Assembly (NCBI GenBank): GCA_017506865.1
Contig: JAFCMP010000357.1
Span: 253,001-317,000 of the forward strand
Origin: Tribonema minus
Taxonomy: Eukaryota > Sar > Xanthophyceae > Tribonematales > Tribonemataceae
Length of the DNA: 64,000 bases
Reading direction: 5' to 3'
Numbering within the stretch: the stretch's first letter is position 1; each line of letters begins with the position of its first letter. Under the pieces are notes generated by a model that did no database searches, was not told where the DNA came from, and was given only the letters and a program-made list of their open reading frames with translations. Made by a program: the position numbers and the translations under genes. Below, piece by piece: positions 1 to 64,000 of the stretch.

Positions 1-423
1 TGACGCTGTTGAATGGCTGTACCCCTGCCCATTAATTCTCTTCCCGTGAAGCCTTCAGCACCTTCTTCTGCATTGTGACTGAATCAGCCGCCAGCCAAAC
101 AGACATTGTATCAGCTTGAAGCAGGTTGCTCAACCTCCTTGTACGACAAACTGCAAGCATCTTCCTGGAGAGCACATTCATGTTATCAGTGTGGCCAATA
201 AAGCATGGCGTGTCTTGTCGATGCTGTCAAATCGATGATGAATTGTTCATGAGAATTAGGTTTGCTGCACATCAGTAGGGAAGTTGATGGGACGCTGAAC
301 GCTTGTCGCACTATGTACAAATTATGTCGATGCATAATTCAAAGCCGACGATTACATGGCAGTGCCCGCACCGGGTTAATACGAAGGCGACCGCGTAAGA
401 CTTTACAAACGGTCTCAGCAGTC
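1..423. other. No gene recognised; probable last intron of the DUF72 gene
   Basis: No exon with the missing DUF72 C-terminal motif could be found on the minus strand here, and the plus-strand frames are short and unlike the neighbouring coding exons. It is best read as intron sequence downstream of the donor at 427. Confidence 0.4.
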
Positions 424-3032
424 TCACTTGCGTATGGTGGTGGCCCAGTCTTGCATGTCCTTCTTGCCGTACAGTCCTTTGTACTTCCCCTTGGATCCAT
501 GGAAACGCACGTAGCGAAACCGCTTGCCCTCTGACAGGGCGTTGTACTCCCTTGGTGGTGGATGAACGCCTCCGCTGCGGTGTGGCATGCGAAGCGGCGG
601 ACGTGATACATTGTCAACTTGCTGTGGAAGCAAGTTAGGGCAATATAACGCAAACATCAAGTGAAGTGGAGTTGCTGTTGGTGTGCGCTGTTCCCTTTTA
701 AGCAAGTGTTTGATCATGACCCGTGCGTGTGCATTTACTCGGACATACGGGAGCGACCACTGATTGTCAGAGCACAACCATATTGCCAGCGCTACTGTAG
801 GTACTATGCTAAAAGTAGCTTACAAGTCAGACTCTAAGCATACGTCAATGTCCAGTTAACCACGCACACAGGCGTATATTGGACAGTTCCACTGCCGCAC
901 CGCTGTGCCTGTGCTTCACATAACTGACAGCTAAACCTAGGCGCAATTATCACCTGAGTGTTGAGAATGTGCCCTGGGTACAGTGCACCTGCACCAGGTT
1001 GGCGTGGGGGCAGTGCTCAAATGCACGCAGCACGGCTCCGCGCTCTGCCAGCGGGTCCGGCCCCTCTGTGCGCCGCTTCTTCTTTTTGAGCAGATCTTGG
1101 CGTGCGTCTTCATCGAACCAGGAGTCGTGCCGCATCTGTAAAAGTTCAACAGTTCAAACACAGGCAACTTCAACTCAGTTGAGTTGTTACTTCATGCATG
1201 CGAAGGCTGATATGTTGGTGCATTAGGGTGGGGGAATTGGCACTGAACTGCTCGCGCCGATGCTTTGAGCAAGCAAACGAGCGGCCTGTGCTGCATTGGG
1301 TTGGGCGCAAGCAAGCATGTGTAAGGGCTGCGTAGGATGCTTCGATCACTCGAGTGATGTGCCTATGTGTCACGACGAGCAGCAATGCAGAGTTTACAAC
1401 AGTGTGGCGTCGCAGCGCAGCCGGGGGTCAGAGTTACTTGGCGATGATATTTCTTTTTGCTGTAGGTAACAGAATGTAGCACAAGATTCTGTGACAAGGA
1501 GTAGTAGTGTTCTGCAATCTGAGGTGAGGTGCTTGGGGAAGTACCTCAAGTACTGAGCAGCATGTATTGCGACGTGCCCCAAATGCGCGCAAGGAATCTC
1601 GAACCAACTTCAGGTGCCTTCCCTGAGGTAGACTGCATTTGCTGATCACAAGTCAGTGCAGGTTCAAGCACCCTGGTGACCCTAACACTTGCGTGTGCTG
1701 GCATCAGCCAGCTGCGACACCAATATGCAGCCTGGAGCCCATATGCGAGCCCCAGCATCATGCCCATCATCCAAACACGTGCGTTTCCCATAGTTAACCC
1801 TCATCTTCGACCACAACACTGAGTTGAAGTATGTGTACTCTCTTGAAAGCGCACCTCAAAAGCGTGATCCACGTGAGGTGGCAGCAGCGGCAGCAGGTCG
1901 GTGATTCTCCGCAGGTTCTCGCACGTCGCCCGGAACCCGCCTGAGAACTGCCACAGGATCGCTCCGAGGCACGGTCCCAGGCCCAGATACAGCGCTTTCC
2001 TTGCCTCCCACGCCTGCCTGAACTCGCCGTCAATGTTGAGCGCCTTGCCGTGAGTGAATAGCCTCTCTGCTTTGACCACTAGCGCCCCCCTACGGGCGGC
2101 CCAGCGGTTAAACCAGGAGTTGATGACATAGGGCTTTGGCGGTCCGTAGAAGGTGTTGTTGAGCTCCAGAGCCCCAAAGTGCTTAGCGTAGTACGCGTGC
2201 TCGTTCACGTCGTACTCTGGGTAGAAAGTGCTCTTCCAGGAGTTGTACCTGGGAAGGTCGCAAGGGCCAACACAGGTGGTAACAAGCACCACTCGTCATT
2301 GTGGTATTGTCAAGGCAGTTGGTTCATTCAAGGCTGAGAGGTTGCTGCAGGACAAAGTTTGTGGTTTGAGGTGGCTTTGAGCAACTTGAAGTGAGCTCAC
2401 TGGCGGCCCATGTGTGAGAAACAGGATTCTTGATGTTTGAGCTCACAGGTGTGTTGCTCCTGTCTAGCCAATGCTGCCCAGACATGAACACTCTGCAGCC
2501 TTGGGACGGTGATGCCTTGATTGCTTCAAATGTCAGAGCGATCAATTGGCGCTCCTGATATCTCCACTTCAGCCGTGAGCACTGAAATAGCCTCAGGCTG
2601 CAATATTGCTTATTTGTTATTGCCTTCTGGACCACCTGATATGGCCCTGGCATGTGCAATGAAGCTGTACCTTCAGCTGCAACTAGAGCTTGCCATGTTA
2701 CGAGCTGATTGTCGAGCAGCGTCCCCTTCGGTACCTCGAATAACAATGCTACATGCGAGATCGCAGGTTCAAGCACAGTAGAACGTGTAACACACTGGCA
2801 CACGTGTAACACACAGGCACTAGCACTGGCAGCGCCCAACGAAGGCAGTCAGGGATCATGTCTGGGCATTCAAGACAACACCGCCGGCGAATGGTATACA
2901 GAGCAGGTATGAGGCTCACTTGAACCCGGAGGTTCCGATGAAGACTTCATCGACGAGATCCAAGGGCACAAGCCCTGAGTCCGGCAAAGTGTCTGCATCC
3001 GATGCGCTCTCTCCCTTGCCCTGCGCTTGCAT
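424..3032 (-). CDS. DUF72 (YecE-like) family protein, C-terminus incomplete
   Basis: Exons read on the minus strand are 3032-2920, 2248-1855, 1135-954 and 574-428, and phases agree at every junction. The protein starts MQAQGKGESASD and carries the DUF72 landmarks in order: VFIGTSGFK at the end of exon 1, YNSWKSTFYPEY and the LNNTFYG block in exon 2, AFE-MRHDSWF across the exon 2/3 join, and YVRFHGSKGKYKGLYG in exon 4. DUF72 proteins adopt a TIM-barrel-like fold; their function is not established. The frame meets TGA at 426-424, but a good donor (GTGAGA) overlaps it. The usual C-terminal VY.(Y/F)FNND block is missing after about 278 residues, so I infer that a last exon lies outside the window and that the TGA is intronic. 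An in-frame stop lies upstream of the chosen ATG. Confidence 0.8.
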
Positions 3033-4017
3033 CCTTGAGCCTGGCGAGAGACGAGAGCTTCAACCTGTTCTTCAAACACGTGACCCTCCCGTTTATTCCG
3101 GTAAAGAAACGAGAGGCACCCCCCAACAACAACACACACAACACCACGCTACTGCTGCTGCTTCATGCTCCCTGCGGCAGAAAGGTTGCAAACAGTGCAG
3201 TACTTGCATGAAGGTGCAGTTGCGCGCTCTCTACAATCATCCAAGATGATCAACATGATCAAAAATGCAACAGTGTGAGCAGTGAGCACGGAGTAACAAC
3301 AGTGCAGAACAGAAATTGGCGTGCCCACAAGTGTGATGAATCGAAGAAAAACATGCATTGAACACACCAAACACACATGTGCACGCGCGCGCAGTAACGC
3401 CAAAGGCAGCAGCTCGCAAGCTTCACCTATCCCTTGTGTAAATGCCGTAGATGCCTATCGAGTGCATCAGTGGCCCAGGCAGGTGCCGACTGCCGAAAAC
3501 CGAAGCACAACTCTGTGCTTTCGCGTCAAGCACCGTGCAGCTAGGTCATTGCCACAGCATTATGAGCCCTGGGAATGCAATGCTCGAACCTTGTCTTTTC
3601 GTCGCCTCGCTCCGGTCTTAGGTCTCATCCTACTTAGTCTACACACTGCTATCGAGTCTACTAGGTCTGCTCCTGGGAGAAACAGCCCTGCGTAGCTTGC
3701 TGACACCGCGGGGTCTATGTACACGCTAACGCCGCTTCAACTCCAAGGCTGCTGACGACAGGGCGGGGTGCGCATGCTGCTGCACTGTCAGTTATTGCTG
3801 GCACGCACGCGTCTCTTGTGGTTGCATATGAACAGGATGGCGGCGACCTACTACCCTGCGGCCCTACTAGTGCCCAGAACTGGCGCGGCACTGCTCCTGC
3901 GGCCCGTCACAAAAGCTGAGCCTCTGGCGGCTGTTGAGCCAGAGCCGCCCTTACGGCCGCGCTAATCGCCTACGGTGCGGTGGCGATGCACTCATGGCTA
4001 CGGTGCTGGCCACCAGC
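3033..4017. other. Intergenic stretch between the DUF72 start and the RING gene stop
   Basis: It holds the promoter side of the DUF72 gene and the 3' side of the RING gene. Open frames at 3321-3695 and 3768-3965 (plus) exist, but they show no domain, no convincing splice partners and no conservation that I recognise, so I do not call genes. Confidence 0.4.
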
Positions 4018-5778
4018 CTAATGACAGTGCGTGGGCTCCACGCTGTGTGGAGCGCTGTGCCCTGATTCGAGAAGCCTGCGGCGCGTGCGCATGCGCGACA
4101 GCGAGCAGGGGTGGACGCCCCCTTCGAGTTGCATCTGGCGGGCCAGCACATTCAGGTCCTGCCGACACCCGGGGCACGTCGCCTGCACGCCAGAGCGACG
4201 TTTGCAACTGTTGCTGAGCGGTGCTGGAACATCAGCGCAGAGGATTATAGTGGAGGCTTGCCATGTCTACTACAATAGAAGTACTTCGAAGTATATACTT
4301 TGAGGTGATAATGACCGAGGCCTGGACATTGTGAACATCAAAGCAGTCAGGCACAAATCGGTGTGCGCGATTTTCGAAAAATGTGGTCACACGCTTGCTG
4401 CTCAATTTCTTACATGCTTACACCCTCATATCAGCGAGTGCTTTGAGTGGCTTCTGCATGGGACTGCTGTAGATGAAGCTATAATGCAAGTACATGGAAA
4501 TTTGTGGCTACTGTGCGTGAACAAGCAAGAAACTCACGTGGCTGCGGATCCACTTCTCGAGGCAGCATGAATGCCAGACATGACCGCTGCACAGGCGGCA
4601 AAGCAGAAGCAGCATCACAGAGAGCGCGGTGAGCTTTTTTTACACCATGTGTGCAAGTGAGCACTATGTAAGGTGTCTGCACATGCGGCCAGTGAAATGT
4701 GTTGCTTGCCGACCGTTGGTGCACCCACGGCTCGCCGGCGCATTACTATCAGCAGCATAGTCTGAGCAGAGTCTACCATGGCATGCATGTTGTGGGAAGC
4801 GCTGATAAAATAGACGATGATGGCACACATGGGGCCATGCCTTGGCATCATCCCCCACCAAAGGCAGCGCGTCATTTAAATCACACGCATGTGCACTTGC
4901 TGCGTAAGTTCACAAGTCAGAACCACCTGATTGAGCCTGCTGCGGTGTCAGACGTCACGTACATGTGTGTATGTGTACATGATACATAGTGCATACTTTC
5001 ACAAGTATCACACTTACCAAAAATGGACAACAGCAACTACTACAACTAAGAAATTCATGAGAAGATGTGTGCATTGCACCACAGTGCGTTACTTCCACAC
5101 GGGCGCCAATACGCCAACAACAAGCCACCATCACTGACCAAGGTAGGAGAGTCAGCTCCCGCCCCACAGTGAAGTCCTCCCAGCAGATGGCGCAGCCGTC
5201 GCACTCGTATGACACGATGCCGTGCACTGCATGCCTCTGGCCCTCGACTACCTCCCCCCTCAGTGGCCGCCCTGCTCGCAGTATGCCTACCAGCCAGTCC
5301 GGCAGGCAGGGGTTGGGACAGTAGAAGTCCAAGGTGCGCCTGCGGCAACGTACACGGCGTATGAAAGATTAACCCCACGCGAGGTATATAATTGTTTGTA
5401 CTCAGGCAAAATTTGCTAATAATCAAACATGGATTGGATCACCACGTGTGCGCTAAAAGGCGTGCAACTGAGCTCCAGAATAGGGAAAGCTCACTTCAGC
5501 AAACACTTTGGGCTCGCATGCGCTGACAAAAGCCGTGTTGCCGCTGCGAGGGTCAGCAAAACGCTGACATGCAAATCGAAATGAAAAGCCGCATCCATTG
5601 CAGATTGGTAGCGCGCCTATATTTCATCCCCATCTGCAAGATGCGTGCTGCCCCACCTGTGATGGCGGCTGTGCAGGTGCTCCTTGATGGGAGCATCCCA
5701 ACTTGAAGCAGGTTTCAGGTGATACCGCACGAAGGACTGCCTGGAGTTGTTGGTCACTCTGCTGTGCCTGATGCTCAT
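4018..5778 (-). CDS. RING-H2 zinc-finger protein, probable E3 ubiquitin ligase
   Basis: Four minus-strand exons, 5778-5657, 5339-5139, 4586-4538 and 4182-4018, join in phase to a 178-residue protein. Residues 90-130 form a complete RING-H2 finger: C90-x2-C93, then C108-G-H110, H113-x2-C116 and C127-P-G-C130. The finger is split across three exons, with the Cys108 codon itself interrupted by an intron, which is strong support for the chain. RING-H2 domains recruit E2 enzymes for ubiquitin transfer. No transmembrane segment is evident; the N-terminal 85 residues hold a CPNPC pair but no domain I recognise, and the tail is Arg/His-rich. The chosen ATG (MSIRHSR) is the first in a frame that is also open upstream. 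The substrate is unknown. It sits head to head with the STAR1-like gene. Confidence 0.85.
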
Positions 5779-5890
5779 GAGAACACCTGCTTGCGGCTGA
5801 GGTCGCACGTCCAGCACAAGCTGTGCATAAGCTGCCTGCCCACTCAGGTCTCGGGCTTTTTCACATCAAAACTTCAACCTCAAGATCTGG
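5779..5890. promoter_or_regulatory. Putative bidirectional promoter, RING gene / STAR1-like gene
   Basis: Only 112 bp separate the two start codons of these divergent genes, so their promoters and 5' UTRs must overlap unless one gene has an unseen upstream exon. The AACTTCAACCTCAAG stretch at about 5869-5884 matches a motif common in the introns of this window. Confidence 0.45.
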
Positions 5891-8800
5891 ATGACGGCCC
5901 TGAAGTTCGGGGATCCTCTTAGATTTCTGGCTTCTGGCATTGCTACTGCCGCGCATTGCTGGTGCATGCGCTCGACGCTGAAAGCATCTGGGCTGTCGCA
6001 GCGCATAGTCACCCTGCCCTCTGGCGCTGTCAGGGTGGGAACTGTCGATCCTCCCAGTTCTCTGCTGTCCCTGTTTGGCTTGCTCAGGCCTGCGGTGTCG
6101 CAGCGGCTGGCTGCTGGCGATCAAGACAACGACGGCGATCAACTCTTGGAGAGCCGTACGCTGTGGTCTAACCTCTCCTTCGAAGTTGGCCCAGGTATTC
6201 GACATGTGCAGATGCTTGGTTTGTGGTCCCCGGAATGCCATGCCTTGGCGCTGCTGACGGTGCAGAACACGGTGACCACAAGAAGGCCTGAACGCGAATA
6301 AGTGTCACGCGCACTCTCAAGCTGCCGCTACACCCGCGAACGAGTTCAGCGACGACAAACATGTTTTGCGCGCCTGCGACCACGTTGTGCGAGGCCGGTG
6401 AAGTGCCTCCCAACAGCATCATTGACAAGTTTGCCTGAGCCTTGGCATTTTCAATCCATACGCTAGCCATGCTGCCTTGGTGGTCACCATCGTATGCATC
6501 GCAAGCAGCACAAATTTCTACTGGATCGTGATTGCAGATAGTGGCAAGGCTCGATGAACCCTGAACAGCGCAGTTGGGCAATCAAAGACTGCATTATTGT
6601 CATGTATTCTCCACATGCACCCTGCAGTGTAAGCCCTTGCTCATGAGTATGGTAGTGCACATGGCTTTTTGTATTGCACGGTGCCTGCATCAGTAGGTGA
6701 AGGAACAATGCGTGCAGTCGTGTTGTTCACATGTTTGCCATGATTCTAACGCTTGGTACATGTTGCTGCGCAATCTGCTGCAGGCAGCAGACTGGTTGTG
6801 AGCGGGCCCTCTGGAATTGGCAAGAGCTTGTTGCTGCGCGCCATTGCCAGCCTGGACGCGCTGGCAGAGGGGTCACTGACGCTGCAGCAGGAGAACCAGA
6901 CCCCTGTCAGGTACGTTCGCATTGCCACATTGAATTAGCAGCTGGCATCGGACAGTTGAGGCAGAGGGACCTCTTTGCCAGCACATGAAATGCTACAGCC
7001 ATCGCAGTCTCGAGATCAGTGCTGCCCTGCTGCGCCCGCCGCAGTTGACAGTGTTCCACAGGCTAGCTCACAGGCTAGCTCAGTCTTGATGAACATTCAA
7101 TCGTCCCATGACAGCTGCAGCTGTCGCAGCCGTTGTTGCTATGCTACATAAATGAAAGTCTCAAGTGCGTCAACAAAGGACATGGGTGAGCTTACACTAG
7201 TTTCACTCATCACTCTTTACAATCGTGCTCTGCGTTTTCTGTTTTTCATGCTTGAAACACCACAACGATAGAAAACAGGCCGACACATCCTTGTGGATCC
7301 TGCGATCGCTGCTTGTCAGCATGTTGTGAGGTGTGGCTGCACCATTGTGTGTTAGTTACGGCACAGAAAGCCAGCACCCATGATCTTGCCCCCTCCTCTG
7401 CAGAAACTGCCAACACTGCATGTGTGGTCGCACTGGGGCGTCTGAGCACTGCTACCTTGTCCGCATGTGCAAATGGCGAACCAGGACTGGTGCACCGGCA
7501 CAGCACGCAGAGGGTCACACACAACACGGCGCACTTAGGGCTGACTCTAGACCTAGCTACTTCCGACGCGCCAGTGCTCCCCGCAGCCTGGCATTAACGT
7601 AACTGCCACTGCCTCAAGTGCATATTCGCTTTGCTGTGCCTGTGGCAGTTGGAGCGACATTGGCGTGCCGGCGTGGCGCGCGCGCGTGTCGTACGTGGCA
7701 CAGGCCTCCCCTGACGAGCCGGGGACGCCGGCAGAGTTCTTTGCCAGCGTGCGCGCGTTTGCGGCGCAGAAGGGCCGCGACTTTGAAGACCCCATCAACA
7801 TCGGTCGGTGACTCCCACATCAGTTGAAGATCAGTTGGAGCTTATGTGTAGTTTATTGCATGACTGTTGTTACATGGCATCAGACGTCGAATGTGACTTG
7901 CAACACGGCACAGCTTGCGCCATCACGCATCTTGCATCAGTGCATCAGCAGTGTATTGGGCGGGGAAACACCTTCAGCCTTGCCTTCATAGCAGTTGCTG
8001 CACCCTCCACTGCACAAGCCACACTCACTTCAATGTAGTGCAGCATTACTCTGAGCATATGCGCTTGAACTCTGCAACTCCTTGCCCCTTCTTCATGCTG
8101 TGTGGCGCTGTCGAGAGACTGCCACTGACGCCATGCGACCCTGCACGATCTGCACACACCTGTTCATTGCACAAAACCAGCATGCTCATCTGACCCTGCG
8201 TGACCTCCATGGCCTGCATTTGCTCACTGCACGACTCATCGCCCAGTCTCATCAATGTGCGCTTGTAACTGCATGTTGTGATTGTAACTGTACGTGCAGG
8301 AGCCAGCTGGGGCCTGCCTGCATCGGCATTTGACCAGACTTGGCTGAGTCTGTCTGGCGGCGAGAGGCAGAGAGCGGCACTGGCTATAGCGCTAGCTCTG
8401 AGGCCCGAGGTGCTGCTGTTGGACGAGCCGACAGTGAGTAAAACATCCCCATACCTACATACTCTGCTGAAGTACATGCATACGCACTTGAAGTTGTTGG
8501 GTAGTTGCATTGTGTTGAGTGCTGCAGCATGGCCCTTTGTCATTGCGTGCATTGTCACCTGACTCATGGCTTGCATTGTCACCTGACGTCATCGCCAGTC
8601 CATTGGGTCCGGTCTCGAGTGCCTTGGTACCCAAAGGTTGTGGATCGTGGAGCAGGACACTTCTTGTGTAGCAGTGTGCTGTTGAGAAGTAGGGTATTTG
8701 ATGGTTGGCTGCAGGGCTGAAGCTGGCAGAACCAGCACCTGTGCAATCAGTAGCCAAGTGGAAGAGCAGCTTGCAAGACAGCAGCTGCAGCCCCAATTGT

Positions 8801-9923
8801 CCAAGAAGGCTGTTTTTTTGCTCATCAGCGCAGTCAGTACATCGCTCCTGACACTTCATGAGAGCGGTTTTGGCTGCCAACATTGTGCGCGTCGTGCCCT
8901 GCACCAAGTCTCAGTCTGTCTCTCAAAGAAGAATATGTCACCGGCGCTGCAAGCTTGAATTGGTGGATTGCCCTGTTTGCACCGTCCATACTGGACACTA
9001 TCTGAACAGTGAGTGATTCCTGGGAGATTAGGTACTGTAGGAGTTGTTGACGTTACAGCTGCATAGCTATGCACACATCTCTCCTCATGTATGTGCCTCG
9101 TATGACATTGCCTGCAGTCCGCTCTGGATCCCGAGTCAGTGCTATTAGTGGAGCGCACAATAATTGACAGTGGCATACCTACCATCTGGGTGAGTTGAGC
9201 ACTGCTCATAGTAGCTGCTACTGCTGTGCTACCTGTTTTGTATTGTGTGTACTTGTGATGCATCCCTTTCTACACATGATATGTGATATGTCTCTAAATT
9301 GGCGTGTAGCCGTTCGTGGTGAGTACCAGTCTTAGATGCACAGCAGGTGACAATGGTGGTCTGCTACAATGTATTTGGACCAGGGGCACATTGCCAATCT
9401 AAGGCTGACAGCACATGGTTCTTGGTGATTGTTGTTGGTCTTCTGCTTGCAGTACTGCTGACGGATGCAAAAATTTTGCATCAAATGCCGTTCTTTGCTC
9501 AGGGGGGTCTGGTTCCATGCAGTACTGCTGGTTCCACACGAGACTTGCTGACTCGCTGCTCGCTAGTAGACTCTGTCTTAGCCGCCTGTGTCCATGCATG
9601 TCCACATTACCAGCATGCACACGATGGAGCAATACCCCATTCCTCCTGCACACAGCACAGCACAGCACGCGCATCGCGATTCGCTCTCTTGCTGGAGTGT
9701 GACCGCCTGCCCGACACAGTACCCCTGCATTCATTCATGAATTCACGCATTCATGTCGATCAAACCAGTTCATTCATTTGAATGATCATTCATTCTTTCA
9801 TGCATGAATTCACTCGGTGTGCAGGTGTCGCACAGCCCCGAACAGGCCAAGCGCGTGGCCACTCAGCACCTGGTCCTTGCGCGCGACGCCCCCTACACCA
9901 TCACCGACGCAACCAACGCGTAA
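5891..9923 (+). CDS. STAR1: STAR1/FetA-like ABC transporter ATP-binding subunit
   Basis: Exons 5891-6194, 6784-6910, 7649-7803, 8300-8433, 9118-9189 and 9825-9923 join in phase to a 296-residue ABC ATPase. All catalytic elements are visible: Walker A GPSGIGKS at 109-116, Q-loop VAQ at 160-162, signature LSGGERQ at 213-219, Walker B LLLDEP at 234-239 and the H-loop WVSH at 264-267. The GTPAEFF segment after the Q-loop is typical of the FetA/STAR1 group. The N-terminal 80 residues precede the ATPase fold and could be an organellar leader; that is uncertain. In bacteria FetA works with FetB in iron homeostasis; in plants STAR1 pairs with ALS3/STAR2 in aluminium tolerance. The matching membrane subunit lies immediately downstream. 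The exon 3 donor (GTCGGT) is weak, but it is the only one that keeps the phase. Confidence 0.88.
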
Positions 9924-10099
9924 CCGCGTGTAACAGCATACCCGCAGGGCCCTGCCGTAAGCTTTTACAGTACTGCAGAAAGAACAACCGCCGACACGAC
10001 ACGACGTGCAGTTTGCGGTTAACGCTGAGCAAGCCTCCCGCCTTCCAACTTGAATTTCTGAACTTCAACAAGCACATCTGAGCACCTGTGAGCGCCACG
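9924..10099 (+). promoter_or_regulatory. Short spacer between the STAR1-like and ALS3-like genes
   Basis: Only 176 bp separate the stop of the ATPase gene from the start of the permease gene on the same strand. It must hold both the 3' end of one and the promoter of the other, unless the two are co-transcribed. No terminator-like structure is evident. Confidence 0.35.
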
Positions 10100-13000
10100 A
10101 TGGACTCAGCACAGTTGCAGATGGCGGCGGCCGACGCTGAAAATGCCGCAATGGACGGCACCGTGGGCGGCAGCACCGTCCTGATAAGCTGGTCCCACGT
10201 GTGCCTCGGCATTGCCACGGTCGGCGTCGCAGTGCTCATATCGTCGTGGCAGAAGCTGGGCCTGGAGCGCGCGTACGTGGTGGCAACGGCGCGCGCGACT
10301 GTGCAGCTGGCAGTGCTCGGCTACGTTCTGGTGCCGTGCTTCAACCACCCGCGCTGGTGGGCCTCGCTGCTCATCGTCAACTGCATGGGGCTCATAGGTA
10401 AGTGCGCTCTGCAGCTTGTGCGCACGTCGAGAGAGGGTTGGTGCTCATCGTTAACGGCATGGGTCTCATTGATGAGCGCTCTGCAGCGTGCACGCGTTGA
10501 GCGGGTTGAAGTTAGGGTCACAAAGTTTGGTATGCGTGCGTTGAGGATGGTGTAGCGGGAGCTGCGGTATTCACGACTGCTGGATGCTTGACGTTCACCT
10601 GACTTTTGTCTGCATGTGCATCGCAGCGCGCTCAGCTCTGTGCTCATCTACATTAAACTCCCATGCGCGGCTACACGTCGCTGGCTGCTCACTGGTCCCT
10701 TGTGTGCGGCCAGCACGATAGCCTACCCTGCCCCAATTTGCTATGTTTCTCATGTGGTTCCGTGGGGGTTAAGTCTGGAGGAATCGTAAATATGTTTCAG
10801 CACACAATGATCATGTCACCGTGCCCTGCGACTACTTGATGAGTGCGCCCTGCCTCACGCGCAGCAACATACCTTGATACCCTTCTGTGACACCACAATG
10901 CAACAAATTTCACTTGCTGTTCGCCGCCACTGCCGCCGTCGCCGCCTTCCAGCTGCGCGCGAGGCCACAGCGCGCGCCAAATACGTCTACAAGGGCCTGT
11001 ACGCGCGTGTGTGGCTGAGCGTTGTGCTGCCCAGTATACTCGTACTCACGGGCGCACTCATGTACATCATACCGGTGGAGCCGTGGTGGGCGCCGCAATA
11101 CTTCATCACCATGGCTGGCATGATGGTGCGTCATTGGTGGTATGTATGCATGTATGTATGTATGGACTTGAAGTTGTAATTTGATGTGCCGTGGTGGGCG
11201 TCGCAGTACTTCATCACCATGGCGGGCATGATGGTGAGTGTGATTGGTAGCGTGTATGTATGTATGGATGGATGGATTTGAAGTTGCCATTTTATGTGCA
11301 GGAGGCTCGTGCGTATTTGCTTGAAGGAAGAGGAACAGACGTGCCAATCCTCTTCGCGGTCACACCGTCCTTGATTGTCAATGGCAATGGTTAGCATGAA
11401 AAGACGCTCATGCTGTAATGAGCGTGCTTGTTGCGCTCGGTTCACACGCCCATGTATGGCCAAAAGTAGGCCATGCACGTGGAATGAGCATTCATTGCAA
11501 GCGTGCCACTTCGGACCAGCTTTTGGCTGCAATGAGTTTCTCTAACTAAACATGCAGCTCTCCCCTTGCTTTACATCTGATGCATTGTTTCAGCTGAACC
11601 ATGTTGGCATTGATATCAACCAGCATTGTAGAAATCACGCGGCATTGGTCATGGAACGCTCCTGCCGCATGATGCCGTAACTGCGATGTTTTTGCTGTTG
11701 CAGTTGAACAACGCGCTCAACGCCATCAGCGTCGGCCACACCGGGTTTCTCACGGCGCTTTATGAGAAGCGTCAGTGTGTGGACGCCAGGCTTGCCAAGG
11801 GCGCTACGCGCTGGGAGGTGAGCACTGCTTCATGTATTAGCATGTACTTGAGTGTACATTTGTGGGAGCATAAAGCTTCACTAGTGTCAGTGACATTTGG
11901 TTGAGTGGTGTACTTTCAAGCCAGTGGCATCAACCAGTGCTGTACTGTCTGAAACACGCCATCAAGTGTGCTGGACGTGTATACTGCATGTCCATGCTTG
12001 CAAGCAAGTGACAGCCATTTGCATCTGACGTATTGTTGCCTTTGACATGTACTGGCCTGCATTCTGAAGTCGCGACTTCAAAATATCACGATGCATTGAC
12101 GTAGGCTGGAATTGCCACCTTCATTCAAAGCATTGCATTTTCATCGCACCATCTTCATCTGCTTGCTGCAGAAGTACGCCACTGCTGCTACATGCATCGT
12201 GTAGGCAGTAACAGCCATGGCATTGCTTGATGCAGGTAGCAGTTTCCGCCAAGTATTTTATTGCACAGCTTGCTCGCCACCGCCACCGCTCCATTCAGCT
12301 TACCACGGCACTCCCTCTGGCGGTGATGCACCCAATTAGGCTGGGTAGGATGGTAGGCAGAGAGCAGGCACGATTATGTTCCATGCTCTATTTGTCATGC
12401 TGCACGCTTTGCACAAGATGCTCTGCTTTGTTTTAGTACCGCATAAGTGTGCAAGTACATGCGCAGTGCTTTTGACCTTGTTATATGTGATGGGCACTTG
12501 ACATCAGACTGCGGTAATCACAGGTGTGCTAACACTCGTGTTGTGCACACAGGCGGTGCGCCCTCTGGTCATCTCCAGCATGCGCACCGGTCTCACCCCC
12601 ACACTCAACAACATGCGAGTGCTGGGGCTGGTGTCCATCCCTGGAATGATGGCAAGTGCACAGGCTTGTGTGAATGTCATGTAGGGGGCAGTCAGCGAAT
12701 CATCTGCTACGCATGGCAGTACTTGAATGGCCTGCAACGTAGTTCTCATGCGGCACACAGCATGGCAAATGCTGATGCAGCTGGCAAACAGCCTTCCTTC
12801 AAATGATCGCCACAGAAGCACTTCATGATTGCTGAATGGTTTGAAGTTGCATACCTGAGCAGCAATCCACAACACAACACCCTGCCATTGGCCACACTTG
12901 CAGCAGCTTAGCCCTTGCCCACCAGCCACAATGTGCAACACACTGCAGTTACGTGGAGCGCTGCTACCCTTATTGCATGCGGCTGTGCATCAACGACTCA

Positions 13001-14271
13001 TGCATGCAAGTCTGAGTCTTGTGAGTCTCAGCACCGTTGCATGCTGCGTGGCGACGTCTCTGCCGGCCTGCGGAACACCCAGTCCTGTTGCTGCCTTCGA
13101 GGATGAGCACTGTCAACTGCAGCTGACACTGCTGCCTGCTGCCCGCTGCTGCGCCAACTCTGCGGCCCACAGACGGGTCAGATACTGGGCGGCAACCCGC
13201 CCGAACAGGCGGCGCGGTACCAGATGATCATCTTCTTTCTCATCTGCGCGGCCTCCAGCATCGGCTTGCTAGGAGCAGTCGACCTGAGCATTGAGGTGAA
13301 TCACACACACTGACAACCTTCCGTAGCAGTAGCAATTGAGGTTGAGTGTCATATCACATTACTCATATGCATGCACGTGCGTCAGAACACTGTCATCATT
13401 GTGCTCAGAACACCATGCCCCGTGCTCGCTGTAGCATGGCCAATGATTTGGCCGTGCTGCCGTGATGTTCTTGCACAGTGTTTTACTTGTTGAAGTGCGT
13501 TTCTTGGCATGTCAATAGTAGGCCCTGTCACAGGTGCAGCAAGCACCTCAGCTCCAATGGGCTGTGCCAGAGGCTCACGCACCGCCCCCCCCTCTGCAAA
13601 CCACCGAGGCGTATGCTTTGCTAGAGTGCACGCGCCTGCATGCAACTGTACCTGCCTACCCCTTACGCTGCCTCCTGTTGAAACTGTTGTGCGCGGCACG
13701 TGTGCAGGCGCTGTTTGATTCGGAGCACAGGCTGTGCGTCACATCACGGCTCAGCAGACGCCCCGGCGGCAAAGAAGACATTCTCACGGCAGCGTTCAAC
13801 GGCCTTCGGGGCCTCGTGAAAGAGTGCTGGTCGAAAATGAGGGACCGCAGTACGCGAGAGTACGCGATTGTGCGCGGAGACAGGTGAGGTCACTCAAAAC
13901 GCATCAAACAACATCACACACTGCGTGACTGCAACTGCTGTGCTTTTGCACCATGAAGGGATGCATGCGTCCTCCTGTTCGCCATTGAGGCATGCATGTA
14001 CCTGGCATGAGTAGCAGTTTTGGTGGGTGAATGAGTCTGCTTTCCAACTAAAGTAGGAAGTATATGAATTACCTGGAAGCGCTGCCAATCCCACATGGCA
14101 GACGTGGCATATCAAGGTACCCTTGAAAAGCTCTGGCTCCTTCATCTGCACGTATCATACATGTCACATCACGTGAGCGTGCTGACCCCCCTGCACATGT
14201 ACTTCTGCTTTGTCACGACTCGGCTTTGCAGCTGGCGTACGAGCCCGGCTACTTCATCGGCAGTAGTCTGA
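10100..14271 (+). CDS. ALS3: UPF0014 (FetB/ALS3-STAR2) membrane subunit of the ABC transporter
   Basis: Exons 10100-10397, 10953-11125, 11704-11817, 12553-12651, 13173-13295 and 13708-13883 join in phase. A short last exon, 14232-14271, gives about 340 residues. Family landmarks are the ISW start of the first membrane helix, AREATARAKYVYKGLY, EPWWAPQYFITMAGMM and, across an intron, GLVSIPGMM / TGQILGG. At least six hydrophobic helices are seen. The hydrophilic tail encoded by exons 6-7 (from residue 270) extends beyond the usual family end. The 3' end is uncertain: in the matching phase exon 7 stops at 14271, while the other frame stays open to 14441. The intron after exon 4 starts with GC (GCAAGT), and exon 2's 3' end is tandemly duplicated. 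It acts as the permease partner of the upstream ATPase. Confidence 0.87.
11090..11300 (+). repeat. Tandem duplication of the ALS3 exon 2 end plus donor and intron
   Basis: A unit of about 98 bp (11090-11187) is repeated at 11188-11300. Each copy holds the codons for PWWA(P/S)QYFITMAGMM, a splice donor (GTGCGT in copy 1, GTGAGT in copy 2) and a TATGTATG-rich tail ending in TTGAAGTTG. Copy 2 has the stronger donor and an internal CAG that could serve as an acceptor. Confidence 0.85.
12652..13172 (+). other. GC-AG intron in the ALS3-like gene
   Basis: The codons before the intron end ATGATG and the intron begins GCAAGT. Joining here restores the invariant GMM/TGQ motif of UPF0014 in phase, so the GC donor is required. 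Confidence 0.85.
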
Positions 14272-15716
14272 ACGTGACCCCGGGCGGCCTGTCAGGCGGA
14301 GCACTGCTGCTGTGCATCCTGAGCCGTGCTGCTGGCGGTGCAGCTCTCAGCAGAGCATCAAGTCAACACAAACACACACACAGCGAGATCCACATCAACA
14401 ACATCAGCAGCACTCAAAGCAGCCATGAGTTAGGCACGTGATTGCCGTGAAAAGAGGCTCTGCTTTCTGCTTTCTAGGTGGGAGGGACGGTATGGCACAG
14501 AGAGTAGGCATGGTTGCGGGCTTTCTACCAGCAGCGCACAATGGCGTACACTGCGCCAAGCCACTGCAGACTTCAAACCAATGGCACCTCTCAAAGAGGT
14601 GCATGAATCACAATTACAAAAAAAGGTGTTTACAACGTGATGATCAGCTTTGTGCGCTATGCCGCTCTTGTTCAGCTACACTTGGACGGAGAATATTCTA
14701 CACTGTAGGCATGGCTGGGATTGTGTGTTGGTATGCCTGTTGCGTCGGCATTTGTGCGTCGGCAGAAACATTTATTTATAAGTATCTATAAAGCAGGCAA
14801 GCTACATACCCATTGCAACCGCCGCACTGTCCTGCCAGCACACTGAAACCGCTGAAGTACTCGAAGCTTTCATACACAGAACACACCTATGCTTCACCAC
14901 AAATCAGAATGTAAGCCTGTGCCTGAGGCTGTGAGACTACATACTTCAAAGCAGTACTTCAAGTATTAAGCAGATGGCTCTGCAATCTGATACCAGGTTG
15001 CTGCACTCAGATCACTCTCATGAACCGCGTCATGAACCGCCAGAAAAAACGTGCAGACCTGCATGATTACCCCACACAGAAGCACATGGCAAGCGACATT
15101 ACACAATGGCACCAACGCAACCAGAGAAGCCACACAAATCACACCATTGTCTGGTTCTGAAATACATTTGTGATGGTGTGTTTCCAAGATACCCATCCCT
15201 GGCCTAGCTACCATCCCCTGCTTCACGCCCTGTCTCGCTCTGACACCACATAAAAGTCACAGGTCACAGTGGCACCATTCGCGCCGGCTAACGGGACCAC
15301 CAACAAGGACCGCAGAATGAGCCGCCGCAGCTTGGAAAGTAGAGCATGTATGATGTCTAGAGCACAGACCCCCTCTGCTCCCCCTCCCTCCTCGTCGGCT
15401 GGCCCCGCTAGCATCGTATCCATATACCCCCCCCACCCCCCCTCTCCCCCCCCCCCAAAAGCCCTCAGAATCTCCCTGCCCTATGTTCTCTTTCAGCAAC
15501 TCCCGAGCTACACCCGCTCGCTCTAAAGGTGAGGCAGCAGCAACATGGTAGCTCGTTAGCCGCCTGCCCACCGATCCTCGCCTCCAAAGACAGCTGTCGC
15601 ATGCCTCCAAGTCCGTGCAAATGGCGCCGGGTGCTGCTGCCTCCGTCTCAAAAACCCTATTGTCGCTCCCAGCGTGGGCTGCACATCAGTCCTCAAGTGC
15701 AGTTTTTCTGCCAGCC
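14272..15716. other. Convergent intergenic region, ALS3-like gene / H+-pyrophosphatase gene
   Basis: It lies between two genes that end toward each other. A GC-rich block at 15240-15660 has open frames on both strands, including minus-strand 15423-15223 with a hydrophobic stretch LRSLLVVPLAGANG, and long C/G runs near 15427-15455. No family is recognisable and no confident exon chain can be built. Confidence 0.35.
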
Positions 15717-18700
15717 TCAGCTCTGGTATGTCACATTGAACAGGCCATGGCCGTCGTTGATGGCCATGAAGTATTCCGCGAACACCTGCACAGGCGTCAT
15801 CAACCACGGGCGCACAAATATTACCTCGGGCAGTAATGGTGACATCAGTATGTAGTCATGACTGCTGATTGAGGTGAATGATTCATGATACTGATTGTGA
15901 TCAGCCAAGATCACCCTACACGCCAAGCATGCGAGGTTTGCAATCTCATTAGCTTGTTGCAATGCCAGCTTGCCAACACCACCCTGCATGGTGCCACTGC
16001 AGAAAGCTACAGGATTCACTGGTTTGATTGAGGTGCGGTGCTGCAGCAAGCAGGCCTCATCTGCCAAATCAGCATGATACTTCACATCACAGCTGTGGTC
16101 ACAGTACACGTAAAAGTGTCGCACGAGGCGCCATCATGGTTTCAGCAAGCGGACACTCTAAGCATGTGACAAACCTCTCACACACGCACAATGCGTACAA
16201 CACGTCACACAAGTCGTTGTGTGGTTGTGCACTGCACTGCGCAAGGACAAGCGCAGACTTAAGCATACAGCATGTGCCGCTGAGCCCACCTCGGCAGGAT
16301 CGATTGACTTCTACGATGGAGCGTACTGTATATACCGCAAGAAAGAGGATGAGGCTTCCACATTGCAGCAGATGCTGTGTAGAAACAAAGAACGCGGAAC
16401 TATTTGCAGCTCATGTTGTACAGTGGAAGTTTCACATTTGTTTACAAACGCAAACGAAAACTGTTTTTTGTTCACAAGGTAGCACTGTAATAAAAGAACA
16501 CAGAACTGGTCTTTCTACAAAAATGACTGGCTTACCAGAGAAACGATGGCGCTCAGCTTCATGAGGATGTTGAGCGATGGCCCACTTGTGTCCTCTGCAG
16601 TCGCAAAGTTGTGAGAATAAGATGGAGTTAGCAACGGCAGGCAACAGTGAGTGCAGGCATTGATAGGTAATCTGCCCACATGGTTGATGTCTTGTGAGAA
16701 CAATGTCTGCGCAATATGTCATCAGGGCCTGCTCCATTTTACAGGCCACATGCCTTGAGGTAAGAAAAGTGGCACTGGAAAAAGCACTCTTGCGCAACCT
16801 GCCGCATCAATGACTCCACAGTGAAAATGACAAACTTTGCTGCAAGCCTACAATGTGCGTTCGTCGTGGATGCAGGCAACAAGAACAAACTTATGCGCGC
16901 TGCTTGCCACTTCAAGCACACGTTCACTTCAACTTCAATGAAGCAGGCAGTGCTTACTTCACTCTAAGCTCCCTGTCCAGATGGGGTGATATTATTTCAA
17001 ACTTCAGCTTGGTTTTGGTCGAGAGCACCTCAAGACTGAATGGTTGAAGGCAACTGACAAGTCAACTGCCGCACACGGCATGGCGCGATCAAAGTGTGTC
17101 GGTACGCAGCAGCACTGTATGACTATTCAGTTTTGCCATGAGTTTGTGCCCTGTGCCTCATGACACATAATAGCGTCAAAGCGAGGTCTTCCGTTCACAC
17201 AACACCAGCACACCTTACTAGCGTCTGCAATGCATTTCACAGCTTGAATCTGCAATGCATTTCACAGCTCGAAACGTGTACTCCGCCTCGAAGATGGTGT
17301 TAAGAGACTCTCATCCTTCTGTAAAGTCAATGCAGCGTTCAGAAAAGGACCCAAATGCTACTCCTAAGGCTTGGCTAAATGTGCTGAAGCCAGACCACAT
17401 ACTCAGTGGGTCTGCGACAGTGTCTCCGACCACCACCGTGCACTTCGCCTCATAGATAGTGTACCAGACATGGCAAAATGTGCTGCAGAGCAACGACGAT
17501 GAACCACTTACTCAGTGGGTCTCCGACAGTGTCTCCGACCACCGCCGCCTTGTGAATGTCGCTGCCCTTGCCGCGCAGCTCGCTCTCAGGGGTCGCCTTC
17601 TCCACATACTTCTTGGCATTGTCCCAAGCACCCCCCGTATTGGACATTGAGATGGCAACCTGTACATGGCGCAGACAACACAAGGACCAGCAGCATCGGT
17701 GTTATCATCATGAATGCGTATCCTGACCGAAAAGCGCACGACACAGCAGTGTCATATGTGACTTGCATTGCACAATGACCCTGTCTGCAAGAGGCAGAAG
17801 GCATAATGCTAGACATGCACAACGGAAAGTAAACGCTGGGAACCACAGCATTGATTCATTGCCACCACATGTGAGCGCACAGCACCAGCTGCGGTTTGCT
17901 AATGACAGGTGCTGCTACAGCATGCGCCTCCACAATTGGGCGATTGATACCCTCCCCCCCCCCATGATGCTCATAGCTCACGCTAAGATGCACTTGCTGG
18001 ACGAACACTTTGTGAAAGATGGGGCCTGCGGCAACTGTTTGTGCTTTGAGCCCAAAAGCTGCCTGTATGCAGCTCCTAAGCACCAATTCGTCATGCAGCG
18101 AGAACTGCATACGCCATGCGTCAGCAGTTTCAAGATAATGGAACCTCAGCACAGCACATCTTGTCACACACGGCTTCATCTCACACAAACACAGATCTGC
18201 AAGGCTGCTGAAACGTGCTCAAAACTTACGTAAGTTTCTTATCCTCAACAACCCACTTCAAATGCAACCCACTTCAACATGTCATCAATGACTAGACACA
18301 GTGCTCACCTGCACGCCAGATGCCATGCCGCCTGTGAGCAGCTCGCACACAGCGTAGACGCCACGTACCACATATACAGATCTGCACGGCTGCTGAAACG
18401 TGCTTACAACACAGGTGAAGTTTCTCAACTTCTACAAACCACTAAAACATCAGCAATGAGACTGCAGATGCATACCTGCACGCCAGAGGCCATGCCGCCC
18501 GTGAGCAGCCCGCACACAGCGTAGACGCCAAACAAAGTGCCGGCCACAAGAGGCGCCAGCATGACCAGCGCGCCGGGCGGCAGCATGTACTTGAGGGCCG
18601 CGCGAGTGGAGATGGCAATGCAGCGCTGTAGCACAAACGGCAGGGAATTGTGGGGTGCAGGATGCATGTCAGAAGTGCAGAGTTTTTCAGTCCCGCAGGA

Positions 18701-21700
18701 AGCCACTTCAGCAGGCTTGAGCATGACAAAAAAGTGGGGTATTATGAGTGAATGACTGCTTATTGTGGACTTTGCAGTTGCTCAGCAACAAGCGCAAACA
18801 ATAGAAGTAGTCTCAACCCAAGCGCTTGCATGCAAGCGCAATAAATAGTGCGTGGTTATGTAGTGACTGGTAGCGCAGCTTCCCATACTGTGTGTATGAC
18901 ACCTTGACCATGAGGTGCATACAATGTGCGGTGGCTGATGTGCACTTTGGCGCCAAAACTGGTGCACATAGTATGCATGCAACAGTTGAACTTTCCAAGA
19001 CGATTCACGTGCCTTGTACATGCTTGCCAAGTACATTCATGGAAGTATGCACAAGTATTTCATATTTTTGTCGGCTTAGGTGTCACGTTGGACATGTATT
19101 ATGAAAGCAGGTCAACAATGCGCTCTGCATTCGCACGCTGATACCACACTCCAGCGTGGGTGGTGACAAAGGTGACATGGACACAGATAACTACACCCAT
19201 CATAGCTTTCAGTGATCACCATCATTGCCCAAGTACAGATGTCACAACGCATACAATGTCTGTACATACATGCAAGGCTAAACACATACATCAATCATTC
19301 AAGTCAGGCTGCTTACCATACTTCCTCCAAGTTTTTCACTTCTACAGCCCGGCACTTCAACAGCTTATATAACTTCAACTTTTGCACTTCAACAGCCCAG
19401 TACTTCCATCAGTCGTATCACATCATCTAAATCATTATAATCACATCATCACCATCAACTGTAAACTTCAAGTATTACATACTCATGATACTTCAACAGT
19501 ACTGTACTTCAACACCAACCTGGTGTCCGGCCTCTCCGTGGTGTCCTCGTCCAGCAGGCACGGGTTGGCCTCAAACTGATGGATTGTCAAGTCAGCCATT
19601 TACCATACTTCAACTTTTGCAGTTCAACAGCTCAATTTACCAATCACTCAATTATCATCGCCATCACAGTACCAACTGTACACCAAGTATAACACTTCAA
19701 CTGTTGTACTTCAATACCGACCTGGTAGTCTGGCCTCTCCGTGGTGTCCTCGTCCAGCAGGCGCGGGTTGGCCTCAAACTGCTGCTGCACCTCCTGCACC
19801 ATCTCCATCGCAGCAGTGCCCACCGCCTTCATGGTCATGGCGCTGAACCAGTACGGCAGCATCGCTCCGATCAGCAGGAAGGAGAAGGTGAGGGGCTCCA
19901 GGATGTTCACGCCGTCCGTGATGCCGAGGCGAGTCACAAATGCGCCGTACAGGGCCTGCGGGAGAAGTGAGCAAGGGTGTGCATATGGTGTGAATTGGTG
20001 GCAAAGCGACATCTTTATGATGACGAAGATGAAATTCAATACAAGTCTACCTTCTGTTCCACTGGATATGGTTTTTGTAAATCAACATAAATTCTTTCAA
20101 AAACAAGCGAGTTGATGATGATGATCAACAGTGACGCTGTAATGTGTGAGACGAAATGTGTAGTGTGGATGGTCGCGACGCATGGACTGTGGAATTGTCG
20201 TGAACCCAGGCAGCAGTCGTACCCGGTAATCCTGGCAATCTCATTCGCAGCGCGTTCTGCAAATGCAAGGCAGATGCCGTTGCTGTCATTTGAAATTGCC
20301 GTAGAGGCGGGTGGCGCAGAACACATTATTATCACTGAAGGCAGATTCTTGTTATCAACCTCAACACTGCTGGACTTCAACATGTCATCAAACCAGCCGG
20401 CAAGCGCATCAAGACAAAAGACTACTGTTCTGCCGCCACCAGACACGCACCAGAGACACGAGTGCAGCCGAGCCGATGGCAAAGCCCTTGCCGACTGCCG
20501 CCGTGGTGTTCCCCGCAGCGTCCAGCGCGTCCGTCTTCTCACGCACAGAGGGCGCCAGCTGGCACATCTCCGCGATGCCGCCGGCGTTGTCGCACACAGG
20601 GCCGTAGGCGTCGATGGTGAGGCCCGTGGCGAGCGTGGACAGCATGCCGATGGCAGCGAGCGCCACGCCGTATGTCTCGCACATGCCAAAGGACGTGTAG
20701 ATGATGGCGGCGAGGACAAAAACGGGGATGATGACGGACTTGTAGCCGAGCGACAGGCCGTAGATGATGTTGGTGGCGGAGCCCGTCTTGCACGACAGCG
20801 CGACCTCGCGCACGGGCGCGTACGAGTGGCTCGTGTAGTACTCCGTGATGAGGCCGATGACGAGGCCGCCGACGGCGCCGCTGGACACGCACACGAACGC
20901 GCTGTAGGGGGTTGAAGTTACCACGCCGCTCACGCCGGAGATGACAAACTCCGCGGGCAGGAAGTGGTGCGCGATCATCCAGGTGACGGGGATGATGAGG
21001 ATGGTGGTGACGATCAGCTGGAGCTTGAGGGCGCTCTCGATGTCGGGCTCCGTGTGCACGGGGCGGATGTGCGTGGCCAGGAAGGAGGAGACGAGGCACA
21101 CGAGGATGCCCGCCGCGGAGACCTCCATGGGGAAGACCATGGCGCCCCTGGTTGCGCGCGCCAGAGAGTGGGCAAGTTGTGTGGATTAGTTGTGGTGGTG
21201 CACAAGTGTACTTGATAAAAAAGTGAGCACGTGCTTTGACGGTGGCAGTACCTGTTTGAAGTTCTGAAGCAGGCAGTGTTGTACGCACGAAGAAAGCTGT
21301 GCGTGACGCGCGGGCGACCTAGTACAAATACCGATCATCGTCCAAACAGTACGCACATTAAGATAAGGTCTAGCCCCCGGACGCAGAAAAACTGCCACAT
21401 CACAAACTTCTTCAAGCTGCAACTTCAAACTCAACACACATACGTACGAAGTCTAACCCCGGAAAGCTGTCACATACCAACCTCAACCTTTAACTTCAAA
21501 CTCACCAGCCGCCGGCGACCAGGTCAGGGCACGTGGCGGCGATGACTAGCGCGGCGCACGTGGACTCTGCGTACGAGCCAAACAGATCCGCGCCCATGCC
21601 TGCGACGTCACCGACGTTGTCGCCGACATTGTCCGCGATAGTGGCGGGGTTGCGCGGGTCGTCCTCCGGGATGCCGTGCACGACCTTGCCCACGAGGTCC

Positions 21701-21712
21701 GCGCCTACGTCC

Positions 21713-21745
<33 letters not shown>

Positions 21746-24410
21746 CCGAACATGGCGATGGAGGAGCCGCCGAGACCGTAGCCTGGTGGCGCGCGCAACG
21801 CGGGTTTGGATTAGAGTTTCGGTGCTGATGCGGGCGAGGTTTACGGGGAAATGCACACGATCACACTGTTGGTGGTCCCTTATGTGCTCCACATGGCAAT
21901 GGAGGAGCCGCCAAGACAGTAGCCTGGTGGCGCGCGCAGTGAGGGTTAGGGGTAGGGGGTCGGTGCTGATGTGGGTGAGGTGTAGCCTAGTGGCGCGTGC
22001 GATGAGGGTTAGGGTGGCGAAGGTTTCGATGCTGATGCGAGGGGGGTTTTGGTGACACATGCGGCTGCACAGCGATGGTGCTTCACCATGAATCTGGGCT
22101 GCTGCAGTTGCGCAAAGGTCTGCACCTCAATGACGATGCAGCGCTTGGGCACCTTAGTGACAGATGAGCTTTTGCGGTTAGGCCAAGTAGTATGATGCAA
22201 GCATTGCAAGCAGTAGATAAAATTCAGAGAGACCACATGCCATGCCATTGCCATGACTGCCAGGCGGCGGTGCAGAGATCTGCGCGATCAGTACGCGTGC
22301 AACTTCAAGTTCAACACACACAAAAAAGCCCCCCAGCGCACCTGAGATGCAGTCCATCATGATGTCCCACTGCGTCTCCGGGAAGTACTGCCTGTAGACG
22401 TAGAGCGCAATGTACAGTACGAGCACTGCCATGGAGGTCAGCGCAAAGCCCATCACGGCGCCGGCGCGGAACGCGCAGTTGAAGGCCGCCTTGTAGCCGC
22501 CCTGCTGCGCGCCGATGGTGGTGCGCACGTTGCTGTGCACTGCCACCTTCATGCCGATCCAGCCCGAGAGGATGGAGGTGAGGGCGCCGAGCACGAACGC
22601 GATGGTGGTGAACATGCCCTGCAGCCAGGAGCCCTGGCCAATGGAGATGAGGAAGAAGACTGCCGCACCGAAGACAATGATGAACACCAGGCAAATGGTG
22701 TACTGCGGAGCAAGCGGGGGGTGCGAGGGGGGGCGTAGATTTAGTTTATTGATTTACATACGATAAAATTATGAACACACATAAGGTTGCATGTGAGGGG
22801 ACATCAAGGCGCTGATTCTGAATGTGTGTCATCGATATCCTAATTAGATTGACAAGCATCGCGCATTTACAAAACCAAGGTTGATTGAAGGTGATTTTCA
22901 TTGAGCAGCATGAAGGGCAAGCATGGACATCATGAATCATTGACCACGTTGCAGCAGAGCAGGGGCACACAAACTTTAGTCATGGAAGCATCATGATGAG
23001 AAACGTCGCCGAGGCTAAATGAAAAAGCATTTCACTGAGCAGATATGATGCCTGTGCCATGCATGGCGGCAGTGCCCACGCTGCAAAATCGCGCGATGCG
23101 TGGTGACCATGCACACAATGCCTCACTGTAAATGCATGTAGATCCCGCCAGACAGCATGACCTTTGATGAATGCACCACAGCCATGCTCAACCACATCAT
23201 GTGCTTAGTACAAACGCGGTTGATATGATGGGTGTGTTGACATGATTGGCATGACGCAAAGCAGCTGATCCGATTACATTTTTTTGTGTGTCGGAAATCT
23301 TTTTGTATGTCGGAAAGTCAAAGTCATCTTCTGTCGTCCGCATTTACTGAAAGCAGATCGGGTTGACCTGAGTCAAGCTGGGACAATAAGCAGATTCCCA
23401 TTTCTATTGTGTCAGATCAGATGCAACTACCGGCATCAATGCAAAGCCATTAGCTATATCCCTGCAAGTGAAATTGTTGACAGCAATGCTTCGGCACTGT
23501 TATCGTCGGTATTTTTGACACTTGGAGCCATTAATTAATTGATGTCACATGGGTACGAGTGTTGTAGATGCACGCATTCTGTTGTCAATAATTTTCAAGG
23601 GCGCATTGATGATTGGAGAGCATCATGACATCAACATGTAATGGCGAGGCCTGCATACGCACCGAGTGATGCGTTTCACAAATTCAGTTGTAGCAGTGCA
23701 CATGATCATAAATTCCCACTGCAATGTAAGGAATGCAGGCGAAATATGTACAAATCTTCAGGAATGCCACTATAGCAAAGGCCACTAATTGCAAGACCAG
23801 ACAAAAGGGGCGAGGTGGTTGAATGATTGTTGCGAGTTTCAAAGAAGAAATGAAGAAAGACGGACAGCTCTGTTGCAAGCCACTGAATGCACAAGATGCA
23901 GTGACAAAAAATGAGCAACAGGCTGGCCTTACTGTGACAGCTGCAGCACGACGGTGGGCAGCAACCTTGCATGACGGTGACTACAAGCGCGCAGATCCAG
24001 GGTTGCAGCGAGGTTGCCAGCCCAGCATCGCACATGCCAACAAGACTGACCTCAGCATTCAGGAATGCGTCTGCGCCGTCCTTGATAGCCTGGTAAATCT
24101 CCCTGAGCTTCGCAGTCTGCACGCCATCGTTGCCAGACGTCAGTCCCCTCTCCTCCCCCGAAGACACGAGCTTGATGTTGTTGATCAGGACAAACTGCGA
24201 GGCAGCCCATACGAGGCCTATAGCCACCGAGCCAATGATGAGGCTCGTTGCATCGGTCTCAAGCCCCTGCAACACCATGAGATGGCAGGAGAGTACAGCA
24301 GTCACCCGAGCGTCAGCACACGATCTCACAAAGCGGGCCCTCAGTAGGAAGGCAACAGCAAATCCAGTCATCGCAGCCGTGGCAGCGGCCATCGGTGCCG
24401 CTAGTAACAT
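15717..24410 (-). CDS. V-type H+-translocating inorganic pyrophosphatase, K+-dependent type
   Basis: Minus-strand exons are 24410-24051 (possibly split by a 63-bp intron), 22702-22342, 21782-21506, 21147-20451, 19955-19722, 18625-18476, 17659-17512, 16594-16536 and 15785-15717. All junction phases match and the product is about 784 residues (763 if split). Pyrophosphate-binding motifs are plain: [38 protein letters not shown] and [25 protein letters not shown] carries Ala where K+-independent enzymes have Lys, so K+ dependence is predicted from family knowledge. The enzyme couples PPi hydrolysis to proton pumping, usually at the vacuole. The C-terminus reads [18 protein letters not shown]. 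Four exons are flanked by decayed tandem copies of their own edges. Upstream 5' exons cannot be excluded. Confidence 0.92.
17226..17271. repeat. Short direct repeat in a pyrophosphatase intron
   Basis: TCTGCAATGCATTTCACAGCT occurs twice (one base of flank differs), separated by a few bases, inside the intron between exons 8 and 9 of the pyrophosphatase gene. Confidence 0.7.
17376..17560 (-). repeat. Tandem copy of pyrophosphatase exon 8 3' end and donor
   Basis: The real exon 8 end encodes [12 protein letters not shown] before its GTAAGT donor at 17511. A copy at about 17399-17445 encodes [12 protein letters not shown] with a GTATGT donor. The flanking intron segments (AAATGTGCTG...) also match, so the unit of roughly 110 bp was duplicated as a block. 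Confidence 0.8.
18195..18525 (-). repeat. Tandem copy of pyrophosphatase exon 7 3' end and intron
   Basis: The exon 7 end ([18 protein letters not shown], donor at 18475) is copied at about 18309-18357 as [18 protein letters not shown] with its own GTGAGC donor. The adjacent intron piece beginning AGATCTGCA(A/C)GGCTGCTGAA is also present twice, at about 18195 and 18380. Confidence 0.85.
19320..19790 (-). repeat. Tandem copy of pyrophosphatase exon 6 3' end and intron
   Basis: Exon 6 ends [19 protein letters not shown] at 19722. A second version, [18 protein letters not shown], lies at about 19512-19575, followed by the same ACTTCAA-rich, ATCATCA-rich intron sequence. The unit is roughly 200 bp. 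Confidence 0.85.
21755..22025 (-). repeat. Tandem copies of pyrophosphatase exon 4 5' end and acceptor
   Basis: Here the duplicated edge is the acceptor side. The first 30 or so bases of exon 4 ([11 protein letters not shown]) and the preceding GCGCCACCAG acceptor recur at about 21892-21935, and the acceptor part recurs again at about 21978-22010, together with a GTGAGGGTTAGGG-like intron segment. Confidence 0.8.
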
Positions 24411-25809
24411 TGCATGAGGCACACATGACACTGCAAAGCTCTGCACCGACCAGCAGGGCAGCGTTGGGCAACACAGCTCATGTTCTGTCTGCTTCTGGGA
24501 ACAGAAAGAGCTCAATCGGAGAGACAGTGCACGCAGCTCATGGCAGCCGGGCATGGCATTGCACGACTGCAAGCACAGTCACTTGCACACTCACCATGGT
24601 CGCCAAGCCGTCGCAGATCCTGGTGCGACTGCTGAATGCAGTTGAAGCAAGACAGAGTAGCCAAGTGCACTTTCGACCTTGGGGATTATCCCCAAGTTTC
24701 GACGAAGCGAGATTAGTCTCCCGAAACTGACCACTTTTGGGGAAGGTTTTGTGGGGCACTCCCCCCCCCCCGGGGGGGGGGCTCTCGGGAGGGGATAACT
24801 TGGGGATAATATTCTCATCCCCAAGGCCTAGGGCTGGGCGAGCACACTGTATGGTGTAGTCTTGAATGTTACATGCACGCTCATGCATTCCTGGTGTCAC
24901 AGGATGCATGATGTCAACTCTGAACACAATCCAAAAGTTGTACCTCCATTCTCAACGTCGGACTGGAGGAGGTATCACACCCCCTCACCTGCTGCACATG
25001 CTGCGTGGGACCTGCCTGCGTGAAGATCCCCCTTCGTTGGGCAGGACAGTACTGCAGTACAGAAAGTTTTTGTGGAATAGAACATGAGCAAGGTCCACAT
25101 CAAATGCATGTGCCAAAATACCTTGCATACTTTCTCGCAATGCATGTGGTCGGTTTCAGTGTCATCCACTTTTTCCAGTAGATGCCATCTAAATAATAAT
25201 GCTGTCTTACGTGTACAAGGTCATGCACACGATGGACATTGTTTCAAAAATAAACGCGAAGGCAGTGCAACGAGAAAACAGTATTGCATTCGCACACGAA
25301 CTAACATCTATTATCCAGGCTGTGGTGCATGAGACTCATACAGCAGCGCGTGCTGCCGCAGCCGTCAGCCTACGGCTCCCCATTCGCAATGCAGCAGCCA
25401 TGGCGGCAAAAATGGCATATGTTGTGTGCGCAATGTCAGGGCGCTGCAGTAAATCATAGACTCTCGGCCTGCAATCATACACATAAGCACCCCCGACCCT
25501 TTCATGTCTACGCACATGGACACGCCCCAACTTCACATGCTATATGGGATGCCCCAGATTGCCTGCTTGGAGGCCCTGAAGGTGTTATGAGGCTTGTCCT
25601 TCTGTGCCTGGCGTGAGTATAGGGCATCACAGAGATGCAGGCCCGCCAGCCCTCCACCCCCACGAGTGCGCTTTGCTGCCCCCTCCCCTCCCCCCCCCCC
25701 CTCTCCCCTGCCCTGCACCTGAGGGTACTATGTGCAACTGAGGGCCGAGCAAGCCCCATTGCGCCTATTGCCACCGCTGTGAGGTGCTTTCACTCCCCCC
25801 CATGTCCGC
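24411..25809. other. Intergenic region, pyrophosphatase 5' side to transaldolase 3' side
   Basis: It contains the promoter side of the pyrophosphatase gene, the palindromic element at 24677-24828 and a C-rich tract near 25676-25710. No coding exon is supported. Upstream non-coding or leader exons of the pyrophosphatase could lie here. Confidence 0.4.
24677..24828. mobile_element. Possible MITE-like inverted-repeat element
   Basis: Two palindromes built on CTTGGGGAT...ATCCCCAAG lie at 24678-24696 and 24799-24825. They bound about 100 bp that contain an internal AGTTTCG...CGAAACT inverted repeat and an uninterrupted C-run followed directly by a G-run (about 24760-24781). The element has no coding capacity. 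Terminal inverted repeats and small size suggest a non-autonomous DNA element; target-site duplications are not evident. Confidence 0.4.
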
Positions 25810-28312
25810 CTACTTGTGGTTGAGCTTGCCCCGAATGATCTCCTCGAGCAGCTCAATGTCCGCCGCAAAGCCGCGGATGCCCTCTGCCAGCTTCTCCGTG
25901 GCCATGGCGTCCTGGTTCATCATCCAGCGGAACGTCTTCTCGTCGAGCACGAGCTTGTCGCCCTCGTACTTGGCCTTGTCAGCGCTCAGCACGCGCTCGA
26001 TCGGCTCGTGCGACTCCTGCAGCTGCGTGAGCAGCGGCGGCGAGATGGTGAGGCGGTCACAGCCCGCGAGCGCAATGATCTCGTCGATGTTGCGGAAGGA
26101 CGCGCCCATGCAGATGGTCTTGTAGTCGAAGGTCTTGAAGTAGTTGTAGATGGTGGTGACGCTCTTCACGCCGGGGTCCTCGAAGCGCGAGTAGGAAGCC
26201 GTTCCCGTGCTCTTCTGCGGTGTGCGCGAGTGGCAAGACTGGAGTTAGATGATAGTACGCGTCATGCACAGCTGTGGCAGCACAACTGTCAGAGCAGCAA
26301 GTCGCAGAACCATTGAGCAGTGTCTTGATGCAGCAAGGGTGAAGTTAGACGACTGTCAACACTGCAATCAAGTGTTGTACTTTGAAGTATGTACCATGTA
26401 CAGCTGTGGCAGCACAGGTGCAAGAACTTCCAATTTGCAGAGTGGCAAAGACGCAGGACCACTGTGCAGTGTCTTGGTGCAGCGGTAATGTGTACCGCTA
26501 ACTCATCACGACAACGAATTTGAGTACCCTGAAATAGCAGTCCAGCCAAAAGCCCACTGTAATTGACCTGCCAAGGGCAACCCCAAAGCATAATTGTTCA
26601 TCCAGTCCAGTTTGGCACGCGCTGTTGACATCAGCATCAATGTTTGTGTAGCCAAGTAGTATTGCAGCAAAATAAAACTTTCAACGCACAGTGCATCACG
26701 GGGTGATCCATATCTAAGATATAATTGTTAAACCATGTCACAATCATGCGTGCCACATTTGCAGCGCACTGCAATTGGCAATCACGGCTGATGGATATGA
26801 CTGGATCAGTGCTGACCAGTTTGGTGAGCAGCAATGCACCAGCCGATGTCTTTTTCACGCCCTGAGGCCGAAAATAGGCTGAATGCGCTCAGCTCCTGTA
26901 CAAATGTACACGTTTCATGAAAAACTTTCAGACGCTTCAGCACGCGAGAATACACGCACATTCTAACACTGCTGTTCGACTAGAGGGCCCATATAATCAG
27001 CGCAACACTCCGCTGAAAGAGAAATCTCAGAATCACACAGGCTGATATCCTGAGTGATCCCTAATGGCTACCAAAGAAGGTGCACTACCATGCACCTGCT
27101 CCACGTAGTCGCTGATGTGTGGACTGTCACTCGTACACGTGAGTGTTATACAATATTTCGACTCAGTGCAACAGATTGTTTTGCTAGATGTAGGTGTTCT
27201 ATTATGACAGCAAGGATCAAATCTGAAACCACATGTGCATACATGGTTTGCGAATCTACAACTTCTTTGAACTGTGCAGCTATGAATAAAGGGAAAATAA
27301 AGAAAGCATGCAACTTCTTCAAATCGTGCAGCACTGAATGAAGGGAACCGCAGGCGATGGCGATGCAAAGCGGCTTGTGGCGAATGTGTCGTTGCCTGCA
27401 ACTGCTATCCTGCACAGGTGCTACATTTGATGTTTTTGCACGCAACCACAGTTGGTGTGACTGTTGTGACTGCATTACCAATATGTGCAGCACCAGACTA
27501 TCAAAGGTGAACTTGAAGGAACTTGAAGCTCAGCAAATCCTGCTCATGTCCAGCTGTAAAACACACACCTTAAACCAGTCCAGAATGCGCCCAACAAATG
27601 GCGAGACCAGCGTCGCCCCAGCTTCCGCCGCAGCCGCCGCCTGCGCCAAGCTGAAGAGCAGGGTTAGATTGCAGGTAATACCCTCCGCCTCCAGGACCTT
27701 CGCAGCCTGAATGCCCTCCCAAGTGCTCGCAATCTTGATCAGAATGCGGCTTTTGTCGATGCCAACGTCCTGGTAAAGGCCGATGAGAGTGCGGGCCTTG
27801 CTGAGAGTGGCCTCCGTGTCGAAGCTGAGGCGAGCATCCACCTCGGTGGACACGTACCCAGGGACGATCTTGCTTATTTCGGCACCGAAGTTGACGGCCA
27901 GTTTGTCCATGATGAGGCCCACTGTCTCACTGTCCTTGCCATGCTCCTTGCCGTAGGCGATGGCATCGTCGACAAGATGCGCATACTCCTTGATGACGGC
28001 TGCCTTGTACAGCAGGGAAGGATTGGTGGTAGCGTCGGTCGGCGCGAATCTTCGGGCAACACACAGAGAGGTTGTAGTACGGCAGCAGTCAGAACATGTC
28101 GAAAGACAAGAGATTGCGCATAAAGTACGGCACACGGAGGCGTGGAGTATCGCAATATAGGCAGATAGGTAGGTGTGCGCATGTACTCACTGCTTGATGG
28201 TGCCGATTTCGCCAGTGTCAGACACCACAGTGGTCATGGTTTTGAGCTGCTCCAGGACTGAAGGCTTCTTGTCATCGCTTGCCGTCTTGGCCTTCTTCGC
28301 AGGGGGAGACAT
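25810..28312 (-). CDS. TAL1: Transaldolase
   Basis: Three minus-strand exons, 28312-28191, 28049-27569 and 26214-25810, join in phase to 335 residues, the usual length. The signature [13 protein letters not shown] starts at residue 46. The Schiff-base lysine is K146 in [37 protein letters not shown] and [11 protein letters not shown] follow in family order. The enzyme transfers a dihydroxyacetone unit between sugar phosphates in the non-oxidative pentose phosphate pathway. The N-terminus MSPPAKKAK has no obvious targeting leader, so a cytosolic form is likely. The gene is head to head with the plastid methyltransferase gene. The ATG lies in good context, and the first exon is hydrophilic and Lys-rich. 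Confidence 0.96.
26255..26490 (-). repeat. Tandem duplication inside transaldolase intron 2
   Basis: Segments at about 26260-26345 and 26390-26485 share ACAGCTGTGGCAGCACA and CAGTGTCTTG(A/G)TGCAGC with the same spacing. It lies just upstream of exon 3 but does not include exon sequence. Confidence 0.65.
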
Positions 28313-28477
28313 GGCTGCTGCTGAGGGTTGGCGAAGACAAGTTGGTGCTAGCTGGCAGTGTATGTTTGTGCCTCTGTCAACTGGCTCGGCCTGATGCATT
28401 TCAGAACGTGATCACTGAGCGCTGCTGCCCTCTGGAAGTGAAGTGATCTGATCAAAAAGTGCGAGGTTGCAGGCGCG
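28313..28477. promoter_or_regulatory. Putative bidirectional promoter, transaldolase / methyltransferase
   Basis: The two divergent start codons are 165 bp apart, leaving room for only a shared compact promoter. Confidence 0.5.
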
Positions 28478-30992
28478 ATGCGGTACGCGGCGACGGTGGT
28501 TGCTGCTCTGGCGACGGCAGGCAAGGCGCACTCCTTCGTGAGCAACAGCAGCAGCGGCGCCAGGCCCTCGATCCTGCGCACGTCGAACAGGATGCGCAGC
28601 GGTGCAGCTCTGACGATGTGAGTAGTGTGCTGGCTGAAGCTGTTTATGCCAAAGCGGGCGTTCTTGGGTGTGTAAAAGTTTTTTGAATGTATATTGATAC
28701 TTGCTTTGTGATAATGTCTGCTGGCGCGAAGTGCGCAACTGGCGCGAACATGATCCAGGCACCTCGCAGCAAACAGTTGCCAACAAATTGCTGTGCACAT
28801 GTACCCCACTGTCATTAAGGCCTGATCAACATGCTCTGCATACGACTGCACGTTGTTAGAGGTCACAGTGTTGATAATGAGACGAAATGATCACGGCATC
28901 CTTGCACTTGAACTTGTGCATGCTCTGCAGAGCAGGGGTTTAGGCATCGAAGACGTCCTGAAGAACCCAAAATGGCCAGAGCAGTACCCGTTCAAGCCTG
29001 CAGACTTCAAGCGGCAGGACGAGAGCGTCGACACCGAGTTCTATGAGTACCCAAGGCTGGTGCTGCACATAGGCAAGTGCACTTGGTACAATTGAGTCGT
29101 GGTCACTTCCATACCATACCTGAACAGGACTGCCCATTCAGCAACAGTGAATATGGTGCATAAAGCTATGCCTCCCAGAATCTTAGTTTGCTAATGCGAA
29201 TAGTTGCTGCAGGCTTTAAAATTGTGTCCTCGCTGCCATGAGGAAATGTCTGCAACAAGTGAGAGTCTTGTGCGGGGTGCAGCATCGAAACAGCAGCTTG
29301 CCACGCTCAAGTGCCTTGAGCACGCGCCAGTGCCCAAGGACGCGGCACAGTTGGTTGCAGGCACCTGTAACATTCAGCTTTTGCAAGAGGTGCACCCGCA
29401 AGTCCCATCTGAATGGTCTATATGTTGCGCAGCAGTGGCGAAGCGGGAGCACCTAGCTGCCCTGCATCAGGCTCGCACTGAGGGTATGTAGTGCTCTAGT
29501 GAGGTGCCATCCGATGTGTTTTTCGGTCTGCACTGCGGCAGGAACTCCTGGCCAGCGCGCCAACGCATGCGGCGCAGCTGTCGCGGACCGTTCTCGGGAT
29601 GCACCTTGTGCAATTGTGCAATGACAGTGTCGCATTGCAATGTCCGTGCGTCACTGCAAATAGATGACTCTTATGTGCCCGCTGCTTGCCGCGTTTCTTC
29701 AGACAAAGTACGCCCCTCGTACCCACCAGGAGGCTCTATACAGGCCAGCGCTGCGCTAGTATCTGACACAATGACACTGGGCTTGCGGGTTTGCAGCTCT
29801 TGCAGTAGCCGAATGCTCCCTGTGATGGCAACAAGTGTGCACAGTCCCAAAAAAAACGTCACTTGTGTTGGCACTGGCGTCTGCTAAGCCACTCTCAAGC
29901 CTGCAATCTGCTGTCCCTTGCCGTCGGAACCAGGTGTGTGCACCTATGCTGATGGCTCGTCTGCGTGCTTGCTATACGCACTGCTGACGACATGACTGTG
30001 GCGATGTCTGCATCCCCTGTACGCAGATGATGCTGCCGTGAAGGCCTTGACAGAATACTACTCCAAGACCCTGCCAGAGGGTGCAGATGTTCTTGACATT
30101 TGCTCATCATGGGTCAGCCACTTCCCTCAAAACTGGAAGCACGGCAAGCGTGTGGGCCTTGGTAAGTTCCTCGCTGAAGGTGCTCCATGTTTACAATGCC
30201 AGACACTATGTTAGCGTATCGGATGTGAGATATCTTCAGCAGGTGCAGGCGCACCACTTCCTGGCCGAATATCTGCAGATGCCCGCTGCATGCTCATACT
30301 GCCAGCACATGCCCAAAAGTCAACTTCTGCAACACTCTTTGCATGTGCTCTGCTGCAGTGCATTTCCTTATTGCCTCTTCTTAAAGGTAGTCGGCATATG
30401 GCGCAAGTTAGAACTCAGCGCACTTCTGAGAAGGCCGATGCAAAAGTCTCAGATGGCATCGCTGCATGGCTCCTTCGAGCACCAATGACTTGCTCTGCCG
30501 GCACGACACCTCAACTGCTGTTGTGACTGTCAAACCTGACCACTGCCCCCTCTGCCCCTTGCCTCAACCATGTTGCTGATGACGGTGACGGTAGGCATGA
30601 ATGAATACGAACTGTCCCAGAACAAGCAACTGGACGAGTATGTGGTACGCGACCTCAACGTCAACCCAGCCTTCCCCTTTCCGGACAGCAGCTTTGACGT
30701 CATCACGTGCGTCGTCAGCATTGACTACTTGGTAACGCTCGACAAGGTCTTTGCGGAGGCGGCGCGCGTGCTGCGGCCCAACGGCAAGTTCATCATCAGC
30801 ATGAGCAACCGCTGCTTCCCCACCAAGGCGTGGAAACTGTGGCTCAGCACCAACGACTTTGAACACGTCTTCATTGTGGGCGCCTTTTTCCACTACTCAG
30901 GGGCGTTTCAACCAGCGCAGGCGCATGACATCAGCCCCAACCCCAGCAGGTCCGACCCGATGTACATCGTGGAGGCCGTTGTCAAGAAGTGA
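28478..30992 (+). CDS. Plastid-targeted SAM-dependent methyltransferase-like protein
   Basis: Exons 28478-28617, 28933-29072, 30027-30161 and 30595-30992 join in phase to 270 residues. The N-terminus MRYAATVVAALATAGKAHSF is a signal peptide with a plastid-type AHSF junction. The mature part carries the class I methyltransferase pattern. In place of the glycine-rich motif I it has VLDICSSWVSHFP, followed by NEYELSQNKQLDEYVVRDLN, FDVITCVVSIDYL and VLRPNGKFIISMSNRCFPTKAW, and ends HDISPNPSRSDPMYIVEAV. I recognise this as a conserved family also found in plants, with unknown substrate. The intron after exon 2 begins GCAAGT, a GC-AG intron. The exon 2 acceptor (AG at 28931-28932) was chosen because other AGs nearby put the frame into a stop. 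Confidence 0.85.
29073..30026 (+). other. GC-AG intron in the plastid methyltransferase gene
   Basis: Exon 2 ends ATAG and the intron begins GCAAGT, the consensus for GC donors. The join gives HI-DDAAVKAL in phase; no GT nearby keeps the frame. Confidence 0.75.
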
Positions 30993-31548
30993 GCTACGCG
31001 CTATGGGCGGAAGCAGTTCGCTTGTCCTCTGCATTGTTTTTTAAATGGATCACATCACAATGTTTGTCTGTCTTGCTTGTTCCAATTTCAGTGTGCTCTG
31101 TCTTCTTTCTTGTGCGTTGCTTCGACGACGCTCTGTATATGTATGTATGTATCCCCTTATCCCCAGAGACGGTCAATGCACACAAAAGGAACTTCACAAC
31201 AGGTGAAACTTCCAGGTGAACTTCAATCGCAACAGCGAGTGCACGATACAGTCGCGTGCGCCATATGGCATGGAAGCAATGTACGGACATTGACGTTAGA
31301 CGTGGCGCTGTCAGTGCGACCGTATTTCCGCAGCCGCGTCAAAGCATACACAACCTGCAGTAACGGGAGAAGACCCAGCTCTCTGACTGCAACGTAGTCT
31401 TACGCTGGAGGTATAGAGCCGACCTCGGGCTTCATCACCAACAAGCAGGACGAAACAGCAATGACAAACGTGTCTCGCTAGCACTCAGCGCGGGGAGATT
31501 GCGTAGTGCACACCGGGCACGTCGGAGGAGCACGCGGCGAACTGCATC
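30993..31548. other. Intergenic region, methyltransferase to histidine kinase
   Basis: A tandem gene boundary of about 560 bp. It shows a (TATG)n microsatellite near 31138-31150 and no supported exon. Confidence 0.4.
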
Positions 31549-34500
31549 ATGGTGGCGGGACTGGAGCCGCTCCCGCAGAGCGCTGTTTGGGTTGCGCCAG
31601 ACGTCGTGGAGCAATTCAAGGACACGGGTATACTGAAGGCCGTGGAGGCCTCGCGCATAGGGTGCTGGGAGTGCAACAAGGTGCCTGCGACAGCAATCTG
31701 ATGCTCATTTGTCGCATGTTATGTGCTTGATAGGCAATTCTGTATGCTGCTGCCTGCGATTTGAGTGCATCATGATGGCACTTTTGTTGACCTCCATGTA
31801 TCGCGGACCACTCTCAGGTGCAGGTCAACTACTTGAACTGCGTCTGCGACGCTGCGTCGCTCCCTGCATCAATCCCCTTTCTGCATCTTCAGCAAGCGCG
31901 TGAATGACAGTGCTCTCAGGCAGTCGCTGTGGCCGCTTTGAATGATCGTGCCGCTGGCTTCAGCAGCTCTTGTATCCAGAGGCGCATGGACTGGTTGCCA
32001 AGAAAACTGATGCACTTTGTCCACTCCCTCCCGGCGCTCAAGCACACATAATGATAGCAGTCTTGTGCTAAGCCTGTTGCGCGTAGTCTCCACGATGCTG
32101 CAACGCGCTGGTTCAAAAGCAGCCACTAGCGCCGCTGCTTCATGCAAGCGATATATCCACTTCACAGCCTCACGAGGCACCAGCAGCACGCCATTCATCA
32201 ACACTTGCTATTGCAGCTGCTGAGGTTTTATCAACACACTTGCTGTCGCTGCTGAGTGCTGACAGACATTGCCAGACACCCTAATGGCATCTCTCAACTT
32301 GATGCTGACAGCTCCTTTGAACTCTGCTGTTGCGTTGCTGTTTCTGCCGCAGGGGACCATGGTGCTGACGTGGTCGCCCCTCATGCACCATCTCTTTCAA
32401 AAACCGCAAGACAACACCCCTGTTGACTTCATCCACGACTTCATTGAGAGGATTCATCCCGACGATCGCGCGCGCGTTCTGACGTGTCTGGACGAAGCCG
32501 TGGCGACCAATGGCAGATACGACACCTTGTACAGGGTGGTGTGGGGGGACGGCTCGGTGCTGCACATACATGCCAGAGCTGAGCACTTCCGCAATGCAGA
32601 TGGCAGGTAATGACGACACGCTAATATTGCGCACACTACTTGATGGGAACGACTCAAAAGACCGTAGAGCTCCAAGTAGGTGACAAGGTGTGATCAGTCG
32701 TCAAATTGAATGCCTTCCACCAATAACCGTGGTCGCCGCGGCTGCGGCAATTGGCCACGAGTCAAACAGCGCCACCATATCCACAGTCGTCAGAAATGTG
32801 TGCTACAGTAGTATGATGTATGCGGATGCTCCTCCCTGGCGTTTGGTGCGCGTCCGCAAGTGCCGCGACGCTCAGTGGTGAAGCGCACACCCTGCAGCTG
32901 CTGCAACAAGTTGAACTCTGCTGCAGGCATGCTTCCTTGCGCAACTTCATGTCAGACAGTGCCTCCACACGGTTGCCCGCTGACGTAGTTCACTTGGACT
33001 ATGCACATTTTGGAAGCTTGGACTGGTGTAGGTATGTACGCTTTTCATTCTGCACTGTGGGCACTGCTGTATCTTGTGCAGCCTGCTCGGCCGAATCCTC
33101 ATGTTGCTGATGCTGTTGTGTCTGCCGCTGGTGCCTCAGTCACAGATCCCTGCATGCTGCCGACAGCATGCACGCCATCATCGCCTGATTTGCGACCACA
33201 ATTGCAGTTTTAGAGTAATGTGAGCAATGCCGTAGCCCACACACACTGACACAGCATCTTAACAGGTCACGCACGCTTACACATGTGCTCCCTCTGTTGT
33301 CTGCGCATTACCCGCTCCCTGCTTCGTGTTCGCAGCATGTCGCTGGTGGGCACATGCAGCGACGTGTCGGAGCTCAAGCGGCTGCAGGACAGGGAGCTGG
33401 AGCACATGAGACTGGAGCAGGCATTGCTCAGCAAGCTGCAGCGGAATCAGGAGGTGGGGTTTGCGCATAGTACACAAGCGCTACAGTACAGCGAGCAAAT
33501 TTGAAACCATGCGGGGCTGCACTACATACGTAGTTGAGGACTGTGTTTGGTTGGTTCACAAGTCGCAAAGGAGGATCGAGGTGACGTTCCAATGCATGCT
33601 GCATTTGTGTGCTGTCAAACTTCAATTTGTAGTTCACCTTATCTACCCTAACTGTCATCAACTCCCGAGCGCTGCCATTTGCTGACCGGCATGCGGTGAC
33701 AGTGGACAACAAGAGAAACCCCTGCCATGAGATGTGACTGTGACTGGGTGTCTGCATTTGCCAATGTGACATCATCAGTGGTGTTGCGACACTAGTCTTA
33801 CTCACAAGTCTGACTCGCGTTCACACTGGTGGACTTATGGTACAGCAGTGCTCTGCAGAAATGCTGTACATGCTTTAGTAGGTGTTGCCGTGAGCAAGCT
33901 GCTCCGTCCTGAGCAAGCGTAGGCACGCTGAAAGTGCAACATTGGTGACATGCGTTTAACACCAACCTCAAGTTTGAACTTGGTTTCAATTAACCAATGC
34001 AAGCTTTAGACTAGAGCAGCAATGACGCAACTGCAGAGGGCGCAGTCACTCCAGCCGCGTGGCATTGCAGTGAACACCTGGTTGCATATCAGGACCAGTA
34101 CTTGAGGTGGCTCAGCGACATGAGTATGAGTCATGAGTAAGAGTCATCAGGTACGGCTGCCCCTTTTGCCTCAACAAACTGCATGGCAGCCCCGAGCTCA
34201 GGCGCGTCGACCGGGCCATTAAGACGCTCTGTACATCTATGTCTGTTCCTGCCTGCGGCGCCACAGATGCACCAAATACTGCGCACGGTCAGCCATGAAA
34301 TACGGTGAGTTGAAGTTGTTCTTGATGCGTGAAGAATTGTTGCAGGGGGAAGGCTTGCTGAGCACTGCAACAGAGTACAAAAGCGCACACGCAGCCTGAT
34401 ATTCTCTAGCCTGTGGCATGCCTTTTGGTAGTGATGACATGTCGTTGAAAGTGATGGCATGTCACTGCGTCAAGCAGCAGTGCTCCGTTTGTCAGGTGCA

Positions 34501-37500
34501 CCTTGAAGGCTCTCTTTAAATGTGCGGCAGCTTGGGCTTCTCTGATTGCAGACATAGGCAACCTAGCCTCCCTTTGCCTTTGCTGCACTGACGAGACAGC
34601 CTCACGATGCTGCAAATGCCAATTTGGGTGCATGCAGTGCATGTTAGCCACCAGACACGACATAGGACCAAGGCTGGGTTAAAGCGTGATGAACGGTCGA
34701 TGCCACTTCACCTGAGGACACAGCATGTACGGAGACATGTTGAACTTGCTTGGAGCGTCCGCCAGAAAGCCACCTCAACTTCAACATCATGATCGCATCC
34801 TTGGTGATGACAGGAATCCGCTCCAGGCCATTCTGGCCAACACGGAGGCCATGATCGACATCATCACGATGGGCGGGCTGAAGTTCAGCCTGGACGAGAA
34901 AGGCGCAACTTCAACTTCAACGCCGACGGGGCTGCGGCTGTTCAGCACCCCCGAGTGCGACACGCTGGCGGACCTGGCGGAGGAGGTGCACGAGTGCGCA
35001 CAACATCAGGTATGTAGGTATCACAGGGGGGGGGGGGGGCTATGTGCGTACGTGTCACAGTGGGCATGCAGGTGTCGCACAACATCCGGTATGCGGGTAT
35101 CACAAGGGGGGGATGTACGTGTGTCGCAGTTGGTATGCAGGTATCACACAACATCAGGTATGCGGGTATCACACGGGGGGGGGGGGGGGGGGTATGTATG
35201 TAAGTGTCACAGTGGGTATGTAGGTATCACACAACATCAGGTATGCGGGTATCACAAGGGGGGGGGGGGGGTATGATTGTGTCACAGTGGGTATAGGCAG
35301 GTATCATGAGGGATGTTGTTGGGGAGTGTCATTGTGGCTCATGCGCACACACTACAACATCAGTATGGACATCGTCGAGCATCTGTTCCAATGCGGAGTG
35401 TATACAGAAGCAGACGGAGCGGCTGGGAGAGAGAGTCGGCAACGCAATGCTGCAAGCCTTCATCATCAACAGTTTAACACGCAAAGTCGACGCCATCAAG
35501 GCAATAATCGATCACACGAGAGCATCGCTATCAGCGCTGTGATGTGACCCTAGCCGTGGAGAGGCTGAGTTGCAGTTGTTGTCAAACACTTCCGCAGGAG
35601 TCGTTTCATGTCCTCGATGGCGAATGCTCTTGCGGGACTGAATCACTGCCTTGATAGGGTCGAATTCGCTTGGCAGACTGTTGATGCTGAAAGCTTGAAG
35701 CATTGCGTCACCGATTCTCTCTCCCAGCCGCTCCAATGCAGATGTCACAAGGGGGGGGGGTATGTGTGTGTCGCAGTTGGTATAGGTAGGTATCACAACG
35801 GGTGTTTTGGTATGCAGGTATCCCAGTGCACGACAGTACATTTCACTGGGGGGCGGGGGCTACGTCGCTTTACATGCCATGGGAGACTCAGGGCAGGCGC
35901 TGCCAATAAGTATCAGAGTTTTCCGTGTGTGGCACAGTTGTACAAAGATGCGCAGACAATGTCAGGCGACCGGCATCTGCAAGCGTGATCTTCAAGAACT
36001 GAACGCACAACAAGGTGGATCGAGCCAAGTCAAGAAGCCTGACAGCGGTGGGCGTGCAATTGCAATATGAAGTTCAGCGTGGAGGAGCAAGTTCTGATTG
36101 CGGGCCAGAAGCTTTCAGCTGCATGTGGTTTGTTTTCAATTGTCGATTTTTGTGTGTTGTGCCAGGCATCATAGGTATAGAGCATGCCTGTTTCTCCTTC
36201 ATCTGTTTCTATACATACATACTCTGGCGCGCTCAGCAGGTGACCACATGCTAACTCAGTGCTGCTGCTGCTAGTTGCTCATGCTGTTGTGAGCACTGCT
36301 GCATAAGCAGTGCTCAGGGGTGCGACATGACATGATGGTTCATCTCACATACTTTGGCATGTATGTATCTGTGCCATCTTCACTTTGCATTACCCCGTCG
36401 CTCTCACCGCCCCTCGCTGTCGCACTCTTAAGCCTGCGGCACCCGCAATATTTTGTGACCGTCAACCCTCACCAGCAACAACCAGCGTTGTCAGCAGCAG
36501 AGCACTCAGCATCGTCAAGTCACCTTTGGACATAGTTGAGTTCATGTTGAAGACCTCTCATGCCGCTCGCTGACTGCCTGCGCCCTTCACCTTGCCATGT
36601 ATCACCACTCAGGCGCTGGTCATCGACGATTTTCTCGAGTTTGATGAGCTGGTACTCAAGGGGGCGGACGCAGCGGCACCCCCCAAGCAGGAGCCCGTAG
36701 ACATTAGAGAGGTCATCAGTAGCGTAGCGCTTATGTATTTGAGCTGGGCCAAGAGCAAGAGCTTGAGCCTCGAGGCACCGGGGGGCGGTGCCGCTAGTGG
36801 CGATGGCGCCCGTGTGGTGATGACAGATAGGGTGGCGTTGGAACGGATATTGGTCAACCTCGTGTCCAACGCCATCAAGTTCACGGTGAGAAGTGCGCAA
36901 TGAGGCGTAGACTTAAAGTTGAAGTGCACATATGGCATGAATCACTTGAGTGTCTGCTGGCATCGACAGAGTCAAGACGGTGAACCAGGGTTAACTATGT
37001 ATACTTTCATTTGGCGGTATGAATCTTGTATGTTTGAACAGAGTGCAAGCCGAGCGGTGCGCAAGGCGGCGTGATGCCATTTGCGGTGATGACTGTTGCA
37101 ATGGTCATCATGGCCTTCAACTTTACTGTTCTTTCTCGGCCCTCAAGGGCGCTAACATCAATGTCACGGTTGGCAGCTTGCGCTGCTGCTGCAAGCCTCG
37201 TTTTAGCTGTCTCAGTGGCTGTCCTGCGTTGTTGTCAAGTGCCATAGCACACATTCGGCTTCGTCAATGGCTGCTACGGTGATTGTTTTAGTGCGATGAC
37301 AGGCAGCTGATGCCGATGCCAACATTGAGCAAACCTGTGCTCCAAGCAGTTTCGTGCTGAGCTGGCAGTACCATGTACATTCGTATGCCATGCAGATGCG
37401 CGTGTGCACGTTATTCAAGGCCATGGTCTGAGTAGTGTAGGCTTTGGTGCTGTTGACTTGATCTCAGCGTGTTGACTTCAGCATGCACTTCATCCGCATT

Positions 37501-40500
37501 TGCATTTACCGCCGCCTCCTCAGTACGAGGGCTGGTGCTGGCGCAACGATATACTTTGAGGTAATTATTCTTGTTGTTGTGGTACCTATGCAAGCGCTGC
37601 AGCCTCATGTACATACCAGATATCTATACGGACGTTCCACACTGCGCATCTTGGTTATCATACCGCAGTGCAGCTTTGTTTCACCAACACACTGATGTAT
37701 GGAACTGACACGTGCTTGCCACAGGAATCTGGCGCTGTTGCGCTGGACGTGTCCTACGAAGCGCCATCGCAAGACGGCTTTGATGCGGACCTGGTCATAC
37801 AGGTAGGGCAGTGCTCACTGTTTTTCATTACCTTCTTAAAACATCAAGAGCTGCTGCAATTGGCGAGCGTCCTCGTGCAACGTAACGTCAGCAGCAAACA
37901 GTAGCATGACGAGCAGCAGTGTATGTGGACGAGAACATCACGTGATGTCTATTGCGCCAGCTATTGCTTATCACTCTTGCAAGATACGCCTGACCTTGTG
38001 GGCTACGCAGGCCATAGGCTGTGGACACTCTGCATTTTCTCACTGATCTCTGATGCGCAGCCTGCTCGCAGGCAATGTCTGCCATCGTTGAGCTGGCGGG
38101 TTGTAGTAATTACTGCAGTTGCTATTGTAAGTGTATACCGCAAGTGCGTGCCTTTGCCAGCAACACATGGTCAGGTCGACTGTATGCTGTTCCCTTGCCA
38201 CAGCACCCGGTCAAGCCTGCAGCACCTCAATCATCTTCAACTGCAATGTATTTCACCAAGAAGATGTCACAGTCCATGTGCTCCAATGCGCTTCAACACG
38301 CGCTCTGCTCCAGACTCGATGCACGACAGTGCATGCCACCCTGTACGCACGTAGGTATGTATGCCCCACAGCACAGCCCTACATACCCTCGTATGACCCA
38401 CAGCACACGCCTCAGACCAGTTCGATTTACACCAAATTTCCATCCCGTCAAGTAAGGACCCTTTCGCGCGCAGCGTGTTCGCTGATTCAGCCCAAAAGCT
38501 GAGTGCCTGGTAGCCGCGTACCGAAACTTGTGTAGATTGAACTGGTCTATACCCTCAACCCCCATACATACCCCTCGTGTCCGCAGGTCCGCGACACCGG
38601 CTCGGGCATACCGGAGCCCATGAAGCGCCAGCTCTTCCACACCATCGGCCTCACCGCAACCAACAGCGAATACGCCAACGGCGCGGGCCTGGGACTCCCA
38701 ATCTGCCACGCGCTAGTGCGCGCGCTCGGCGGCGCCATCGCCGTCAGTGACAACGCTCCGCACGGCACCGTCATGCGCGTGTCCGTCCCGTGCAACTACT
38801 GCGAGTCGACGGAAACGGCAGCGGCGCAGCCACCGCCGCCGCCGCTGCCGCCGCCGCCGCCGCCTCCGCCGTCGCCTATGCCCTGCGATGTGGCGGAGGC
38901 GGCGCCGTCGGCGGCGGCGGCGGTGATGGCGGCAGCGCCATCAGCATCAGTGGCGGATGAGGTACAGGTGAGGCAGCAGGGGGGGGGAGCGGGGGGGATA
39001 GGGGAGTGATTCACTTCCTGAGACTTGCAATGTGATGCGTTCATTGACTGTTGAACGTGGTGGCAGATAAGGTACATGGGGGAGGGGGGGAGAGAGGGGA
39101 GGTGATGCGGTTTCTGGGAGTTGTGATGGGATGCGTTCATTGCATGTTGAAGGCGGTGTTGTGTGCACCGCCTGCCTGTATGTTTGAGGGTGGACATGAG
39201 TAGTCATGCCCTGATCAATCAGTGCTGTTGCAGCTGTGCGCAGGTGCCCACACCACTCGCATGACAGGTGATCAGCGAGTACTGTTTATGACAAATTGCG
39301 CGCATGCCTCATGCTAGAAAATCTGTTGGTCACATGTGCCGTGCGTTGTTGCACATAATCACCATGGTTCTGCACATTGCTCGACGAGTGCTGTGATCAG
39401 TGCTCAGCGCCGCAGCCACCCCATACCACCTTACATCATGCGTGTGCAGAGGCTGTGCATGTGACATAGCACCACTGCCTGCATGGCTGTCGCTGATGAT
39501 CCATGACATTATGTGAGTAACGCTTCTCCCGCGCTCTTGTTGTTGTTGCGATGAAGCCTGCGCCGCCAGAAGCGGCAGCGCTCGCGCCATCCGCAAAGCG
39601 AGATGAGGCCGCCGCTAGACCAGCAGCAGCGGCGGCTGCAGCGGCAGCAGCGGCGGCGGCAGCGGCAGCAGCGCCGGCAGCAGCGCCGGCGCAAGTGGAA
39701 GAAGACTTGCTGCAGAGCTGCAGAATACTCGCCGCTGAGGACAACCGCATCAACCAAAAGGTAGGTACCAATCAAAGGGCACGTATCAATTAAATTGCGT
39801 GAAGGTATGCACTAGTTGGAGGGTATGTGTACACCAATGCTGAAGAAACCAACCGCATGAGTGAGAATGTAGGAACCGTTGAACGGGCATCCGCGCGCTT
39901 TGTGCCTGCTGACGCATTTACAGTCTCAAATGCTGTTTGTATTTACTTTGATGTAAGGGGTAGCATGTGAGGTTGTGTATTGCTGTCAGTGCAAAATGCA
40001 CGTCTTTTTCAGATAGCAGGGCTGCACACACATCACCAGTTTCTGCAACTGCAACACATGTCATGTTCGTAGCGCAGCAAGAAGCATACATGGTCACGAG
40101 CACATGCCCCCCTGGCACGCGTCACTGCATCAGTGCCCAGTACACGGTGCTGTAGGTCTGCCTTGCAGCACACAAAACCGCGCCAGCGCCCCATCTTCAC
40201 TCCCATGTTCGCGTGCACGCGCATGTTGGGCATTGCTGGCGCTTATGCTCATGGCCCCGCATTACTGCATCAGCACTCAACACGCAGTATGTCGCTACCC
40301 TACGCCACCGCAAACGGCATGCATGCATCACCGCATCAGCGCTCACCCCCTGTTCACGTGTGCGCGGCGCGCAGGTGCTCATGCGCATGCTCATGGCCTG
40401 GCCCGCATCACTCTCTCAGTGCTCAACACGCAGTGTGTAGATAATTCTGCCTTTAGAACTGGCGTGCATCACCGCATCAGCGCTCACCCCCCCACTTCAC

Positions 40501-41405
40501 ATGTGCTGCGCGCAGGTGCTCACGCGCATGCTCATGGGCGTCTGCGCGGAGTTGAACATTGCAAATGACGGCCAGGAGGCGGTGGACTTGTACACGCAGC
40601 ACCAGGGCTCTTTCGGCCTGCTGCTGCTGGACATTCACATGCCGAACATGGGGGGGCGCGAGGCAGCTGCTGCTCTGCGCGAGCGCGGCTGCTCCGCTCC
40701 CATCATCTTCCTGACAGGTCAGTTTGGAGGGTTTGCAACGGTCAATTGCAGCAGCAGCGGCGACCACGGTTATTGGCGGAGGGCTTTCAATTTGACGGCT
40801 GACCACACCTGGTCCTAGAGCTCCGTGATCTTTTAATTCGTTTCATGTATTCATGTTGAAGGGTTCGCCCCAAGCGGCTATGCTGCAGTCGCTTGTGTCA
40901 ACGTGGCATTGCTCGACGCGACCAGCGCACGCCGCACGCGTCTTGCATGTGAGGACTCTGGAACTGTGGTGACCTGCTGATGCCAACCCTAAGCCAACCC
41001 TGGCCCTAGCCTCCCTCTACACGCCTTGGCCGTGTTGGCGTAGTGCACACATCCATCTCATTTGTGTCATCTGCCGCCACCGCTGCCCTTTACTGGCAAA
41101 CAGGTGAAATAGGCCTCAACCTACGCGAAGACCTGGCGGCGCGCTTCTCTCCGTGCGTGCTGCTGCACAAGCCCGCCTCCCGCAAGGACTTGACGCAGGC
41201 CGCAAGAACGCTGCTCAGCAATCACGCCGCTGCTGCTGCTGGAAAAGAATTCAGCAGTGCTCAACATGTCGACACGGCGGCAGCACTCGCTAGCAACGAC
41301 AGTGCGCCGGGTTCGCAGACTGATGTCCGATTGCGCGAAGCCTTAGGGACCACGGTAACTGACTTGAGGCAGAAAGCGCCCGCGTCAGGCGGCACGCGGC
41401 GGTAG
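31549..41405 (+). CDS. Soluble PAS-domain hybrid histidine kinase (HisKA-HATPase-REC)
   Basis: Eleven exons join in phase to 725 residues: 31549-31680, 32353-32606, 33336-33453, 34267-34304, 34814-35009, 36613-36885, 37725-37802, 38587-38967, 39557-39760, 40516-40717 and 41104-41405. A PAS domain (IHPDDRARV, YRVVWGDGSV, SLVGTCSDVSELK) precedes HisKA with phospho-accepting H178 in TVSHEIRNPLQ. HATPase has N-box LVNLVSNAIKFT, G1 VRDTGSGIPEP and G2 NGAGLGLPICHAL. A proline run and an alanine run link it to a receiver domain with the acidic pair in LAAEDN, phospho-acceptor D597 in LLLLDIHMPNMGG and K648 in LLHKP. No membrane helix is seen, so it probably senses a cytosolic ligand by PAS. A separate phosphotransfer protein is expected but not encoded here. 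Every catalytic residue is present. Confidence 0.93.
32685..32770 (+). repeat. Dispersed repeat, copy 1 (inverted partner at 40722-40815)
   Basis: It lies in the intron after kinase exon 2. It shares CAATAACCGTGGTCGCCG and surrounding sequence, in reverse orientation, with a segment in the intron after exon 10. Both translate in one frame to a (S)RQIE..PPITVVAAAAAI-like string. Confidence 0.75.
34990..35330 (+). repeat. Minisatellite built on the kinase exon 5 end and donor
   Basis: The exon 5 end, CACAACATCAG followed by donor GTATG(T/C), is repeated about four times, each copy followed by GGTATCACA and a G-run of 7-14 bases. Units are roughly 70-75 bp. Each copy presents a plausible GTATG donor after CAG. 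Confidence 0.85.
38945..39150 (+). repeat. Tandem copy of kinase exon 8 3' end and intron
   Basis: The exon end TGGCGGATGAGGTACAG plus its G-rich intron start and GATGCGTTCATTG segment is repeated about 110 bp further on as TGGCAGATAAGGTACAT, where the donor has decayed. Confidence 0.75.
40195..40560 (+). repeat. Tandem copies of kinase exon 10 5' end and acceptor
   Basis: The real acceptor, GCGCGCAG before GTGCTCACGCGCATGCTCATG at 40516, has a close copy with a GCGCGCAG acceptor and GTGCTCATGCGCATGCTCATG near 40372-40396. A more decayed copy lies near 40205-40255. The CATCACCGCATCAGCGCTCA segment upstream repeats in step. Confidence 0.8.
40722..40815 (-). repeat. Dispersed repeat, copy 2 (inverted partner at 32685-32770)
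   Basis: Reverse-complement relative of the segment in kinase intron 2, starting almost immediately after the exon 10 donor. About 70-80 bp align with a few differences. Confidence 0.75.
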
Positions 41406-42278
41406 CACTGGCGCATCGTTCCGCATCTGTGGAGCGCGCCCGGGCACGTTCTGAGGAATGGTCTACCACTAGGGGACCACTTAGTGGCAGATATGGTAGC
41501 AGCCACCCGCCAGCGGTTACAAAACGCTTGACGTACCTGATGCAATGCATGTTTAAAGCAGGTAGGTATGTATTTGACCACAGCAACTGCAACTACAACT
41601 TGAACCCCGCGACACAGCGACGTGCGCCCGTTGCTGCCCTCTGCCTCCTAAAGCGCACACGTTTTCTGGTAAGCGGCCTCACGAAGGCTGTGTTGCAAGC
41701 TGAGCACTGTTGAGGCAGCACACTGATTTCTCAGTGATTTCGTATGCCTTGCACCCTCCGGAAATTCCGGCGCCCTTTTCGTCTGCAGATTCCACCTTGA
41801 ATACACTTTGTTGGCATGCAGCAGCAGAAGACCTTTTGTGACTGTCTGTCTGCCTTATGACGAACTCCGATCAGGGCACTGCGCACTTGCTTCTGATGCT
41901 GACAGGCATCATCTAGTGCTTGATAGGCAATATGAACACGTGTACGTCTCTGCTGTCCTGCACCCAGGTGGTGCAAGGGCTGTTGTGGCACACACAATTG
42001 GCTGACCTTTGCCATCAAGTTTGATAAAATGAAGCATCTCATCACACTTCTGACGTTTAGCAACAACGGGACACATCTCCTTCGAAGTTTGAAGTACAGA
42101 TTGCAGAGCTGCAAGCAGCAGATGAGAGCGCCATGGATCATGAAGATCCATCAACACCATATATGTTGCAACTGGGGACGCCAAGCAAGCTGCAACCAAT
42201 CACACACAAGCAACACAAATCGCATCAAGAGAGACCCAGTAAGTAGGCACCACCTCCACTTTGTCTCATTGCGTTGTC
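41406..42278. other. Convergent intergenic region, histidine kinase / DIX-ELMO gene
   Basis: Two genes end toward each other here. Open frames at 41429-41713 (plus) and 42141-41731 (minus) have no recognisable domain. I see no gene. Confidence 0.4.
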
Positions 42279-45200
42279 TCATTGTGCAGCGCGCTCCAGG
42301 AAAGCAGCGACCGTCTCCGGCCCGCTGCCCAGAGCCCCCTCGAGCTCCCCCTTCACCTGCCCGATCACCTGGCCAAACGCGTCGCGCGACGCATTCCTCT
42401 CCGCCCACACCGCATCGAGCCTGCGGAACGCCCAGCAGAAGAGCTGCTCAAACGCGTCGGCGCGCTCAAACAGGCCCCAGTAGGAGGCGCGCGCCTCGCA
42501 GTACCCCCTCCCCCCCAGCCGCAGCACGTCGGCGAGCATGAGCGTGACGTTGCGCGCGACGACGGCAAAGGGGTAGCGGCGCGGCGGCGCGCGCGCGGCG
42601 TTGGCGCGCAGCAGCGCGGGCGCGTCGGCGCTGGAGAGGAGAGTCACCATGCAGCGCAGGCACAGCGTGCCCGTGTGGTCCAGGTCGCCGTCGACGCTGT
42701 CGGCTTGGAAGCCCGCTTCGCGCCAGCGCGGGGACACCGCGCCGCCGTTGCCTGGGGGGGGGGTGAGGGTGGGTATGTTGGGGGTAGGTGTGTTGGGGGA
42801 TGTATTGGTGTAGGAAGTGAGCCAGTGCTTGTCGTTGTGGTGGTATAGCGGCGGCGCTGCAGCCGAGGCGAGCTTTCGCTCAGTGATGTTAAGGTTACAA
42901 AGTTTGGTGTTTCGCTTTTGCTAGCACGTCAGGCAGTGGCACACTGTCAACTGCAGAGATCCGCATGGTCATGGCCCATGGGTGGCATTCACGCTCTTTT
43001 CACGACAGAACGTCCTAAGCTCTGCCACTATAGGACAACAAAAAAGAGGTTTCTGAACAATCATGTTGGCCATTCTATCTTTTGTTGCAGCTCAGAAAAG
43101 CGGTGAGAGTATGGAAGCATAAAACTTTGCACGCACTGCAACTGCAGGTGAGAATCAGAGCTCAAACTCCGTGAAGACTGGCATCATTTGTGTGTTAACA
43201 GATGTAGGACTCAAACTCTGTTTCCACAGCGCTTATTGTCAACTTCTGCAAAGCAGACACGGTGGAGAAAAGGGCGCGCTTGACCGCTCTTGTCCGTCAC
43301 TGCAGTGAACACCGCCACCGCTTGTGCATCAGGCAAACCCCTCATTGAAGGCACCTTCAACGTTGAGGAAAAAAAATTCAACTTTGAAGTTCACACAAAC
43401 GGCGCGCGCACCTGCCAGCGGCGGCGCGTCCGGAAACAGCAGCCCCCACAACCGCGACAGCAGCTCAAAGTGTGAGCGCACGCCGTCGTTGAAGGGGGTC
43501 TCCAGGTGATGTGACAGGTCATCCAGAGTGGCGAGCGCTGACACAGGGGGAAGCGTGCTCGGGCCCCCCCCCCCCGCACCCCCCTTGTTGATCTTGCTGA
43601 GGAATTTTCTGGCGTTGCCGAGGCCGAATTTGGCGGCCTGCTTGAGGTCTTGAGCGGCGCGGCTGTTGATGGCGCTGGTGATGGTGCTGTTGACCGACGC
43701 TGTCCACGTCTGCACGACAGCAAACAAAAACGGCATTTTTTTTGTAAATACACGTGTAGCAGTGCGTTCGACGCCGATGCTAGCGAGTGAGGACCGTTGA
43801 CAGCGATTATGGCGGTTGGCCAACATCGTTGTTTGTTGCTGAGCACTGTCATCCTGTCGCACTGCAACGCAGCATGTGGCATACACCCCTTCCCAGGGCG
43901 CCTGACCTGAGCACTGTCATCGTGGTCCCCCTGCTGGAACTCCATGCCGCCGCTGCCACGCCTCTCCGCCTGCTGCTGCGCAGCCTGCTGCTGCTGCTGC
44001 TGCGACGGCCGCCGCTGCGCAGGCGAATCGAACGGCGACACCGCATGCTCGCTGCTGCCCAAAGGCCTGCGGCAGTGCCCAGACCCACCCTCTGCGCCGC
44101 CGCCGCCGCTACCGCCTCCGCCACTGGGCCGCCTGACATGGCGCTGCCCTTGTGCTGAAGCGTGCAATGTGCTGCGTGACGCGCCGCCACCGCTGCTGCC
44201 CAGATACGGCGGCTCTGCAAACTCGCGCGCGTCGTCCCTGGCGGCGGCGGCGCGCACGAATGCGTCCTCCACGTTATAGGCCGGCACATGCGCCGCTGCC
44301 GCCGCCGCCGGCGCAGCGGCACTTACGTCTTCGTTCCAGTCAAAGATCTGGTCCGGGGGCAGGGCGTCGCTGCCGTTGAGCACTGGCGCGTCAAACGACA
44401 GCGGCAGGACCTTGACGTGTACGACTTCGTGGCTGCCGCGGGGGGCGCGTTCGATGCCCCCCAGGTTGCGCGCCAGCTCTACAATGTCATCGCCCTCCTG
44501 GGTGAGGTCCAGCCATACGTGGGGCGCTGTGCCCACGTTGTCTGCTACTTTGAGCCTGTGCAAGCGGCAGAGCGGTGGGGGGGGGGGGGGGGGTGGGGTC
44601 AGGCAGCTGGGATCTGCCACTAGGTGCGAGTTCAAAGCTACAGATGATGGTAGGGATGGTGCCGGCGAGCATAATGCAACTTGCGCTGCGCGATACAGCA
44701 TGGAATTGTCACCACGGTTGATGATGCCGGACCATGCGCGCTGAATACAGGCGGTGCTGCGCATAGCACGTAGGCTGCTGTAGCGATGCTAGTGGGAAAA
44801 GGCTCAGAGGACATCCAACCAACAGCAGTGGAATAGAGACTAGCAGACTGGAGTGCGATGTGTCCATGGTGATGCCACCAGCTCTCCATTAGCTAATCTG
44901 TCTGTTTCGACCCATCTGGCCTGAGCGATACTCCAAGCCATCACTATTTTGAACAGGCGGTAGCAGCGTTCAAACTCTTCGTTGATAGGAACTCCAGGGC
45001 AATACTTGGAACCTTAAAAGCAACATGAAGCTCGGAAGTACCCGGCCATGGCCAAAGCTGACTGAGGATGCATGCTTGCTTGCAGGCGTTCTAGGCGGTG
45101 CACAATACACATGTTTTGCTGATGCTAGTTTGTGTGTTGGTGTCACGAAAAGATGCAACCCAGAGCTCCCCACTGCGACGTTCTGCTTCGAGTTCCCAAC

Positions 45201-45455
45201 TTTGTAAACACTCACTACACTAGTGTCCGGTGCCGGCTCGTCTCATGTGCTGCACACTCACGTCTATTTTACATACAACACCACAGGATACGGACAACTT
45301 AAAGGCACGCACCTGAAGTGGAAAGTGCCACAGTAGGGAAACAAGTCCTTGAGCTGTGCTAGAGTGAGGTCCTGCTCCTGCTGCAGCTCCAAGCTGCTTT
45401 CCACGCCTGTCTCAGGGGCATCATACTCTCCTTGCAGCACGTAGTGCAGCAGCAT
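42279..45455 (-). CDS. DIX-like plus ELMO domain protein
   Basis: Minus-strand exons 45455-45313, 44555-43907, 43709-43412 and 42751-42279 join in phase to 520 residues. Residues 1 to about 110 resemble a DIX domain of the Dishevelled/SOSEKI kind: MLLHYVLQGEY as the first strand, DLTLAQLKDLF helix, CGTFHFRLKV, then HVWLDLTQEGDDIV and a final VVHVKVLPL strand. Residues 125-260 are low-complexity Ala/Gly/Ser/Gln. Residues about 310-505 match the ELMO domain: LETPFND, LLSRLWGLLFP, WREAGFQ, TLCLRCMVTLL, YPFAVVARNVTLML. ELMO domains act in Rac/Arf GTPase regulation; DIX domains polymerise head to tail. The ELMO call is firm, the DIX call is a pattern match. A GTAAGT donor inside exon 2 (44326) is probably unused because the frame stays open. 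The ATG is the first after an in-frame stop. Confidence 0.8.
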
Positions 45456-45684
45456 GACGGTCAACGTTACTTTGCCAAAACCGAACTTCAAGTTTTAGTT
45501 GAACCTGAACTTGAAGTTATAATTTTGACTTGTTTGAACAGGGTTGAGGGGTAAGAGCGTCGACTGTTGTGAAGTGCTGCAGTCGACACCGTTCATGACC
45601 CATCGACTGCTGTGACCTGCTGCAGCTGGCACCGTTGATGACCACGGCGCAATCCTGGCGACCTCAACTCGCGCCAAATCGAGG
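45456..45684. promoter_or_regulatory. Putative bidirectional promoter, DIX-ELMO / hydrolase genes
   Basis: 229 bp between divergent start codons. It contains an inverted TTGAACCTGAACTTGAAGTT stretch (about 45499-45518) and two copies of a TTG.AG.GG...CGACTG.TGTGA.GTGCTGCAG segment. Confidence 0.45.
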
Positions 45685-48520
45685 ATGGTGCCGCTGACTT
45701 ACGGCACCAGCACCGGCAGGCACTGGGCAACTAAGTGGATTGTACTGAGCCTTTGTATATTTGGATTGCTCCTAATCTTCCTGAATACCGACGTGGGTCC
45801 TACGGTGAGCGAGGTGGCATTTTTGGCGGCGCGTCGACCTCAGGGTGTGAAAGCGGCGTGTCGATGAGCTCAATAGATCCAATCAGCCGTAATCTATGTG
45901 GGCAGGCAAGACACAAAACCAGTGCGCTCTCTCAACACTTTCATGTGACAACGGATTACCCGTCACCTGATCGTAGCAACGCCGCTGTCTGCATGAACTC
46001 AACATGCTTTGACAGTCCAACCAGCAGCAGAGTGTGCAGCCAGCATTTAACGTGCATCACTCAGCCCTCAACGTGCATCGCCTCATTACAGCTACATCAG
46101 CCAGCAAGAACCAGTGTGTGCTTCACAGCACGTTCAACTGCTTGAACGATTACGATAGTCATGTTTTGCTCACTGTTGCAACTTCTCCATTGTGTTTCGC
46201 TAATCGTAGTCATGTTTCTTTTACCTTTGCAAATTGCTCCGCGCGGTTCGCTCGTCATCTCAGTTCTGTTTTGTGTACAGCAAAGGCACGATGATATTGC
46301 CATGCATGGCGGCATTGGGCACTCGTACCTACAAACGCCTGTGTCGCAGCGGCACCTCAGGCATGGCTCTGCATGATTTTCGGAGTTTTTCGCTACCAGT
46401 CAACAGGTGTACGCAATGCTTTCAGAGGGGCCTCGTTTGCCGGCGACGTGCTTTTGCAAGGTGCCATGCTACTGTAGCACTACGCTGTGGCTGCTGCAGC
46501 TGTTGCTGGCTGACCGTACTCTGCCTCTTCACTGCATGCAGCAATCGCCGTTTGCAACACTGAAAGCGGCCAGTGAGGGGCTGACGGTGCAAGATTTTTC
46601 GGGGGCCACCGATGGCGGGGAGTATTGGCCCAGCCTGAGGGTATACATGCCGTATGCACCTGTGGGGAGCTCGCTCAAGCCCATAATGCTCTTCATGCAT
46701 GGAGGCGGGTGGATCAGGTGAACTTCAAGCATGAAAAACTTCAACTCATGAGCGCTCCTCCGCCTCGTCACGTGACACAACCTGACAGAACGTGCAGAAC
46801 CTCAAACTCCTCGGGGACATGGGTCAAACTTCAACTTTCATGCGACGGGTTGCACGTCACGATGCCCGACGCTATTGGGAAAGGCAAGGAACTGCAGCCT
46901 TTGCATGATCCTGCACCTCTGGCAGTTTCAGTCCGTCACAGCAGCTGATAGCCTTTGGCTGCAGCTTGGGTGACTGCAAGTTGCATGTATCCATGTATGT
47001 ATGTCCTGACTTAACCCGTGAGTCTGTATGTTGCTGATCATACGCTGCATGAAGTACATGTTGTGTAGCGCATACCAGCGAATGTGCCGCAATGATGCTG
47101 CTCAGATCTCTGACCTTGCATTTTGTGCTGCCTCCCTCTGCGGTGTTGATCAGGGGGACACTGGAAATGTATGACCCATTGACGAGAGGGTTTGCACTCA
47201 AGATGCAGGACTTCATAGTTGTGAGCGTGGAGTACAGGCTGGTGAGCACTGTCATTGAAAGCATGCTCACGTACTGTGCATCACATGCAGCTGCAGGTGA
47301 TGTGTGCATGTACTTCAACATTGTAAGCAGAGTTGCTGCACTTCAACATGCAATAGACATGACGTTGTACACCTGCCCGCGTCCAATATGTCATACGAGC
47401 CATGATTAGTTGCCAAATTTGGGTAGTCGACAAGTCCTGGTGGCACGTGCAATCACCATGCTGCAGCTGCACAGTCATGACACAAACCCTAAAGCAATCA
47501 ACCCCCCTTTGCTCTACACTTGAACTCTCATGTGCGCTTCAGGCACCGGAAACAAAGTTTCCAGGGGCGCTATCGGACTGCCTGCAAGCCCTGCGATGGG
47601 TGGCAGAAAGGGGCGTGCACTTTGGCGGCGACACCTCGCGCATTGCGCTAGCAGGGGATAGTGCGGGGGGCAACCTGGCGATTGCGCTGGCGATGCTGGC
47701 GCAGGCGGAGATGGCAAAGGGCACGGGGGCGCAGAATGTCACGCTGCTGCCGGGGGTGAAGCTGTGCGCAAATGCCTTCATCTATCCCGTGACGGATTAC
47801 AGCATGAGCTCGGCGTCGTACGAGGAGTTTGCGCTGGGGCCGGGGCGACTGACCAGGGTACGTGAATTTATGAGTGAATGAATGGTCATGAGTGAATGAA
47901 GGTTGAAGCATCGCCGAGGTCATGGGTGTGAGCATTGCAGCGCATGAAGCAAGTGACAACGAATACATCGTTGTAACCTGCCGCCGTTGATATGCCTCAG
48001 TTTTCCAGGCCTCGCACCTGTCATCATGCAATTGTAATGTAGTGCTGCGCCCGGCTGCGCAAAAACGCGTACCGTACTGGCGACCCCCTTACTGCCTCAA
48101 ATGCAGTACAGACATGTATGACAGTGATGCGCATACGGCTTACTGCCCAAAACCCCTACGCCCGGCGCTGCCTGCCTGTCACAGGCATCGATGGAATCAT
48201 ACTGGCGCGCATACCTTCAGTACCCCCTGGTCCAGGGCCGAGACCCCCTGGCGTCGCCTTCACTCGCACATGCGGATCACATCTCCGGTTTTGCGCCAAC
48301 ACTCATGTTGACTGCCGAAAGCGACCCGCTGAGAGATGAGGGAGAGGCGTTTGCCGACAAGCTGAGCGCTGCGGGGGTATCGGAGGTGAAGAAGAAGCGG
48401 TATGCGGGGGTGACGCACGGGTTTGTGTCGCGGTCAGCGGGGGCAGGAGACTTCAATCACGACGTCTGGAAGGACGTGACGGAGTTCTTGCACGCGCACT
48501 GCGGCGCGCCGACGCCCTGA
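45685..48520 (+). CDS. Membrane-anchored HSL-type alpha/beta hydrolase (esterase/lipase)
   Basis: Exons 45685-45804, 46407-46460 (tentative), 46542-46717, 47154-47241, 47543-47857 and 48185-48520 join in phase to about 362 residues. The N-terminus has one hydrophobic helix, IVLSLCIFGLLLIFL, after a short basic segment, suggesting a signal anchor. The hydrolase fold shows the oxyanion HGGGW at 111-115, the nucleophile S186 in GDSAGG, the acid D298 in TAESDPLRDE and the base H329 in GVTHGF, all typical of the hormone-sensitive-lipase family (Abhydrolase_3). The substrate is unknown. Exon 2 could also read through to exon 3 because the 81-bp intron has no in-frame stop. The gene is head to head with the DIX-ELMO gene. 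Confidence 0.88.
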
Positions 48521-49401
48521 GCTGACGGCTACTTGCAGCAGCGCTTTTTATATGTGTTTTCTGTTTTCAATGTACTTGAAGTGGTAACAAGTGTCACGAC
48601 TGTTGAGTGTGTCACCGCTGCCACTTCTGAGCTGATGCCTGGTGGAAAGCGCGTGTTTCTGCATGCTGAACAGTGCAGCTGTCCATGTGGTGCCAACACC
48701 AAGTTTGCAGTTTGCAACAACATTTAAGTGCACCCGAGCTCTGCATGGCTTGATGTGCTTGCCGGCATACCTATCATCGGCATGCTGCTTGCTGATGCAC
48801 GTCATGAAGGGCTGTCACGCCATGTCCCCAAGACAGGACAGTGTGAGGACACCAGTACGAGGTGCGTTGCAAGTCGTGCATGCCCATCAGTGACTCTGCT
48901 GCGCATCATAACCTTCCTAGACAGCAAGGACGGCATGCAGCAGACACAAGTAGCGGTGCATGGTGCCAAGCGGCGCAGGAGCACAAGCATGGCACACGCC
49001 TTAAATTGAAAGCAGTTTCACTTGCTTGTGTTACCATTGTGCGAATATAAGCAGCATAGGTGTTGCTGTACACATCCAGAGTGCGCGTCACGGCCACTGA
49101 TGCACTTGCCTGCTGTGGGTATTGGTGCACAGTGCACACGCCTTTCGGAGCGTGAGTGCAGTTCGCAAACGTGTCAGCTGTGGAGCAACTGCACAGGCTG
49201 AATGCAGCAGCTCACTCGCGAGTGCCTTCATGCAAACCTTACGTGATGCTGCCGCTTACTGCTGTCCTGAAGCAGAGTTCTGAGTCCTCCGCGTATATTG
49301 GCTTTCCATCAAGGGCTTTACAGCGCCTTGCCTGCTGCGTCCAGTCACCTTGGACCGGCAGCATACTCTGTGTTATTTGCCGAGTCCGCTGCTGCCTTCG
49401 C
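48521..49401. other. Convergent intergenic region, hydrolase / VMA21
   Basis: About 880 bp between two converging genes. No exon, RNA or repeat is recognisable. Confidence 0.4.
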
Positions 49402-49761
49402 TCAGTCTGTCTTGCCCACGTTGGCGTTAGCAGCAGCAGCAGGCCGAGGGGCTCCTTGTTCTTCTCCCGTCGCTTTCTCGCTTACAAAAGCCTCGTATAC
49501 GTAGGCTGAGATCACCAGGTTGACCATGAAAACTGCACACAGGCTACTGCACGTGTTGCGAGCGCTATCTTGCAGGCCGGCGAAGGCCCAATCTCTGGCG
49601 ATGAAGAAAGTGGATAGGGGAGCCAGCACCATCAGGGTCATGTACTTGAGGAGCTTGAGGGTTGTGGGCTTGTTCTCCTCTGCGAAAAGTATTTCCTTGC
49701 ATGTCCACACGCGCGCAGGCGCCGCAACAGCGGCAGCAACCGCGTCTTCCGCCGTCGCCAT
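49402..49761 (-). CDS. VMA21: VMA21-like V-ATPase assembly factor
   Basis: A single uninterrupted exon of 119 codons, one of only three intronless genes here. It has two membrane helices in the VMA21 arrangement, LLKYMTLMVLAPLSTFFIA and SSLCAVFMVNLVISAYVYEAF, joined by a short polar loop. VMA21 is a small ER protein that chaperones assembly of the V-ATPase membrane sector. The N-terminus is Ala-rich and hydrophilic. The C-terminus ends in ANVGKTD and lacks the di-lysine ER-retrieval signal of the yeast protein, so retention must work differently if the call is right. The ATG gives MATAEDAV; the upstream frame opens only with a TTG. Head to head with PRMT1. Confidence 0.82.
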   Translation of the reverse strand: MATAEDAVAAAVAAPARVWTCKEILFAEENKPTTLKLLKYMTLMVLAPLSTFFIARDWAFAGLQDSARNTCSSLCAVFMVNLVISAYVYEAFVSEKATGEEQGAPRPAAAANANVGKTD

Positions 49762-49995
49762 TGCTCCGCCCCGACACAATCAAACACAAGCTGCACTTTA
49801 GGATCTGGATCTTGAAGTTGCAGTTGCGGAACGAGGTGAACTTTTGCACACGCTGTTGAAGCTCAGTAGCCACCGTTTGCTAGCGCGCGCCAGTGCCCAC
49901 CATACCCTTCACAGTCTGAGAGCAGGACTCATCGATCTGCAGCTGAGGAGGGCAAGAGTTGACTCGAATTGGAGAGCGTTGGCGGGAGGCCATTC
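49762..49995. promoter_or_regulatory. Putative bidirectional promoter, VMA21 / PRMT1
   Basis: 234 bp between divergent start codons. Contains ATCTTGAAGTTGCAGTTG (about 49808-49825), the TTGAAGT-type motif seen in many introns of this window. Confidence 0.45.
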
Positions 49996-53677
<3,682 letters not shown>

Positions 53678-55014
53678 CCGAGAGGAGAGAGTCACCTGCG
53701 TTGATGCTGCCGCTGTGCACGCGAGCGCTTCGCGCGCAGTGCGGTGACGGCAGCGCCAATTTTGTTTACCGGGGCGCGAAACTACTGCCAAAACTGCTCG
53801 AGAGGGGGCCGGCAGGACGGGGGAGATCTACGCATTGAGCATCATCACGGCGATACATGTGCTTGTGAGCGAAGGTGCGCGAGTGGGTGTGTGGTGGTGT
53901 GCGGTGACTGCTGCGGAGCGGTGGGGACGTATCGTTGAGCGCTGACATAGAGCAACAAACATATGCGCGCGGCGCGTGTGTCGGCGCGGGCATCGCCGAC
54001 ACAGAAGACGCGGTGCTGACATCCACGCACCTACGGAACGACAACCGTCGTGAGCCGCCTCGTTGATCTACCCTACTTTGCCCCCGATAATAGTGTCTTC
54101 CGCGCCCGTCTGTCGCTTTATTGCATGTTTGTGCCGCAAGGCGCTTGTGCAGATGCCAGCATTGCTCAGCGCGTAAACGTACATGCAGCACTCATTGCAA
54201 TTATGCTTGAGACAGGGGGGGGGAGGGGGCCGGACGGAGTTGCATGCTGGATGTCACTTGATGCATACTTCAAGTCTTTGAACTGACGTCTTGAACTGGG
54301 TACACCCAGGGATAGCATAAAACTAGTGTGGCACTGATGCGTTGCCCATGGGTTACACAAGTCTCGTCTGTTTTGGCTGTGTTTGCAATTGTGTTGTGCA
54401 ATCTTGCATAGACTTGAGATGCAGTTTGTGGGACGCTCAATATGAGCATCATCTCACTTACCCAGGCAGGTGATCACACAAACCAGGGGATCCGTTGTCA
54501 CACTCATAGAGCAGTGTGGCTATTCGAAGAAATGTTGTTTAGACTCGTAGGAAATGTCAACCTCGGGGGGCACACCACCAGCAGACTGGGGTCTTCAAAT
54601 TTCGCACAGCAGCTGAAAACAGTGTTCAATGCAGATGCAACATTAGTGTGTTGAGCACTGCTCTACAGAGCACGCGAAACAAGACGCGTTTTTGCCAGCA
54701 TCCGGGCTGGCTGGGAGGCACAAATCAAGCATGCCATGCCAATCACATCAGCCACACTCGCGCAACATACGGAAGCAGACAAAGGTTGCAGCTGTCTCCA
54801 ATGGGTCAAAACTGATGGGCATTTGGCCTCACAAAACTGTGCGCGGATCTCTCCGGATCGCTGCGAGCCAGCACCTGTGCTGACAGTTCCGCCACGCACG
54901 ACACTACACAACTTCAACAAAACCACTCACACTATCACAACCACCGCCCCCCTCCCCCCAGTCCCCCCCCTCTTCCACTGCTGATCGTCACCACCACAGC
55001 CCCCGCTACCCCCG
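53678..55014. other. Convergent intergenic region, PRMT1 / DHODH
   Basis: About 1.3 kb between converging genes. Short open frames at 54050-54286 and 54442-54654 (plus) lack recognisable domains or splice partners. Ends in a C-rich tract before the DHODH stop. Confidence 0.4.
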
Positions 55015-56890
55015 TCATTTCTTCTCCCGGTGCGCCGCGCCGACCGCCTCCGCGACGCTCGCGTAGCCGTTCTTTCGCAGCAGCGCCGCGAGCTCCTTCT
55101 TCACGCGCTGCACGCACCCCGCGCCGTTGTACACCATCATGGAGTAGATCTGCACTAGCGACGCGCCCGCGCGGATCTTGTCATACGCGTCTTGCCCCGT
55201 GCCGACGCCGCCCACGCCTATGAGCGGCACCTTGCCACCGGTGAGGCGGTACATGTCGGCGATGATGGCGGTGGAGGCGTCGCGCAGGGGGGCGCCGCTG
55301 AGCCCCCCTGTCTCACCCTTGAAGTTGCTGCGCAGGCCCGCCGGGCGCGCAATTGTCGTGTTGCTCACAATGAGGCCGTCGACGCGCGATGACAGCGCGA
55401 CGGCGGCGATGTCTGCCTTCTCCTGCTCTGTGAGGTCCGGCGCGATCTTCACCAGGAGCGGGAGCGTCGCCTTCTTGGTCTGCACTTGAACTTGGTCGCG
55501 CGCGTCCGCGGCGCGCTCTATCAAAGATGCTATCGCCTCGCGGCGCTGCAGCAGCCGCAGCCCCGGCGTGTTGGGCGAGCTCACGTTCACCTGGGACGAG
55601 GAGGGCGCAGGCGCCGGGGGGGGGGCGGGGGAAGAGTTGCATGCGATCATGAATTGAATGTATGGTACAGCGAGTGGGCATTGCTAAGGGGATGCGGCCC
55701 TGTGATAATGAATTCGTAGCCGCACAGGCCCGCAAGCATGGCCTCTGTGTCTAGAAACGCGTGTTCGCACATCTCGCTGTGCTGCGCAGGCGAGACCGTT
55801 GCACCGCTGTTCTAATTTTTTTTTTGTGTGGTCGGCCCCAGGCTAGCACCTGCTTCCAACATGGCTGCGGCCTTGCGCTAGCACAGATGTAGTCAACTGG
55901 CGTGTCACTACGCCAGCGATAAGCACTGCAACATGTCGCGCACCAGGCTTGCCCACGTCTGAGTACTTGCAGCGATGCCTGCACGTCTGCCCACGACAAC
56001 TTGAATTACTTTGCCTGAAGTAAGTTCTGACAAGACTCTACTAATCAGAATGTCAACGGGCATTCTCCTCGTTGCACGTGCAATCGTCACAAATTTCAAG
56101 CGCGCAATGGCAATGGCTGCGACTAAGGCACTCTGCTGACAACAGCGCGCTCACTCACCACCACAAAATCGCCATACGGCGCCAGCGCCTTGATCGCAGC
56201 GCAGTAGTCATCTGCCGCCTTGTCCTCTGCTACCCACTTGTTCTTCCCCACATTGACTCCGAGAAATCCTTTCGCCGGCCCCTGCTGAGCCTCCGCTCTG
56301 GCTTTCAGCCTCTCCGCCACCGCCACCGCTCCGTGGTTGTTGAAGCCGCAGCGATTGATCACCGCTTTATCTTCCACAAGTCTGAACATGCGAGGCTTGT
56401 CGTTGCCAGGCTGTGGCTCTGGCGTGACGGTGCCGATTTCAATGAAGCCAAACCCCATGTCCAGCAGGCCGTTGACTGCTTCGGCGTTCTTGTCGTAGCC
56501 GGCGGCCAGGCCAATGGCATTGGGAAAGGTCAACCCTAGCACCTGTGTCTGCAGAATGGGGTCATTCGGTGTTAAGTCGCACGGGGATAGGCCCCAGGCA
56601 GTGGCCTTGATGCTCACGTTGTGGGCGCTCTCGGCGTCCAGCAGCCGCATCAAGGGCATGACGATGTTGTCGCTGGCATACAGATACGCCGCTCGAGTGA
56701 ACCTGAAGTCGTTGCTATAGTCCCAGCCGACGCCTGCGGCCAACAAGGCTGCGGACAAGGCGGTCAAGTTGCCAGAGCTGGTGGTGCCGCTCTCTGGCTC
56801 TCTGCTGCTGGACAGTCGACGCAGGGCGTTGGCTGCCACTCTGCGGACGCCATTGCCGCTGGTTCGTCTGGCTGCCTGCCTGATCAGCAT
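55015..56890 (-). CDS. DHODH: Dihydroorotate dehydrogenase, class 2 (mitochondrial)
   Basis: Two minus-strand exons, 56890-56159 and 55590-55015, join in phase to 435 residues. The N-terminus MLIRQAARRTSGNGVRRVAA is an Arg-rich mitochondrial presequence, followed by the hydrophobic LTALSAALLAAGVGW. FMN-barrel landmarks follow: GLAAGYDKNAEAVNGLLDMG, IEIGTVTPEPQPGNDKPRMF, NRCGFNNHG, and across the intron VNVSSPNTPGLR, whose second Ser is the class 2 catalytic base. Later come SNTTIARP, GGLSGAPLRD and PLIGVGGVGTGQDAYDKI. The enzyme oxidises dihydroorotate to orotate with quinone in pyrimidine synthesis. The start ATG is followed by the presequence, while the frame opens only weakly upstream. No defect is seen. 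Confidence 0.96.
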
Positions 56891-57318
56891 GATGATCACA
56901 CAGGTGTGGCAACTGGCTGGTGTTTTTCCCGGCTACATATGGCGGATTTGAATCAGTTGAGGTTTTTTCGCGGGCTGCCTGTCGTTGCAGTAGAGTGGGG
57001 AGTTCGATGCATGCATCTTATTGCGTGTTAGAAAGGGCACCCACCTCAAGGAGATGTGACCCGAGAGACACAGCGTTCCGGAAGTTGCAAAGCACGCCAA
57101 GGCATGTGCCTTGGCGGAAATCTGCAGCCATGCAACAAGCAAGCACTGCGTCGCCATGTGTCGTCATGTGCATACATGAAAAATTGTCGCGTGCAAACTC
57201 TGACTGGCGATGCCTGCAAGCAGGTGACACACAATGCAAACTTGCGAATACACCCGACCACCTGAGGTTAATCTAATGTGATGTGTATTGTAAATTGGTA
57301 GCCCACGAAGTCTGTGTT
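56891..57318. other. Spacer between plastid membrane protein 1 and DHODH
   Basis: Tandem minus-strand genes separated by about 430 bp, which must hold the DHODH promoter and the 3' end of the upstream gene. Nothing else is visible. Confidence 0.4.
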
Positions 57319-58263
57319 TCAGTCCTCAGCAGCCAGCAGAGGAGGCCTCACGGCCAAGTAGACCGCAGGCCCAAGTACTGGGATGGCGCAGAAGGCTGCA
57401 AGGCGAATGTTCGCGCTGCGACTGCCATCAGTGTACATGCCGCGCCTCCGCATGTCCTCCAGCATCGGCTCCCACACAACCACTGAGAGTAAGAGCAGGT
57501 CTATGGAGCTGACGTGCACCAGCGTCTGCGACCGGAACAGCAGCATGTATTCCTCGAATGAGGTCCACACGTGGTTGGTGATGGCGAACTGCAGCAGTCC
57601 CAGTGCGAACACCAGCGTCAGCACCCCCCCCAGACGCAATGTCGAAAGCGTTGCCAGGCCCCGCAGCTGCGCTTCGTCAACGCAGGGCCGGTACTGCCGC
57701 AGTGCCAGGTACGGCGCAAGCAAGAAGTAGCCACCTGCGAAGCTGGCGAGCACAAAGGGCGCCGCTGGCAGTCTCTGCCCTTTGCTGCCCGGGAGTAGTA
57801 GCTGGGCGTATATGGCAGGCACGACCCCGAGAGCATTGAATATCACTACATAGAGTTGGTTGATGTCAGGTGAAAAAGGGTTGGTCATAAGGGCAGCAGT
57901 CATCTGAGTAACAGCCGCGTCGCCTTCAGGCGTGTGACCGGGAGCATAGAGGAATGCATACGCCACAAGCGCAGTCCATATGGCGGTATACGTGACTGCC
58001 CTGAGTCGGTCGGCACCACCGCCACCGCCACTACTGTCTGGCGCATCATAACGAGATGATGCGTTCAAGCTGCTCCTGATGAGACCGTTGCGGCTTTGCG
58101 GTCGCAGCACTCGCCTGTCCTGATCAATTGTGCAGCGTGCACTCCTGCAGATATGCGATGCCCCCGTGCAAGATACATGCTTCCGAATGGCGCTCCCATG
58201 TACCAGTGCAGCAGCTCGATTGTGCAGCAGTCCGATGACCAGCAGCGGCAGCAGTCGCCGCAT
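57319..58263 (-). CDS. Plastid-targeted multi-pass membrane protein, paralogue 1
   Basis: A single exon of 314 codons. MRRLLPLLVIGLLHNRAAALVHG is a signal peptide with an AAAL junction, followed by a Ser/Arg-rich transit-like stretch to about residue 85. The mature part has about seven hydrophobic segments and the conserved blocks APGHTPEGDAAVTQM, NPFSPDINQLYVVIFNALG, YAQLLLPGSKGQRLPAAPFV, PYLALRQYRP and WEPMLEDMRRRGMYTDGS. I recognise the family as conserved in photosynthetic organisms but do not know its function. It has no intron, whereas paralogue 2 has one after the LLLPG motif, so intron loss or a retrocopy is possible. It shares a short upstream region with EAF6. Confidence 0.8.
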   Translation of the reverse strand: MRRLLPLLVIGLLHNRAAALVHGSAIRKHVSCTGASHICRSARCTIDQDRRVLRPQSRNGLIRSSLNASSRYDAPDSSGGGGGADRLRAVTYTAIWTALVAYAFLYAPGHTPEGDAAVTQMTAALMTNPFSPDINQLYVVIFNALGVVPAIYAQLLLPGSKGQRLPAAPFVLASFAGGYFLLAPYLALRQYRPCVDEAQLRGLATLSTLRLGGVLTLVFALGLLQFAITNHVWTSFEEYMLLFRSQTLVHVSSIDLLLLSVVVWEPMLEDMRRRGMYTDGSRSANIRLAAFCAIPVLGPAVYLAVRPPLLAAED

Positions 58264-58496
58264 GGCAGGTATATACGTGCTAATCACTGCGACGCCGACC
58301 TAAACTTCCAAACTTGATGTTGCTCTATGAGTTTATTTAACTGCCAGACCAGGCTTGCTAGCGTGGGTCAGGCTCTTTTGAGCGTAGGTCAGACAATCGC
58401 ACGCGCTGACCACTGCCACCTGTTGGTATCGCTTCGCTTCACTGCAAGCACCAACGGCAGAGGACACACCCAAGGTAGCACTGCAGAGCTACAGCG
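58264..58496. promoter_or_regulatory. Putative bidirectional promoter, plastid membrane protein 1 / EAF6
   Basis: 233 bp between divergent start codons; contains a direct AGCGT(A/G)GGTCAG repeat (58361-58392). Confidence 0.45.
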
Positions 58497-59129
58497 ATGA
58501 TGGAGCTACCGCTGTCGCCGCTGACACAGGGCCACAACCCTCACAGAGACCACACTCCTCGGGACAGGGACGTGCCCAGCAGCGAGCAGATGAGGATGCT
58601 GCAGCAGGAGGCTAGGGAAATACACGAGCAGCTGGCCGCGGTGGAGAAGCAGATATTCGAGGCAGAGGAGCAGTACTTAGTGAGCACTCCTCATGGCAAT
58701 GCGATCAAGGGATGGGAAGGGCTGCTAGAGAACAGGCCTCAGCCCAACCAGAAGCGCAAAGCAGAGACAAAGGAGAGGCTGTTCACCTTCTCGTCCTACT
58801 CGTTCTGGCGAGTCTTCATCAGGTACCACAAGGAGCAGAAGGAGCAGAAGGAGCACCGGGAACAACAGCAACAGCAACAGCATGCCGCCGCTGCAGCAGC
58901 AGCAGCAGACGCTGTCAACGCCAGTGTCGGTGGCGGCATCAACCATCACCATCACCTTGGACAGTATCAGCAAGCGGCGTCGCAGCAGCAGTTCGGCGCA
59001 GGCATAGCCGGACAGCAGGCGATGGCGCAGCCGCCGGCGATGTTCAACATGGGCATGAACCTCATTCTAGACCACCACAAGAGCCACAAGAAACAGCCCG
59101 GCAAAATGCATCACAAGAAGAAGGCGTGA
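58497..59129 (+). CDS. EAF6: EAF6/MEAF6-like subunit of histone acetyltransferase complexes
   Basis: A single exon of 210 codons. Residues about 28-62 form a coiled coil (MLQQEAREIHEQLAAVEKQI) leading into AEEQYLVSTPHGNAIKGWEG and, after a basic linker, ERLFTFSSYSFWR. That order and spacing are the Eaf6 signature. EAF6 is a small scaffold in NuA4/TIP60 and MOZ/HBO1-type acetyltransferases. The remaining half is low complexity: a KEQ repeat, a Gln run, an Ala run, an HHHH tract, then a basic MHHKKKA end. Such long Q/A/H tails are not part of the core family and may be unstable. The gene is nested between two paralogous membrane-protein genes on the other strand. Confidence 0.85.
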   Translation: MMELPLSPLTQGHNPHRDHTPRDRDVPSSEQMRMLQQEAREIHEQLAAVEKQIFEAEEQYLVSTPHGNAIKGWEGLLENRPQPNQKRKAETKERLFTFSSYSFWRVFIRYHKEQKEQKEHREQQQQQQHAAAAAAAADAVNASVGGGINHHHHLGQYQQAASQQQFGAGIAGQQAMAQPPAMFNMGMNLILDHHKSHKKQPGKMHHKKKA

Positions 59130-60112
59130 GTGTCGTGACCATCACCCCTGCAGGCTCTGGCACTTTCACCAAGGGCTGTCGTGGCTTCAGGCGATGTATT
59201 CATTCAGGAGGTGCGGATAGAGCTTTTTACCGGAAAAAAGAAGAAGGGCGGTGCAGGCCGCATGCAATGTATCATATGGGCCCCGCATTGCCATGCCTCG
59301 AGCCTTCTAGCACAAATCAGCAGCAGTAAGCCGCATGTGTGCGCCGGCAGGGCAGCAATCAAAGTAGGGTTACGACAGCAACTGCGTCAGCCCCAGCAAG
59401 GCGCACACGCACATACAATGTGCGAACGTTCTTCAAGTAATGCAAGCAGAACATCAGTGCGCCCATCATGTTACTGCTGTCTGATGACGGCGTCTAAGTA
59501 TTTGCCGTGATGTATTCAATCTTGCTATGTTAGACTACTCAGTGCAACTGAAATGCGTTGGCAAGCTGCACACTACATGTATTGCTACAGCACAGTTGAA
59601 ATGCTCCGCCGTTGACGCAGCTGTAAGTGCATAATCAGAATTGCATGTTCGGTTGCACGCTCAACGCAGCACTCAGTCAAAGTGCATGTGCAAGTGCAGC
59701 ACACCAGGGAGCTGAGGTTTGCACTCACGGTCAGACGCACCGTTCTGGGGTTAGCTGATTATGTCGCCTGTTGAAGAGCGGCAAAGCTGAAGACAAAGTC
59801 AGCACAGTGTGGATGACGTACACAACGCGCACTGGATGCGAATGTTGACATGCCGGATTGACGCAGGACGATGACAGACAGGCTACAGGCGACCTACTTT
59901 CAGAGAGACGGTAGCTCTTGCAATGTTCAATGCTAAACAACCACAGGCACCGCAAAGCTTGACAATGATGAGGATGCGAGCACACACGTGCTCAAAGCGT
60001 CCAAAGGGCTTTGTAAAAGTGCAAGAAAGTGGAGACCACTCAGAAGTGTAGGTGCAAAAGTGTGCTCCAATAAAGTCAATTTGTTGATGTGATAACTGAT
60101 AGAACGCAAAGT
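59130..60112. other. Convergent intergenic region, EAF6 / plastid membrane protein 2
   Basis: About 980 bp between converging genes. AATAAAG at 60069-60075 is near the stop of paralogue 2 but reads on the wrong strand for it. It could serve as an EAF6 poly(A) signal only if the 3' UTR is very long. No exon is supported. Confidence 0.35.
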
Positions 60113-61502
60113 TTACTCATCCAGCGGCAGCAACGGGGGTCGCGTGGCTACGTACGCCGCTGGCCCCAGAACCGGAATGGCGCAGAACGCGGCCAACTTC
60201 AACTTCTGGCTCCCGCTCCCATCCGTGTAAGCGCCGCGCCGCCGCATGTCCTCCAGCATGGGCTCCCACATGACGAGCGAGAGCAGCGACAGGTCCACCG
60301 TGCTCACGTGCACGAGCGTCTGAGCGTTGAAGAGCGTCAGAAACTCCGGCAGCGTGGCGAGCGCGCCGCTCTGCACGGCATACGCCACGAGCCCGCAGGC
60401 CGACACGAGCGTCAAGACTCCCCCGATCTTGGAGTTGGTGGCTTTAGCCAGTCCGCCCAATGAGGTTTCGTCGACACGCGGACGATACTGTCGGAGCGCC
60501 AGGTAGGGCCCTAGCAGAAACAGGCCTCCAGCAAAGGAGCCAAGTACGAAGGGGGCGGCTGGCACGGGCTTCTGGTCCTTGCTGGCTGCGAATGTGGTAG
60601 AGGCAGCAGTGACAGGAAATGGCGTGATGAGTGCAGTAGAGGAATGGTTGTCGGCGTCCAGTGGAATGAACAGCATAGTGGCAATAGTTGCACTGGTGAT
60701 GTCAGAGTTATATGCACTTCATGATCTCTGTGCAGCGATCACATGCACAGCTGGTCTGACAACAACAGCTGCTGGAAGTAGGAAAACATTTTGCTGGCGC
60801 TCAATCAGCGCGGAATAAGGGCGTGCCAGAACTCATTTCTACGTGCAGCACCGCGTGTACAACAGGCAACACAGCATCTTTGCTTGCAGCGTGCGAGAGC
60901 AAACAGCTTGCAAAGCCACATTTAACGAGTGCTCAAGTCTCATCACTGCACATGCAGATGACATCGCTGCAGATGATGCGACAACGCAATCAACATGAAA
61001 CCAACCACCACACTGGTTTGCCTGCTGCACACTCACCTGGAAGCAACAGCTGCGCGAAGACCGCTGGCATGATGCCCAGGGCATTGAAAATAACGAGAAA
61101 CAAAGCGTTGATCTGTGGATCAAAAGGATTCGAGATCAGGTCGGCGATCATTTGCTTGTCTGCTGCCTCTGCTATCGGATTATGCCCTGGGGCAAGAGTG
61201 AAAGCGTATGTCAGAAACAGAACCCAGACCGCAGCAAAAGCTGCTGTACGCGTCTTGGTCCGATCCTGCAAGACGGGTGCTGCATCTTCGTCAGCCAGCG
61301 GCGCAGCTGATAGTAATGAGCTTCTCCTCTCCCCCTGCCACACCAGCTGCCGCCGGTCATGTGAGCTGCGCAGCGCTGACTCCGTATGCGAGGTTGTCAC
61401 CTGCTTCAAGACAACCGCAGCTCCAGATGGAGCATGAACGAACGCGGTTGCAGTGATGCTGCAGGCCAACAGCACACCCACTACCGTTGCCACTCTGCGC
61501 AT
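60113..61502 (-). CDS. Plastid-targeted multi-pass membrane protein, paralogue 2
   Basis: Two minus-strand exons, 61502-61037 and 60585-60113, join in phase to 312 residues. MRRVATVVGVLLACSITATAFVHAP is a signal peptide ending in a textbook plastid ATAF motif. The mature region aligns with paralogue 1 throughout: LAPGHNPIAEAADKQM, NPFDPQINALFLVIFNALG, FAQLLLP, PVPAAPFVLGSFAGG, PYLALRQYRPRVDE, TLVHVSTVDLSLLSLV, WEPMLEDMRRRGAYTDGSGS, AFCAIPVLGPAAYVATRPPLL. The targeting regions are much less similar than the membrane core. The gene is likely a multi-pass protein of plastid membranes. The intron falls inside the loop LLLPG/A-SKDQ. Function unknown. Confidence 0.85.
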
Positions 61503-61658
61503 CGGATCAGGCTCTCAACCGACTGCCCTCTCTGCGGATACAGGGAAGTTGACGCGCCTCATTGAGTCACTCGTTTGATCCTAAGCTTGAAAGCGCTGAG
61601 CTGCCAGTGAGAGGCGTAAACAGGCAAGGGCTTATTGAAGCATCGGAATTCCTGCGCC
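61503..61658. promoter_or_regulatory. Putative bidirectional promoter, plastid membrane protein 2 / HEAT protein
   Basis: 156 bp between divergent start codons. Confidence 0.45.
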
Positions 61659-63346
61659 ATGGATTTCTCGACTCCGGCCTCCGCCCTGCAGAGCCTGCAG
61701 CGCCGAGAGATGGTGCCTCCCGAGGTGCGATCTTTAGGCCTGAAGCTGGCAGCCGGGCCCTTTGCCAATGACGATGCCCTGCCAGGATTGCCAGACGAGG
61801 CTGTGGCTGGCGTGAAGGCGCTGCTAGCATCACACGTCTGGGAAGCTCTGGCGGTCGGACTGCTGCTGGCGAAGCACGTGGTGGACTGCCAGAGTATAGC
61901 TATCGACGACGACTTCATGGAAACTCTCTTTCAAGTGGCTGATACCGACCTGGAGCACAGCGAGCCGCGGGTGAGGGGGCTGGTGGCTGCCATGCTGGGG
62001 TCGCTGGCCAGGCGCGAAGGCAAGGGGCTCGCTGTCTATGACAGGTTCTTCGCTCGGCTGAGCTCGTCAATCGAGAGCAACTTCGAGAGGACCCATCACA
62101 CCATTACGGATAGGGTGTCTGGCGATAAGGAGGTGGCCGTTGACGACACCACTGGCTGGAAGGTACGCTGGACACGTGGCTGATGCAGTACTTTGTGTTG
62201 GCGATTGTTGTGCTGCATAAGCTGCCCATGTCACGAGGATTGCCTGATTGTCCTGATTGACGCCTATCACCTGTCCCCTGGCAAGTTGCCGAGCACGAAT
62301 CAACAACGATGCATTCGGCATCGAGGCGCTATTGCCTCACCACTTACTGGGCAGTGAGGCGCCTAGTGAAAGGGGCACTTGGCTCAAACGCTGTACGTGT
62401 GCCAAGTCAGTATGAACCCCCGCGCTCGTTTGTGTGCTGGCACACCTACACGTCATGAGCACACTAGCTTTTTGCACCACAATACCGACTTATGAAGCAC
62501 CAACCAAAGACAGCACGCGCGTGCAGCATGCAGGCCAATCAATGCCATAACGGACAGCAGCTTGAGCTTATGTGACAGGGCGCTGCTGGAATTTAGAATG
62601 TTGCGAACACTAAACTGTTCAACCGAACAATCTTCGCAATCGTCAACAAATGTATGCAAACTTGCCACACACACAAGGCTGCGGTCATCGTGAGGACTGG
62701 TTTGTCGCCTAAGAATGTCTCGTGCAGGTCACCTTGAGTTGAGCCCGGGTATCTTGGTCAATTTTCACAAAACATCATTAGATGAGGTGCCGGCCCATGT
62801 ACTGACAAGAACAGCATCCTTGTACTTTGAAGTAAAAGAGTCACGATTAGTTGATACGTTCCCATTGAGAGCATTGTTTGAGGCTGCCAGCGGGTGTCTC
62901 AAGTGGTCGCCTGTTCATCGCAGTGCAGGCCTCCACAATCTCTGCTGGCCAGCTTTCAGCACCAATAGCTTGACACTTCGCCGTCGGTGATGACTTGTCT
63001 GATCGTCATCAGGGCACAGCCGCAGGCTGCCAATCCTACACACTCTCATGCCCGTCACCAATGTTGTCCTTGTCTCCAGGCGCTTGAAACCTCAATTCTG
63101 GCGCTGAAGGAGCTCGTAGCCGCCATCGGCCGCCCCCTTGCGGACGGAGGCCACATGACCGACAAGGTCATTGACTACACTTGCCGCGGTGCCACGGAGC
63201 ACGTCAACAGGCACGTTCGCGAAGCCTCGTTTCGACTCATCGCGGCCATCATCGAGGCCTGCGAGTCCGTGGAGGGCTGCACCGCGCCTGCGCAGGGGCC
63301 GCTGCTGACGTCGCGCTTCGTGCCCGCCATCGCCAAGGGTATGCAG
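61659..63346 (+). CDS. HEAT/ARM-repeat protein, 5' part only
   Basis: Exons 61659-62162 and 63080-63346 join in phase to at least 257 residues. The exon 2 donor (CAG before GTGTGT) ends in PAIAKGMQ, where repeat proteins of this type continue with a DNWSQVR-like segment, so the gene continues past the window. The sequence is amphipathic helix after helix (LPDEAVAGVKALLASHVWEA, LEHSEPRVRGLVAAMLGSLA, HVNRHVREASFRLIAAIIEA), typical of HEAT repeats. TTGWK/ALETSILALKELV spans the intron. I do not recognise the specific family; a scaffold or assembly factor is plausible. The first ATG is used; the upstream sequence is non-coding. Confidence 0.75.
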
Positions 63347-64000
63347 GTGTGTGTTATTTGTGTTTGTGTTGCTGGGTTTCGGAAAGTGGGTTCCTGCTAG
63401 AGGCCGAATGCAAGAAAGCAGCAGGGCATTGGCATACGCTGTCCAGTAGGAGGTGGATATGCGACCTGGGCACTGCGGTTCAGCATTGGCATTGTCGCAT
63501 ACTGTCGAACTGGTCTGTCTGTGATAAAACGTCTTCACTGTCATGCTCATTGCCACAGATAGTGTCCCATGTAGGTACCACACACCATGGATACTTGAGA
63601 CGGAAATGGCAGGCGTAGGCTCGCTTTCTTGTCACTTTGTCAGAATTGACGATAATGCAGACAACGTGATATGGCAACAACCTGTACAACCGGTGTGCAC
63701 TGGTGACATGTGCTGAAGGCAGCGTCATCCAATCAATCACGCATGCGGACTTGTCCAAGACAACTGTTGCGCACAAATGTGGTACATACATGCATTGTGC
63801 TGCAACTGCTCTGCACCTGCCGATTCCTGCGCGATAATGGGTGTCACTTTCCCCCACCCAAATCCAGTGCGCCGGACAAGGCAATTGATGCGGATTCCTC
63901 ACGTCAGTTTGCCGCTTGAACCAATGGCAACAACTTGCACTCATCTGCTCCATACTTATGTACGATACATAAGTATTCAACCATGTGTGTATGTGCGTCA
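63347..64000 (+). other. Probable intron of the HEAT-repeat gene
   Basis: Follows the donor at 63347. No acceptor followed by a plausible continuation of the repeat protein is found before the window ends. Confidence 0.45.

Follow-up and report, generated by a model that had tools for sequence, protein, structure and literature searches.

A divergent DIX-like domain joined to an ELMO domain that appears to lack the catalytic arginine in a probable photosynthetic stramenopile

The gene considered here lies on the minus strand of a 64-kb window, the whole stretch of DNA that was analysed, and occupies positions 42279-45455, in exact agreement with the coordinates of the initial annotation. Its ATG start codon at 45455 is the first methionine codon downstream of an in-frame stop located 42 bases upstream, and its stop codon is at 42279-42281. 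Four exons, interrupted by three GT-AG introns of 757, 197 and 660 bases, are predicted to splice into 1563 in-frame bases that encode 520 residues with no internal stops. Exon 1 (45313..45455) carries the start codon and the first half of a DIX-like domain (residues 1-48, with the last codon split), and terminates at the donor GTGCGTGC, while exon 2 (43907..44555; acceptor CACAG, donor GTCAGGCG) encodes the second half of this domain, including its HVWLDL block, and most of a low-complexity linker, which, as read from the translation, is rich in Gly, Ser, Gln and Ala. The end of the linker and the beginning of an ELMO domain fall into exon 3 (43412..43709; acceptor TGCAG, donor GTGCGCGC), and the main part of the ELMO domain, together with the stop codon, into exon 4 (42279..42751; acceptor CCCAG). 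The G+C content at third codon positions is 0.723, 0.779, 0.818 and 0.899 in exons 1-4, and the overall G+C content of the introns is 0.509-0.536. A match to HNF-1B_C (E 0.0019, under its own cut-off) overlaps the low-complexity linker and was taken as chance.

The continuity of the frame, the splice sites and the codon-position bias favour the reading of exons 1-4 as one transcript. Since the introns of the joined model were called from sequence only, a DIX-linker gene and an adjacent ELMO gene might in principle have been wrongly joined. However, the reading frame of exon 2 runs without a stop to the end of intron 2, and exon 3 starts just 197 bases on, which makes two separate genes unlikely; moreover, the splice phases preserve the frame, third-position G+C is high in every exon, and the combination of DIX and ELMO has already been published as a protein architecture (PMC12077222). 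We thus regard an erroneous fusion as extremely improbable and proceed with a single four-exon gene. When the genome (158 Mb in 554 contigs) was searched with residues 1-126, both matches at E≤1 were exons of this very gene, and no other locus was retrieved.

The surroundings of the gene are ordinary, with frames for an H+-pyrophosphatase (20412-21185, minus strand), a transaldolase (27533-28186, minus), a protein arginine methyltransferase (52572-53054, plus) and a dihydroorotate dehydrogenase (55018-55683, minus). Two further minus-strand frames, at 57322-58299 and 60993-61514, share similar hydrophobic stretches and have no Pfam match at E≤0.001; the latter contains an ATAFVHAP stretch that resembles a plastid-targeting presequence. 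Searches of the 64-kb window for tRNAs and Rfam families gave no match.

The identity of the host can be approached through another locus of the same genome. On contig C246 (around 659788; locus 652-1770), a single open frame combines bZIP_2 (E 6.5e-7) with PAS_9 (E 6.6e-15), both above their cut-offs, and its PAS domain contains the LOV motif GRNCRFLQG; by its predicted domains, this frame is an aureochrome. Aureochromes have been described as exclusive to heterokont algae and as identified only in stramenopiles (PMC3779222, PMC9416419), and the host is therefore most likely a photosynthetic stramenopile, which supports the stramenopile connection drawn in the initial annotation. The light-harvesting family PF00504 has 92 matches in the genome at E≤0.001, some of them containing stops, and contig C446 encodes a LOV domain that is preceded by a long N-terminal extension. 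No plastid contig was recognized among single stretches taken from 60 of the 554 contigs, 59 of which had a G+C content of 0.475-0.701 and one of which consisted entirely of N. A scan of viral contigs gave one pattern match, without confirmation, and an NCBIfam search found no family.

The C-terminal part of the protein is readily assigned. Residues 329-492 (42366..43517, minus strand, split by intron 3) match the ELMO_CED12 family PF04727 with 95.2 bits and an E-value of 6.1e-27, and four of the six PDB matches of this part at E≤10 are ELMO2/ELMO1 chains (E 2.3e-6 to 3.1e-5), the remaining two being unrelated. In a six-frame family search of the genome, two ELMO loci emerged, namely the gene under study (E 8.7e-21) and one on contig C105 (E 2.6e-12). 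The latter (250001-260000, minus strand) represents a second ELMO gene, in which the same frame extends the protein N-terminally by ~480 residues.

The N-terminal part, comprising residues 1-102 (44393..45455, minus strand, split by intron 1, with the C-terminal border estimated from the alignment), is much more divergent. Residues 1-106 alone match the DIX family PF00778 with 20.1 bits (E 5.9e-4, best stretch 22-68), below its gathering score of 22.2 bits, and in the context of the full protein the match reaches 16.6 bits (E 0.0074). DIX is nevertheless the sole Pfam-A family that these residues match at E≤10; by itself, this match is suggestive, not secure. Comparison with animal and plant DIX domains yielded little: none of the four PDB matches of residues 1-106 at E≤10 in phmmer was a DIX domain, and with an HMM built from DVL2, Axin and SOK4, residues 1-106 ranked 95th and the full protein 709th of 1894 scored entries. 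In pairwise comparisons, the scores to DVL2 and SOK4 were no better than those of shuffled sequences (reached by 497 and 295 of 500 shuffles, respectively), and the score to Axin was moderate (reached by 7 of 500).

The same genome, however, contains other DIX-like domains. A genome-wide search with the Pfam DIX model revealed two loci, both under the cut-off, on contigs C445 (E 0.0428) and C533 (E 0.335); when their joined or single DIX exons were rescored, the E-values improved to 7e-4 and 1.6e-4, again slightly under the Pfam cut-off. At the C533 locus (914001-924000, about 915-5930), DIX-like exons are followed on the same strand by a Gln-rich linker and, within about 5 kb, by J-domain exons (DnaJ E 4.7e-6, 27.1 bits compared to a cut-off of 27.8). 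A match of the C533 DIX-like domain to APH (E 0.0014, under the cut-off) was taken as chance. The C445 locus (904001-914000, about 3700-5150) carries the third set of DIX-like exons, and ten selected frames downstream of them matched no Pfam family at E≤0.01. Partial tandem copies adjoin the DIX exons of C445 (81% and 74% identity over 26 and 27 residues) and resemble duplicated or decayed exons.

Pairwise scores of the N-terminal domain to the C445 and C533 domains exceeded those of all 500 shuffles in each case. Once these two sequences were added to DVL2, Axin and SOK4, the resulting five-sequence HMM placed residues 1-106 first in a test database of 2601 entries (2 window entries, 2000 shuffles and 599 window frames), with 15.6 bits and an E-value of 0.0023 against 8.3 bits for the best shuffle; the full protein ranked second and a frame of its own exon 1 third. 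An HMM of C445 and C533 alone again ranked residues 1-106 first, with a narrower margin (12.0 compared to 9.4 bits for the best shuffle). When all three own-genome domains were combined in one profile, it retrieved eight PDB sequences at E≤10, of which the three Axin-1 chains (E 0.0013-0.002) are the only ones near significance, the others being four DVL-2 chains (E 0.09-0.7, singly not significant) and one unrelated protein. In hhalign, the same profile matched the DVL2/Axin/SOK4 profile with a probability of 93.7% and an E-value of 1.8e-7. Because the sequence under study makes up one third of this profile, the PDB and hhalign results speak for the group rather than for this domain alone.

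The absent or weak likeness to any single animal or plant DIX domain might also be expected if the N-terminus were another ubiquitin-like domain, of the PB1 or Ras-binding type, and the Ras-binding domain of human ELMO2 indeed has a ubiquitin-like fold (PMC12077222). Yet no Pfam-A family other than DIX was matched, and seven of the eight PDB matches of the three-domain profile are DIX domains, though from two proteins only, which leaves such an identity very unlikely in our estimation. The tests that include own-genome relatives support a divergent DIX-like domain. Hence, the reading of this locus as a DIX-like domain joined to a clear C-terminal ELMO domain, put forward in the initial annotation, is borne out by the gene model, the PF04727 match and the DIX profile tests. 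Its description of the N-terminus as following the DIX pattern stands with the profiles that include own-genome relatives, but not with Pfam alone or with animal and plant references only. As regards the families that it pointed to, ELMO is found with E 6.1e-27 and DIX just below its cut-off, whereas the plant SOSEKI family (PF06136) gave only weak matches genome-wide (E 0.575 and 4.64).

The DIX-like domain resembles those of SOSEKI, Dishevelled and Axin, and it is N-terminal, as in SOSEKI, but in the HMM alignment the segments preceding strand 2 and following the HVWLDL block are longer, and the protein ends in an ELMO domain. In SOK4, Trp83-Tyr84-Asp85 has been placed in the head-to-tail interface, where Trp83 contacts Phe81, His34 and His36 of the neighbouring unit, Tyr84 contacts Phe37, and Asp85 contacts His36 (PMC7042713). 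By motif, Trp62-Leu63-Asp64 of our protein corresponds to this triplet, and Trp-x-Asp is common to all three own-genome DIX-like domains. The other interface residues are not kept: His34-Pro-His36-Phe37 of SOK4 aligns with Ala-Pro-Glu-Thr (with His-Pro-Asn-Val on C445 and Gly-Glu-Ser-Val on C533), and Phe81 aligns with His60. Self-polymerization of this DIX-like domain is thus not assured, and judging from the comparison of interface residues, a mixed DIX assembly would be at least as plausible as self-assembly. DIX-like sequences have been reported earlier in SAR, including brown algae, and DIX domains from six SAR species polymerize in vitro (PMC7042713).

Proteins combining DIX and ELMO domains were named ARAMIS by Kostareli et al. 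(mBio, April 2025, PMC12077222) and described as a third class of ELMO proteins. They are further characterized by a disordered linker with short motifs that separates the two domains and by an enlarged L1 loop. They form one of four SAR-specific DIX families, collectively called 'Musketeer', the others being ATHOS (without a C-terminal domain), PORTHOS (with a kinase) and DARTAGNAN (with DnaJ). In Phytophthora, ATHOS is found near the flagellar insertion of zoospores, and its pull-down contained spectra of ARAMIS and DARTAGNAN; the reciprocal pull-down confirmed only the pair of ATHOS and DARTAGNAN, so that the inclusion of ARAMIS relies on mass spectra (PMC12077222). This paper was the only one retrieved on 'Musketeer proteins' with DIX, and, judged by title and the start of the abstract, the only one among those naming a DIX domain and ELMO that concerns their combination.

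Our gene has the corresponding features: an N-terminal DIX-like domain (under the cut-off alone, ranked first with own-genome relatives included), a linker, a C-terminal ELMO domain (E 6.1e-27), and, through the aureochrome, a host within the stramenopiles or alveolates. The likeness is one of described architecture and extends to the genome, where further DIX-like genes are present, including one that carries a J domain. It is thus very probable that the gene encodes an ARAMIS-type Musketeer protein of a photosynthetic stramenopile. The domain combination is real, and its architecture is already published and so not new; the view of the initial annotation that this architecture was not known to be characterized is outdated, and with it the claimed novelty falls. 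The C533 locus, in turn, fits DARTAGNAN by the order of its predicted domains, although both the assignment of its exons to a single gene and the term auxilin-like reflect our own reading.

The new detail resides in the ELMO domain. ELMOD proteins are GTPase-activating proteins (GAPs) of Arf/Arl, with the consensus WX3G(F/W)QX3PXTD(F/L)RGXGX3LX2L, in which the arginine is invariant and catalytic; its replacement by lysine abolished GAP activity in mammalian ELMODs and the function of two plant ones (PMC8483735). The corresponding stretch of our protein (residues 373-398; 42648..42725, minus strand) reads WREAGFQADSVDGDLDHTGTLCLRCM and, in the best ungapped fit, agrees with the consensus at 8 of 13 positions. 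In this fit, residue 388 (codon 42678-42680), at the position of the invariant arginine, is aspartate, and the glycine that follows the arginine in the consensus is changed as well. The ELMO domain thus shares with ELMODs a partly kept GAP stretch and differs from them in Asp388, as well as in having a DIX-like domain and a long linker in front. GAP catalysis by residue 388 is therefore unlikely, and the catalytic arginine appears to be missing from the ELMO domain; the available text of the ARAMIS paper makes no mention of this residue (PMC12077222). On this basis, the domain probably does not work as an arginine-finger GAP, and a role in binding or as a scaffold seems likelier than GAP catalysis. 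In the second ELMO gene, on C105, the stretch likewise agrees at 8 of 13 positions without gaps, with asparagine at the arginine position, and an arginine lines up only with a one-residue insertion.

Could the domain nevertheless act as a GAP through a different residue and localize Arf/Arl GTP hydrolysis to the polymer? ELMOD proteins do act as Arf/Arl GAPs (PMC8483735), more than half of the consensus positions are kept, and Arg372, Arg374 and Arg396 are nearby. However, even the exchange of arginine for lysine abolishes activity in mammalian ELMODs (PMC8483735), and here aspartate occupies the position, with the subsequent glycine also altered; we consider an active GAP unlikely. An ELMO domain is also shared with animal ELMO1/ELMO2, which work with DOCK; in human ELMOs, too, the arginine that is catalytic in ELMODs is reported to be missing, while the same source places the corresponding region of CED-12 partly elsewhere (PMC11290852). 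Our protein differs from ELMO1/ELMO2 in having no further ELMO1/2 domain in Pfam and a DIX-like domain in front. As for DOCK itself, a six-frame genome search, which misses exons and was run without a positive control, gave no match to DHR-2 lobe A at E≤0.001, and the same intron-blind search, also without a positive control, gave a single match to DHR-2 lobe C under the cut-off (E 0.412).

DIX domains form protein chains, and ELMO domains act on small GTPases. Taken together, we lean towards a mechanism in which the DIX-like domain would co-assemble head-to-tail with other Musketeer DIX domains at a localized site, whereby many ELMO domains would be concentrated there. With comparable, moderate confidence, we envisage the ELMO domain as a scaffold that binds a small GTPase or some other partner without speeding up GTP hydrolysis. 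The earlier proposal, by which the fusion would tie the control of GTPases directly to a polarity polymer, is supported only in part: DIX-like and ELMO domains do occur in one gene, but Asp388 in place of the invariant arginine makes GAP catalysis by this residue unlikely. More tentatively, the ARAMIS ELMO domain may have lost its arginine finger in this stramenopile lineage and turned into a pseudo-GAP; a mixed DIX polymer shared with the DIX/J-domain (auxilin-like) protein would then multiply this GTPase-binding scaffold and form a polar hub of membrane traffic, a possibility to which we assign a rather low likelihood.

The published ARAMIS architecture is thus documented in a probable photosynthetic stramenopile, the genome of which also contains DIX/J-domain exons. 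To this architecture, our analysis adds a testable correction, namely that the ELMO part of this ARAMIS-type protein probably does not act as an arginine-finger GAP, and it is the Asp388 substitution that merits further attention. If other ARAMIS proteins also lack the arginine, the family would be better regarded as a binding scaffold than as a localized GAP.
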